The notes under the pieces are model-generated. The model made no database searches, was not told where the DNA came from, and saw only the letters and a program-made list of their open reading frames with translations. Positions 1 through 44,976 of a stretch of 44,976 nt of DNA are shown piece by piece; position 1 is the stretch's first letter, and the number at the start of each line of letters is the position of its first letter. Source of the stretch: a virus; IMG/VR virus record IMGVR_UViG_3300037196_000189, positions 1 to 44,976 of that record, one strand, 5' to 3'. The translations under genes were made by a program, and so were the position numbers.

Positions 1-797
1 CTTACCATATTAATATCGGTAAGTCCTTTTTCTCTGCAAAATGCTTTAAGATTTGTAACTATCGTTTCTTCACCGGAAGGAGAAATAACTTTATAAGTCT
101 TAGAGCATTTCTTGATAGAAGCTTGAATTGTATCTTGAGAAGGTTTGTGACCTTTAGCTTTGAGAGTTTGTGAAACTTTTCGTTTAGATTCCTCTGAATT
201 TCCTTCTGTTCTTCTTTTTTCTTTTAAGGCAAGTCCTTCTGGAGAATTCCAAAATACTTTTGTTCTTTGACTATTTTCTATTTTCCATTCTTCTGTGTGT
301 GGGGATTTTTTAATACCTGTAAGAGCTGCTTTATGTTCTTCTGTAAGTGATTTGCCTTTTTTAGCTTTAGAAATGGCTGGACCTTTTTGTGGTTGTGGTC
401 CAATTTTTATACCTTTTTTAGCCTTAGAAACTTTTTCTCCAATAGTTTTTCTTGTTTCATCATTATAATGCCAAGATTTTTGAGCTGTTTTAGATATATT
501 ATAATATCTTACACTTCTACGTTTTTCTATGGAAGAGTTATTTATTACCATTTTATCATTTTTAATCATATTAAGCCAATATTGCTCTTCTTTTAGCAAG
601 TTTTCTCTAGAACTATAAACTTTAATTAAAATTCTTCGCTTAAAATCGTGTGGTCTTCTTCGATGAGTATCTCTCATCCATCTTGAAGAACAAATATATC
701 CATCATTTTCATTTCCCCAATGAGATCCAATATAATACATTTTTTTCAAGGAATCATACCAAATATAAACAAAACCATATCTTTCTTCTTTTTCCAT
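1..797 (-). CDS. GIY-YIG homing endonuclease, 3' end outside window
   Basis: The frame is open from ATG at 797 to the window edge (265 codons, no stop), so the C-terminus is missing. Residues 7-13 (YGFVYIW) and 21-28 (YYIGSHWG) form the GIY-YIG nuclease core. The middle is Lys-rich with NUMOD3-like repeats (KKGKSLTEEHKAAL and similar). The last visible residues (YKVISPSGEE, then NLKAFCREKGL) are the DNA-binding module common in phage homing endonucleases. Such free-standing enzymes cut a genome lacking the gene and spread by repair. It follows the capsid gene gp23 by 89 bases. Its Shine-Dalgarno (AGGAG) is buried in a 12-bp hairpin at 801-836. It is a paralogue of the genes at 11177-11851 and 22110-23033. 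Family assignment is firm; activity and target are unknown. Confidence 0.88.
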   Translation of the reverse strand, partial: MEKEERYGFVYIWYDSLKKMYYIGSHWGNENDGYICSSRWMRDTHRRRPHDFKRRILIKVYSSRENLLKEEQYWLNMIKNDKMVINNSSIEKRRSVRYYNISKTAQKSWHYNDETRKTIGEKVSKAKKGIKIGPQPQKGPAISKAKKGKSLTEEHKAALTGIKKSPHTEEWKIENSQRTKVFWNSPEGLALKEKRRTEGNSEESKRKVSQTLKAKGHKPSQDTIQASIKKCSKTYKVISPSGEETIVTNLKAFCREKGLTDINMV

Positions 798-800
798 AAA

Positions 801-836
801 ATAAGCTCCTGTAAGATTTAACTAACAGGAGCTTAT
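801..836 (-). promoter_or_regulatory. Hairpin sequestering the endonuclease ribosome binding site
   Basis: A perfect 12-bp inverted repeat (801-812 with 825-836, 12-nt loop) lies between the gp23 stop and the endonuclease ATG at 797. On the minus strand the 3' arm contains AGGAG, 8 nt before ATG, and it pairs with CTCCT in the 5' arm. The same design recurs upstream of three other endonuclease genes with different sequences. It is followed by TTTT, so it could also act as a terminator or 3'-end stabiliser for gp23 mRNA. Confidence 0.7.
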
Positions 837-886
837 ATTATTTATTTGTAATTGTCAACAAAATAATCTTGTATGACGTATATTTT

Positions 887-2428
887 TTATACTACAAAGT
901 GTTCTGTATCGTGAATAGTATTAAATACACCACCTGTAGTATCAATTTCTTTATTTTTGAAGTTATTTAATGTATTACATGGAGTATTATAATCCACGTC
1001 TTTTACCATTAAATTTGTGACGATCACCCGACGATAGTACAAGTTTGTATTGAATGTTACCGCACCAGCACCTTTTGTTAGACCTTGTGCAAATGGATTA
1101 GCAACAATACCATATCTTGTCTTAAATCCAATTTTTGGTTGGAATGATTCCTGATCTACTGCTCTTACCATTTGTAATGGTACATATGGACAATAGAATA
1201 AACCAGCATCAAATGCACTAGAACCTTTATAACCTGCAGTAAAGTAATTACCACCAATAGCATAAGGGTCAATATATACTTTATATCGTCCGTTTAAGAC
1301 ACCAGCAAATGTATTTCCAGTATCATCTACTTCTAATTTATTATTATTAAGAGCAGGAGTATAATCTAGAATACCAGCCATCTGAAGTGCAGAAGCAATA
1401 TCTGATGAACATATCATAATATTACCTTTACCACGTCTTGTCTGTTTGGCAATAATATTAGCTTCACGTTCAAGCTGGAACATAAGACCTTTGAATTTTT
1501 CAACTAACCAACGTCCATTAGAATCTGTATCTAAATCAAACACGCCAGCAGTTGTAGTATTAAGCTGAGCACCTGCAGTTGCAGAAATATTAATAGTTCT
1601 TACAACTTCTCTATTAATTTCAGCAAGAATTTCAGCAGAAAGAATATTAGCAAGCTCAGTTTCAGCATCTAATCCATGAATTGCTTTAAGATCTTGTGCA
1701 AGTTCCATGGTATATTCAGCTTTAAGAGCACGAGTAACAGCAGTTACTGTAACTTTCTCAATACTGAATGCCATTTGTGGGAATTCATTATTACCATAAT
1801 AACCATTAGCCGATGGTCCTAAAGTGCCTAATGCTTCACCGTTAGCGGTTGACATACCAACACCAGTGTTGTATGTATTGACTGCCGTAAGAGGTGATGT
1901 ATTAGTTGCACCTGGAATGGTGCCAGTAAAGATATCACCAAATGTATTAGCATAACCATTTGCAATAGAAGTAAAACCTGTATTCACTTCATTGTAGAAT
2001 GTTTCATTATCTTGAACACCACCATTAGCAAATCCACCAGTACTATTACCTTGTGTGTTATATTTTGAACGCATTGCAAAAATAAGTCCGGTCGGGCCTG
2101 TCATAGGCTGTACACCGCAAATATCGTACGCGATCAAATTAGGCATTGCTCTTCGAACTAATGAAATTAATACAGGATCAAATGTATCAATACCACCCGC
2201 ACCAGGAGAAGATGAAGATCCACCCATAGCATTTACAGGAGTTCCTTCTAACCCGGTTTCCATGAGCGTTTGATATTGACCATGGGCAGCAGATTCTCTT
2301 AAGGCACGTTCTGTGTTTTCGAGCATAAGTGCTGTAACGGAACGACGATGAACATCTTTAATAGATCCAAAAGCAGTATGATCTAATATTGGTGCCCATT
2401 TATTTTGGATTTCTTCGTTTAAAAACAT
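887..2428 (-). CDS. 23: Major capsid protein gp23
   Basis: The 513-aa product matches T4 gp23 (521 aa) in length and character: an N-terminal segment with NKWAPILDH and HRRSVTALMLEN, then the HK97-fold body with RRAMPNLIAYDICGVQPMTGPTG and the motif EYTMELAQDLKAIHGLD around residue 250, and the C-terminal YCPYVPLQMVRAVD and FKTRYGIVANPFA segments. It forms the hexamers of the head shell and is processed by the gp21 protease during maturation. It lies directly downstream of scaffold gp22 and protease gp21, as in T4. The start is ATG at 2428; AAGGA lies about 11 nt upstream. A TATAAATA late-promoter box lies 62 nt upstream. A 20-bp palindrome covers the start codon. Confidence 0.97.
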   Translation of the reverse strand: MFLNEEIQNKWAPILDHTAFGSIKDVHRRSVTALMLENTERALRESAAHGQYQTLMETGLEGTPVNAMGGSSSSPGAGGIDTFDPVLISLVRRAMPNLIAYDICGVQPMTGPTGLIFAMRSKYNTQGNSTGGFANGGVQDNETFYNEVNTGFTSIANGYANTFGDIFTGTIPGATNTSPLTAVNTYNTGVGMSTANGEALGTLGPSANGYYGNNEFPQMAFSIEKVTVTAVTRALKAEYTMELAQDLKAIHGLDAETELANILSAEILAEINREVVRTINISATAGAQLNTTTAGVFDLDTDSNGRWLVEKFKGLMFQLEREANIIAKQTRRGKGNIMICSSDIASALQMAGILDYTPALNNNKLEVDDTGNTFAGVLNGRYKVYIDPYAIGGNYFTAGYKGSSAFDAGLFYCPYVPLQMVRAVDQESFQPKIGFKTRYGIVANPFAQGLTKGAGAVTFNTNLYYRRVIVTNLMVKDVDYNTPCNTLNNFKNKEIDTTGGVFNTIHDTEHFVV

Positions 2429-2437
2429 GTTTTTAAA
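2418..2437. repeat. Perfect 20-bp palindrome over the gp23 start codon
   Basis: Bases 2418-2437 read the same on both strands (TTTAAAAACA then TGTTTTTAAA), centred on the CA/TG of the start codon. It is AT-rich with no loop, so a stable RNA hairpin is unlikely. It may be chance at this base composition. Confidence 0.5.
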
Positions 2438-2489
2438 ATTCCTTTATTTATTCAATAAAACGTTAATGTTCATTACTTAAGGTTTATAT

Positions 2490-2497
2490 TATTTATA
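2490..2497 (-). promoter_or_regulatory. Candidate T4-type late promoter for gp23
   Basis: TATAAATA on the minus strand, 62 nt upstream of the gp23 ATG and between gp22 and gp23. T4 gp23 is driven by a late promoter of exactly this sequence, which is recognised through the gp55/gp33/gp45 late sigma system. The octamer is common by chance in such AT-rich DNA, so position and precedent carry the call. Confidence 0.5.
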
Positions 2498-2509
2498 TAT
2501 ATTTTATTT

Positions 2510-3736
2510 TTATGAAAATTTCTTAACAGTGCGAGTAATTGCATCTGCATATTTATTAATATATGGATCAATTGAATGTGATGTTGTTGACACTTCTTCA
2601 CCTTCAAAAGATTCATCAAGAATATTAGATTTCACCACTTTAGATTTTTCATTAAAATGGCTATCTTTTATGATATTTAATTTTTTTTCATATGAATCAA
2701 AATCACCATCAAAATCAACACTTTCTATTAACTTTTCAAATCTCTCAACTTGAGAAACTGTTAATCCTTGTGATACTTCTTCAAATACATCTTGTTTTGC
2801 TTCGTTAACTAAAGCATCTTTTAATACAGCATTTTCAGAAATTAAATCTTCATTGACATTCTCTAGATCAGTTACCTTGTCTGCTAATACATTAACAACA
2901 TCAATTTTTTCGTCTGGAATGTCTATGTAGTGTTCTACAAACAATGATTTTAAACCTTCAATGAAATCTGAAGAAAGTTCATTTCTTAGAGAAGATTCTA
3001 CCGCAATTTTATTTTCACTCATCCAATTATCAACAGTATAGTCAAGATACATATCAAGTTTATTTGTCAATGTTTCTGTAAAGTATTCTACTTCTTCTGT
3101 AAAAATATCTACAAATTCTTCTTCAAGTTTAGCAGTTTCTAAAATAACACGGGCATGTACAGCAGCTTCAAATAGCACAGCAGTTTTTTCTTTAAATTCT
3201 TCAGAAAGTTCTATTCCAACAAAAATTTCATCAAGATCTTCTCTAACATGAATTTTTGGCATTGGATCTTTTGTATGTGGGCCTTTTCCAAGATGTGAAT
3301 TTATTGAATTAACATTACGTTCTGAAGAATTACCAACTCCATGATCTTTTCCTGGACCATAAATTTTCATTGAGTCTTCAAACCATTTAGTAAGATCGCC
3401 CTTTTTCATACCTGCCATATGGTTAACCATATTTTTCATCATTTCTACTTTAGAAGTAGAAATTGCTTTTGGATCTGAAATTGACTTTGCTGCCGGATGT
3501 AAAGATGAACCAGCAAGAGTTTCTTCAGAAACATCTTCTTTTTCTTTCTTTGGTTTTTTAGGTTTCTTTACATCATCACCATCATTATCAGGTTCTTTGT
3601 CGAAACCTCTAAATTCATGATCACCGTCATCTTTATCGTGTTTTTCACGTTTTTCTTGTAAACGTTCACGTAATGCATTAAGTGTAATAGGCTTTTCATC
3701 ATTCATGATATTTTCATTGTTTTCTTCTTTTGACAT
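2510..3736 (-). CDS. 22: Prohead core scaffolding protein gp22
   Basis: The 408-aa product is very acidic and Lys/Glu-rich, without aromatic core motifs, as expected of the assembly scaffold that fills the prohead and is digested by gp21. The N-terminal ~100 residues are charged and low-complexity (KKPKKPKKEKED). Residues ~170-240 are helical and Glu-rich (LSEEFKEKTAVLFEAAVHARV). Residues ~280-310 look like a coiled coil (VLADKVTDLENVNEDLI). The C-terminus (INKYADAITRTVKKFS) is basic, typical of gp22. It is longer than T4 gp22 (269 aa), mainly through the N-terminal extension. It sits between protease gp21 and capsid gp23 as in T4. An AAGGAGAG ribosome site precedes the ATG. Confidence 0.88.
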   Translation of the reverse strand: MSKEENNENIMNDEKPITLNALRERLQEKREKHDKDDGDHEFRGFDKEPDNDGDDVKKPKKPKKEKEDVSEETLAGSSLHPAAKSISDPKAISTSKVEMMKNMVNHMAGMKKGDLTKWFEDSMKIYGPGKDHGVGNSSERNVNSINSHLGKGPHTKDPMPKIHVREDLDEIFVGIELSEEFKEKTAVLFEAAVHARVILETAKLEEEFVDIFTEEVEYFTETLTNKLDMYLDYTVDNWMSENKIAVESSLRNELSSDFIEGLKSLFVEHYIDIPDEKIDVVNVLADKVTDLENVNEDLISENAVLKDALVNEAKQDVFEEVSQGLTVSQVERFEKLIESVDFDGDFDSYEKKLNIIKDSHFNEKSKVVKSNILDESFEGEEVSTTSHSIDPYINKYADAITRTVKKFS

Positions 3737-3845
3737 TAGAAAGTCTCTCCTTATTATCGAAAATTCTTAAATTTTCTTTAGCGGCTAGCATTTTATTGAA
3801 ACTTATAAGATTATTTATTATATTACTAATTTTATAAAATAATTA

Positions 3846-4505
3846 TTATTTTTTAACTAAAAGTGAAAAATAATTCTCAAATAGTGAAAGAGCATGTTCT
3901 TCTATTTCATTTTTTGATAATTTTTTAACTTGTTTTTTAATTTCTTCTACTCTTTCTTCTTTCCAAGAGTCTTTTACTGGATCAAAGAAATATTCAACAC
4001 CTTCCATGATTCCTTCAACCCAACAATTTGGTCCAGATGGATCACTAACCGCATCAATTGCTGAAAGTTTAAAATCATTCTGTACTTCCATTGTGCCTGA
4101 TTTTTCAATTAATGAACCAAGACCCCGTGTTGAAACACCAATTTTTGCACCAGATTCAAGTAAACCTTTTAATATAGAACCCATTGGTGTTGAAGTAATA
4201 AGAGCCTTTCCTTCAAAAACATTTTTATATTGTTTTAATTCTATTACCCGGTGTGAAACTCTTTCAAGATTAATAGAAGGGCCAGAAGGATGCCCACACT
4301 CACCCAATGCTCTTCCAGTTTTAATCATTTCATTAGTGTATCTATTGACTTCTGATTCAAGAACAGATAAAGGATATAATCTACCATTCTTATTTTTTAC
4401 ATCACCAATAATAAATTGCCCAGATAAATAATGTTCTTTCTCACCATTATCTCTTAATTCTGTAATATATTGAACATCTTCTGAAAGTTCTGCAATTAAA
4501 TGCAT
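3846..4505 (-). CDS. 21: Prohead maturation protease gp21
   Basis: The 219-aa product is close to T4 gp21 (212 aa). Conserved blocks are KNKNGRLYP (residues 38-45), ALGECGHP with candidate catalytic His72, IGVSTRGLGSL with candidate catalytic Ser125, and AIDAVSDPSGPNCWV (150-164). These match the herpesvirus-type serine protease fold of the T4 family (H and S residues in GELNHP and GVSSRGLGSL). The enzyme cleaves scaffold, core proteins and capsid protein inside the prohead and then itself. The charged C-terminal tail after ~170 is probably the self-processed scaffold-binding part. Its ribosome site (AAGGAAAA) is also the last codons of the endonuclease remnant at 4509-4706. Confidence 0.95.
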   Translation of the reverse strand: MHLIAELSEDVQYITELRDNGEKEHYLSGQFIIGDVKNKNGRLYPLSVLESEVNRYTNEMIKTGRALGECGHPSGPSINLERVSHRVIELKQYKNVFEGKALITSTPMGSILKGLLESGAKIGVSTRGLGSLIEKSGTMEVQNDFKLSAIDAVSDPSGPNCWVEGIMEGVEYFFDPVKDSWKEERVEEIKKQVKKLSKNEIEEHALSLFENYFSLLVKK

Positions 4506-4508
4506 ATT

Positions 4509-4706
4509 TTATTTTCCTTCTGCTTTTTTCAACTCTTCAAAATTGTCGAAATATTCTAATATTTTTTTCGACAATTTTGATTTATCCTTAATGTTCCTAA
4601 CCCACTTACCGCTACCAATATAACCATCATTTATATTATTAGTAGAATGTCTACCAACATAATATTTACCAGAAGTAGAAGTAATTTTATAAGTATAATT
4701 AAACAT
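4509..4706 (-). pseudogene. Truncated GIY-YIG homing endonuclease remnant
   Basis: The 65-aa frame begins with a GIY-YIG core: YTYKITSTSGKYYVGRHS (residues 4-21), then DGYIGSGKWVR. Family members go on for 100-200 more residues after this nuclease N-terminus; this one ends at LKKAEGK. The last codons (GCA GAA GGA AAA TAA) are the Shine-Dalgarno region of gp21, so the 3' part seems to have been deleted precisely up to gp21's translation signal. No ribosome site precedes its own ATG. It is most likely a decaying endonuclease insertion between a small virion gene and gp21. A short expressed protein cannot be excluded. Confidence 0.75.
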
Positions 4707-4712
4707 TTAATA

Positions 4713-4988
4713 TTACAGCGCTTTATATGATATTTGAATAGCCATCATAGTTCCATTACTTGCTAACAAATCTATATTATTTTTCCAAACAATAATATTT
4801 TCCATATTGGCAAGAGTCATAGTTGAATAATCTGTTCCATTAGAATATTGAAAATGAACTACATTGGCAGCACCACTTGTATTAATAATTCTTACTAAAC
4901 ATCCTTGACCAACATTAGTTGCGGTTGTAATGCTATTAGCAGTTGCTATATTAATTTCTGCACCAATTGGTTTATAAATAATTGTCAT
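4713..4988 (-). CDS. Small putative virion protein
   Basis: The 91-aa product resembles small single-domain beta-strand proteins seen in T4-like cyanophage structural regions. It has an N-terminal TIIYKPIGAEINI, a central VRIINTSGAANVVHFQY strand pair, LANMENIIVWKN, and ends IQISYKAL. No catalytic residues or membrane segment are visible. It sits among head-assembly genes, between the core-like 203-aa gene and gp21. A head decoration or internal role would fit but is inferred only from position. Start is ATG at 4988, with GAAAGAA as a weak ribosome site. Confidence 0.65.
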   Translation of the reverse strand: MTIIYKPIGAEINIATANSITTATNVGQGCLVRIINTSGAANVVHFQYSNGTDYSTMTLANMENIIVWKNNIDLLASNGTMMAIQISYKAL

Positions 4989-5009
4989 ATTTTATTCTTT
5001 CTTTATATT

Positions 5010-5621
5010 CTATATAGATTGTGCCGTATCTCGTCCAATATTCTGAAATCTATTTGGAACAACACCCGTTTGAGAACGGCCACCATCTTCAGTTCTTCTG
5101 TTTTCGTGTTTCTTTAATTTTTTTTTTCCATCTTCACCAATAAGAGGTTCAACTGCATTCTGTTCTTTGACTGAATGTTTTTTTCCATAATATGCACCTA
5201 ATGCTCTACGAATTCTTTTTTGTTTAGAATCACCGTTAAATCTTGGATCATCAGAATGAACAAAATCATCAATATAATCAGAAGAAGAAGCAGAGGCAGA
5301 AAGAGTTTCGTTTATAACTTCTTCTTTTACATTTCCAGGAGAATCTGAAGCAAATACTTTTGGCTTCGTTCTCCAATTTGGTTTACCACCGCTTAGTGTT
5401 TTTTTCTGTTTATAATAATCTGGTCCTAATTGTTTTCTTAATGCTAATGTATATCCTTTAGTTCTTTTTCCAGCATTTTTTGAATCACTTTTCATACTTT
5501 CTACACTATTATCTTTATAATTTTGTAAAGTGTCTGTTGAAAGTTCTTTTAAATTCTTAAAGATACAAGCATCTTTTCCTTTTTCATTTAAATGATTAAC
5601 AGCTATATCAATGATGTTCAT
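5010..5621 (-). CDS. Putative prohead core/internal head protein
   Basis: The 203-aa product is basic and low-complexity, with no recognisable enzyme fold. The first ~90 residues contain KGKDACIFKNLKELS and a Lys-rich stretch. Residues ~107-145 (ETLSASASSSDYIDDFVHSD, then a KRIRRALGAYYGKK segment) resemble a short module repeated in many phage head-region proteins, where Ser/Asp precede a basic helix. It overlaps the stop of the 266-aa gene by ATGA, so the two are translationally coupled. Position between portal and protease corresponds to T4 genes 67/68, so a role inside the prohead core is likely but not shown. Confidence 0.6.
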   Translation of the reverse strand: MNIIDIAVNHLNEKGKDACIFKNLKELSTDTLQNYKDNSVESMKSDSKNAGKRTKGYTLALRKQLGPDYYKQKKTLSGGKPNWRTKPKVFASDSPGNVKEEVINETLSASASSSDYIDDFVHSDDPRFNGDSKQKRIRRALGAYYGKKHSVKEQNAVEPLIGEDGKKKLKKHENRRTEDGGRSQTGVVPNRFQNIGRDTAQSI

Positions 5622-6418
5622 TTCTTTACTTCACCATATTTATAATTTTGTTTCTTTGATTTTTCATTTTTACCAGTTATAGGCTTAGAATCTGTTTGTA
5701 ATTCTGCATCTGGTTTCTTACCAGTTTCCATTCCAACAGTATAATCTGGTGGATTACATCCAACATCATGTTCGCCTGAAACAATACTTCTTTCATTAAG
5801 ACGCTTATCAAGATAAGATACCGCTATTTGATTTGCTAATGTATCTTCTTTTAATTTATCACCAAGCAATAGTTTTTTTCCTTTTTTAACTGTTGAATCA
5901 TCTTTATCTGCTCCACTTTCACCACAAGCATTACCTTCATGCATTTTTTTGAGAGTTACTGCTAAACGTGATTGCTTTCCAGTTTTACTTGAGCCATGTT
6001 CGTGTTCATGAGCAAATTCCATTGGAGACTCCTTTGCTTTTTCTGCTTTTTTTGTAAGGGCTCCTGAATGTTTTATTGCATTTGCTATCCAATGTTTTTC
6101 AATCAACTCTTCTTTTGATTGATTTTCTTGTTCATACATAGGATCGCCCATTTCATTTCTTCCATGACCTTTTAATCTTTTATTTTTAGGATCATCTAAC
6201 GAATCTTTTACACCATCTTTTGGATCTTTATTTCCTTCACGAGAACCATGAATTTCTCTTGTGTGTTTTGCTGCAAGTTTATCAGATTCAGGATCACGAG
6301 TTCCTAACTTTAAACCACCAACATCACCTGACTTTTTTTCTTTTGTCGGTGCTTTAACATCCTTAAGAAATTGTTTTGCTTTATGTGTTTTCACAAAATC
6401 TGATATTTCTTGAGCCAT
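5618..6418 (-). CDS. Putative prohead core/internal head protein
   Basis: The 266-aa product is highly charged (Lys, Glu, Asp, Gly) and probably largely disordered. Residues 107-158 contain a phage-specific module: KHWIANAIKHSGALTKKA, SPMEFAHEHEH, GKQSRLAVTLKKM. Related segments recur in head-region proteins of many phages. No signal or membrane segment is present. It overlaps the preceding small core gene by one base and the next gene by four, forming one translational unit directly after the portal gene. This is the place of T4 core genes 67 and 68. The molecular role is unknown. Confidence 0.6.
   Translation of the reverse strand: MAQEISDFVKTHKAKQFLKDVKAPTKEKKSGDVGGLKLGTRDPESDKLAAKHTREIHGSREGNKDPKDGVKDSLDDPKNKRLKGHGRNEMGDPMYEQENQSKEELIEKHWIANAIKHSGALTKKAEKAKESPMEFAHEHEHGSSKTGKQSRLAVTLKKMHEGNACGESGADKDDSTVKKGKKLLLGDKLKEDTLANQIAVSYLDKRLNERSIVSGEHDVGCNPPDYTVGMETGKKPDAELQTDSKPITGKNEKSKKQNYKYGEVKK
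5637..5644 (-). promoter_or_regulatory. Possible late promoter box inside the 266-aa gene
   Basis: TATAAATA on the minus strand, 16 nt before the ATG of the 203-aa gene and inside the coding sequence of the gene before it (codons for YKY). The predicted transcript leader would be under 12 nt. It may be a codon coincidence. Confidence 0.2.
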
Positions 6419-6603
6419 TAATCTGTTTCTTTCGTATCTATAGAATCTTTAGAATTATTAAATATTGTTTTAGCAAGTTCTATTTTTCGTTCATCAATAG
6501 CATCAGTAATTCTATCAATCATGATAGTCTTAAATGCATTTTCAAAATCCATTGGTCTTTGTGCAACAGCAGATGACATTAAATCTTCAATATTATGTTC
6601 CAT
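6418..6603 (-). CDS. Small prohead core protein (gp67/gp68-like)
   Basis: The 61-aa product is helical and charged. Residues 18-50 (MDFENAFKTIMIDRITDAID, ERKIELAKTIFNN) match the pattern of small T4-type prohead core proteins, which carry F..lm..ki..ald.rkvelA.sly. Such proteins help shape the core around which the capsid assembles. It is the first gene after the portal, where T4 has gene 67. A TATAAATA box lies 32 nt upstream of the ATG. The stop overlaps the next start by one base. Whether it is the exact equivalent of gp67 or gp68 cannot be decided from this alone. Confidence 0.65.
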   Translation of the reverse strand: MEHNIEDLMSSAVAQRPMDFENAFKTIMIDRITDAIDERKIELAKTIFNNSKDSIDTKETD

Positions 6604-6634
6604 ATAAATGTTCCTTAGAGTTTATTATCAATTA

Positions 6635-6642
6635 TATTTATA
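6635..6642 (-). promoter_or_regulatory. Candidate late promoter for the core protein operon
   Basis: TATAAATA on the minus strand in the 65-nt gap between the portal stop (6669) and the small core gene ATG (6603), leaving a leader of about 25 nt. Position is good. A chance match is possible at this AT content. Confidence 0.42.
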
Positions 6643-6668
6643 ATAATTATAAATGTAAGAAAAATAGA

Positions 6669-9600
6669 TTATTCTGAATTTCTCTTAGTTTGTGATACTA
6701 ACTGAATCGCTTGTTTATATTTTGATTCATCTTGCATACTACGATTAGCTTTCCCTTTTTCTTTCATTGATTTAATAAATTCAATAGCTTGTTTAAGAGG
6801 TTCTTCTAAATTTGGATGTTGTGGCTGACCTTGACCTTGTTGTGGTTGTTGAGGTTGTTGTGCATTCGTAGGCTGAGAACCACTTGATTTTCCTTGAGTT
6901 TCTTCACCTGCTTTATTTACTTCATTACTTTGTCCATCAACTTGTCCTGGAATCTGACCCATAGCATGAGCCTGCATATCTCCTAACTTCTGATTAAATA
7001 ATTGATCTCCCATTGATTCATTTTGAAGAATTTCTGGATTAATCCATCTCGGATCATTTGATGAAATTTCTTTTTGAATTTCTCTATCAAATTCCTTTAT
7101 TTCATCATCAGTTTGTTGTAATACTTCTTTTCGTATCCATTTATGAGGATAATATTTATCAGCCATTGGTTGAAATGCTGATGCAAGATTAATTCTATTC
7201 TGTGCAATTTCTGCTTTTTTAAGTTCATCAAAATAATTATCTTTAGCGTAATCAAATTTAATGTCAGCAGAAATCTGTTCCCATTCATCAATTGACATAA
7301 TACCTTTAAGAACAAGTTGTTTTTTAAGGAGTTCTGTAAACAAACATGTAAATTTAATACGAAGTCTTATAACAAATTTTTGAAATTTTAATTCATCTCG
7401 TGTAATTCCAGTCGCAGTTCCGCCCATATCTAACGCATCAGAATTAAGTCTTGAAATAGGAACATTGAGAGCATTAAGGAATTTCTTTTGAAAATAAAGA
7501 ACATCATCCATTTGACCAAGAGTTTGACCACCAGGAAGAGTAATAACCTCTGTACCTTTTCCTCCTTCACGTCTTGGAAGCCAATAATCTTCCATCATAG
7601 TCATGAATTTTCTATCGTCTTTTACTTCACCGGACTGAGCATCATAAATAAGACGATTTCTATGACGAACCATAATTTCTCTGAGATATTGTTCTGCTTT
7701 AATTTTTGGAAGATTTCCTACATCAATATACCAAATTCGTCTTTCTGGTGCTCTTGACAATCTATAAATGACAAGTGCATCTTCTAATGTTCGAAGCTGA
7801 TTAAGACATTTAATACTATTAGAACATACCATATGATTTGCAATAAAGTTATGAGAAGGATGATCTACAGTAATATCAAATACTTCTTCATCTTCTTTTC
7901 CAGAAATTTTAATAATATTTTCCCATTCTGGTAATAATCTTTTAGAAAGGTAAATATTATATCCAATGAATGACTTTCCAAAAGAATTTATTTTATGTTT
8001 AGTGACTTTTCCAGAAGAATAGCCTAATAATGTCCAAAGTTCTTTAATATCATAAATTAATTCTTCATTGGATAAATTAATTCTACAGGACAATGTTTTT
8101 TCTTCATCCATATCAGTATCATCATAACAACCATCTGCATCCATAAAACCCTGCATAAATGCATATTGTATAAAGGTCTCCGCTCTAAAAACCCAAGAAG
8201 GAATACGTTTATTTTTTGCTCCAGTAATAAAATCTAAATTTTTTAATAACTCTGCCGCTAATGTATTGCTGGTATACCAACTAGAAAATATTCTACCAGT
8301 TGAATTAATTCTTTCACAATTTCCAAAAAAGTCTCTCATTAAATTACAGTAAAAAATATTTTGACTTTTATCTATGCCTTCAGCAAAACTTACTGTATAT
8401 TTATTTACACATCCGTCACCCAAAAGAAAACCAAATAAACGAGCAAATCTTTCATCTATATATTGAGGAATGTTTAATTTATTAGAACACATCCCTTCTA
8501 ATTTTTTGTTTAAATCTAATTTCATTGGAAGTCTATTAATAATATTTTGTGCAGATGTTTCACTTAAAACACCATAACCATAAATGAACGAATAAACTTT
8601 ACTGAATTTAATATCTAATTCATTAGCAATATCTCTAATAATTTTTTTCTTATGTAAAATATTAGATTTAACCCAAACTTCAGGATTTTTAATTTTACAA
8701 ACAACATTTCTTTTTGATATTGGAAATTCTATTTCTTTACCAAATTGCTTATCATAATTATGAGCAAGTTTAACCTGATGAACTTTTGGAAATAAGTTTT
8801 GTGCTTCGATATATTCAATTTTATTAGTTTTATTATTTTTTACTAAAACTTTATGTTCATAACTACAATCAAATTTTGTATGTCTTGTTCTTATAGATAT
8901 AATTGGTTTAATACCACTAGCCCACTTATCAATAACATTAGATTTTTCAAATGAATTGTCTTCAACATTGTAAGAATAAACTTCATCTCCTTTTTCAATA
9001 TGCTCTAAATATTTCCAGCCATCAGGAGTTCGTATTCTAGTATTTTTTGGTAAACATTTATGTAGATATGAAAGAACCATTGTACCTTGATTGTCTGTTA
9101 ATCCAGACACAACATGTAGAATAGTATCTTTTGCTATCTTTAGTCCAGTAGTAGATGGTCCTACTACTTTATTTCCATAATTAAAACCTTTATCATTAAA
9201 AATATAATATTCATTTACTGTTTGGGAAACAACAGCATCTCCGGGATGATTAGAATCTGTTCTTCTTTTTGATATTTCTCTAATTTTTCTAATTTTTCTG
9301 GGATCGACATAACGTAATTCTTTTATGCCTTCTTGTGGACTGTTTTTATCTATTAAAACATGAAAATATAAACGGCCATCAATATACCAACGTCTGTAGA
9401 TATCATAGGCATGAGAGGAAAAATCTAATAATTTAAGACAATTCTGAAATTCTTCTTTGATTGCAGATTCTAATTTATCTGAAATAATCTTCACATTTTC
9501 AAGATTAATAGAAACTATTTTTTTATCTTCGATTGCAATTGATTCATTAACAATTTCATCGATTGCTGCATCACATTCTGGATGAAGAGACATTTCTCTA

Positions 9601-9785
9601 TATTTTGTAACTAATTCTGCTTCTGTACGAACTGTTCCATCAAGATCCACATATGTCCCGTAGCCAGAACCAGCAGAAATAAGAACAGCACCATCATTAG
9701 TCTCTTGTGGAGTAAATGATGGTAACTGTTCTTTGTTTGGATCTTTTCGTTTAAATTCCCAACCGAATAAACTCACAGAAGGCAT
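6669..9785 (-). CDS. 20: Portal vertex protein gp20, interrupted by an intein
   Basis: The 1038-aa precursor is portal residues 1-243 plus 657-1038 around a 413-residue intein. Exteins match T4 gp20: the N-part ends VLSYLHK and the C-part begins SIKCLNQLRTLEDALVIYRL (T4 ISYLHR / AVKPANQLKLLEDAVVIYR). This is followed by RAPERRIWYIDVGNLP, NRLIYDAQSGEVKDD, MMEDYWLPRREGGKGTEV, LPGG and VPISRLNSD. The spliced protein would be 625 aa (T4: 524), longer mainly through a Gln/Pro-rich tail (QPQQPQQGQGQPQ, ~residues 960-990). Portal forms the dodecameric DNA channel, starts prohead assembly and docks the terminase. The start overlaps the preceding endonuclease stop (TAATG); AGGAG lies upstream. A functional portal requires splicing. 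Confidence 0.96.
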   Translation of the reverse strand: MPSVSLFGWEFKRKDPNKEQLPSFTPQETNDGAVLISAGSGYGTYVDLDGTVRTEAELVTKYREMSLHPECDAAIDEIVNESIAIEDKKIVSINLENVKIISDKLESAIKEEFQNCLKLLDFSSHAYDIYRRWYIDGRLYFHVLIDKNSPQEGIKELRYVDPRKIRKIREISKRRTDSNHPGDAVVSQTVNEYYIFNDKGFNYGNKVVGPSTTGLKIAKDTILHVVSGLTDNQGTMVLSYLHKCLPKNTRIRTPDGWKYLEHIEKGDEVYSYNVEDNSFEKSNVIDKWASGIKPIISIRTRHTKFDCSYEHKVLVKNNKTNKIEYIEAQNLFPKVHQVKLAHNYDKQFGKEIEFPISKRNVVCKIKNPEVWVKSNILHKKKIIRDIANELDIKFSKVYSFIYGYGVLSETSAQNIINRLPMKLDLNKKLEGMCSNKLNIPQYIDERFARLFGFLLGDGCVNKYTVSFAEGIDKSQNIFYCNLMRDFFGNCERINSTGRIFSSWYTSNTLAAELLKNLDFITGAKNKRIPSWVFRAETFIQYAFMQGFMDADGCYDDTDMDEEKTLSCRINLSNEELIYDIKELWTLLGYSSGKVTKHKINSFGKSFIGYNIYLSKRLLPEWENIIKISGKEDEEVFDITVDHPSHNFIANHMVCSNSIKCLNQLRTLEDALVIYRLSRAPERRIWYIDVGNLPKIKAEQYLREIMVRHRNRLIYDAQSGEVKDDRKFMTMMEDYWLPRREGGKGTEVITLPGGQTLGQMDDVLYFQKKFLNALNVPISRLNSDALDMGGTATGITRDELKFQKFVIRLRIKFTCLFTELLKKQLVLKGIMSIDEWEQISADIKFDYAKDNYFDELKKAEIAQNRINLASAFQPMADKYYPHKWIRKEVLQQTDDEIKEFDREIQKEISSNDPRWINPEILQNESMGDQLFNQKLGDMQAHAMGQIPGQVDGQSNEVNKAGEETQGKSSGSQPTNAQQPQQPQQGQGQPQHPNLEEPLKQAIEFIKSMKEKGKANRSMQDESKYKQAIQLVSQTKRNSE
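7818..9056 (-). mobile_element. LAGLIDADG intein in the portal
   Basis: 413 residues (precursor 244-656). Block A starts with Cys1 (CLPKNTRIRTPDGWKYLEHI). Block B is FDCSYEHKV (His in the TxxH-type position). The endonuclease motifs are ARLFGFLLGDG and YAFMQGFMDADG, i.e. two LAGLIDADG helices with acidic ends. Block F is VFDITVDHPSHNFIANHM. Block G is VCSN followed by Ser+1. The penultimate residue is Cys instead of the usual His; the terminal Asn and the Ser nucleophile are intact. Exteins on either side align to uninterrupted T4 gp20, so both boundaries are fixed to the residue. It is probably an active splicing and homing element. Confidence 0.93.
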
Positions 9786-10444
9786 TAAATAATTCTCCTA
9801 TAATTTATATTTTCATTATCATTAATTCTTAAACTTATAGTGCCAGCAGAAACTCCTTCAAGCTTAGCTGCTTCTTTCTGAGTGTCAAAAATACCAAAAG
9901 GAGTTTCTATTCGTCCTTTCCAATTACGATTTTGTTTTCCGCTTTGAGAATATTTTTCTGTCATTATTATCTTAAATTTTTCTTTAACATCATCACGTAA
10001 TGCCGGATTAGGATTTTTATATCCAGATTCAAATAGTTTTTTTCTTGATTCTCTCATTTTTTGTTTAGTTTCTTTGGTTCTTTCATATTTTAATTTTTCT
10101 TTATGTTTTTCTGAAAGAGATTTTCCATAAAGATAATGTTCGGGACCACTGATTCCTATAATATAACATTTATTATCTGATATATTTAACCATTTATCAT
10201 TATAAATTACTTTCATTCTTATAAGAACTTTTTCCTCCCATAATCTAGCTTTATAAGAATCTTCAAAAGTTCGTCTTATTTCAATAATGTCAGGTTCTCC
10301 ATTTTGTTCTCTAAATTGTTTAACATATTTAGATGACGTAAAATATTTAACCCATAAATCAGATGGATTACAATATTGGGCAAAACGAACTCCATAATAC
10401 CATTTATTTAAGTTGGACCAGCCAATAAGATATGTATATGCTAT
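9785..10444 (-). CDS. GIY-YIG homing endonuclease with a non-ATG start
   Basis: The frame is open back to TAG at 10454. The GIY-YIG nuclease domain is upstream of the first ATG (10216): codons from 10444 read IAYTYLIGWS then NKWYYGVRFA, CNPSDLWVKYFTSSKYVKQF and GEPDIIEIRRTF. A call from 10216 would lack the catalytic domain. After it come NUMOD3-like repeats (SLSEKHKEKLKY, KETKQKMRESRK) and a C-terminal helix-turn-helix (FDTQKEAAKLEGVSAGTISLRI). The only codon suitably placed after AGGA (7 nt) is ATA at 10444; no ATG, GTG or TTG exists in frame before 10216. It is either an AUA-initiated gene or a start-codon-loss pseudogene. It sits between gp19 and gp20; the stop overlaps the portal ATG. 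Confidence 0.72.
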   Translation of the reverse strand: MAYTYLIGWSNLNKWYYGVRFAQYCNPSDLWVKYFTSSKYVKQFREQNGEPDIIEIRRTFEDSYKARLWEEKVLIRMKVIYNDKWLNISDNKCYIIGISGPEHYLYGKSLSEKHKEKLKYERTKETKQKMRESRKKLFESGYKNPNPALRDDVKEKFKIIMTEKYSQSGKQNRNWKGRIETPFGIFDTQKEAAKLEGVSAGTISLRINDNENINYRRII

Positions 10445-10505
10445 ATTATTTTCCTATACATTATAAAATATTATTCATAATAATAAACGTATATAAGTAT
10501 CTAAA

Positions 10506-11138
10506 TCAATTATTTGGAGCACCATTCGTATCAGTTGCATCTGTTCCATAAACAAGAGCACCATTAGTAGCAAGTTCTAATGAAGGTAGCCAATAATCAT
10601 ATGCCCATGTAACAGTAAAATATTCAATGGCATTTCCTTGATCCCAATCTAAACCAATAGCAGATACAAGAGATGGCCATGCTCCCACAATTGTATAATT
10701 TCTAATTTCTGTTCCATCTTTAGCAAACTGACGGACAACTAAATCAGCTTTATAACCTTCATTGTCAAAAGCAAGATCTCTAACATTTGCCTCTAATCTA
10801 TTAATTGCATTAGACCAAGATTCTAACATAGCTCTCATAACGAAATCTTCATCGTTAATTATGGTTACTAACCAATCTTGGAATGTTCTTTCACCAGCAA
10901 TTTTAATTCTTCTTCCGAAATATCCTACTTCAATAACAGAGACAGAAGATTCAGGAAGAGAACCAGCTTTACAAGTTAAACGAGATTTAGCATTACCTGT
11001 ACTTGTCGTAGCAGATGTTGTCGTTGGAGCATTAGCAAGAATTCCATTAGGATAATTAAACTCAATCACAAATAAAGAAGGTCTTGCACCACCATATGGC
11101 ACACCGGCATGGAGGAAGGTATTTAAATCGAAACTCAT
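10506..11138 (-). CDS. 19: Tail tube protein gp19
   Basis: The 210-aa product matches T4 gp19 (163 aa) in its core: N-terminal FLHAGVPYGGARPSLFVIEF, the LTCKAGSLPESSVSVIEVGY strand pair, GRRIKIAGERTFQDWLVTII, DEDFVMRAMLESWSNAIN, and C-terminal FTVTWAYDYWLPS. It polymerises into the rigid inner tube through which DNA leaves the head. It is longer than T4 gp19 through an N-terminal loop (Ala/Thr-rich, ~33-48) and a C-terminal Thr/Asn/Gly tail. It lies downstream of sheath gp18 as in T4, but an endonuclease gene lies on each side. Confidence 0.95.
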   Translation of the reverse strand: MSFDLNTFLHAGVPYGGARPSLFVIEFNYPNGILANAPTTTSATTSTGNAKSRLTCKAGSLPESSVSVIEVGYFGRRIKIAGERTFQDWLVTIINDEDFVMRAMLESWSNAINRLEANVRDLAFDNEGYKADLVVRQFAKDGTEIRNYTIVGAWPSLVSAIGLDWDQGNAIEYFTVTWAYDYWLPSLELATNGALVYGTDATDTNGAPNN

Positions 11139-11176
11139 TTATTTTTCCTTAATTTAGATTTTTTATTTATTATTAT

Positions 11177-11851
11177 TTATTTAGTGTTTATTTTTTTATA
11201 TCCTCTTGTTAATTTCCAAGAAATGATACGACCTAATTTCCAATTTTCTCCAGGACACCCTTTTGAACGAACTGTAATTTCACCATTATTCCACCATCTA
11301 ATACCTTTTTGAGATTTCTTAGCAATTTCAGATAATTTTATCTTAACTTCTTCTGTTCGTTTTTGACCAGTTTTACCTTTTTTTCTTTCAGACATTATTT
11401 GTTTACTCTTATCTGAATGAGTTCTACCAGTCCTACAATTCCAATCAAATGTTCTTCCTTTAAACCATTCTTTTCCGGGTGATTCATTGGAACGAATATT
11501 ATTTATTCCATCAGTCCACCAAAATTTATCTTTAGATGTTTTAAATTTTTCTTCATCAACTATTCCACAACCTTTAAAACATTTAGTTAAATTGTAATAT
11601 TTTTTTCCTAATTCTTCATTTGGAATTAAATATAAAAACTTATATTCTTCTAAAAATGTTTCTTGTCTATCATTGATATTAGAAACCAATATTTCTCTAT
11701 TAAAATCATTAAACCTTCTTCTATATGCTTTTCTCATCCATGAAGAAGAACAAATGTATCCATCATCTTCAAAGCCCCAATGACACCCTATATAAAATCT
11801 ATCATGTTTTTTGTCATACCAACGATAAACAAAACCATATTTTTCTTTCAT
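11177..11851 (-). CDS. GIY-YIG homing endonuclease between gp18 and gp19
   Basis: 224 aa. The nuclease core is at residues 5-11 (YGFVYRW) and 19-26 (FYIGCHWG), followed by DDGYICSSSWMRKAYRRR as in its paralogues at 1-797 and 22110-23033. Residues 111-133 and 186-208 are two copies of a WW-N/D-G...RS...PG..W..GR motif found in phage endonuclease DNA-binding tails. Between them is a NUMOD3-like stretch (GRTHSDKSKQIMSERKKGKTG). It is a free-standing homing endonuclease inserted between sheath and tube genes. The ATG at 11851 follows AGGAGAA, which is paired in a 13-bp hairpin. It appears intact. Confidence 0.92.
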   Translation of the reverse strand: MKEKYGFVYRWYDKKHDRFYIGCHWGFEDDGYICSSSWMRKAYRRRFNDFNREILVSNINDRQETFLEEYKFLYLIPNEELGKKYYNLTKCFKGCGIVDEEKFKTSKDKFWWTDGINNIRSNESPGKEWFKGRTFDWNCRTGRTHSDKSKQIMSERKKGKTGQKRTEEVKIKLSEIAKKSQKGIRWWNNGEITVRSKGCPGENWKLGRIISWKLTRGYKKINTK

Positions 11852-11856
11852 TAAAA

Positions 11857-11895
11857 TTCTCCTAAATAAATTTTACATATTATTATTTAGGAGAA
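11857..11895 (-). promoter_or_regulatory. Hairpin sequestering the endonuclease ribosome binding site
   Basis: A perfect 13-bp inverted repeat (11857-11869 with 11883-11895, 13-nt loop) just before the ATG at 11851. On the minus strand the 3' arm carries TTTAGGAGAA and the 5' arm TTCTCCTAAA. The Shine-Dalgarno is fully paired in any transcript that reads through from gp18. TTTT follows, so a terminator role is also possible. Confidence 0.7.
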
Positions 11896-12012
11896 AATAG
11901 TCCGTGATTTTATATATTTACAAAATTTAATTTAATGTATCGTCTTAAAATGGGTCGTCTGTATTACACCTTTATATGACGCATACAAACCACTAACTCA
12001 TTGATTTTATTA

Positions 12013-14298
12013 TCAATAATTTCCTACAACCTCTGAAAAGGCCGTTCCTGTTGGCACCGCTATAAAATTAAGCTGAATATAATTAATACTTCTTGCTGGT
12101 TTTATGTAAATATCTGCAACAAATTCATTATTATCAATAACTTCTGCCGTATTATTAGTGGAGTCACATACAACTAAAAAGTCAGTAATACCTCGTAGAC
12201 CTTTAATGTTTCTTAAATATGGATTAACCATATTTAAAAATTGATTCTGAGTATATTGATCATTAAATTCGAATAAGAAATGCTTTGCTGCAAGAGAAAT
12301 TGCTTTTTCCAGAACAATAAATAAACGTCTAACATTTATTCTATCAAATGCAGAAGCATAAGCCTGCATTGTTTTATCACCATATAAAATAGTACCAACA
12401 CCAGGAAGTGTAATGACAGGATTAATTCCTGCAGGATATAATACATTCCGATCTACTTCTTTTGGATTATATGCAAGTTTTACAAGATTATTAATAACAC
12501 CACGATTTAATCCAGCAGGAGACCACCATGGATTATTAGTTTGATCAGTTCTTGCACAAAGTCCTGCAATATCACCATTCAATGGTATCCATCTGTATAA
12601 ATCATTATATTGATCATACATATACTTATAGCCAGAATCTATTATTGCATAATTGGAAGAAACAACTGAGTTTCTCCAATTAACTAAATTGCTAGCTTCA
12701 TTACCATATTGATTAAGGAATAATGATAAATCTGGACTCATTGTTAATACACAGTCACGTCTTACTTCACAAATATTTTGAATAATCCAGTTAGCAAGTT
12801 GCCAAGATTCCCCTAGACCACCTGCCGGATATCCTTGCATAATTAAACCAATACTAATATCTTCTGGTGAAACAAAATAATTATATGCAGTACCAAGTGT
12901 AGAAAGAGATACCGTTTTTTCATCAAATCCATCTGAACCAAGTTTCATTATGAAATCTGCTGGAGCAATAGAAGTTGATGTTATTATATTTGATGCATTT
13001 GCAGATGGTGCAGTACTAACATCATTTGTCCACCATACATATGATGAATTACGGTTAATGATATTTGCATAATAATTATCAGAACCATCAACATTTTTTG
13101 CATCAGTTGCTCTTGAAAGATTTTCAAATACTTCAAGAACTGTTCCAGGAGTACCAGAAAACAGGCCATTATCATCAACTACAACAACACTTAATTCATC
13201 ATATGCTGCAGTATTTCCATTATAAAGAACCCAGTTAGATTGACCTGGAGATGAAGAAACACTATTGAAAAATTCCCAATATCTATTTATCGTTCCAGTA
13301 CTGTATGCTGTATGTAAGATATATGGATCATTAAAATAAATAGATAAAAGAGTATTAGAATTATAAGATGTGTTGACAGAAACAGAATTTGTGGTATTAT
13401 ATAATAATCCAATAGAAGAATTACCAGCAAGAATCTGATCGCCAATAGTTATTTGGCTAGCTATACTTATAGCTGCTGCATTAGATGTTCCTGCAAATTC
13501 TGCATTGGCATAATTACTTCCAATGGAAAAATTAAGAACAGTGCTTCCAAGATTAATACTTGAACTAAAAGAATTTGGATTATCACATACAGCAATTCTA
13601 AGAGAATTTCCTATTGCTCCTGGATATTTTGCAACATAATGAACATTTGTATCAAATGTTCCTTTTGCATTTACATATGTTCCATTTGTATACAATCCTG
13701 TATTGCGAGCATAATAATCATTTTCATTTCTAACTATTTGATTTACTAAATCATCAACAAACGCATCAGGCGTTACTGCTAAAGCAGAATACGTTGTTTC
13801 TGGATTTCCAAACCAAAGCTCAATTGTTCCGCTAGCAGAAGCAAGATTAGAAATAGTAAATGCCGTTGCATTTATTCCAGTCACAACAAAAGTATTACCA
13901 ACATTTGGTAATATTTGAGAATTACCTGATTGTGTAATATACATCCCATTACTAAGGAGTGCTAATGCAGCAGTATTAGCAAGAAATGCATTATTTCCTG
14001 ATGAAGCTGTAGCTGTAATAAATGGAGTTGCACCTTGAGTATTTGCTGCACGAACAACATAAAGTTGATTAGCATATGAAAGAAAGTTAGCAGCAGTAAA
14101 GAATGTCTCAGCATTAAAATTGGTAGGTTTACCAAAATATTGAACAAGTGTATTTTGAGAATCTACAAGAAATAATTCTTCAACTGGACCCCAACGAAAA
14201 ACTCCTGCAAATGCGCCAGTAGAAATTGATACTTGAGGAATAACAGTTGTTAAATCTATTTCTGAAAATTTAATACCTGGTGATAAAAAAACAGTCAT
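12013..14298 (-). CDS. 18: Contractile tail sheath protein gp18
   Basis: The 761-aa product is a T4-type sheath subunit (T4: 659 aa). N-terminal FLSPGIKFSEIDLTTVIP and GAFAGVFRWGPVEELFLV match the sheath N-terminal arm. The C-terminal third has the conserved sheath domain: IIDSGYKYMYDQYND, WIPLNGDIAGLCARTDQTN, PWWSPAGLNRG, VLYPAGINPVITLPGVGTIL, INVRRLFIVLEKAI and LFEFNDQYTQNQF. The middle (~130-480) is a variable, Ser/Asn-rich region facing outward in sheath structures, which explains the extra length. It surrounds the gp19 tube and drives contraction. An AAAGGAA site precedes the ATG. Both flanking endonuclease elements leave the frame intact. Confidence 0.96.
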   Translation of the reverse strand: MTVFLSPGIKFSEIDLTTVIPQVSISTGAFAGVFRWGPVEELFLVDSQNTLVQYFGKPTNFNAETFFTAANFLSYANQLYVVRAANTQGATPFITATASSGNNAFLANTAALALLSNGMYITQSGNSQILPNVGNTFVVTGINATAFTISNLASASGTIELWFGNPETTYSALAVTPDAFVDDLVNQIVRNENDYYARNTGLYTNGTYVNAKGTFDTNVHYVAKYPGAIGNSLRIAVCDNPNSFSSSINLGSTVLNFSIGSNYANAEFAGTSNAAAISIASQITIGDQILAGNSSIGLLYNTTNSVSVNTSYNSNTLLSIYFNDPYILHTAYSTGTINRYWEFFNSVSSSPGQSNWVLYNGNTAAYDELSVVVVDDNGLFSGTPGTVLEVFENLSRATDAKNVDGSDNYYANIINRNSSYVWWTNDVSTAPSANASNIITSTSIAPADFIMKLGSDGFDEKTVSLSTLGTAYNYFVSPEDISIGLIMQGYPAGGLGESWQLANWIIQNICEVRRDCVLTMSPDLSLFLNQYGNEASNLVNWRNSVVSSNYAIIDSGYKYMYDQYNDLYRWIPLNGDIAGLCARTDQTNNPWWSPAGLNRGVINNLVKLAYNPKEVDRNVLYPAGINPVITLPGVGTILYGDKTMQAYASAFDRINVRRLFIVLEKAISLAAKHFLFEFNDQYTQNQFLNMVNPYLRNIKGLRGITDFLVVCDSTNNTAEVIDNNEFVADIYIKPARSINYIQLNFIAVPTGTAFSEVVGNY

Positions 14299-14315
14299 TT
14301 AAAATTCCTTTAAGA

Positions 14316-14333
14316 GGAAATCGAATGATTTCC
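14316..14333 (-). terminator. Weak hairpin between gp17C and gp18
   Basis: A 7-bp stem (GGAAATC / GATTTCC, 4-nt loop) at 14316-14333 in the 115-nt gap between the terminase C-part stop and the sheath ATG, 18 nt before the ATG. No clean T-run follows, so termination is uncertain; it may act on gp18 mRNA. The rest of the gap is AT-rich with no other clear signal. Confidence 0.25.
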
Positions 14334-14413
14334 GTTAAATATAAAATATAGAAGATAAGCTTCTTATTATTGATTTTATATTATTTATTAAAATAGCTGT
14401 TTTATAAAAAATT

Positions 14414-15556
14414 TTAATAACGTATATCATATTCTAATTCTGGAAGACGAATCCAAGAAGGATTTTCTACTTTTTGCCATCCTTGAGATACATCATCATC
14501 GCGTCCATCCATAACAAAACCGAATATTAACATATCATTTTCTATTTCATCTTCTGTTTTTTCACGAAGATTCATTAATGTATTAATATTACTATGTTCT
14601 TTAAAATAAGTTTGATCTGACATCCATGCAAAAAGAAATAAACAACTTACCAAATCATCATGTTTTCCATTTTCTGCTTCATAATTAGTTGCTTTTCTAA
14701 CAAATGTAGACAACTCATTAATAGTTTCATGATCTACAAGTATTAATTGATTTTGTTCTATGAGAAGTTTTAATAATTGACAACCAACAGTTTTTACTGT
14801 TTTTGTTGTTTTAATTCCTTTATCAAGAGTAGAACTTTTACCAAAACCACCTGTAATTCTTTTACCATTTCGTCCACCAGCTTCTGTATATAAAATATTT
14901 TCATATGCAAATTCATTAATTAAGGTATGAGATACCTGTTCACCAATATCATTAACTTCTATAAGAACAATTGCATCGTTATAAATCTTTGCGCTATGAA
15001 GAATAACAGAAGCATAATCTGCAGGAGGAAGAGTATTATTTCTAAATACACATACTTGAGTATAAGGCATACATGTTATATCTACAATTTGAAATGCAGA
15101 ATAATCTATTCCTTTTCCACGGGATACATCACAAACCATACCATATAAATGATCTTTTTCTGGTAATGCATATTGATAAAGTCCTTCTTTAATATTTAAT
15201 GGAGTTTTAAATGAAACTTCTAATTCTTTAAGTTTCCATGCAGCAATTAATGTGCTTGTACTACCAATGAACTCACAGTTATGTGATATTATTTTATTAG
15301 TATAATATAAATATTCTTCAACATCCAATAAATCATAATATGTAAATTCTTCATCATATATTGTTTTAGAATCAACTAAATCTTTTGCATACATAAATGA
15401 ATTATTATACAATATACGATGTTTTGGAGAACATATTAAATTACCACAATAGTCAGGCAATCTAGTTTGTCCAACTTTTCTTACTTTTTGGATTCCAGTA
15501 AAGTTTTTCCACCCAGATGGAGTTAAAATTTCATATTTGTTATTTAATTTATACAT
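14414..15556 (-). CDS. 17: Terminase large subunit gp17, C-terminal part with C-intein
   Basis: 380 aa. Residues 1-93 are the C-terminal half of a split intein ending ISHN. From Cys94 (CEFIGSTS) the sequence is the gp17 nuclease domain: GMVCDVSRGKGIDYSA (Asp143; T4 LDCSEGRGQDYHA), VLIEVND (Glu200; T4 VYIELN) and NGKHDDLVS (Asp300/301; T4 EGYHDDLV). These three acidic sites are the RNase H-like metal centre that cuts packaged DNA. It also has TTKTVKTVGCQLLKLLIE, matching T4 TKRTKAVGCSTLKDLIE. It is made separately from the ATPase half and must be joined by trans-splicing. Its ATG lies inside the end of the HNH endonuclease gene (8-nt overlap). Confidence 0.93.
   Translation of the reverse strand: MYKLNNKYEILTPSGWKNFTGIQKVRKVGQTRLPDYCGNLICSPKHRILYNNSFMYAKDLVDSKTIYDEEFTYYDLLDVEEYLYYTNKIISHNCEFIGSTSTLIAAWKLKELEVSFKTPLNIKEGLYQYALPEKDHLYGMVCDVSRGKGIDYSAFQIVDITCMPYTQVCVFRNNTLPPADYASVILHSAKIYNDAIVLIEVNDIGEQVSHTLINEFAYENILYTEAGGRNGKRITGGFGKSSTLDKGIKTTKTVKTVGCQLLKLLIEQNQLILVDHETINELSTFVRKATNYEAENGKHDDLVSCLFLFAWMSDQTYFKEHSNINTLMNLREKTEDEIENDMLIFGFVMDGRDDDVSQGWQKVENPSWIRLPELEYDIRY
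15278..15556 (-). other. C-terminal half of an atypically split intein
   Basis: 93 residues starting with the gene's own ATG (MYKLNNKYEILTPSGWKNF, then TGIQKV). Block B is in this half (CSPKHRILY, His46 in the TxxH-type position). Block F/G is EYLYYTNKIISHN followed by Cys+1. The intein is therefore cut between blocks A and B, not at the usual endonuclease site near the C-terminus. The layout and local sequence (ILxPxGxxNFxGIQKV ... SHN/CEF.GS) agree with the AceL-TerL type of split terminase intein as I remember it. Confidence 0.9.
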
Positions 15557-16142
15557 CTATACGAATATTTTCTTTTGTTATTAAATTATAAATATATACA
15601 GAAGAAATGTCATAAATTTTTGAAAAATGTTTAGCAAATGCTCTTTCATATGTTAACATTTTTCCATTTCTTAAAATAGTTCCAACCTTATCAACATCTT
15701 CTATATCAATAGTTCTATCTTTATAAAATTTCCAAATTTCTTTAATTATGTTTTTATCTATTTTAATAGAATGGATTTTACCTTTTCTCAACTGCGACCA
15801 TTTAAATTTTTGCTCGATTGAATGAAAATGAGTATTTCCTTTATTAATAGGCATAGTTCCTTTTTTTCTTCCACCAATTCCAGGTCTTTTTATTCCTTTT
15901 TGAATATCGCTTTTAAATTTGCTACCAAGTCCTATTTTATAACCAATTAAAGCAACTGCTCCCCAATCTTCTTGTTTCATATGTATTTGAAAATGCTCTT
16001 CAATAGAAACACATTTTAAGTTTTCTATACTATCATTTTTATTATTTCCATCTATATGATGAATTTCATAACTAATATTGTTTTCATCATATGGAACTAA
16101 TCCAAACTTTTTAATCCAAATTCTTCTTGTCTTATTACTCAT
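15549..16142 (-). CDS. HNH homing endonuclease between the split terminase halves
   Basis: 197 aa. The N-terminal HNH nuclease is at residues 25-54: YEIHHIDGNNKND (His28/His29), the IENLKCVSIEEH segment, then HFQIH (His50, His54). The rest is basic: GIKRPGIGGRKKGTMP, SQLRKGKIHSIKID, and a C-terminal helix-turn-helix-like end (AKHFSKIYDISSVYIYNLIT), probably for target binding. It sits between the N-intein gene (stop 26 nt before its ATG) and the C-intein gene (8-nt overlap). This is the place where a fused intein would carry its endonuclease domain, so it probably mobilises the split intein allele as a separate protein. Its ribosome site is hidden in a 17-bp hairpin with a late promoter box in the loop. 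Confidence 0.9.
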   Translation of the reverse strand: MSNKTRRIWIKKFGLVPYDENNISYEIHHIDGNNKNDSIENLKCVSIEEHFQIHMKQEDWGAVALIGYKIGLGSKFKSDIQKGIKRPGIGGRKKGTMPINKGNTHFHSIEQKFKWSQLRKGKIHSIKIDKNIIKEIWKFYKDRTIDIEDVDKVGTILRNGKMLTYERAFAKHFSKIYDISSVYIYNLITKENIRIDV

Positions 16143-16144
16143 AT

Positions 16145-16210
16145 TTAAATATTCCTATAAAATTACATTCATAAGTATTTATAAAATAGTGAATTTATAG
16201 GAATATTTAA
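16145..16210 (-). promoter_or_regulatory. Long hairpin sequestering the HNH ribosome binding site
   Basis: A perfect 17-bp inverted repeat (16145-16161 with 16194-16210, 32-nt loop). On the minus strand the 5' arm is inside the N-intein codons (for LNIPIN), the loop contains the stop of that gene, and the 3' arm carries TATAGGAAT, the Shine-Dalgarno of the HNH gene (ATG 16142). Read-through mRNA would hide the site. Confidence 0.78.
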
Positions 16211-18385
16211 GATTTCTCCAGTATCTTTATCTCTTAATGTTATTATTGTTGAGCCATCAACACATTCATATTCAGCTTCAAATTTTTGTATATCATGATT
16301 AATTGTTGAAAGAGTATCTTCTTTCCATCTTTCATCTCTTCCTGGTACCTGTCTCCAATTAACAGAAATTGGTGTATAGTTATTAATTCCCATTCTTGCA
16401 TTTACCCACAATGCATGAAAGTGATTTAACCCATAAGGTGTCTGGAAACCTACAGCTCCATTGTAAATAATACTATGACACCATTTATCACCTTCAATAT
16501 CCGGTAAAGTAAAATCATAGACTTTATTTTCAGAAATATCTATTTTTTTTACAGTGTCCCATTTAATATTTTTATCGACAATCTCATGTTGTATTCCTAA
16601 AGATAAAGCCTCTTTTCTTGAAATATGTTCATTAGTTTTATGTACTCCATTTTTTGGTGTTTTAAAATGTTTTCTACCAAAAGGAATGTAGTCTTTAGTA
16701 ATACCTTTGTAAGGTTTATTTTTTTTAAATTTATTTCTTTTTCTTTCTAAACCAAAACCAATTTTTTCCATATATAGTTTTTGCTGTTCATAAGCACAAA
16801 TTTCTAAAGTCCAAACATCGCTTTCTACTTTAACTTTTTTTGTCGGTTTTGTTCTTCGATAATATTTTTGAGTAAAAATACCAAGATTTAATAATAAAAT
16901 TCTTATTTGATTAATAAGTTTTTCAGAAGAAGAAGCTACAGAAATATTTCCTCTGTCACCAGATATACAACCATCACCATCAAAAAACCCTCTAAGAAAA
17001 GCACAAATCACTGTTTCAGAACATTGAAACAATCTTTTTGGAATTGTTTTATCTTTTGCTTTTTTGGAAATATCAAAGCCAAAACCTTCTAAAAAATTAA
17101 AAAAACTACGGCTACATATATTATAATGGACATTATCATATTTACAAAAACGTAATCCAAGATTGGTTAAAGATGAAGATATATCGTCTCCACAAGAAAT
17201 AACAATTCTACCACGTTTTTTATCTGCATATCCTTCCGATAAAAAAAGACCAAAAAAATATGCTAAATCAATATCAATCTTATCTGGTACTATAAAAAAA
17301 TTTTCTATTTTTTTATTAAAAATTTTCTTCTGTAGATCTTCAATATTATCGTTGTTACCCCACAAATTCATACCATACCGAAGAGCAATCCATTCATCTA
17401 CTTCAATATCTTTAGCTTTTTTAAAAGAATAAATACCATTTTTATCGCAAACCCAAAATTTATGTTTATATGAACATTCTACTTCTGTGGATTGTGTTTT
17501 TATTTTATAGGTTTCTGTTGTTCCAGAATTAACCATAAAACTACCATCATGTATTTTATCTTTTCCAAGAACTTTATAAGGAGAAACTTCATATCCAAGA
17601 TTAGGATGTTCGATTTGTGTTAAATCGATTAAATCAGATATTTGTTTTGGCCCATCAGAAGTAAAAATATATGTATCTTTCGTTACACATGATGAAAGAA
17701 TAATTTTGGAATGTTTTCCAGAAGAAATAGTAGGCATAACAGAAGCAGAGAATTCTTCCCAGTTTTCAATAAATGCTGTTTCATCAATATAAAGAAGATT
17801 AATAGCAAATCCTCTGACACTTTTTTTAGTAGTTGCAGCAGCAATTACACGAGAATTATTTTCTAATTCAAGAGAACCTTTATTCCATTCAAGAATACCT
17901 TGTTGTAACCATTTTGGAAGATATTCGTATGAAAATTGAATACGTCCTAACATTTCACGAGCAACTTTTCCATCATTGGCTAAGAGTGCTACTGTTTGTT
18001 CTGCATTAAATAAAATATACCAGAGAATATATGCACAAACCGAAATGCTTTTACCAGATTGTCTTGCAGCAAGAACAATTGTATTTCTGTTAACATGAAA
18101 AGAACGTAACATATTTTTTTGATATTCATATAACTGAAATTTTTGTAATCCATTATTAACGTTAATAATTTTTATATATCTCTCAACAAAATATATAGGA
18201 TCTTCTGAACATTTAACATATTCTTGAAGTAATTCAGGAGTCCAGTCTATATTTTGATTGGCTCTTTTTAATTTTATATCTCCAAGATAACCTTTTAATT
18301 TTTGATCAAATATAAAATCTTTGGGCTTTTCTTGTACTTGTGTCTCTTTTACTGTCAATTTATTATTATAAACCCCACTTATCAT
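16169..18385 (-). CDS. 17: Terminase large subunit gp17, N-terminal ATPase part with a full intein and an N-intein
   Basis: 738 aa. Residues 1-232 are the packaging ATPase: VLAARQSGKS (Walker A, 104-113), NLLYIDETAF (Walker B, Asp201/Glu202) and SGKHSKIILSS. Residues 233-648 are a full LAGLIDADG intein. The extein resumes TPYGLNHFHALWVN (T4 TPNGLNHFYDIWTA). Residues 649-707 end FEAEYE, and 708-738 are the N-half of a split intein ending in a stop. The catalytic nuclease domain is in the separate gene at 14414-15556. The finished terminase would be about 578 aa (T4: 610). It powers DNA entry through the portal and cuts the genome. The start is ATG at 18385, overlapping the zinc-finger gene by 20 nt. 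Confidence 0.95.
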   Translation of the reverse strand: MISGVYNNKLTVKETQVQEKPKDFIFDQKLKGYLGDIKLKRANQNIDWTPELLQEYVKCSEDPIYFVERYIKIINVNNGLQKFQLYEYQKNMLRSFHVNRNTIVLAARQSGKSISVCAYILWYILFNAEQTVALLANDGKVAREMLGRIQFSYEYLPKWLQQGILEWNKGSLELENNSRVIAAATTKKSVRGFAINLLYIDETAFIENWEEFSASVMPTISSGKHSKIILSSCVTKDTYIFTSDGPKQISDLIDLTQIEHPNLGYEVSPYKVLGKDKIHDGSFMVNSGTTETYKIKTQSTEVECSYKHKFWVCDKNGIYSFKKAKDIEVDEWIALRYGMNLWGNNDNIEDLQKKIFNKKIENFFIVPDKIDIDLAYFFGLFLSEGYADKKRGRIVISCGDDISSSLTNLGLRFCKYDNVHYNICSRSFFNFLEGFGFDISKKAKDKTIPKRLFQCSETVICAFLRGFFDGDGCISGDRGNISVASSSEKLINQIRILLLNLGIFTQKYYRRTKPTKKVKVESDVWTLEICAYEQQKLYMEKIGFGLERKRNKFKKNKPYKGITKDYIPFGRKHFKTPKNGVHKTNEHISRKEALSLGIQHEIVDKNIKWDTVKKIDISENKVYDFTLPDIEGDKWCHSIIYNGAVGFQTPYGLNHFHALWVNARMGINNYTPISVNWRQVPGRDERWKEDTLSTINHDIQKFEAEYECVDGSTIITLRDKDTGEILNIPINSLFYKYL
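16172..16264 (-). other. N-terminal half of an atypically split intein
   Basis: 31 residues beginning with Cys1 (CVDGSTIITLRDKDTGEILN), i.e. block A only, then a stop. Combined with the 93-residue C-half it gives a 124-residue mini-intein without an endonuclease domain. Typical split inteins have ~90-100 residues in this half. The extein junction FEAEYE/CEFIGS aligns with T4 gp17 AAFEGTSG. Confidence 0.9.
16176..16183 (-). promoter_or_regulatory. Candidate late promoter inside the HNH hairpin loop
   Basis: TATAAATA on the minus strand, lying in the loop of the 17-bp hairpin, 34 nt upstream of the HNH ATG. A transcript starting about 6 nt further on would contain the 3' arm and ribosome site but not the 5' arm, so the HNH gene would be translated only from this promoter. 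Confidence 0.5.
16442..17689 (-). mobile_element. LAGLIDADG intein in the terminase ATPase domain
   Basis: 416 residues (precursor 233-648). Block A has Cys1 (CVTKDTYIFTSDGPKQISDL). Block B is VECSYKHKFWV. The endonuclease helices are AYFFGLFLSEGYA and CAFLRGFFDGDGCI. Block F is VYDFTLPDIEGDKW and the end is NGAVGFQ followed by Thr+1. The last residue is Gln, not Asn, and the penultimate is Phe, not His. Boundaries are fixed by the uninterrupted T4 order SKIIITT-TPNGLNHF. Insertion splits the ATPase coupling motif (T4 TTT), a highly conserved site. Confidence 0.92.
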
Positions 18386-18584
18386 CCATTGCTATTTCTT
18401 TATTTCTTCTATTAATAGCTATATTTTTATGTAAACGACAACAATATAATTTATCTATTCTTGTTAATTTAAATTCTTTTTTACAGATAGGACATACTCT
18501 GATTTTTATCACATGACCACATGTAGGACATTTTCTTCTAAAATGTGGTAAGAATTTTATCTGATCATACGGAATTCTTATCAA
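18366..18584 (-). CDS. Small zinc-finger protein between the terminase genes
   Basis: The 72-aa frame starts with TTG at 18584. It has two cysteine clusters: CPTCGHVI (residues 19-26) and CPICKKEF (31-38), followed by KLYCCRLHKNIAINRR. This is a C-x2-C ... C-x2-C ... CC-x2-H pattern of the zinc-ribbon type seen in small DNA-binding proteins and at the N-termini of some HNH enzymes. It overlaps gp16 by 20 nt and gp17 by 20 nt, and its ribosome site is weak (GAAGAAAA). T4 has no gene here. It could be a packaging accessory protein or a leftover of an endonuclease. Function is unknown. Confidence 0.6.
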   Translation of the reverse strand: MIRIPYDQIKFLPHFRRKCPTCGHVIKIRVCPICKKEFKLTRIDKLYCCRLHKNIAINRRNKEIAMDDKWGL

Positions 18585-19044
18585 AGTTTTCTTCTTTCAC
18601 TTTATTTTCATCTTTAATAATATCTTGATTAGTTATCTTTTCTAAATTCATTGTTTTAATAACTTTTTGTAATTCTGCTGTAGAACCACAATAAATTGCT
18701 GTTTGATTTATTGTTTTTGCATTCATATTAGATGATATATTAGGATCTTTTAATTCTCTTATTTTCTTCTGTATTTCTAACAATTCTTTATTAGCTTGAA
18801 CCATAGAAGAAATAAAATTATATAAAACTTCATATGTTCTTGTATTTTGACTACGCTCTGCCAAATCAGCAAGTCTCTCAACAGAAAGACTTCCACTTTT
18901 AAGCATTGCAAGTATATTAGCACGCGCTATTTCAAAATCTTTAATGGCAGAATCTTCTTGAGAGGCTGTTATAAAATTCTCAATCATTGTATTTTTATCT
19001 TCTATGATTATAGGAAGATTTTTTGTATCATTTTCATCCATCAT
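18565..19044 (-). CDS. 16: Terminase small subunit gp16
   Basis: 159 aa (T4 gp16: 164). Residues ~37-62 (DFEIARANILAMLKSGSLSV, ERLADLAERSQN) and 70-100 (TYEVLYNFISSMVQANKELL) match the central coiled-coil oligomerisation core of T4 gp16 (ARETLYDLIGKGQEALEEL, AKASQNARAYEVASNLMKTL). The C-terminal ~40 residues are charged and variable. It forms the ring that recognises viral DNA and stimulates the gp17 ATPase. It follows gp15 by 10 bases and precedes gp17 as in T4. The start is the first of two ATGs at 19044. Confidence 0.92.
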   Translation of the reverse strand: MMDENDTKNLPIIIEDKNTMIENFITASQEDSAIKDFEIARANILAMLKSGSLSVERLADLAERSQNTRTYEVLYNFISSMVQANKELLEIQKKIRELKDPNISSNMNAKTINQTAIYCGSTAELQKVIKTMNLEKITNQDIIKDENKVKEENFDKNSV

Positions 19045-19054
19045 ATCTATTTAA

Positions 19055-19849
19055 TTATCCTATGTATGTTGTGCAATATCCATAATGTGAATTAACAAAT
19101 ATTTGATTATATGGAATACTCTGACTTATATTTGAAGTTGGTTTTCCATTAGCAGTAAGTCCAGGAGTGATAATAATTGATTCATCAACTACACTACTTC
19201 CAATAGCATCTATAAGCGGAATATTAGGTGCATAAACAGAAACATTAGCAAATTGAATAATAGTACTTTTCTTTTCTGGACCGTAAAAATATCCTTTCAA
19301 TATTAAATCTAAAGTCCAAATAATGGCTCTTCTTTCTGGATAAGCTTTTTCATAATCATCACTATATGATATATCATTAAGAATTATTGGAATATCAAGA
19401 GTAATATCCATTTCTGGTATTAATTTTACACTGGTTGTCCAATCTGGTGTAAAAAATGGCAAAATTTGTTCAATAATTTTATTTGAATCTTCAATAGCTT
19501 TTGAATATATATAAACTTTAAATTCAATATTAAAAGGAACTGGCATATATTGATATTTTAATTTTTTAGAATCATAATGATCAATAACAACAGAATTTCT
19601 TCCAACACTATGCAATTTTCTATCACCATCATATTTCATTGTTACTAATTCAAATGAAATAATAGGTAATACTATTGCAGTTGGTCTTGTTATGGCAGGA
19701 TCTTCTAAAATCCTTGATAACATCTTATCCCTAGGAGCATATGTTATCGGAACCTTAATTGATTCATTTTCATTAGTTTCACTGTTTATTCTTGATATAT
19801 ATATATCATCAAAAAGACATCCAGTTAATGAAACATATTTACTAATCAA
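19055..19849 (-). CDS. 15: Tail completion / sheath stabiliser gp15
   Basis: 264 aa from TTG at 19849 (T4 gp15: 272). Conserved blocks: SKYVSLTGCLFDDIYISR (T4 RRYATLMGDLFSNIQIKR), IKVPITYAPRDKMLSRIL, AIVLPIISFELVTMKYD, MPVPFNIEFKVYIYSKAIED, IEQILPFFTPDWTTSV, and ERRAIIWTLDLILKGYFYGP. It caps the tail tube and sheath and joins the tail to the neck. The start is doubtful: the frame extends upstream with the aromatic-rich sequence FNQQFYFGLIS, which resembles the T4 N-terminus (MFGYFYNSSF). An AGGA site lies 8 nt before an ATT codon at 19876, whereas the TTG has no ribosome site. An opposite-strand endonuclease remnant lies just upstream. Confidence 0.92.
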   Translation of the reverse strand: MISKYVSLTGCLFDDIYISRINSETNENESIKVPITYAPRDKMLSRILEDPAITRPTAIVLPIISFELVTMKYDGDRKLHSVGRNSVVIDHYDSKKLKYQYMPVPFNIEFKVYIYSKAIEDSNKIIEQILPFFTPDWTTSVKLIPEMDITLDIPIILNDISYSDDYEKAYPERRAIIWTLDLILKGYFYGPEKKSTIIQFANVSVYAPNIPLIDAIGSSVVDESIIITPGLTANGKPTSNISQSIPYNQIFVNSHYGYCTTYIG

Positions 19850-19895
19850 ACCAAAATAAAACTGTTGGTTAAAAATAATATTATTCCTTTTTAAA

Positions 19896-20087
19896 GGTAA
19901 AAAACTTGGTCCTCAATCAAAGGAAAGCATAAAGAAAAAATCCAAAACTTGGTTAATTACTTCCGCTTCAAATGAAGGATTTATTATTATAAATTTAAAT
20001 AAATTTTGTAGAGAAAATAAATTAAATTCAAGCAATATTAAACAAAAATATGGTTCAAAAGGATGGAAAGCAATAAAAATAGATTAA
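19896..20087 (+). pseudogene. C-terminal remnant of a homing endonuclease, opposite strand
   Basis: On the plus strand, codons from 19896 to TAA at 20085-20087 read GKKLGPQSKESIKKKSKTW, LITSASNEGFIIINLNKFCR, ENKLNSSNIKQKYGSKGWKA. This is the NUMOD3-like plus NLxxFCRExxL module seen at the C-terminus of phage homing endonucleases, including the gene at 1-797 (NLKAFCREKGL). No start codon or nuclease domain remains; the frame is cut by TAA at 19857 inside the gp15 5' region. It is the only plus-strand coding remnant in the window. It occupies most of the 262-nt gap between the papain-like gene and gp15. Confidence 0.72.
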
Positions 20088-20098
20088 ATTGCTTTCCA
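20064..20098. terminator. 11-bp hairpin after the papain-like gene
   Basis: TGGAAAGCAAT (20064-20074) pairs with ATTGCTTTCCA (20088-20098) around a 13-nt loop that contains the stop of the plus-strand remnant. On the minus strand it begins 14 nt after the stop at 20112. No T-run follows directly on that strand. It could end either transcript. Confidence 0.4.
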
Positions 20099-20111
20099 TA
20101 TAAAAATATTT

Positions 20112-21242
20112 TTATAATGCTGTTATTGAAGTATAAAGTTCATTCCATGCTGTATTAGATAGATTAACTTTAAGCCAGCCAGCACTAGAAACTAAAAAAT
20201 TTTCAGGATTATAAACTTCGACTGCTTTATATACTTCTACAAGCTCGTCAAAATATTTTGGTTGAAGGTTGTCCTTCAACCAAAATATACTGCCAATAGA
20301 ATTGCTTACTGGTGTTGGAGTTGTATTTGGTGTTGTGTTTGGTGTTGTATTCGGTGTTGTATTCGGTACAGGATTTGGTGTTGTATTCGGTGTTGTATTG
20401 CTTACTGTTCCACCTAATGCTTGAAAATCTGCTACTAATTGTGTCCAATTAAGACCATTGGGTGCAAGCTGAGATGCTGAGTTTAATTGATCTTGAGAGA
20501 TTACAACATAAAGTTCACCATAAACATTACTTGCTGCATATTTGGCAATTGCAGGATATGTAACAGTTCCTGTCATCCCCCAAGTTGAAATTTTTACACC
20601 ACTAGCATCATAACCAAGACCTAAAAAACAATGTCCATTTTGATTATCAGGATTTCCTGCAACATCCCAAACAAACCCACTACTTCTAGGCTCTGGATTA
20701 ACCCAAGCATCTGGCATGTCAACTCCAAAGATAAGATTTTCAAATAACCAAACTGCAGTTTGACATTCTACTGTATTAGCAGGATCAACTGCCAATATTC
20801 CAACTATTTTATGATTAGAGTCTTTTGGTGAACCATTATTTTCCCAATAATGAAGAACAGTCTGAATATCACATCCCTGATCGGTTCCAGAATTACCAGG
20901 AACATAACCGCATGCTGCTGAATAGAAAGAAATGGTTTGATTAGAGGTAAATAATAATGGTGAAGAATTTGTAGTTGTATTATTATCTGAAGCATCTCCG
21001 GTTAACACACCTTCACAATGTTCAACACAAGCAATTACACAATCTCCAAGTGTATCATTATTATACATTTCAGTTAGAGCAGTAGCACATCCTGTAGAAT
21101 AATCTATAGATGCAGGAATGGGAGGAAGTGTGTTAGCTAATAGATAATTTCCAAGAGAAAGTATTGGATATCTTATAACAGGCTGTTTTCTACCAAAACG
21201 AAGTGTGCGACCATCTGAAAGAGTCAATGTTTTTACTGTCAA
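20112..21242 (-). CDS. Papain-like cysteine protease-type protein, role unknown
   Basis: 376 aa from TTG at 21242, with AAGGAG 7 nt upstream. Residues 60-75 (YNNDTLGDCVIACVEH) and 202-222 (NGHCFLGLGYD, ISTWG) have the spacing of a C1-like cysteine peptidase: candidate Cys68 and His204, with Trp221-Gly222 after the strand. Residues 281-311 are a linker of TTPN repeats. The last ~60 residues form a separate small domain (FWLKDNLQPKYFDELVEVYK and VNLSNTAWNELYTSI), possibly for binding. No signal peptide or membrane segment is visible. It lies between gp14 and gp15, where T4 has nothing, and has a TATAAATA box upstream. It may be a virion-associated or host-directed enzyme. Catalysis is inferred only from motif spacing. 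Confidence 0.6.
   Translation of the reverse strand: MTVKTLTLSDGRTLRFGRKQPVIRYPILSLGNYLLANTLPPIPASIDYSTGCATALTEMYNNDTLGDCVIACVEHCEGVLTGDASDNNTTTNSSPLLFTSNQTISFYSAACGYVPGNSGTDQGCDIQTVLHYWENNGSPKDSNHKIVGILAVDPANTVECQTAVWLFENLIFGVDMPDAWVNPEPRSSGFVWDVAGNPDNQNGHCFLGLGYDASGVKISTWGMTGTVTYPAIAKYAASNVYGELYVVISQDQLNSASQLAPNGLNWTQLVADFQALGGTVSNTTPNTTPNPVPNTTPNTTPNTTPNTTPTPVSNSIGSIFWLKDNLQPKYFDELVEVYKAVEVYNPENFLVSSAGWLKVNLSNTAWNELYTSITAL
20310..20402 (-). repeat. TTPN-coding 12-bp tandem repeat
   Basis: About seven degenerate copies of a 12-bp unit encoding Thr-Thr-Pro-Asn (with Pro-Val-Pro-Asn and Pro-Thr variants) inside the papain-like gene. It makes a flexible Pro/Thr linker and is prone to copy-number change. 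Confidence 0.85.
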
Positions 21243-21269
21243 TTTATATCTCCTTTATGTTATTTCTTA

Positions 21270-21277
21270 TATTTATA
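21270..21277 (-). promoter_or_regulatory. Candidate late promoter for the papain-like gene
   Basis: TATAAATA on the minus strand, 28 nt upstream of the TTG start, in the 36-nt gap after gp14. It would give the non-T4 gene its own late transcription. Chance remains possible. Confidence 0.42.
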
Positions 21278-21278
21278 T

Positions 21279-22106
21279 TTATGAAGCATAAATGATAATA
21301 TCACCTTCTCCACAAACAATTGTCTCTTGTTTTCTTGTTATTACATATAATCCTGATTGACTATAATTAATTCCTATATATCCTTCTGAAAAAGGATCTA
21401 AAATGCTGAAGTCTATAATTTTATTAGCTTCTTGTTCTAATGTTAAGGATGCATCAAGTTCATCTTTTTGCCAAACAGCAGAACCTTCTACACAAACATA
21501 TTTATGAGTTTCATCTAAAATTGGAACGCCATCTTCTGTTCTTATTGCCCAATCAACAACATTTAAATCAAATTGTGTTTGAAGAGTATCTATATCAGGA
21601 ATTCCTGTTTTTAATATTTCTGAAGAATATTCAAATAACTCACATTCCATTTTCCATACATAAAGGGCACCAAGAGCATAAAACATTTCAAACTTTTCAA
21701 CATACTTAATTTGAAAACATTTATTATTAAGGGGAAAGTATATTAAATCTCCTTCATTTGGACGTGGAATATTTATTACAGAACCGATTTCTAATGAAAA
21801 AACTGACTGAGAAATTGAAAGAACAATTCTATCTCTGATTTCTATGCCAAATTTTCCAACAAATTCACCATCTCCCTTAAATCCCATAACATTTTCAATA
21901 TATATAGGAACTAAAAATGCTTGTTCATATGAAGATGTAGTATCTTCTGTATACAAAGGGTTAAAATTATTAAGTTTTCTAGGGCAATAATACATTGCCT
22001 CACCTGCTATTGAAATAGATTCTGATATTAGACTATCTAATAGAAGTTGTTCTTGACTATTTTTATAATTATTGAAGAAAAAATTCACTTTGTTGTGTAA
22101 TTGCAT
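21279..22106 (-). CDS. 14: Neck protein gp14
   Basis: 275 aa (T4 gp14: 256). The N-terminal half carries the family blocks: QEQLLLDSLISESISIAGEA, MYYCPRKLNNF, YEQAFLVPIYIENVMGFKGD, GEFVGKFGIEIRDRIVLSIS and GDLIYFPLNNKCFQIKYVEK. The T4 homologue has the same head-completion order (YxPRxxxxF ... FxGDGxFxxKFGxxIRD). It joins the gp13 ring to seal the portal after packaging and accepts the tail. It follows an endonuclease gene inserted between gp13 and gp14 (3-nt gap), so its ribosome site (TTGGAA) lies in endonuclease codons. Confidence 0.9.
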   Translation of the reverse strand: MQLHNKVNFFFNNYKNSQEQLLLDSLISESISIAGEAMYYCPRKLNNFNPLYTEDTTSSYEQAFLVPIYIENVMGFKGDGEFVGKFGIEIRDRIVLSISQSVFSLEIGSVINIPRPNEGDLIYFPLNNKCFQIKYVEKFEMFYALGALYVWKMECELFEYSSEILKTGIPDIDTLQTQFDLNVVDWAIRTEDGVPILDETHKYVCVEGSAVWQKDELDASLTLEQEANKIIDFSILDPFSEGYIGINYSQSGLYVITRKQETIVCGEGDIIIYAS

Positions 22107-22109
22107 TTA

Positions 22110-23033
22110 TCAATTCCAATTTTCTTTTGTTGCTTTATTAATAATTGTTTTATGATCAATATTGTATTTTAATGCAATTTTACGTATTGATATTTTCCGT
22201 TCTATGAAATCACTCTTAATAGATATCCAATCTATCATTCTACATTTTTCATTATGATATCTTCCTATATTTAAGGGAGTTCCTTCAAAACCACATTTTG
22301 AACAAACTTCTTTTTTAGAACATACATTTTTGCCTAACTCAATTCCATTTTGTTTCCAAACTTCTTTAGTTTCTTCTGAAATAATCTTATTTTTAGCAGC
22401 TTGTTGAATATTTTCTAATGCTTGTCCTGTATGCTTTCGTCCTTTATTCTTTTTTCCACCTTGACGAGAATTTTTAAAAGCTTCGCCTTCCATAAAAGAT
22501 TGATCTCTTGATTCAATTCCTTTTAAATGTTTTTTACGAACTTCAGGTCTTTGCATTGCTTCTTTAGTTTTAATAGAAATTTTTTCATTTCTCTCTGGAT
22601 CTTTAGCAGAATTTTTTTCTCTTTCTCGCATTTCTTTTAATTTGTCAGGATTGTTTTTATAATGTTCCTTTACCTTTATTGATATTTTTTCTTTTATAGG
22701 TAATCTATTAATCTCATTAATATTTGTCCAATGATTAAATTTATGATTATGAATATTATAATATTTAATTTTTAATTCTTCTTTTTTGATCATAGAAAGC
22801 CATTTATATTCTTCTTCTAACAAATCTTGTTTATTAGTATAAATCCTTGATAAAATTTTTCTATTTAACTGACCATTAAATTTTAAAAAATCTTGTGGTC
22901 TTCTTTTATATGAATCTTTCATCCATTTAGAAGAACAGATATATCCATCATCTTCTGTTCCCCAATGACATCCTATATAATATCTTTTATGTTTTCTATC
23001 GTGCCAAATATATACAAATCCATATTTTTCCAA
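22110..23033 (-). CDS. GIY-YIG homing endonuclease between gp13 and gp14
   Basis: 307 aa from TTG at 23033; AGGAG lies 8 nt upstream and paralogues start at the same place. The nuclease core is at residues 4-10 (YGFVYIW) and 18-25 (YYIGCHWG). The middle is Lys/Glu-rich with NUMOD3-like units. Residues 244-264 (CSKCGFEG then HNEKC) look like a zinc finger, and 282-300 (SIRKIALKYNIDHKTIINK) is a helix-turn-helix. It is the longest of the three closely related endonucleases and the only one with this zinc-finger/HTH tail. It is a free-standing homing enzyme in the neck gene cluster. Its ribosome site is in a 10-bp hairpin. Confidence 0.92.
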   Translation of the reverse strand: MEKYGFVYIWHDRKHKRYYIGCHWGTEDDGYICSSKWMKDSYKRRPQDFLKFNGQLNRKILSRIYTNKQDLLEEEYKWLSMIKKEELKIKYYNIHNHKFNHWTNINEINRLPIKEKISIKVKEHYKNNPDKLKEMREREKNSAKDPERNEKISIKTKEAMQRPEVRKKHLKGIESRDQSFMEGEAFKNSRQGGKKNKGRKHTGQALENIQQAAKNKIISEETKEVWKQNGIELGKNVCSKKEVCSKCGFEGTPLNIGRYHNEKCRMIDWISIKSDFIERKISIRKIALKYNIDHKTIINKATKENWN

Positions 23034-23039
23034 ATTTGC

Positions 23040-23068
23040 TACTCCTATAAAAATGTTCTATAGGAGTA
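23040..23068 (-). promoter_or_regulatory. Hairpin sequestering the endonuclease ribosome binding site
   Basis: A perfect 10-bp inverted repeat (23040-23049 with 23059-23068, 9-nt loop) just before the TTG at 23033. On the minus strand ACTCCTATA pairs with TATAGGAGT, which holds the Shine-Dalgarno. The 75 nt between it and the gp13 stop carry only a 14-nt direct repeat (23076-23089 and 23130-23143). Confidence 0.65.
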
Positions 23069-23143
23069 TTTAGTCTAAAAATATCTAAAATAGGCCGCAG
23101 GAATAATATTTTTTGCTAACAAACCCATATAAAAATATCTAAA

Positions 23144-23890
23144 TCATCCAGGACCAATAATGTCTGAATCCAAAAGACCCCAAGTATTAATTAATTCAGC
23201 TTCTAAATCTTTTCTTTCTTGATCTGCTTCATTCCATATTTGTTGACCATTAAAAATTATTCCACCTGCCAATGGCATTTTTCCATATTTCTTTAGGATT
23301 TCTCCCCATTGAAGTTTTATAAGGCAAGTACCATAACGCATGAGCCATCTATCACTCCATGCTGCTGTATACGTGTCAGGATCAATAACTTGATAAGCAA
23401 CAACAACTAAATAATCACCAACATTGACAATACTCCAATCCATATCAATATGAAACTGATTAGTATATCTATTATATCTAATTGGTTGTTGTCCGACTAA
23501 CATTTGTTCAAGAAATTGAATATGTTGAAGTGCCATATAATATGGAACCATTGAAACTGATGTAAGAGTATAAAGATCATTAAGAGCAATCTGATAACGA
23601 ATATTAAAAAGATTATTGGTATTTAATGATTGTCCGATTGGAAATAAATCAACAGCACCAATAATATTTGAAGGAAGAGTAATATATTCATTAATAATAT
23701 CTGCAGAAGTTACCTGATATTTATAATAAGTTTTTTCAGTTCCTTCACAGTGATAGTATGTCCATAAATTAAGTGCTTCATCAATACGATCTTCTACTTG
23801 TTCATCGGCAACATTAATTTCTATTACAGGAGCACCTAATTTTCTAAGACAATAACGCTTAAATTGTTCTCTATTTGCTGGTAATGCCAT
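23144..23890 (-). CDS. 13: Neck protein gp13
   Basis: 248 aa (T4 gp13: 309; aquatic T4-like relatives are nearer this length). The N-terminus is diagnostic: MALPANREQFKRYCLRKLGA, PVIEINVADEQVEDRIDEAL, YYHCEGTEKTYYKYQVT. Later blocks: LPSNIIGAVDLFPIG, FNIRYQIALNDLYTL, RYTNQFHIDMDW, and WSDRWLMRYGTCLIKLQWGE. It forms the first ring below the portal in the completed head. It ends the fiber gene block and begins the neck/terminase block, the T4 order after wac. An AAAGG ribosome site precedes the ATG. Confidence 0.92.
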   Translation of the reverse strand: MALPANREQFKRYCLRKLGAPVIEINVADEQVEDRIDEALNLWTYYHCEGTEKTYYKYQVTSADIINEYITLPSNIIGAVDLFPIGQSLNTNNLFNIRYQIALNDLYTLTSVSMVPYYMALQHIQFLEQMLVGQQPIRYNRYTNQFHIDMDWSIVNVGDYLVVVAYQVIDPDTYTAAWSDRWLMRYGTCLIKLQWGEILKKYGKMPLAGGIIFNGQQIWNEADQERKDLEAELINTWGLLDSDIIGPG

Positions 23891-23911
23891 AATATTAACC
23901 TTTTATAATAA

Positions 23912-25468
23912 TTATTGAATTCCCATGAAAGAAAATACAGGAAGCATAGAAGTTTGTGTTATTGAATAAGTAATAACTACAATACCTTGAGCACCAACAC
24001 CTCCATAACCACCACCGCCGCCACCATAAAGACCGCCAGAAGTATTATTACTACCACCAAAAGTGCTAACACCACCACCACCAGATCCACCACCAGATCC
24101 ATATCCAGAACCTAATGAATTATCAGAACCACCAATACCACCAAAATGTGAAGGATCGCCACCACCACCACCACCACCAAGAGTACCATGATTGCCATTA
24201 CCTGAAAGAGCACCAACACCAGTTCCAACACCAAATGTACCTTCACCGCCATTACCACCAACACCATTAGCAATATTATCACCAATAATTCCATTACTTG
24301 ATGATCCACCATCTGAACCACCACCACCGGCACCAGCACTTACACCACCGGCACCACCAGGATTGCCATTACCATTTGGTCCAGCACTACCGCCACCGCC
24401 GCCACCGCCGCCACCAGAACCAGATCCACCATTACCACCATAATAAACTACAGTACCAATAGCCCCAGATGTACCAGTAACAGCCTTAGCACCATTAGCA
24501 GTAGAAGTTGGAATAGCATTTGCGTATATATTAATCCAAGAATTAGCACTAGAAGGAGTACCAACATAAAAATAAACAGTAGAACCAGGAGTTACAGTTA
24601 AACTACTATTAAAAGCATAACCACCACCACCACCACCACCACCAGAACCAGATGCAGTAGTTCCATTTTTACCAGAAGAAATAGTTTGTATGTTAATTGA
24701 AGTAACGCCTGCCGGAACTGTCCAAGAACCATAACCTGTATTTGTAAAATAAACTGCATTAGCAACTACAGTTGTTGTAACTGTATATTGAGCAACAATT
24801 AAACCCTGGCTTCCAGATCCATTTGAAATACCACCACCACCACCACCATAAAGACCACCACCACCACCACCAAGACCATGTAAATTTAGGCCACCACCAC
24901 CACCGGCACCATAACTTCCCCATTCAGCTCCAGGATAACCATTGCCAGCAGGACCAGAACTATATGCTCCTCCAATACCACCAAAACCATTATCACCACC
25001 ACCACCACTACCATTACTAAAACTATTTTGTCCGGCACCATATGGTCCAGCAGCACCACCACCACCACCACCACCATTACTATTATCCATACCGCCAGCA
25101 TATACTACAGTACCAACAGCACCTGTAGTAGAACCACCAACACCACCGCTATTTGATCCAGGATTAGCTAAAGCACCATTAGCAACAGAAGTAGGAACAG
25201 CATTAGTAGAACCATTAAACCATGAAGGACTAGCATTAGCAGCACCACCAATGTAGTGATAGGCTGTTCCTCCTGGCGTACATTGAACATTAACACTATT
25301 GGAAAAACCACCACCACCACCACCACCACCACCACCATTAGACTGACCACCACTACCAATAACAGCAACTGTATTATTACTATTATTCCAATCTGCCGGA
25401 ACTGTCCAAGAACCATAACCTGGAGTTGTAAAAAATATAGTATGAACGTTAGTAAAAGTAATTGTCAT
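23912..25468 (-). CDS. Glycine-rich phage adhesin with two Gly-rich domains
   Basis: 518 aa made of two tandem domains. Each opens with a short beta start (PGYGSWTVPADWNNSNNTVA at ~14; TGYGSWTVPAGVTSINIQ at ~245) followed by ~200 residues of poly-Gly runs broken by Asn, Ser and Ala. This is the phage Gly-rich domain; similar runs form packed polyglycine II helices in T-even gp38-type receptor-binding tips. The C-terminus is LPVFSFMGIQ, nearly the same as in the 304-aa paralogue. It lies 2 nt after a fiber gene, so it probably caps that fiber. The DNA has long GGN tracts that are GC-rich against the genome. Receptor and binding loops cannot be predicted. Confidence 0.8.
   Translation of the reverse strand: MTITFTNVHTIFFTTPGYGSWTVPADWNNSNNTVAVIGSGGQSNGGGGGGGGGGFSNSVNVQCTPGGTAYHYIGGAANASPSWFNGSTNAVPTSVANGALANPGSNSGGVGGSTTGAVGTVVYAGGMDNSNGGGGGGGAAGPYGAGQNSFSNGSGGGGDNGFGGIGGAYSSGPAGNGYPGAEWGSYGAGGGGGLNLHGLGGGGGGLYGGGGGGISNGSGSQGLIVAQYTVTTTVVANAVYFTNTGYGSWTVPAGVTSINIQTISSGKNGTTASGSGGGGGGGGYAFNSSLTVTPGSTVYFYVGTPSSANSWINIYANAIPTSTANGAKAVTGTSGAIGTVVYYGGNGGSGSGGGGGGGGGSAGPNGNGNPGGAGGVSAGAGGGGSDGGSSSNGIIGDNIANGVGGNGGEGTFGVGTGVGALSGNGNHGTLGGGGGGGDPSHFGGIGGSDNSLGSGYGSGGGSGGGGVSTFGGSNNTSGGLYGGGGGGYGGVGAQGIVVITYSITQTSMLPVFSFMGIQ
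23990..25340 (-). repeat. GGN-codon low-complexity tracts
   Basis: Repeated short (CCA)n/(CCG)n runs on the plus strand, coding Gly on the minus strand. They create false His- and Pro-rich open frames on the plus strand and Val-rich frames on the minus strand. Slippage can vary Gly-run lengths. Confidence 0.85.
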
Positions 25469-25470
25469 TT

Positions 25471-26208
25471 TTATTGAAGCGCCTTTATTAAATATGTGCT
25501 GTAAGAATTAATTCTCATTATAGAAACCATAAACTTATGTCCGTTTGTAAAATCTATTGTATCACCCGTAGATGCTCCTACCGTAAATCCTGTAAATGTA
25601 ATGGTATTTGCAGTTCCTGTATTAGTTATTAATAATAACATTGTTCCATCACTAGCAGGAGCAGTAATGGTAAATGCACCATTGTTTGTAATATATTGTA
25701 AAGGACAAATACCAGAATTAGCAGTAAAACTTCCAATAGCTAATCCATGAGAAGTGACTACTGCACCACCTGTAATTGATTGATTAGTAGCATTAGTAAA
25801 TAAAACATTTGATAACTGGCTTTGAGCTAAAGTTCCAGAAGAAATATTAGTTGCATTTGTTGTATCTGTTAATGCAGAAGCAGCAAGAGTTTTCCAAAAA
25901 GGTATTGAACCATTTGATGTAAGAACTTGATTAGCAGTTCCTACAGTCCCATTAGCAGAAAGTGATACGGTATTATTTAATGTAAGATTTGCTGAATATG
26001 TAATAATATTACTAAATGTATACTGTCCATTTGATGTTACATAAGTAGCAGCAGATATACCATTTAAATAAGATGAATTGTTTGAAGAACCTGTAAATGT
26101 AGAAGAATTTAATGCTAATGTATTGGAGAAATAAATTCCTCCACCATTAGCATATATTACATTATTTACAACGAGAGTATTACGAATTTTAAAACTTGAA
26201 TCTGTCAT
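25471..26208 (-). CDS. Short tail fiber protein (cassette 2)
   Basis: 245 aa, rich in Asn, Ser and Thr, with repeated short beta segments typical of trimeric phage fibers. The C-terminal ~80 residues are a common fiber end: CPLQYITNNGAFTITAPASD, GFTVGASTGDTI, HKFMVSIMRIN, STYLIKALQ. The 307-aa gene at 27183 carries the same domain (PLQYLTNNGAFTLTAPANDG). It precedes the 518-aa adhesin by 2 nt and follows the 304-aa adhesin, forming the second fiber+adhesin pair. Two TATAAATA boxes lie upstream. Confidence 0.78.
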   Translation of the reverse strand: MTDSSFKIRNTLVVNNVIYANGGGIYFSNTLALNSSTFTGSSNNSSYLNGISAATYVTSNGQYTFSNIITYSANLTLNNTVSLSANGTVGTANQVLTSNGSIPFWKTLAASALTDTTNATNISSGTLAQSQLSNVLFTNATNQSITGGAVVTSHGLAIGSFTANSGICPLQYITNNGAFTITAPASDGTMLLLITNTGTANTITFTGFTVGASTGDTIDFTNGHKFMVSIMRINSYSTYLIKALQ

Positions 26209-26235
26209 TAGTTCACTTTCCCTAATGTTTTTTAA

Positions 26236-26252
26236 TATTTATATTATTTATA
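26236..26252 (-). promoter_or_regulatory. Two adjacent candidate late promoter boxes
   Basis: TATAAATA occurs twice on the minus strand (26236-26243 and 26245-26252), 28 and 37 nt before the ATG of the 245-aa fiber gene. The upstream box overlaps the end of the 304-aa gene. Two boxes 1 nt apart make chance somewhat less likely. Confidence 0.42.
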
Positions 26253-27162
26253 CAATTCCCATAAAACCAAATGAAGGTGTATAAACTACTGCAACAATTG
26301 GCACAGTATAAGTTATAATTATAATACCATTTCCAGGAAGAGAATCAGTTCCAATACCACCACCACCAGCACCACCATAAAGTCCACCAGCACCACCTGT
26401 ATTACCAGTTATAGCTCCAGCACAACCACCGCCACCGCCACCGGCACCATAAAGACCACCACCCAATGATGTATCAGAACCACCAGGACCACCGGCACCA
26501 TCAATAACACCACCGCCACCGCCGCCACCGCCGCCACCGCCAAGAGTTCCTGTACCACCAACATTACCTGTATTTGCACCACCAACACCGCCACCACTGC
26601 CGGATGTTCCCTTACCACCAGCACCACCAACACCAACACCACCATCAGAACCAGCAGTAGATGAACCACCATCAGAACCACCACCGCCGCCACCGCCGCC
26701 AGCGGCATCTGTACTACCACCACCACCGTTCTTACCAGCACCACTTGGTCCAGCAGCACCACCACCGCCGCCACCACCAGCACGACTTATACTTGTTCCG
26801 CCATTAGCACCATAATAAACTACCGTGCCAATACCACCTGTAGTTACAGCAACAGCACCGGCACCATTAGCAGGACTATTTACACCACCTCTTGCTAAAC
26901 AACCATTAGCAGTATTTGCTGGTGCAGCATTAGCAGCTTTATTTACCCATGAATTAGCAGTAGCACCACCAACATAGAAATAAACAGTATTTCCACCAGA
27001 AACAGAAATAGAACTAGTACAAGCATAACCAGCACCAGCACCACCACCACCATGTTGAGGATCGTAACCACCGCCACCAATAGCTTGTACATTAATTGAA
27101 GTAACACCTGCCGGAACTGTCCAAGAACCATAACCCGTATTTGTATTTGCATAAATTGTCAT
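26248..27162 (-). CDS. Glycine-rich phage adhesin (cassette 1)
   Basis: 304 aa with one Gly-rich domain. The start NTGYGSWTVPAGVTSINVQA (~8-27) is nearly identical to the second domain of the 518-aa protein. Then come poly-Gly runs of up to about nine residues separated by short Ser/Asn/Asp loops. The C-terminus YTPSFGFMGIV matches LPVFSFMGIQ of the paralogue. It follows the 307-aa fiber gene by 20 nt. By analogy to gp38-like adhesins it probably sits at a fiber tip and binds the host surface. It has no enzymatic motif. Confidence 0.8.
   Translation of the reverse strand: MTIYANTNTGYGSWTVPAGVTSINVQAIGGGGYDPQHGGGGAGAGYACTSSISVSGGNTVYFYVGGATANSWVNKAANAAPANTANGCLARGGVNSPANGAGAVAVTTGGIGTVVYYGANGGTSISRAGGGGGGGAAGPSGAGKNGGGGSTDAAGGGGGGGGSDGGSSTAGSDGGVGVGGAGGKGTSGSGGGVGGANTGNVGGTGTLGGGGGGGGGGGVIDGAGGPGGSDTSLGGGLYGAGGGGGGCAGAITGNTGGAGGLYGGAGGGGIGTDSLPGNGIIIITYTVPIVAVVYTPSFGFMGIV
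26330..27070 (-). repeat. GGN-codon low-complexity tracts
   Basis: Dense CCA/CCG triplet runs on the plus strand that code for polyglycine in the 304-aa adhesin. Similarity to the 23990-25340 tracts could allow recombination between the two adhesin genes. Confidence 0.8.
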
Positions 27163-27182
27163 TTAAATAATAAAGTATCTTT

Positions 27183-28106
27183 CTAATTTATACGTTTATA
27201 AACATATGTTGAATTTCCATTTATTCTTTGCATATACACATTAAATATTGCACCATTTGTAGTTGCATATGTATCACCAACACCTGCAGTAGCATTTACT
27301 GTCCATCCAGAAGCTGTTATTGTTCCGGCAGCACTTCCATTTAATATTTGAACAATACAAGAACCATCATTTGCAGGTGCAGTTAGTGTAAATGCACCAT
27401 TGTTTGTAAGATATTGTAATGGTCCTTTACCACAATCAATAGTGGTAGAAGTAACAGAACTATTCATTGTTCCTATACTATAAGAAGTAACTATACAACC
27501 ACCTGTAACTGCTTGATCTATTGCAGATAATGAGACATAACCAGTAGCAACAAGTGAAGTAAGTCCAGCCCCATTACCAACAGCAACCCCAGAGGAATTT
27601 ACTGCAAGTACTGTTGAACCTGAATTTGCAACTTGAAAAAGATTTGCTGTTGCTGATGCTGCGCCTTGAACTGTAAGAGGAGTTGAGGCAGCATTTGTTG
27701 TAGATATTGTAAAAAAAGAATTTCCAACAGATATTAAAGAATTTCCAGTAAGTGATGCATATACTGAAGAATTAACATTAAAAACAAGAGCAGTTGCATT
27801 TATAATACTATTGACAGTAGAATTAGATTTAAAAAGTAATAAAACACCACTTAATGATGAATTTCCAATAGAAATTACAGTAGAGTTTGCTAAAACTCCT
27901 ACAGATGAATTCCCAATGAACATATTATTAGTAATTGATTCTGTTACAACGTTGGCTCCAATAATAAAAACATTATTAGAAGTGTCTATAGAATAAAGAA
28001 TTTGGTCTGCCATATTCAAACCAAGTTCTCCAGAATTTATATATGTTGAATTTGCTGCTCTTCCGGCAACAGATGTTCTTCTTAATGCAATACGAGTATT
28101 AGCCAA
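27183..28106 (-). CDS. Short tail fiber protein (cassette 1)
   Basis: 307 aa from TTG at 28106, with a strong AAGGAGG site 6 nt upstream. The N-terminus (TRIALRRTSVAGRAANS, LNSGELG-type NSGELGLNMADQILYS) is the attachment segment seen at the start of many T4-like aquatic fibers. The middle has repeated NSTV/INAT segments. The C-terminal ~85 residues (PLQYLTNNGAFTLTAPANDG, VYMQRINGNSTYVYKR) are shared with the 245-aa gene. It is followed by the 304-aa adhesin, forming a fiber+adhesin pair. A 12-bp palindrome (28102-28113) overlaps the start. Confidence 0.78.
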   Translation of the reverse strand: MANTRIALRRTSVAGRAANSTYINSGELGLNMADQILYSIDTSNNVFIIGANVVTESITNNMFIGNSSVGVLANSTVISIGNSSLSGVLLLFKSNSTVNSIINATALVFNVNSSVYASLTGNSLISVGNSFFTISTTNAASTPLTVQGAASATANLFQVANSGSTVLAVNSSGVAVGNGAGLTSLVATGYVSLSAIDQAVTGGCIVTSYSIGTMNSSVTSTTIDCGKGPLQYLTNNGAFTLTAPANDGSCIVQILNGSAAGTITASGWTVNATAGVGDTYATTNGAIFNVYMQRINGNSTYVYKRIN

Positions 28107-28145
28107 TATTGGCCTCCTTTATTAACTATATAGTTAGGTTATTTA

Positions 28146-28367
28146 TTAAAATATATCAGAAGTATTTACTTCTTTTGTTTGTTTAGCAGCTTTTTTCTGT
28201 ATTTTTTCTTGTTTTTCCAAGAGTGTCTGGTATTGAGCTAAAAGTTCTTTTTTATTATTTTCTAAAAATAATATTCTTGTTTCATTAAGAAGCTTAAGTT
28301 TTGTTAATTCAGCAACTTCTTGAAGAATTCTCTCAACATATAAATTAAAAAAATCAGTCTCAGTCAT
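28146..28367 (-). CDS. Small coiled-coil protein
   Basis: 73 aa, almost wholly helical with heptads: VERILQEVAELTKLKLLNET, RILFLENNKKELLAQY, QTLLEKQEKIQKKA. A coiled-coil oligomer is likely. It lies between two fiber genes; similar small helical ORFs occur among fiber genes in aquatic T4-like phages, where their function is unknown. Its ribosome site (AAGGAAAA) is shared with the end of an endonuclease remnant. It could be a fiber-assembly chaperone or minor structural protein. Confidence 0.6.
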   Translation of the reverse strand: MTETDFFNLYVERILQEVAELTKLKLLNETRILFLENNKKELLAQYQTLLEKQEKIQKKAAKQTKEVNTSDIF

Positions 28368-28372
28368 TTAAT

Positions 28373-28447
28373 TTATTTTCCTTTTATATAGTACCTCTTA
28401 TGTTTCCTATCTCGCCAAATATAAATGAATCCCTCTGTTTTCTCCAA
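28373..28447 (-). pseudogene. N-terminal scrap of a GIY-YIG endonuclease, out of frame with the fiber end
   Basis: In the frame one base off the fiber gene, codons from TTG at 28447 read LEKTEGFIYIWRDRKHKRYY then IKGK and stop at 28373. This matches the first 20 residues of the endonuclease at 22110-23033 (EKYGFVYIWHDRKHKRYYIG), including the TTG start and an upstream AGGAG. A decayed 5-bp version of the hairpin remains (28455-28459 with 28473-28477). The rest of the endonuclease is gone, and the scrap ends at the ribosome site of the next gene. It is a scar of a lost homing gene. Confidence 0.78.
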
Positions 28448-29850
28448 AGCATTCTCCTAACATTTATTGTACTAGGAACATTTAGTATAAATGGTTCCTT
28501 AGCGAATGTTCCTCCATCTAGCATTCCCCATGCTAATGTAGTAGACTGCCATTGAAGTACTTGTCCATCAGAACCAGCAGAGAATTTACTCCAGGTATTA
28601 GTAGAATTACCAACTAATAAATCACCTGCAGTAGTTGTACTTGCTCCAGTACCACCAGATGTCGCAGGAAGAGCTGTAGTCAATGAAAGCGTATTTGCCA
28701 CAAGAGATAGGGAAATTGTAGAATTAGCTGTAAACGCCATCGCAGAACTATTAACAACAAAAGCATTACCATCACCCCAAGGTTCTAAGAATGCTCGAAG
28801 AGTTCCTACATAAGCAGTTGCATTAATGGTAGAAGTATTAACAGCGGTATTTGTAGAAAATAATTTAAAGACTGGATTTGTATTTGTTGATAGTGATGCA
28901 ATTCTAGCAATACCAGAATAATATGTATCACCAGGTGTTGTATTTCCCGTTGTTAAATATAAACCAGCATCAACAATATCAGTGAATGTTGTATTAGTTC
29001 CTTGCAAATCAGCTAGCTGAATAAAATTATCTTTTATAACCAGAGTGGTTGTATTTAATGTTGTAAGAGTACCAGATACAGTAAGATTTCCAGTTAAGGT
29101 TAAATCACTTGCAGATAAAATACCTGTAGCATTGATACAAAGACCTGACGCATTTACTGTAAACTGAGAACTTGTAGATATCCAAGTACCTGTACTATTT
29201 GATATAATACCATTTGAACCAAGAACATTTATACCACCAGCCGTAAGAGAAATACCATTAGCAGCAGCAACCTGTAAACCACCACCATTTAAATTAAGAC
29301 CAGAATTAGCAGATGCAAGATTAACACAAACTCCAGTAGAATTAATAATCAACCCATTACCAACTAAAACAGTTAATCCACCGGAAGAAACATTAAGTCC
29401 AGGAGTAGATGCAAGATTGACTGATAATGTACCAGAAGTTGTTAAGGGATTTTGTGTACTGACAAGACCATTACCCATAGTAATAGTAGTTACAGTTCCT
29501 GTACCAGAAGGACTACTCCAATAAAGACCACCTGTAGAATTTGATGTTAGTATTTGTCCTGTTGAACCATAAGAGCCATTGGCATTAACATAAGTAACAG
29601 TAAGATTTGCTGTTATTACTTGATTGATGCCACCTGTAGAATTAGCAACAAGAGCTTGATAATTAGTTAAAGTTCCGGGTGTATATGAACCACCAATAAC
29701 AGAAACACCAGAACCATTTGGATTTCCGATATAAAGAACACCTGTATTAATACCATAACCATTTGCAGTAAAAGCAAGTTGACCATTCGCTAAACTAGTA
29801 ACAGTACTATTTGAAACACTTCTTTTAATTTGCATTACTGTATTTGACAT
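28384..29850 (-). CDS. Tail fiber protein with a C-terminus extended into an endonuclease scar
   Basis: 488 aa. The N-terminus (MQIKRSVSNSTVTSLANGQL, AFTANG, VLYIG) is the common attachment start of aquatic T4-like fibers. The middle has many short beta repeats (NSTG, GGL, GNGI), and ~255-290 (LTLTGNLTVSGTLTTLNTTT, IKDNFIQLAD) is a recurrent fiber segment. The last ~25 residues (RRMLWRKQRDSFIFGEIGNI then RGTI) are basic and unlike a fiber. They are the leader and first codons of a GIY-YIG endonuclease read one base out of frame. So the original fiber stop was probably lost when the endonuclease was deleted. It is otherwise a normal structural gene. Confidence 0.8.
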   Translation of the reverse strand: MSNTVMQIKRSVSNSTVTSLANGQLAFTANGYGINTGVLYIGNPNGSGVSVIGGSYTPGTLTNYQALVANSTGGINQVITANLTVTYVNANGSYGSTGQILTSNSTGGLYWSSPSGTGTVTTITMGNGLVSTQNPLTTSGTLSVNLASTPGLNVSSGGLTVLVGNGLIINSTGVCVNLASANSGLNLNGGGLQVAAANGISLTAGGINVLGSNGIISNSTGTWISTSSQFTVNASGLCINATGILSASDLTLTGNLTVSGTLTTLNTTTLVIKDNFIQLADLQGTNTTFTDIVDAGLYLTTGNTTPGDTYYSGIARIASLSTNTNPVFKLFSTNTAVNTSTINATAYVGTLRAFLEPWGDGNAFVVNSSAMAFTANSTISLSLVANTLSLTTALPATSGGTGASTTTAGDLLVGNSTNTWSKFSAGSDGQVLQWQSTTLAWGMLDGGTFAKEPFILNVPSTINVRRMLWRKQRDSFIFGEIGNIRGTI

Positions 29851-29900
29851 TTAAAAATTCCCTATTAAAAAAAATCCTATTATAAATTATTTATTCTAAA

Positions 29901-30164
29901 TTAAAATTGGCCACCATCTATAGATGGAATTGGTTCTAAAATAAATTGATTATTTTTTTGATTATAAATAAGAGTCGCCCCATCAACTCCATTAAAAAAA
30001 TCAATATCTGTCATTTGTGTTAAAGTTGTTGGTGGAATAGGTTCTATGGGAGAAAGAATCGAATTATTTTTTAACACAATTGGAATACTTGTTGTTACAA
30101 TTCCAGAAATAGCATTAGTTGATAACTGTATTGATTTTTTCTGCGCAACAATTACGTTAACCAT
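29901..30164 (-). CDS. Small fiber/virion protein
   Basis: 87 aa. The C-terminal half (FFNGVDGATLIYNQKNNQF, IDGGQF at the end) has the pattern D..dGatLvYn....f...dgG.f that recurs as a module in aquatic T4-like fiber proteins. The N-terminal half is a plain beta segment. It is 17 nt from the 115-aa gene and probably part of the same fiber network. Function beyond that is not visible. Confidence 0.6.
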   Translation of the reverse strand: MVNVIVAQKKSIQLSTNAISGIVTTSIPIVLKNNSILSPIEPIPPTTLTQMTDIDFFNGVDGATLIYNQKNNQFILEPIPSIDGGQF

Positions 30165-30181
30165 TAGTTATTTCTTTTCTT

Positions 30182-30529
30182 TTAATTACTTGTTAAAATT
30201 GTATTTGCAGTAACAGCCGGGTTTAAAAAAATTTCACCTTCCACAATACGGGATGTTGTAACACCATTATTTAGATCAACATCATAAACATATTTACCAG
30301 GATATAAATCAGCGCTAATACTTGCATCTAATTCAAGAGTTATAGTTCCAGAATTAACATTTATAGAAACATTAAAGCTTATTGCATTAGAAGATGTATA
30401 CCATCTTCTCATTGCAGAAGTTGCATTAAAACCTGTTAAATTTAATGGATCACCATTTTGATCAATCAATGTAAGAGTAGCACTAAAATCTGATGCTGCA
30501 TCCATTAAAAGATTTGCTTTTGTAGCCAT
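30182..30529 (-). CDS. Small virion structural protein
   Basis: 115 aa, a single immunoglobulin-like beta domain. LIDQNGDPLNLTGFNATSAM, INVNSGTITLELDAS, LYPGKYVYDVDLNNG and RIVEGEIFLNPAVT match a small protein common in T4-like aquatic phage structural clusters (D.nGdpl.LtG..v.aqmR...; G.i.l.l.a..a..l..G.YvYdv). It overlaps the stop of the 818-aa fiber by one base (TAATG), so the two are coupled. Probably a tail or baseplate accessory. Confidence 0.65.
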   Translation of the reverse strand: MATKANLLMDAASDFSATLTLIDQNGDPLNLTGFNATSAMRRWYTSSNAISFNVSINVNSGTITLELDASISADLYPGKYVYDVDLNNGVTTSRIVEGEIFLNPAVTANTILTSN

Positions 30530-32985
30530 TATACTATAATCCTAGAAAATGAAATTGTAACATTATTTGAACCAGAAGAAGTGAATTGCAATAAAACATA
30601 TGTAGAATTAGATGAAACTGAAAATACTCCAATAGTAGAATTTGTTGTAATCATTCCATATTCTGTTATATAACCAGAATTGGTATCATGTGTTGTCAAT
30701 AATTCAGTAAAATATTTATTATTTGCATTATTATCTAAACAACCTACTATATATTTAGCTCCTTTATAATTTGCCATTTGATATGAATCAATAGTTGTTG
30801 CTACGATAGTATTTCCTGTAAAACTTCCATATGAAATAGGAGAAAATATCCACGATCCATTTGCATTTAAATAATATTGAGAATTAGAGATTTGAGTTGA
30901 TGTAGGAGGATTTAATGTTAAAGATACTGTTGAATTGGTTAATAAAATAGCAGTTGCATTTATAGTTATATTGGATATTGTATTACCAACAGATATAGAA
31001 GAAGCATTTAATGCTCCTGCATAAGTTGGAATATATGATGCTATATTTGCACTGAGTGTTGAAGTTGCTTGGTAATTCGCTAGGTTAGAAGATAATTGTG
31101 CATTAGAAACAACATTTACTGCTGCAACAGAACCAACATAAGATGTATTATTCGCTGTTCCTCCAAAAGACGCTGCATTTGCAAGTAGATAATTCGCTAG
31201 GTTAGAAGATAATTGTGCATTAGAAACAACATTTACTGCTGCAACAGATCCAACATAAGATGTATTATTTGCAGTACCAGAAAATGAAGCTACGTTTGCA
31301 AGTAGATAATTCGCTAGGTTAGAAGATAATTGTGCATTAGAAACAACATTTACTGCTGCAACAGATCCAACATAAGATGTATTATTCGCTGTTCCTGTAA
31401 AAGCACTTGAATTTATTGTAGAATTAACTGTAGAATTTCCAATGTATATGAAATTATTTACACTTAAATTATCTTGCAAGACAGCGTTAGAAGAAGCATT
31501 TATAGTAGATGACCATAATATCCATCTATTTGAAGAATTTCCTAAATTATAAGAATTAGAAAGAGGTATAAAATCACCATTAGCTACTGTAGTTCCTGTT
31601 GATGTTATATTTCCAGTAACAAAAAGATTTCCAGAAACAGTAATACTATTATTAGTAAAAATTCCTGATGAATTAGCTACAATATATAGAAGTGAAGAAT
31701 TTCCAATAAATAATGAAGAAGCATTTATTGTAGAATTAATAGCAGAATTGGTTCCACTTATAATGCTCAAATAAGAATTTGCATTAATAGTACTTGTATA
31801 TAATGAAGTAGAATTTATTACAGTTTGTCCACATGTGATAGAAATAGCATTTAATGTTGTTAAAATTAAAAGATTTGAATATAATCCAGTAGTATTTGCA
31901 ATTATAATTCCATTTCCAAATGAAGCAGAATTTGAAGCTATGACTGTGTTACAATAAATACCAGATGAATTTATTGTGCTTTGACTTGTGGTTAAAGCAT
32001 TAGTACTAATAGTATTAGTACTAATAGTATTTGAATTCAATACATTTGCATACAACCCAGAAGAATTAGACGTAACTTGCCCAATAGATGAATTATTTCC
32101 ATTAATCGTATTAGCATTTAATGTATTTGCATACAATCCAGAAGCATTTGATATTACCTGTCCAATTAAAGATGAATTGGCTGATATAGTATTTGAATAA
32201 ACAGCATTAGTATATAATCCAGTAGAATTTGCTACTACTTGACTTGTAGTAACTGCATTCGCAAATAATCCAGAAGAATTTCCAACAAAAATGCTATTTA
32301 CAGATAATCCAGAAGAGTTTGATATGGTTCCCCACGATGAAGATAGACCATTAATTGTTAAAGTCACATTTCCAGAACTATTTGAAAAATAAAGAAGAGG
32401 GGAAACCGTAGAAGTATTATTTCCAATAATAACTGATGAAGAATTTATTATTGCCTGATTTACTGAAATAGAAGATGTATTTAATAATACAATAGTTCCA
32501 ATATTAATTGATGTTTGCGCAAATGCAGTTACTACATTAATATTTCCATTTACTACTGCATTATTATTTGCACAAGTTAACGTAGAATTTACAGAGAAAT
32601 AATTACTAACATTCAATGTATTAGAAGTTAAATTACGACTAACATAAAATCCAGAAGAGTTTCCTATACTAATATTACTTCCTAAGTATAAATTATTAGA
32701 ATATAAATCATATAAATATATTATATTTGATGAATTTGCTGTAAATCCCCATGATGTATTAATACTTGTAGAATTAATAACAACATTACCACTAATATCT
32801 TTAGTATATAAAAGTGTAGATCCAAAATTACCATTGACAAATCCATTTCCCGTAGAAACAGAACCAGTTGAAGTTGCATCAACTGTCACGGAATTTTCTG
32901 ATATAATATTACAAATGTCATTAGTACGTACAAGCCACGTCCCAAATGTTTGATTATTAGCTACTGTAGTTATTAGTATTGTCAT
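30529..32985 (-). CDS. Large repetitive tail fiber protein
   Basis: 818 aa, extremely rich in Asn, Ser, Thr and Ile. Residues ~170-450 repeat a short unit (NSSGLYANTLNANTI and variants) that should form a long trimeric beta shaft. Residues ~521-640 hold nearly three copies of a 39-residue repeat (GTANNTSYVGSVAAVNVV...). The last ~100 residues are a globular end domain: IDSYQMANYKGAKYIVGCL, ELLTTHDTNSGYITEYGMIT, VSSNSTYVLLQFT. This domain ends many aquatic T4-like virion proteins. It is probably a long fiber or whisker; receptor function is not shown. Confidence 0.82.
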   Translation of the reverse strand: MTILITTVANNQTFGTWLVRTNDICNIISENSVTVDATSTGSVSTGNGFVNGNFGSTLLYTKDISGNVVINSTSINTSWGFTANSSNIIYLYDLYSNNLYLGSNISIGNSSGFYVSRNLTSNTLNVSNYFSVNSTLTCANNNAVVNGNINVVTAFAQTSINIGTIVLLNTSSISVNQAIINSSSVIIGNNTSTVSPLLYFSNSSGNVTLTINGLSSSWGTISNSSGLSVNSIFVGNSSGLFANAVTTSQVVANSTGLYTNAVYSNTISANSSLIGQVISNASGLYANTLNANTINGNNSSIGQVTSNSSGLYANVLNSNTISTNTISTNALTTSQSTINSSGIYCNTVIASNSASFGNGIIIANTTGLYSNLLILTTLNAISITCGQTVINSTSLYTSTINANSYLSIISGTNSAINSTINASSLFIGNSSLLYIVANSSGIFTNNSITVSGNLFVTGNITSTGTTVANGDFIPLSNSYNLGNSSNRWILWSSTINASSNAVLQDNLSVNNFIYIGNSTVNSTINSSAFTGTANNTSYVGSVAAVNVVSNAQLSSNLANYLLANVASFSGTANNTSYVGSVAAVNVVSNAQLSSNLANYLLANAASFGGTANNTSYVGSVAAVNVVSNAQLSSNLANYQATSTLSANIASYIPTYAGALNASSISVGNTISNITINATAILLTNSTVSLTLNPPTSTQISNSQYYLNANGSWIFSPISYGSFTGNTIVATTIDSYQMANYKGAKYIVGCLDNNANNKYFTELLTTHDTNSGYITEYGMITTNSTIGVFSVSSNSTYVLLQFTSSGSNNVTISFSRIIV
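31073..31410 (-). repeat. 117-bp tandem repeat, about 2.9 copies
   Basis: Units begin at 31073, 31190 and 31307, exactly 117 bp (39 codons) apart and nearly identical at the DNA level; the third diverges near 31400. It lies inside the 818-aa fiber gene. The high DNA identity suggests recent duplication or ongoing conversion. Confidence 0.9.
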
Positions 32986-33012
32986 TATTGTTTTTGACTT
33001 TTCTGTTATTAA

Positions 33013-33240
33013 TTATCTTTTATCTAAAAGTTTTTTAAGTAAACTTTTAATTTCTTCTACATCTTTTTTTAATTCATCATACTCATCTATAACTTTTATC
33101 ATTTTTAATTTTATTTCTCTTTCTTTTTTATATTTCATTAAAGAATCATTATCAATATTTATTATACCACGACTATCTGCTTCTCTTAATATATTTTCGT
33201 GTCCAATAATACCAACTAATTTGCGTTTTTGTGCCATCAA
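33013..33240 (-). CDS. Small coiled-coil protein of the fiber cluster
   Basis: 75 aa. Residues 1-35 contain KRKLVGIIGHENILREADSR and the segment GIINIDNDSLMKYKKEREIK; residues 40-75 are a coiled coil (MIKVIDEYDELKKDVEEIKS, LLKKLLDKR). Similar ~70-aa proteins (IINID...Y...R..K....L..LE..V..LK.LL..L) occur in structural clusters of marine T4-like phages, function unknown. It is 12 nt from the 690-aa gene. A trimerisation or chaperone role is only a guess. Confidence 0.62.
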   Translation of the reverse strand: MMAQKRKLVGIIGHENILREADSRGIINIDNDSLMKYKKEREIKLKMIKVIDEYDELKKDVEEIKSLLKKLLDKR

Positions 33241-33252
33241 ATATTTCTTTTT

Positions 33253-35304
33253 TTAGTCAGCCTGAAGTGCTAATGTACTTAAAGTTGATACTCTTGGAAC
33301 TACTACCGGATTATCAGAAATTGGTACAATTTTAACAGAAAATTGATTAAACGAATCAAAGAAAATATCATCAGGTGTTAAATATCTCATAATATTACTA
33401 TTTCCATCATATAAGAATGCACCAGTTTCATCTTCTAGACCGGGAATAATACCAACATTAACATTTGTGGTATTAGAAAATGATGGCAATGATAATAATT
33501 GTAATACACTACTATTAACAATATGCGCTACACCTCTAACATTAAATGCACCAGTAGAAGAATCTGTTAAATATAAAGCAAGTCCAGTATGGAATGAATT
33601 TGTTGATGGAACAGTAACATATAAACTATCACTTGAACAATTACATCCTGAAACATCTCCATATAAAAGTTGACTTACCGGAAAATCATACATTACATTA
33701 ACAAAATCATTTAAATTTGTTGATGAAGAAAATGATGTTACCGTATTAGTAGATTCAACCAATCTTGACCATATTCTATTAGCATATAAGTTTGGATCAT
33801 TTCCATTAATAACTTTTCCATAAACCTTAAAATTAGTATTAGCTGGTCTATAAGCAGATAAGTAAACCTGTAAGTCTTCTGCATCTTGTCCAGTTGCAAG
33901 AAGAGTAGATTTAGAAATATATCTAGATTGGTTAATAAATACATTGGAAGAATATTTTTCATTTATTGCAGTAGCAGCGACAACCCATGCATTTACTGAA
34001 GGATTGCTTGAATTATAAACGGACATTTCACCAAAAAATTGTCCAACTGGAATATTAATCCAGATATAATTTGTATCCATCTGATAAACAGTACCATATA
34101 CAGTTGTATTAGCATTTATATTTTGAGCTACGATATCTCCTGGCAAAAACATTCCATAATTATATGTATAAGATAATCTCCATCCATAAGTTTGTTCATC
34201 CATATACAACATATTGGTTGTACAAGTTACATATCCTAAAGAAGGATTTGAAAAAGGAAGACATAAAGAATTTGCCATCGCAACACGATGTCTACACCAA
34301 ACAGATCTTTGACCACCATCATCAACCCATTCATTGCTTCTGGATTTCCAGACTCTTGGGTAATCTGAATATAAATTTTCCTGTTCATTGGTAAATGTCC
34401 AATTAGTTTGCATATCATACTGATTATCATATGCTGTAGTATCATTATCAGAAGTAAGAGACAATAACTTATTATAATTGTTGTCATAGTGACTAGAACT
34501 ACCAGAAAACATACTTGTCCAATTACCATATGCCCAATAATATTGAGCAGCTTTGGCTGAACCAGTACTTTCATCACCTGGATTGAATATTGGTAAAGCA
34601 CAAGTGCATACTGCACCACCATTTGCAGTATTAGCAGGAGTAATTACTCCTGGAGTATAGAAAATAACAACTAAACCTTGTCCTCCTGCTCCTACATCGC
34701 CACCACCGCCACCATATAATCCTCCGTTATTATAACCACCACCGCCACCTGATCCGTAATTCCCCCATTCTGTACCACTTTTTCCATCACCTGTTGCATT
34801 ATATCCAATATATTGATAGCCACCCGCTCCACCATAACCGGCATCGCCAGTTCCACCATAAGTCGAATTTGCATCTAATCCGTTACCATGGGGACCGGCT
34901 GCACCACCACCGGTTCCTATATAATAATAACCCCTTCCGCCACTATAATTGACATCACCATAGAACCCCTGTCCGCCTAGATTGTAACCACCCCCGCCAC
35001 TATCATTGTTTATTCCGCCCGTACCCAATATTCCTTGGGCTCCACTTGAAGGTTGAGCATTAGTTATTATGTTAATCCAACTATTACCACCTTGTTGTGG
35101 ATAAGGAGTATGAGGACCAACATGAACATATATCGTTGTTCCTGGAGTCAATGAAATATTACTTTTAGAAGAAAATCCACCGCCACCACCACAACTATCA
35201 CCACCGCCAGCACCTATTACTGCCATATAATTATTAGTATTGTTCCAGTCCGATGGAACAATCCAATTAGTAGTTGACGTAAAAAAATTATTTATACCTG
35301 TCAT
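33253..35304 (-). CDS. Baseplate/fiber protein with a Gly-rich N-terminus
   Basis: 683 aa from ATG at 35304, overlapping the previous stop as ATGA; a GTG at 35325 is an alternative that would use up the GGAGG site. Residues ~10-215 are a Gly-rich adhesin-type domain (NWIVPSDWNNTNNYMAVIGA). The middle (~225-420) is an Asn/Tyr/Trp-rich unknown domain. From ~430 it has QSRYISKSTLLATGQDAEDL and VYLSAYRPANTNFKVYGK, and it ends FNQFSVKIVPISDNPVVVPR VSTLSTLAL with one gap here. Those C-terminal segments are the usual end of DUF4815 baseplate proteins in aquatic T4-like phages. So it seems to be a detached DUF4815 end joined to an adhesin domain. Confidence 0.75.
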   Translation of the reverse strand: MTGINNFFTSTTNWIVPSDWNNTNNYMAVIGAGGGDSCGGGGGFSSKSNISLTPGTTIYVHVGPHTPYPQQGGNSWINIITNAQPSSGAQGILGTGGINNDSGGGGYNLGGQGFYGDVNYSGGRGYYYIGTGGGAAGPHGNGLDANSTYGGTGDAGYGGAGGYQYIGYNATGDGKSGTEWGNYGSGGGGGYNNGGLYGGGGGDVGAGGQGLVVIFYTPGVITPANTANGGAVCTCALPIFNPGDESTGSAKAAQYYWAYGNWTSMFSGSSSHYDNNYNKLLSLTSDNDTTAYDNQYDMQTNWTFTNEQENLYSDYPRVWKSRSNEWVDDGGQRSVWCRHRVAMANSLCLPFSNPSLGYVTCTTNMLYMDEQTYGWRLSYTYNYGMFLPGDIVAQNINANTTVYGTVYQMDTNYIWINIPVGQFFGEMSVYNSSNPSVNAWVVAATAINEKYSSNVFINQSRYISKSTLLATGQDAEDLQVYLSAYRPANTNFKVYGKVINGNDPNLYANRIWSRLVESTNTVTSFSSSTNLNDFVNVMYDFPVSQLLYGDVSGCNCSSDSLYVTVPSTNSFHTGLALYLTDSSTGAFNVRGVAHIVNSSVLQLLSLPSFSNTTNVNVGIIPGLEDETGAFLYDGNSNIMRYLTPDDIFFDSFNQFSVKIVPISDNPVVVPRVSTLSTLALQAD

Positions 35305-36707
35305 ATTTCTGTAATATACCTCCACGCATTTGGATAACTAGATTGGAAGGTATTATAAGATCTGTATCCTCCCCAATACAATTTATGTTCATTTTCTTCA
35401 ATTTGATCAAAATGTAATTGAGGTATAACACAATGATATTCTAAATCTATTGTACCAAAACTCATACAACGTGCTCTTGAAGACTGTCCAATAATAAATC
35501 TTCCTTCAGAATTGGCAAAATGAAAATATTGATTTATTTGTGTATTTGCTGTAGAATTATTAAATGTGGCAATCATATTATTTTGCTTTATAGAATCATA
35601 ACCTTGATAATCCATTTTTAATGATAAATTATCTCCTCTTAAAGTTCCTATTAAGCAATTTGAATCACTAAACAACGGTTTCCATGATACTTGAATACTA
35701 TTATTACCAGGATTTACAGAAGTCACAATAAATGGTTGACTTTTAGTCAAATCAGAACTTACTAAAAATATAGATTGATTTGCATAAAACATATTAGTAG
35801 AACCACTTCCTACAAAAGGAACACTTATTGTGTTTGATAAAGTAGAACATACTACTGACGTATTTATGTTTCCAATCCAGGCATTTGCTCCAGATGAATT
35901 ACCAGTAATATTAATAGTATTACTAACAGTATTGCTTGTATTATATAATAATAAAACAGAAGAATTTGCATAATAAACTTGACCTGTTATAGGCTCAAGA
36001 CCGCCACCCAATGTTTGATAAAAGTACTCCCCATTAATAAAACTTCCAGTTAGCAATCCAGGAAATATTTGTGCATTAACAAGATTTAAATTTGAATTTG
36101 ACATATAACAGCTTTCACCGATAGTAAATGGATTAGTAAAATCATTTACCACAATGTGTTCTTCATTAAAATTATAGCTATCGTCATGATATCTTGGATT
36201 TATAGCAAAACCCTTATTAATTGAGAATTTAAGTGCTTGATTTGATAATGTTGTTCTATCAGATCCTTGATCCCATGTAATTAATGATCCTACTGCACCA
36301 TTAAATTGTATAGGAACTTTAGTAGATTGATCTATACCATTTGCAGTAGCTCCCCATAAAACATAACCATTATTGGCAGAATCAATATTAGGAATAATCA
36401 TTAGAGAATATCTTGATAATGATTTTAACTGAACGGGTTTTAAAAATGTAAATGTTGAAGGCACACTGCCATCAGAAGAAGTTTTTAAAATGTAAGATCC
36501 ATTTGAATATTTATCAGTCGGTCTTACAGTTACTCTTGAATTTTCTACAATGTTATAAGTAGGCATTCCATTAGCGACTTCTCTAATTTGAACATCAATT
36601 CCCATTGTTTGATTTATAGATTTAAAATAAAGAGACACTGATGAAATTGTTACAACAGAAATGCCGCCTAAAGGTTGTGTTACAACAAATATTTGCGCAA
36701 GACTCAT
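35301..36707 (-). CDS. Baseplate-associated protein, detached middle domain of the DUF4815 protein
   Basis: 468 aa. The start (SLAQIFVVTQPLGGISVVTI, then VSLYFKS) and IDVQIREVANGMP, STFTFLKPVQLKSLSRYSLM correspond to a domain that in relatives follows DUF4815 in the same chain (laQtF.v...gi.vt.vdlfFksk...pv.iqiRev.nG.P; ttFtF..pvyL....Yai). Here it begins in the same frame as the upstream 1434-aa gene, after only TAA TTA, with its own AGGAG site. It carries no enzyme motif. It is probably part of the same wedge or fiber-attachment complex. Confidence 0.72.
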   Translation of the reverse strand: MSLAQIFVVTQPLGGISVVTISSVSLYFKSINQTMGIDVQIREVANGMPTYNIVENSRVTVRPTDKYSNGSYILKTSSDGSVPSTFTFLKPVQLKSLSRYSLMIIPNIDSANNGYVLWGATANGIDQSTKVPIQFNGAVGSLITWDQGSDRTTLSNQALKFSINKGFAINPRYHDDSYNFNEEHIVVNDFTNPFTIGESCYMSNSNLNLVNAQIFPGLLTGSFINGEYFYQTLGGGLEPITGQVYYANSSVLLLYNTSNTVSNTINITGNSSGANAWIGNINTSVVCSTLSNTISVPFVGSGSTNMFYANQSIFLVSSDLTKSQPFIVTSVNPGNNSIQVSWKPLFSDSNCLIGTLRGDNLSLKMDYQGYDSIKQNNMIATFNNSTANTQINQYFHFANSEGRFIIGQSSRARCMSFGTIDLEYHCVIPQLHFDQIEENEHKLYWGGYRSYNTFQSSYPNAWRYITEI

Positions 36708-36710
36708 TAA

Positions 36711-39700
36711 TTATCTCCTATCCGTTTGTGGCGCAATGCTAGAAATTCTACCAACATCTGAACCTTTTCTATCAAAAGAATGAAATCCATCTTGAGCAAC
36801 ATATGTTGCATTCCAATCATTATCTGTATTTATAGTAATGCTATGAGACGGAAACCTTTTCCAGTTTGTATTTCCAACAGAATTAAAATATGTATTCCAT
36901 TGTACTTGATCAGTTGCACCTTGTTGTCTATTGTATAAAAATGGTGTATTAGCAATTGTAACAAGAGTTTGTCCAGGTAGATATTGTGGTGATACTCCTG
37001 ACGCACGTTCATAATCAGACACTTGATCGGAAACATCTATGTCTTTCCAATTATTACTATCTATAAATGATGTCTGTAAATACCCATCTGCTCTAGTAGT
37101 AATATTAGATGGATTATCTAAAAATGTAAATTGAATAGAACCTTCTTTGAAATATCCTGCAGGAATAGTAATTCTACCAAAAATTGTTCCTGTACTATCA
37201 GAAATTATAGAAGAACCATAATTTGCAAATGTTTCTTCTGCAAATCCCTTACTGCATTGTCTGCAAAGATTAGATAATTCATAAGCACCAACAAATAATC
37301 TTACTGTCGTAGATGGTTTAAGTCCTCTTGCAATAAAATCAATATCTCTACATCTTACAAAGTCAATAACATCCGTATCTATTGTTATTCCATTACTGTT
37401 ATAATTAGAATTACTATTTAAAATAAGACCAGAAGCAGCAACATTCGAAGTCGTGGTTGACTGATATGCTGTAAGCGCATTACCATAACTATCTGTATTT
37501 CCACTAGCAGTTTGTGTATTATTTATAATAGGTGGATAATGCCTCCAATGTTCCCAATCTGTTCCATATGGGCTTCTCCAATCATTTGCATCAGGATTAG
37601 GACGACATGATATATTGATCCAATTAGAATTTAAATCAAGATTATTAACAACATCTGGATCTTGAAAATAATCAGGAGAACAAATAAGCTGAGGTCTTAA
37701 TTCAATTCGTCCAGTAAGATAATTCCAAATACAAGATGTGGCATTTATAGCTATAGAAGAAAAGTTTTGATAGATATACTGATTTTCATTAAATGGAACA
37801 TTTTCCATATCTGTCCACATTGCTTTTGTAAATGTACTAAATGCCGGACGCATTTCTTGTCTAACAGGATCGATTGCACAATTAAATGTTGGATCTAATG
37901 TATCTGCAATATTAGATCCTTGAAATGGATCTACTAAAAACCCATTTTGGAATCTAGTTTGCCCAGTTTGACTCGATTGAATTTTATTATTAAAAGCAGT
38001 TTGCTCTAAGAAATTTAATGTTGTATAATATTCAAGTTGTGTAACTCTATCATTCAATCCACCAATATTTGCCATGGTAAAACGTCGATTTTGAGTAAGA
38101 CTTATTGTTACAGCATAATCGTATCTACCAGTGGCTTTTGCATCTGGTGTAGATAAACTAGGATATGGTGGAACAGTAATAATTCCAAGAGTCATTGCCG
38201 TGGCAACATCTAAAGGTGCTAATGGTTTCGCTGCTGGAATTCCAGTAATCGTACTAAATAAACCACCTGTTGTTAAAATTGCTTTGTCTATTCTAGGAAG
38301 ATAGTATTGAATATCAGAAATATAATTTGTATCAGGAGACGGCAAAAAACTTCCAGTTAAAGAATTTATATTATAATATAAATTATCAGATGGATTAATT
38401 GTAGCTAATGAATTCCAATTTGTTGAATTTGCAAAGGAATTTGCACTGTTATTTGCAAAAGGTCTAAAATCTATGCAATCTCTTAAATCAAACGTTGATC
38501 CGATTGAAGATATATATTGTGGTATATATTGTGTTTGTATTGCAGATGTATTAGATACATTAGCATCATCAACAGGATATGAATTTCCTGTAAAATATCC
38601 AACGCCTTGAGATTGATCATATAAAAACACATCCATATCCACCAAAATTAGTGAACTAGTATTTAATATTCCAGAAGCAATAGGGGTTATAGATGCTAAA
38701 TTATATCGATCATCTCTTTGACCATTATCAAATTTAAAAAGGTATGATGAATCTGATACAGTATTAGAATATACTCCATTACTAATATAAACTGAATTTA
38801 TATTATGAACATCAGAAAATCCAAGAGAATATGAACCTTTCGTTCCATTGGGATGTATTCCGCAATCAATGCCTACATATACGTTGCGCTGTAATTTCTT
38901 TTTAATTGGACTTGCATGACTTCTAAGAATATCAAAATATGCCGATGCATTAAATGTACCAGATATAGCATCACCCAAAGTAAATGTTGCAACAGTTCCA
39001 TTCGCATTAATAGAACGCCCAGATCTATTAAAAGAAATAGGAACACCTGATATGAAAGCTTTAGAATGAACATTGGTTAATGCAGTAGTACCTGGATATG
39101 GTAATGTTAAAATTAAAGATGAATTATTAGAAATGGAACTAATCTGTCCAACATATCCATTAATTGTTATAAAATCACCTTGAGAATAGTCAGTTAAAAA
39201 TGAAGTAGAATTTCCTAAAATCTCATTATTAGAAGAAGTTGCATTTACTGTACCGCTTTTATTAGTACTTACACCATTAGCAGTAGGAACTACAATAAAA
39301 GCTTGTTGTGCCCCAACAGAAAGATACCCTCCACTATCAAAATTTTCTGTAGCAGATCCTACTGGTGTTTCTAACGTAATAGTCATTACTCCTGTAGCAC
39401 CACTAAAAGAAGAATTTGCTCTTTTTCTATATGTATAACTTTGATTCTGAAATCCATCTAACTTTAATGCTTTTTGTCCAATCGGAAATATCATCATATT
39501 TTCACTAGGATCTTTTAATATCGTTCCATATGTATTTGACTTAGGAATATAATCCTGAATAACATCTGCTATTCCTAAAATATTTGTAGATGGACGATAT
39601 ATTATACTTTTTACTTGAGAAAATGATGTTCCTGGAATCATTTGAATATTAAATAAGTAAGCATTATATAATTCAGATCCACTACCAGTTTGTCCTGAAT

Positions 39701-41015
39701 TATAAGAAAATCCTCTTAAATAACCGTATCCTATCAATGTATTAGAAGTATAAGTAGTATTCAAAAATGTATTATTACTTACTGCATAATTATTTACAAG
39801 ATGAAGTTCAACTTCACTTAAATTAGATAAATCAAAATCTCCACAAAAATTATTAACATAAACAAACATTCCAAAAGATGCTGTTGTTACTGACGATAAA
39901 AATGTATCATAGTTTATAGCTTTTTTAAGAGGTGTAGTAACAGAAGCTAAAAATTCATTTCTATAACCTTTTACATATGCTGTTCCTAATGAAGATACAA
40001 GATTATCATAAGTAGAAAAAAGAGGATCAGATGAATTCTTTGGTTCTGTAGTTAAAATAAAAGGACTTACAACAAAATCACCATTTGTTTCATAAGTTCG
40101 ACGTGCCATCTCAGCCCCAATAATAGAATATTGAGGATCTGTTTTAATAGTAACAGGAACTCCTGATTGAAAATCACAAATAGAAAAAAATGAAGTAGTA
40201 TTACTAATATTGTTGGTTTGCATAGTTTGCAAACTTGAAATGATTTTAAATCTATGTGCGCCAGGAGCAGCATAATTAGGAGATCCACCAGCATTATCAT
40301 AAAGAGAATTATTTGCTTCTGGTGTTATTATATTTTCCGCAAGAGAAAACCCTACAGAAATGCCATCAGGAACATTATTGTACTTATCAACGATAATATT
40401 TTGAGCATCTACTTGTAAGAAATATCCGCCCTTGAATATAGTACCACTTGAAGTAAAAAGAGCATATCCTATGCCTGTAGATATGGAATTAGGATTAGCA
40501 ACATTTGGTGTAAGAACTGTAACATTTCCGATAAAAACATTCTCCGAAGTTGCTATAGTTAATTGTTCACTGTTAGAAAAAACTGTCTGTTGTTGTCCAT
40601 TAGAAAATGTGGCAGAATTAAGATATTTTATATAAAGAACATTTGTATCTGGATCTTGACTTTGATAACCAGCAACAGTATCAACAATAGTTGCCCTCAG
40701 TCCATTTGCATTCATAATATCTAAATTTTTAAAATTAGATATTGTAAATGCTGTTCCATTAGAATAATTATCATTAATCTTAACAAAAGGATATCTATTA
40801 TCAAACGTGAAAGAGCAACCTTCTACTATACTACCTTCTTTAAAAATATTCCTACCAAACTTAGAAATTTGATCTTGAAGTATTGATTGTAAAACATTCA
40901 TTTCACGAGTCTGAACTGCAACTCCAGGCCGAAATAAAACTTGTTGATGTTGTGCATTGGCATCAAAATCATCAAAATATGGACTGCGAGAAAGGTCAAC
41001 TCCTACATTTGGCAT
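36711..41015 (-). CDS. DUF4815 baseplate/fiber-attachment protein
   Basis: 1434 aa. The N-terminus is the DUF4815 signature: DLSRSPYFDDFDANAQHQQV, LFRPGVAVQTREMNVLQSIL, QDQISKFGRNIFKEGSIV. Later segments include YRKRANSSFSGATGVMTITL, a central beta-rich region, and ~1000-1150 with RRFTMANIGGLNDRVTQLEY, FEDPFQGSN-type VDPFQGSNIADT, AIDPVRQEMRPAFST. The C-terminal ~250 residues hold FVRCRDIDFIARGLKPSTTV and LFVGAYEL, a domain shared with large tail proteins of T4-like aquatic phages. It lies 11 nt after gp8, in the place of T4 genes 9-11, so it is probably a baseplate wedge component that carries fibers. Confidence 0.85.
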   Translation of the reverse strand: MPNVGVDLSRSPYFDDFDANAQHQQVLFRPGVAVQTREMNVLQSILQDQISKFGRNIFKEGSIVEGCSFTFDNRYPFVKINDNYSNGTAFTISNFKNLDIMNANGLRATIVDTVAGYQSQDPDTNVLYIKYLNSATFSNGQQQTVFSNSEQLTIATSENVFIGNVTVLTPNVANPNSISTGIGYALFTSSGTIFKGGYFLQVDAQNIIVDKYNNVPDGISVGFSLAENIITPEANNSLYDNAGGSPNYAAPGAHRFKIISSLQTMQTNNISNTTSFFSICDFQSGVPVTIKTDPQYSIIGAEMARRTYETNGDFVVSPFILTTEPKNSSDPLFSTYDNLVSSLGTAYVKGYRNEFLASVTTPLKKAINYDTFLSSVTTASFGMFVYVNNFCGDFDLSNLSEVELHLVNNYAVSNNTFLNTTYTSNTLIGYGYLRGFSYNSGQTGSGSELYNAYLFNIQMIPGTSFSQVKSIIYRPSTNILGIADVIQDYIPKSNTYGTILKDPSENMMIFPIGQKALKLDGFQNQSYTYRKRANSSFSGATGVMTITLETPVGSATENFDSGGYLSVGAQQAFIVVPTANGVSTNKSGTVNATSSNNEILGNSTSFLTDYSQGDFITINGYVGQISSISNNSSLILTLPYPGTTALTNVHSKAFISGVPISFNRSGRSINANGTVATFTLGDAISGTFNASAYFDILRSHASPIKKKLQRNVYVGIDCGIHPNGTKGSYSLGFSDVHNINSVYISNGVYSNTVSDSSYLFKFDNGQRDDRYNLASITPIASGILNTSSLILVDMDVFLYDQSQGVGYFTGNSYPVDDANVSNTSAIQTQYIPQYISSIGSTFDLRDCIDFRPFANNSANSFANSTNWNSLATINPSDNLYYNINSLTGSFLPSPDTNYISDIQYYLPRIDKAILTTGGLFSTITGIPAAKPLAPLDVATAMTLGIITVPPYPSLSTPDAKATGRYDYAVTISLTQNRRFTMANIGGLNDRVTQLEYYTTLNFLEQTAFNNKIQSSQTGQTRFQNGFLVDPFQGSNIADTLDPTFNCAIDPVRQEMRPAFSTFTKAMWTDMENVPFNENQYIYQNFSSIAINATSCIWNYLTGRIELRPQLICSPDYFQDPDVVNNLDLNSNWINISCRPNPDANDWRSPYGTDWEHWRHYPPIINNTQTASGNTDSYGNALTAYQSTTTSNVAASGLILNSNSNYNSNGITIDTDVIDFVRCRDIDFIARGLKPSTTVRLFVGAYELSNLCRQCSKGFAEETFANYGSSIISDSTGTIFGRITIPAGYFKEGSIQFTFLDNPSNITTRADGYLQTSFIDSNNWKDIDVSDQVSDYERASGVSPQYLPGQTLVTIANTPFLYNRQQGATDQVQWNTYFNSVGNTNWKRFPSHSITINTDNDWNATYVAQDGFHSFDRKGSDVGRISSIAPQTDRR

Positions 41016-41026
41016 TTAAATTCCTT

Positions 41027-44000
41027 TTAATATTGCAATAATAAATTTATTACTTCTTTACTGTTATTAGATAAACTGAAAGGAGGTAAATTCTCTAAAT
41101 ATAAAACTTTTCCAGAATCTCTTACAAGATCAGGATATCGTATTACATTCAAAAGATCACACCTTCCTAATGAACCTGTAGTCAATCCTGATATATTGCC
41201 AGAAAGAACTCCTGTGTTAAATGTTCCAAATACATCATTTAGTATTAAAACAGGATAAAAGGCATCAATAGTTGCTGAAGATCCTATTGTATTATTTATA
41301 CTATCTTCGTCAGAAAATGTTCCAAAAACAGAAGTTAATCTTAAATAACTTGTATTTGCCCATATGACTATTCCTATTCCAACATTTCCGGCATTATATA
41401 TAACATCACCAATTGAAAATGAACCGATAGTATTAGAATAAGTTAAATCTATATCATTACCAATTACAGTATTAGCTAAACTAGGAACTGTTATCTTTCC
41501 TCCAATAATTCTACCACTAGCATTAGAATAACTTTGTGTGACATATTCAAAAATTTCAAATGGTGCAGTATTAGAAGTAAGAGGAATTCTTAATGTTTGA
41601 TTAAATTTATGACCAAATGTTGTGGTAACATCAGTAAAATTATTATCTACCTTTAATGATATAACATTGGCATATGCATTATTAAGTGGATCATATATGA
41701 TACTATTAGAACTTAATATACCAGAAACATTAGTAACTTGTAAACTAGTTGTATTAGAAATTGCAACTAATATTGCATTTGCAATAGAACTTTCTATCAC
41801 AACTTCACCAGATGTTGAAATATTAAAATTAGAAATATTAGCAGAAGAAACATTGGCAACTGTTCCTGATAACATTCCAATTATATTATCATTAGAAATA
41901 ACATTATTTGGATATAATCCATTTGCACTAAAGTTATTAGAAGTTTTAATTATATCTTTAAGTTCTAAATAAGACGAATTACTATAAACAACAGTGCCAC
42001 CAGATAAAGTATTAGGTTGATATACAAATTCCCCCTGTATAAAATTATTTGAAGCAGAATTTATAGAAAGTTTTATACGATCAAAATCATTAACAGTTAT
42101 ATAAAGATTATCGAATAAAGGATTATCAATAATACCAACGACACGATAGTTTCCAAAAGTAGGAAAATAATATCCTTCTAATGAAGAATTAGATATATTT
42201 ACAGAAATGGATACATAAGATGCACCTAATTCTGTTAAAGGATCTGCCCCATGCCCTAAAAGTGGAGAAATACCAGCAAGAGCCGTAGCACCCGAACCAA
42301 ATAAAGCATTAGAAGTTATAATAACATTCGCATAAGTGTATCCAGTTCCATTATTGATAACATTTATTTCTGATAAAGGAAAAGAAGAAGTTGCTGAAGT
42401 ATTAACCGTGGAATATGCTAGTGCTCCATATCCATCTCCTTCAATAGTAACTGTAGGAGAAATAATATATTCTGTAAGTTGTCCAGGAATAGTATACCAA
42501 GACAATACATTTGCTTGACCATTTATGATAGAAAGATTAGAAGTTGAACGAGAATAAGCTTGTTGTCCTATAACAAAATTACCAACAGGATTATAAACAG
42601 TTATATTTGGATAACTTATAATATAATTTATATAAGCAGATAATGTTGATGATTCTCCATTTAAATAAAATCCCTGTAAAAACCCAGAACCAACTACTCC
42701 TGAAATTATAACTGTTGAAGTGTTACAATAAGAAACAGTTCCATAAACTCCTTGAAAGGTATTATTGGAATTAACCATATCAACTCTTTCACCTGGAATA
42801 AATAATTGAAATGACAAGGAAGCGTTAGAATAATTTATTTGAACACTTGTTAAATTTGTATTAGTAATTATCCCATTTGAGTTTAATAATGTATATGATG
42901 ATATTTCAGCAGCATTAGGAATCAAATAATGAACATTTGATATTGCTGTTTGTGCTAAAGGAGAATCTATTGTAAGATAGAAAGAATTAACAGATAATAT
43001 TCTTTTAATATTGTTAGAAGAATTATTTCCAACTCTTATATAACTTCCAGTATAATAACTTGTTGAAAAAGTAGTTTGAGCTGAATTTGACGTAAATATA
43101 TAATCCATTCCATAAGAATTGCTTGTAACAGAAAGAATATGAGCATTAGAACCAGAAGTATTTCCTGCTACTTGATATGTATTTGTAAATGCTCCATTAG
43201 AACGTGATATTAGTAATCTTATAGGTGTATAAGATAAACTATCACCAGTTTCAGAAGGTATATTAAATGTAAGATTATGACCAGTTTCAGAAACGGTAGT
43301 AGCTAAGATATTAACATTTGGTCCATTTAATGTCTGTGATAAACATAATCCAGAAGTATTTGCATATACAGTATAATATAAAAATCCATTTGATAATCCT
43401 ACTGGAATAGTATTTCCAGTAGAAACAGTATATGTTAATGGTTCTCCATTGATATATTGATTTCCAGAAATACTGATAAAATCATATGCATCAATACCAG
43501 TATTTGGATTAAATGTTTCTGATATAGAAGTAGAAATATTAATACTAGTAAGTCCTTCTACAAAAAGAGAAGAACCATCAGGAGACACAAGAGTATCACC
43601 TGCCTCTGTCAATCCATCAAAAAATGGAGTTGCAAGAGCTACCCCAGAAGTGTTTGCATTTATAACAATATAAGAAGCATTATTTACTAATCCAAAAATA
43701 ACGGTGTTTCCAGCAGAAACATTATAAATAACTTCCATTCCATTTGAAAATTGATTGTTAGATATAGAAATAAATCCAGAGGTAGAATTAACACTTATAC
43801 TTGGATTAAAGTTTACACTAACTACTGGATCTGTTTGAGCTGAAAAAACTATACCTACACCAACATTAGCACTACCATTACTTTGATAAATAACTTCACC
43901 AATAGTAAATGGATTTGTATTTGATAAAATAGCTAATATAGGAAGTGGTTGAACATTGACCGTTCCTGGTTGAATTATACCAGATTCAATAGTATTATAT

Positions 44001-44976
44001 ATAGGAATATTCGTATCAAATAAAATAGAATTATTTCTAACAACATTAAGATATGTAGAATTAGATGAAATAATTTGTCCAATAGCTCCTGTATCTGATT
44101 GAGCAATAGTATCACCAATTTGAAACACACCAACATTATAATATATAGAAAGCTTATCTATAGTTTGTAAAAAAGTATCACCTGTATTAAAATTACCAAA
44201 TATATCAGATAAACTAAACACCCCATATGAATTAAAAGGACTATTCAACCTAACAAGTTTATTCAATCCATCATATTGAACTATTTCGCGTATTTGACCA
44301 GCACCATATCCAGCCTTTAAATACATAGAACTACCAACATAATAATCTGAATATGGTGATGCATTACTATCTAAGACTACAACATAACTATTCACTGAAT
44401 TTTGTAAGAATCCAGTATAATATGAAGCGTAATTATTTCCTAAAGATGTTAAATCTATTACATCTACTGTTCCAGGTATTGCGTTTGCAACAACAGAAGC
44501 ATTTGAAGTAATTGGTATATAATTAACAGTAGAAAATTTAGAATTGATATCAGAAGGTATAGTATACATATATTTCCATACATAACCATCTGCTAATGGA
44601 AAATTTCCTTGTTGAGATGTTAATATTGGTTTTACAAGAGATGGATTTCCATAATTGTTATCAATACATTTATAAACATTTAAATCATCAGTAACAACAT
44701 AAAAGTTTTTGGAATAAAGATTTGCATCTTTATTCCAATATTTTGCATAAACAGTATTTGATGTCCAATTATAACGAGAAATCATATTTATAACATCTGT
44801 TGAAGTTATAAGTTTACCAAATGCTAAATCTGTATAAATTGCACCTTCACTTTGAAATATAGAAATATTAGCATTTGGTATTACCGTATCATTATAACTA
44901 CCATTAATATTCACCCAAGGATCTGGATGACCAATAAAAATATATTTTGGAGTATCAGCAGTAAAACTATTTACTG
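41027..44976 (-). CDS. 8: Baseplate wedge protein gp8, greatly enlarged, 5' end outside window
   Basis: The frame is open to the window edge (1315 residues visible). A GTG at 44914 is not the start: upstream codons read FTADTPKYIFIGHPDPW, aligning with T4 gp8 DKNTIFITFGRSEPW. Further matches: ADGYVWKYMYTIPSDI (T4 GDGYVWEYLFEIPPDV), and the C-terminus KVLYLENLPPFSLSNNSKEV (T4 MIYMENRPPIIMAMDQTEEI). T4 gp8 has 334 aa. Here about 950 extra residues lie between these ends. They include many ~60-residue beta repeats (F.iGd.v.q....G.iv..n.tyL.l) and two copies of a ~75-residue domain (GNT-I--GL-N---Y-V-ANTSG). gp8 is part of each baseplate wedge. The insert may decorate the baseplate. Confidence 0.92.
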   Translation of the reverse strand, partial: VNSFTADTPKYIFIGHPDPWVNINGSYNDTVIPNANISIFQSEGAIYTDLAFGKLITSTDVINMISRYNWTSNTVYAKYWNKDANLYSKNFYVVTDDLNVYKCIDNNYGNPSLVKPILTSQQGNFPLADGYVWKYMYTIPSDINSKFSTVNYIPITSNASVVANAIPGTVDVIDLTSLGNNYASYYTGFLQNSVNSYVVVLDSNASPYSDYYVGSSMYLKAGYGAGQIREIVQYDGLNKLVRLNSPFNSYGVFSLSDIFGNFNTGDTFLQTIDKLSIYYNVGVFQIGDTIAQSDTGAIGQIISSNSTYLNVVRNNSILFDTNIPIYNTIESGIIQPGTVNVQPLPILAILSNTNPFTIGEVIYQSNGSANVGVGIVFSAQTDPVVSVNFNPSISVNSTSGFISISNNQFSNGMEVIYNVSAGNTVIFGLVNNASYIVINANTSGVALATPFFDGLTEAGDTLVSPDGSSLFVEGLTSINISTSISETFNPNTGIDAYDFISISGNQYINGEPLTYTVSTGNTIPVGLSNGFLYYTVYANTSGLCLSQTLNGPNVNILATTVSETGHNLTFNIPSETGDSLSYTPIRLLISRSNGAFTNTYQVAGNTSGSNAHILSVTSNSYGMDYIFTSNSAQTTFSTSYYTGSYIRVGNNSSNNIKRILSVNSFYLTIDSPLAQTAISNVHYLIPNAAEISSYTLLNSNGIITNTNLTSVQINYSNASLSFQLFIPGERVDMVNSNNTFQGVYGTVSYCNTSTVIISGVVGSGFLQGFYLNGESSTLSAYINYIISYPNITVYNPVGNFVIGQQAYSRSTSNLSIINGQANVLSWYTIPGQLTEYIISPTVTIEGDGYGALAYSTVNTSATSSFPLSEINVINNGTGYTYANVIITSNALFGSGATALAGISPLLGHGADPLTELGASYVSISVNISNSSLEGYYFPTFGNYRVVGIIDNPLFDNLYITVNDFDRIKLSINSASNNFIQGEFVYQPNTLSGGTVVYSNSSYLELKDIIKTSNNFSANGLYPNNVISNDNIIGMLSGTVANVSSANISNFNISTSGEVVIESSIANAILVAISNTTSLQVTNVSGILSSNSIIYDPLNNAYANVISLKVDNNFTDVTTTFGHKFNQTLRIPLTSNTAPFEIFEYVTQSYSNASGRIIGGKITVPSLANTVIGNDIDLTYSNTIGSFSIGDVIYNAGNVGIGIVIWANTSYLRLTSVFGTFSDEDSINNTIGSSATIDAFYPVLILNDVFGTFNTGVLSGNISGLTTGSLGRCDLLNVIRYPDLVRDSGKVLYLENLPPFSLSNNSKEVINLLLQY

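What the first reader, a model, noticed from the sequence alone, without database searches (positions are those of the whole stretch)
14414..18385. Large terminase broken into two genes joined by an atypically split intein, with an HNH endonuclease between the halves
The ATPase gene ends in a 31-residue N-intein (Cys1, block A only). The nuclease gene begins with a 93-residue C-intein holding blocks B, F and G (...ISHN/Cys+1). Joining at FEAEYE/CEFIGS gives a continuous gp17. The split lies between blocks A and B, the rare AceL-TerL type, rather than the common split near the C-terminus. A free HNH gene fills the gap (26-nt gap on one side, 8-nt overlap on the other). The class is known in metagenomic terminases as I recall; what is notable is the complete genomic setting plus a second full intein in the same protein.
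Basis: partly seen in the sequence, partly recalled or inferred. Interest (0 to 1): 0.88.

Follow-up and report, generated by a model that had tools for sequence, protein, structure and literature searches.

The report
Split terminase intein with HNH endonuclease

Summary
The large terminase (gp17) is two genes: an ATPase half ending in a 31-aa N-intein and a nuclease half starting with a 93-aa C-intein, with an HNH gene between. Two other assemblies contain it. The C-intein matches the consensus atypical TerL intein CatC by sequence (E=4e-12) and fold. The class is known (AceL/GOS/Cat TerL inteins; 'fractured genes') but not rare: at least 120 IMG/VR stretches have an intein at this junction, and 91 of 93 readable ones are split. 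Most hold an endonuclease with one shared C-terminal domain and either a GIY-YIG or, as here, an HNH catalytic domain. In relatives the whole insert is up to 99.9% identical where flanking terL DNA is only 77-78% identical, sharp at the intein borders: it homes as a unit. Upstream of the endonuclease lies a copy of the uninterrupted terL target site beside a T4 late-promoter motif (motif in 45 of 53 non-redundant loci); in this window a 17-bp hairpin also covers the ribosome-binding site. This is the T4 I-TevI control layout. Trans-splicing, cutting and repression are inferred, not shown. New member of a known kind; the operator layout is the most novel part.

The parts
16169..18385 (-). gp17 ATPase half, 738 aa: N-extein (Terminase_6N) + internal LAGLIDADG intein + 31-aa N-intein
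16172..16264 (-). N-intein, 31 aa, Cys1, block A only; codes in part the hairpin arm and late-promoter motif
   Evidence: sequence; same position in dozens of relatives
16442..17689 (-). Second, complete intein in gp17 (416 aa, LAGLIDADG), between IILSS and TPYG; ends in Gln
15549..16142 (-). HNH homing endonuclease gene, 197 aa: HNH_3 N-terminus, shared C-terminal region (NUMOD3-like in several relatives)
15278..15556 (-). C-intein, 93 aa (blocks B, F, G; His46; ends ISHN)
   Evidence: PDB 6dsl CatC E=4.4e-12; fold match
14414..15277 (-). gp17 nuclease half, C-extein (Cys+1, CEFIGS..., Terminase_6C)
16154..16173 (-). Copy of the uninterrupted terL junction (TATGAATGTAATTTTATAGG, 16/20 to TATGAATGTGAGTTCATTGG); candidate operator
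16176..16183 (-). T4 late-promoter motif TATAAATA, 41 nt upstream of the HNH start
16145..16210 (-). 17-bp hairpin hiding the Shine-Dalgarno (AGGA) of the HNH gene, late-promoter motif in the loop

Best explanation
This is a homing element whose parts move together: an atypically split intein of the AceL/GOS/Cat TerL kind and, between its halves, a free-standing HNH homing endonuclease gene. The two terminase halves are made as separate proteins; the 31-aa N-intein docks into the 93-aa C-intein and the pair trans-splices through Cys1 and Cys+1 to give one continuous gp17 motor. The endonuclease cuts intein-free terL alleles at or near the conserved E-C-E-F-[LI]-G codons during co-infection, and repair copies N-intein + endonuclease + C-intein into the break; splicing keeps the essential gene alive. 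Endonuclease output is held down as for T4 I-TevI: a hairpin hides its ribosome-binding site on long transcripts, a late promoter in the loop gives a translatable late mRNA, and the protein may bind a copy of its own target site beside that promoter. Shown here: gene structure, homology, conservation, purifying selection, unit transfer in relatives, presence of the motifs. Inferred: trans-splicing, cutting and its site, promoter activity, repression.
For: CatC homology by sequence and fold. Intein catalytic residues conserved in 35 aligned nuclease halves (block B His46, S91-H92-N93). 91 of 93 readable TerL inteins at this junction are split, 71 with a middle ORF. Insert more alike than both flanks in 96 of 111 pairs, e.g. 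99.9% against 78/77%, sharp at the intein borders. C-intein dN/dS 0.10, as in the extein (0.11); endonuclease 0.20. Every relative with the shared C-terminal region and enough flank checked sits in a split TerL intein; the full-length HNH relatives do wherever the C-intein was readable. Target-site copy at p<=0.01 in 28 of 41 loci, TATAAATA in 45 of 53. Hairpin z -3.6. T4 precedent: PMC2988022.
Against: No biochemical data. The homing pairs are GIY-YIG relatives or other HNH lines; the window's own lineage has no close pair. The site copy could be a scar, not an operator. No intein-free terL carrying this endonuclease was found. The hairpin is strong in the window and some HNH loci but not general (18 of 53 loci at z<-2).
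Confidence: 0.85

Rival explanations
1. Genes in pieces: the two terminase halves work as separate subunits without splicing, as NrdA of Aeromonas phage Aeh1 does, and the intein fragments are inert tails.
For: The break lies between the ATPase and nuclease domains; an HNH-split enzyme that works in pieces is known (Friedrich 2007, cited in PMC10448857 and PMC3322345).
Against: The C-intein is as constrained as the extein (dN/dS 0.10 against 0.11), its catalytic residues are invariant or nearly so, and close relatives are experimentally active trans-splicers (AceL, GOS, Cat; PMC11766414).
Confidence: 0.06
2. The target-site copy is only a scar: the endonuclease carried a short flank of an intein-free terL when it entered the intein, and it has no regulatory role.
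For: The copy remains, decaying, in loci that have lost the endonuclease (L098, L085, L037). Its order relative to TATAAATA varies between lines.
Against: It persists in most diverged lines with the endonuclease, is absent with unrelated Vsr-like genes, stays beside a late-promoter motif, and has the same degree of match as the proven I-TevI operator (16/20 against 15/20).
Confidence: 0.45
3. Assembly error or frameshift: the halves are one gene in the real phage.
For: Contiguous relatives exist (L105, L008).
Against: Three assemblies agree at about 99.95%, and the layout recurs in dozens of diverged contigs with an intact gene of about 190-200 codons in the gap.
Confidence: 0.01
4. The HNH protein is a working part of the packaging machine (like the HK97 HNH protein that acts with terminase at cos) rather than a homing endonuclease.
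For: It lies within the terminase gene; HK97 precedent (PMC10448857).
Against: It is absent, or replaced by GIY-YIG or Vsr-like nucleases, in close relatives, and the insert spreads independently of the terminase DNA around it.
Confidence: 0.03

Closest known systems
AceL-TerL / GOS-TerL / Cat atypically split terminase inteins
   Same: Same gene, same junction E/CEF[LI]G, split between blocks A and B with a short IntN; direct sequence and fold homology.
   Different: IntN is 31 aa (AceL 25, Cat 30, GOS 37; PMC11766414); Cys1 not Ser1 (GOS); an endonuclease gene lies between the halves, which the AceL type L113 lacks.
'Fractured genes' (Dassa et al. 2009, NAR; not readable here, from memory)
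   Same: Conserved phage enzyme broken by a split intein with a free-standing endonuclease gene in between.
   Different: Atypical split site, and HNH with a region shared with GIY-YIG relatives instead of the Vsr-like family; Vsr-like genes do occur in other TerL loci here.
T4 I-TevI / I-TevIII and Aeh1 mobE control systems
   Same: Homing-site-like sequence, late promoter and RBS-hiding hairpin upstream of the endonuclease (PMC2988022). The HNH domain is closest to 'intron-like DNA endonuclease'/I-TevIII-type proteins.
   Different: Housed in a split intein, not an intron; function untested.
Campylobacter phages CP21 and vB_CcoM-IBB_35 terL
   Same: Cultured phages with, by my reading, an atypically split TerL intein and a 421-aa endonuclease-like gene between the halves.
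   Different: Another insertion site (GFSC/CNIIVVDE, Walker B region) and a different middle gene; the IBB_35 paper describes an intein plus an intron (PMC3322345).

Membership tests
Atypically split TerL intein (AceL/GOS/Cat) | Homology to CatC / Hint fold | tested here: met
   E=4.4e-12; Foldseek E=2.7e-7
Atypically split TerL intein (AceL/GOS/Cat) | Split between blocks A and B, IntN 15-37 aa | tested here: met
   31 + 93 aa; range from PMC13014065
Atypically split TerL intein (AceL/GOS/Cat) | Cys/Ser1, block B His, terminal His-Asn, Cys/Ser/Thr+1 | tested here: met
   Cys1, His46, H92-N93, Cys+1; conserved in 35 sequences
Atypically split TerL intein (AceL/GOS/Cat) | Insertion at the gp17 E/CEF[LI]G junction | tested here: met
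Atypically split TerL intein (AceL/GOS/Cat) | Trans-splicing activity | not testable with these tools
   needs co-expression
Fractured gene (Dassa 2009) | Conserved enzyme broken by a split intein with a free-standing endonuclease gene between the halves | tested here: met
Fractured gene (Dassa 2009) | Vsr-like endonuclease (half of the published loci, from memory) | tested here: not met
   HNH_3 instead; not required of all members
HNH homing endonuclease | HNH catalytic motif intact | tested here: met
   PF13392 E=1.5e-8; H28 H29 D31 N41 H50 H54 invariant in 33 sequences
HNH homing endonuclease | Element spreads independently of flanking DNA | tested here: inconclusive
   Met in relatives, mostly GIY-YIG forms; no close pair for the window's own lineage
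HNH homing endonuclease | Cuts the intein-free site | not testable with these tools
   needs protein
I-TevI-type controlled endonuclease | Homing-site-like sequence at its promoter | tested here: met
   16/20 in the window; 28 of 41 loci at p<=0.01
I-TevI-type controlled endonuclease | Late promoter and RBS-hiding hairpin | tested here: met
   TATAAATA at -41; 17-bp stem, z -3.6; motif match only
I-TevI-type controlled endonuclease | Protein binds the operator and represses | not testable with these tools
   needs binding and reporter assays

The most novel reading that the evidence does not exclude
Split TerL inteins and their endonucleases form one co-evolved homing unit: a shared target-binding region carries interchangeable HNH or GIY-YIG cutters, and the endonuclease autoregulates by binding a copy of the intein-free target site at its own late promoter, an operator of the I-TevI kind in an intein-based element. 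Endonuclease insertion made the split, and later endonuclease loss left endonuclease-free split inteins such as AceL-TerL.
Probability: 0.45. Interest if true: 0.78.

Novelty: new member of a known kind. Interest (0 to 1): 0.58.

Why it matters
Split inteins are key protein-joining tools, yet how they arise and spread is still open. One natural family here shows every stage (contiguous, split with HNH, split with GIY-YIG, split with none), direct signs of recent transfer as a unit, and a candidate control element. That makes the idea 'an endonuclease insertion splits the intein' testable, and supplies many new short-IntN split inteins for engineering.

Tried and rejected
The GTDB genome scan gave only weak matches in cellular genomes, not followed up. 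Foldseek of the HNH model found nothing significant (I-HmuI at rank 2, E=2.4). Dassa 2009 and Stevens 2018 are not held, so statements about them rest on memory or on citing papers. Assembly error considered and rejected. The endonuclease in an intein-free terL, the expected ancestral state, was looked for among the loci of the two endonuclease scans and not found. The C-intein tree has few columns and weak deep forks, so only starred clades were used. A general hairpin was not supported: 18 of 53 loci at z<-2.

Full report
What is there. The window is a 45-kb IMG/VR record holding a T4-like late module on the - strand: gp17, then by order and similarity gp18 sheath, gp19 tube, gp20 portal, gp21, gp22, gp23 (only gp17 and gp20 were checked by profile). 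gp17 is two genes. The upstream one (16169-18385) encodes the ATPase domain, interrupted by a complete LAGLIDADG intein (16442-17689), and ends after FEAEYE in a 31-aa N-intein. The downstream one (14414-15556) starts with a 93-aa C-intein ending ISHN and goes on as CEFIGS and the nuclease domain. An HNH gene (15549-16142) lies between. Two further assemblies carry the same locus at about 99.95% over 12 kb with a handful of differences, so it is not an assembly break.

What it is. The C-intein matches CatC, the consensus atypical TerL intein, by sequence (E=4.4e-12), and the AlphaFold model of the nuclease half (mean pLDDT 81) matches gp17 of T4 and RB49, CatC and, weakly, VidaL. Naturally occurring atypically split inteins have IntN of 15-37 aa (PMC13014065); 31 fits. 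Of 93 loci in which the ATPase side is also readable, 91 are split and 2 contiguous (L008, L105); 71 of the 91 have a middle ORF of 90 aa or more and 20 do not (two of the loci are the same phage as the window). The AceL-TerL type (N-intein CVYGDTMVETEDGKIKIEDLYKRLA; identified from memory of the published sequence) is L113, with overlapping halves and no endonuclease.

The middle genes are modular. Most of those found by the junction scan have a GIY-YIG N-terminus (PF01541 E=1e-4 for L006), while the window, L020, L035/L106, L055 and some 60 further loci found with an HNH profile have HNH_3. Both share one C-terminal region (IGGxKKG..PWNKGKK, NUMOD3-like, then helices). In the tight AceL-like clade of the C-intein tree (starred) L209 has HNH, L193 GIY-YIG, L113 and L103 none, and L105 is contiguous. 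The L209 and L193 C-terminal regions are 71% identical and group on a starred branch although their catalytic domains are unrelated: the cutter was exchanged on a kept, presumably target-binding, part. Loci with Vsr/DUF559-like genes form other lines, several with Ser1 (GOS-like) N-inteins. Shared-domain relatives with enough flank lie inside split TerL inteins.

It moves as a unit. Among 111 related pairs the insert (N-intein + endonuclease + C-intein) is more alike than both terL flanks in 96 and less alike than both in 1 (the pairs are not independent). L130/L023: insert 99.9%, flanks 78% and 77%, with the change at the intein borders. HNH-type pairs lean the same way (L212/L221 94% against 87/79%). 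C-intein dN/dS is like that of the extein (0.10, 0.11) and the endonuclease is constrained too (0.20) in the main group. Near-identical inteins with and without the gene (L006/L019) and leftover site copies without it (L098, L085, L037) point to loss.

Control region. Between the N-intein and the endonuclease ATG lies a copy of the intein-free terL junction next to TATAAATA. In the window: TATAAATA 16176-16183 and TATGAATGTAATTTTATAGG 16154-16173, 16/20 identical to the joined junction TATGAATGTGAGTTCATTGG. TATAAATA also lies 69 nt upstream of the presumed gp23, as expected of a late-promoter motif. Over 53 loci non-redundant at 80% endonuclease identity TATAAATA is present in 45 (1.9 expected from shuffles), and the copy reaches p<=0.01 in 28 of 41 testable loci (0.4 expected; related loci are not fully independent). 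L058 matches its own junction 19/19. In the Thr+1 clade the copy lacks the Cys codon, but that is one clade only. In the window a 17-bp hairpin (16145-16210; -20 kcal/mol, z -3.6) hides the Shine-Dalgarno with TATAAATA in its loop, and cannot form in a transcript starting there. For T4, I-TevI has an operator 15/20 identical to its homing site overlapping its late promoter, and RBS-hiding hairpins are known for I-TevI, I-TevII, I-TevIII, segB and mobE (PMC2988022). The window thus shows all three elements by sequence; function is inferred.

Known or new. The intein class (AceL, GOS, Cat) and the 'fractured gene' layout are both published, so this is a new member of a known kind. Cultured Campylobacter phages CP21 and IBB_35 hold a comparable split at another TerL site (described as intein plus intron in PMC3322345). 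What I did not find described, within the papers held, is the target-site copy and its tie to a shared target-binding region with exchanged cutters. Dassa 2009 could not be read; as I recall it mentions control elements brought in with the endonuclease gene, so part of this may be anticipated there.

Noticed in passing
6669-9785 (-), intein 7818-9056: The gp20 portal gene also holds a complete LAGLIDADG intein (SYLHK/CLPK...VCSN/SIKC), so packaging genes of this phage carry three inteins in all.
   Followed up: partly
16442-17689 (-): The full intein in the ATPase half ends FQ/T (Gln instead of Asn, no penultimate His) and sits at the IILSS/TPYG motif; a distant relative lies in terL of Psychrobacillus phage Perkons (26% identity).
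   Followed up: partly
9785-10216, 11177-11851, 22110-23033 (-): Three more endonuclease-like ORFs (NUMOD3/homing-endonuclease profiles for the first two) between structural genes; the region is rich in homing elements.
   Followed up: no
L281 1125-3340 (KR052482.1, Sinorhizobium phage phiN3): The nearest cultured TerL relative is annotated as two adjacent 'terminase large subunit' genes (195 and 543 aa), broken at another place and without an endonuclease gene between.
   Followed up: no
L283 124-4410 (CP21); L282 (IBB_35): terL of Campylobacter phages appears to hold several inteins, one split with a 421-aa endonuclease-like gene between the halves.
   Followed up: partly
L018, L042, L044, L050, L059, L109: Split TerL inteins with Vsr/DUF559-like middle genes and no target-site copy; several have a Ser1 N-intein like GOS-TerL.
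   Followed up: partly
23912-25468, 26248-27162, 33253-35325 (-): Three glycine-rich ORFs share a repeated YGSWTVPA...GGGG domain, probably tail-fibre proteins.
   Followed up: no
18366-18584 (-): Small zinc-ribbon-like ORF (72 aa) overlapping the start of the ATPase half by 20 nt.
   Followed up: no

Follow-up and report, generated by a model that had tools for sequence, protein, structure and literature searches.

Homing endonuclease genes that lie between other genes are generally regarded as having no effect on their neighbors. The closest parallels to the locus described here are the free-standing seg and mob endonucleases of T4-like phages (e.g., segB and Aeh1 mobE), which are intergenic genes of GIY-YIG or HNH type equipped with a late promoter and a hairpin hiding the ribosome-binding site (PMC2988022, PMC3014915). 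Under the control known from I-TevI, segB and mobE, the ribosome-binding site is hidden in early read-through transcripts and freed in late ones (PMC2988022, PMC3014915). Such genes pass through a homing cycle in which they invade a site, degenerate and are lost (reviewed in PMC2988022). A remnant of a homing gene next to an altered coding sequence is known from T4 gene 60, whose coding gap is accompanied by a mobA remnant (PMC3014915).

We analyzed IMG/VR record IMGVR_UViG_3300037196_000189, a stretch of 44,976 bases (hereinafter the window) from a T4-like phage, as judged from its T4-type portal, a major capsid protein matching those of T4-like phages, and its Hc2/neck genes; all the genes discussed lie on its minus strand. 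Unlike segB and mobE, the element in question survives only as its 5′ end, which is predicted to have become coding sequence of a putative virion gene. As in I-TevI, a promoter box immediately precedes a hairpin that covers the Shine-Dalgarno sequence, but the element was free-standing rather than intron-borne and has decayed. Empty, occupied and degenerate alleles of a single site are found, as in the homing cycle; in the window, however, the element was lost imprecisely, and the adjacent gene acquired a predicted C-terminal tail. In contrast to T4 gene 60, the coding change involves displacement of a stop codon and no bypassing. A literature search with limited coverage of subscription journals found no description of a homing leader serving as the C-terminus of a virion protein. 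We consider the scar a well-supported molecular fossil of homing, and its effect on a structural protein plausible.

A homing endonuclease scar at the end of the fiber gene

Across the 63 distinct endonuclease starts collected for a survey of leaders, a promoter box (CTAAATA or (T)ATAAATA) is present about 25-48 nt upstream in 53, and the Shine-Dalgarno sequence is sequestered in a hairpin stem in 49. The late promoter box and the stem hiding the Shine-Dalgarno sequence constitute the leader pattern of the family, and both recur in degraded form in the scar. In other copies, the element starts straight after the stop of the upstream gene. The proteins conserve YGF(V/I)YxW ... (Y/F)Y(I/L/V)G, i.e., the GIY...YIG catalytic motif, and are recovered by curated profiles for PF01541 (weakly, E=0.018 in 2 of 12 members), NUMOD3 (2e-6), TIGR01453 (2.6e-5) and phrog_314 (1.9e-6). 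An AlphaFold2 (AF2) model has the b-b-a-b-a order in residues 1-93, and a Foldseek search with it returned no match. The family probably comprises divergent GIY-YIG-type free-standing homing endonucleases.

On the minus strand, the junction reads GGAACATTC-GC-TAA-GGAACCATTTATA-CTAAATG-TTCCTAGTACAATAAATGTT-AGGAG-AATGCT-TTG..., with the stretch around the GC dinucleotide assembled in the window as GGAACATTCGCTAAGG. It retains the 5′ end of an endonuclease gene (28373-28507), namely a decayed promoter box, a weakened hairpin, AGGAG, TTG and about 21 codons (Table 1). The TTG frame encodes LEKTEGFIYIWRDRKHKRYYIKGK and then a stop, keeping GFIYIW...RYYI of the GIY-YIG motif, while the fiber frame past DGGTF encodes AKEPFILNVPSTINVRRMLWRKQRDSFIFGEIGNIRGTI up to its own stop, a predicted tail that includes the peptides EPFILNVPSTINVR and DSFIFGEIGNIR.

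Table 1. Features of the fiber junction and the related endonuclease in the window
Feature	Position	Strand	Remarks
Fiber-like gene	28384..29850	-	488 codons; ORF; orthologs in 98 loci, 60 distinct ends
Ancestral fiber body end, DGGTF	28504-28518	-	Orthologous fibers end at the same motif
Displaced ancestral stop, TAA (putative)	28499..28501	-	Out of frame after 2 extra nt, GC (28502-28503); from alignment
39-codon extension, AKEPFILNVPSTINVRRMLWRKQRDSFIFGEIGNIRGTI	28387..28503	-	Homing-element DNA; in no relative; inside leader-profile match 28386-28507
Late-promoter-like box, CTAAATG, decayed	28479..28485	-	Intact copies have CTAAATA/TATAAATA
Weak hairpin, TTCCTA...TAGGAG	28454..28478	-	Over Shine-Dalgarno AGGAG (28454-28458); MFE -5.1 kcal/mol
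Truncated endonuclease ORF	28373..28447	-	TTG start; LEKTEGFIYIWRDRKHKRYYIKGK, then stop; blastn, tblastn, profile
Small conserved gene, MTETDFFNLYVERILQ...	28148..28369	-	Directly 3′ of fiber in relatives; right flank of homing site
Resident intact endonuclease, relative of the lost one	22110..23033	-	TTG start, CTAAATA box, 13-bp hairpin; phrog_314 homing endonuclease 1.9e-6

The earlier note on this DNA had recognized here, by eye, an out-of-frame homing endonuclease leader with a TTG start, AGGAG and a decayed hairpin, and all these elements were recovered. A nucleotide profile built from the endonuclease leaders of other contigs, with the window copies left out, matches 28386-28507 at 45.1 bits (E=2.8e-13), against 9.8 bits for the best of 100 shuffled windows. 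These scores, along with the endonucleases occupying the same site in relatives (see below), rule out chance similarity, for which the AT-richness of the tail could otherwise have been invoked. The hairpin is weaker in the scar than in the three resident copies (about -12 to -20 kcal/mol). As the note had also claimed, the scar resembles the resident endonuclease at 22110-23033: within the window, blastn aligns 111 nt of it with the leader and start of that gene (73% identity, E=1e-9), and tblastn matches 28385-28435 to the endonuclease N-terminus (82% identity, E=1.5e-6). That copy need not be the parent, since other members of the family match almost as well.

The profile match spans exactly the stretch past DGGTF and starts at the position of the ancestral stop, which implies that all 39 residues of the predicted tail derive from the element. 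The note was thus right that the predicted fiber C-terminus is element-derived, though it had counted only the odd last ~25 residues as foreign. The fiber family has no match in Pfam, PHROGs or cultured phages; we take its product to be a putative virion protein because of the position of the gene and because a gene near it matches phrog_3304 (tail fiber assembly). An AF2 model of the fiber C-terminus gives the tail no structure, with pLDDT below about 60; the model is poor throughout, and we give it no evidential weight. A DGGxF-like motif is kept in nearly all distinct fiber ends of relatives. Separately, the product of window positions 29901-30164 and the neighboring fiber (28504-28518), which are apparently unrelated, both end in such a motif at their (ancestral) stops.

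The same junction in related phages

Single-sequence scans of viral contigs with the fiber and with the small gene retrieved nothing, but profile scans with the fiber C-terminus (query A1) and the downstream small gene (query A4) brought in relatives with 98 resolved fiber loci. Fifty-eight of the 60 distinct ends stop exactly at DGG(T/S)(F/Y), one of them in the form SGGTF, and the other two add a single Ser; the 39-residue addition is confined to the window. The basic tail is thus absent from all 60, with or without an endonuclease; the note had named relatives that carry it yet lack the endonuclease as the counterevidence to look for, and none turned up.

The site is empty in most relatives, with the small gene within tens of bases of the fiber, whereas an intact endonuclease fills the gap in L092, L118, L173 and L181 (the L181 contig starts near the endonuclease, with the fiber end outside it). 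These occupants bear out the proposal that a homing gene once stood directly after the window's fiber and lost all but its 5′ end. The downstream flank (the small gene) of occupied L118 is 96-97% identical to that of empty L121 and L094, and comparison with these two shows that the insert lies after the fiber TAA and before the small-gene ATG; this junction thus bears the mark of a homing site, an insert that is present in one allele and missing from the same point in its close relatives. In L009, a 156-nt gap (5615-5770) contains the final 38 codons of an endonuclease gene, still as an ATG-started ORF, whose 38 residues match the C-terminus of the L092 enzyme (blastp E=5e-11). From its sequence, L009 is a second, independent scar, 3′ and reciprocal to the 5′ scar of the window. 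At one and the same junction, then, alleles are empty, occupied or broken, the last in two independent ways; the broken allele of the window alters the predicted end of a putative structural protein. The junction opens the loss phase of the homing cycle, with its cost or benefit for the neighboring gene, to direct testing.

Virion genes running into endonucleases elsewhere

The fiber frame of the window closes at TATATAA, and in an intact endonuclease copy with an ATA isoleucine in YYIG the same place reads TATATAG. A TAG in the fiber frame is found in 22 of 60 endonuclease starts, including, by direct reading, the copy at 22110. Such a TAG at the YYIG codons makes the fiber tail independent of the deletion. 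When an upstream stop is lost, the run is usually short (median 4-11 codons), and reaches at least 39 codons in 7-12 of ~50 leaders per frame.

In L005, a fiber N-terminal domain (73-381) is interrupted by an intact endonuclease (318-1010) whose start it overlaps out of frame; the fiber ORF ends ...LCIFGTIEDTEDFI, stopping at the same TATATAG. The L005 fiber array contains two further endonucleases. In L059, a neck-type gene, which elsewhere ends in DPFSEGxx and a stop, lacks its usual stop and runs ~30 residues out of frame into the leader and start of an intact endonuclease (about 4998). Long ORFs over endonuclease starts in L019, L026, L028 and L033 were set aside as spurious because the true upstream gene stops normally.

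It is tempting to see the decay of homing elements, or run-in to them, as a recurrent source of new C-terminal tails on T4-like virion proteins, with the window fiber, the L059 neck protein and the L005 fiber as three independent cases, and some of the tails made, kept and perhaps also conferring immunity to re-invasion; we regard this combined reading as doubtful. If true, tails would be gained repeatedly because the element inserts flush with the upstream stop and has a leader that can be read through in a usable frame.

The neck gene of the window itself (head closure Hc2; 21279-22106) continues 31 residues (GINYSQSGLYVITRKQETIVCGEGDIIIYAS) past the nearly invariant DPFSEGxx terminus, and the near-identical contig L011 has the same extension. 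This stretch is unlike endonuclease leader DNA, yet the end of the gene is a frequent homing site in relatives.

Proposed history and alternative explanations

Comparison of the sequences gives the ancestral fiber end, the site, its intact occupants, the scar and the reading frame, and the tail is presumed to be translated. Very probably, the element inserted here and was later deleted in large part, and a 2-nt displacement of the stop produced the predicted 39-residue tail. A free-standing GIY-YIG-type endonuclease gene with its own late-promoter and hairpin leader would have inserted between the fiber stop and the small-gene ATG, and the endonuclease past about codon 21 would later have been deleted, presumably in a single event. 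A gain of 2 nt just ahead of the old fiber stop, before or after the deletion, would have thrown the TAA out of frame, such that the fiber frame passed through the leader and the first endonuclease codons to end 39 residues on. As a likely side effect, the target site would remain split by the scar, which may protect the phage from re-invasion.

Relatives have GGA-ACn-TTy-TAA (or TAG) where the window has GGA-ACA-TTC-GC-TAA. The simplest reading is that the old fiber TAA survives 2 nt out of frame, because relatives stop there and because the element elsewhere starts directly after the upstream stop. The two extra bases might, as a speculation, be donor-site flank carried in with the element, since the gene ahead of many copies ends in ATGATCGGCTGA/TAG. 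The earlier note had blamed the read-through on the deletion; this does not hold, as the displacement lies upstream of the leader and the frame closes alike over the intact endonuclease of L005. A different order of the same events, in which the fiber lost its stop ahead of a still complete endonuclease and was already extended when the deletion occurred, has a chance we put a little short of even: the L005 fiber and the L059 neck gene do run into live endonucleases, and over a third of endonuclease starts offer the TAG noted above, but no intermediate from the lineage of the window turned up.

The scar could also be real and the fiber still end at DGGTF, with the GC due to misassembly or to a rare variant strain and no extended protein in the population. 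An exact-pattern scan found no second copy of the junction, leaving the scar allele on one metagenomic contig, and the TAA sits only 2 nt out of frame just where relatives stop; on the other hand, assembly errors seldom take the form of a 2-nt insertion outside a homopolymer, and the frame stays open for 39 codons afterwards, though such leaders allow that run length. We judge this improbable; were the GC an error, its correction would restore the normal fiber end and leave the scar in place. Still less credible, to the point of being very unlikely, is that the scar is a retained functional module, such as a 24-residue peptide or a regulatory leader, rather than decay: TTG and AGGAG persist at good spacing, but the promoter box and hairpin are both degraded, the ORF is cut inside the catalytic domain just past YYI, and no relative has the short form. 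Insertion, later deletion and displacement of the stop remain our preferred account.

Other features of the window

The T4-type portal gene (6669-9785) has a LAGLIDADG intein inside it. The large terminase gene (14414-18385) is broken up: its N-terminal half holds a full LAGLIDADG intein (PF14890, PF14528), followed by what looks like a split intein (ending CVDGSTIITL...FYKYL and a stop, and restarting MYKLNNKYEILTPSGW...IISHN), between whose halves sits an HNH gene (15549-16142). At its C-terminus, the resident endonuclease (22110-23033) has 43 residues that match the terminase small-subunit profile phrog_1206 (E=7.8e-5), which probably reflects a shared helix-turn-helix.
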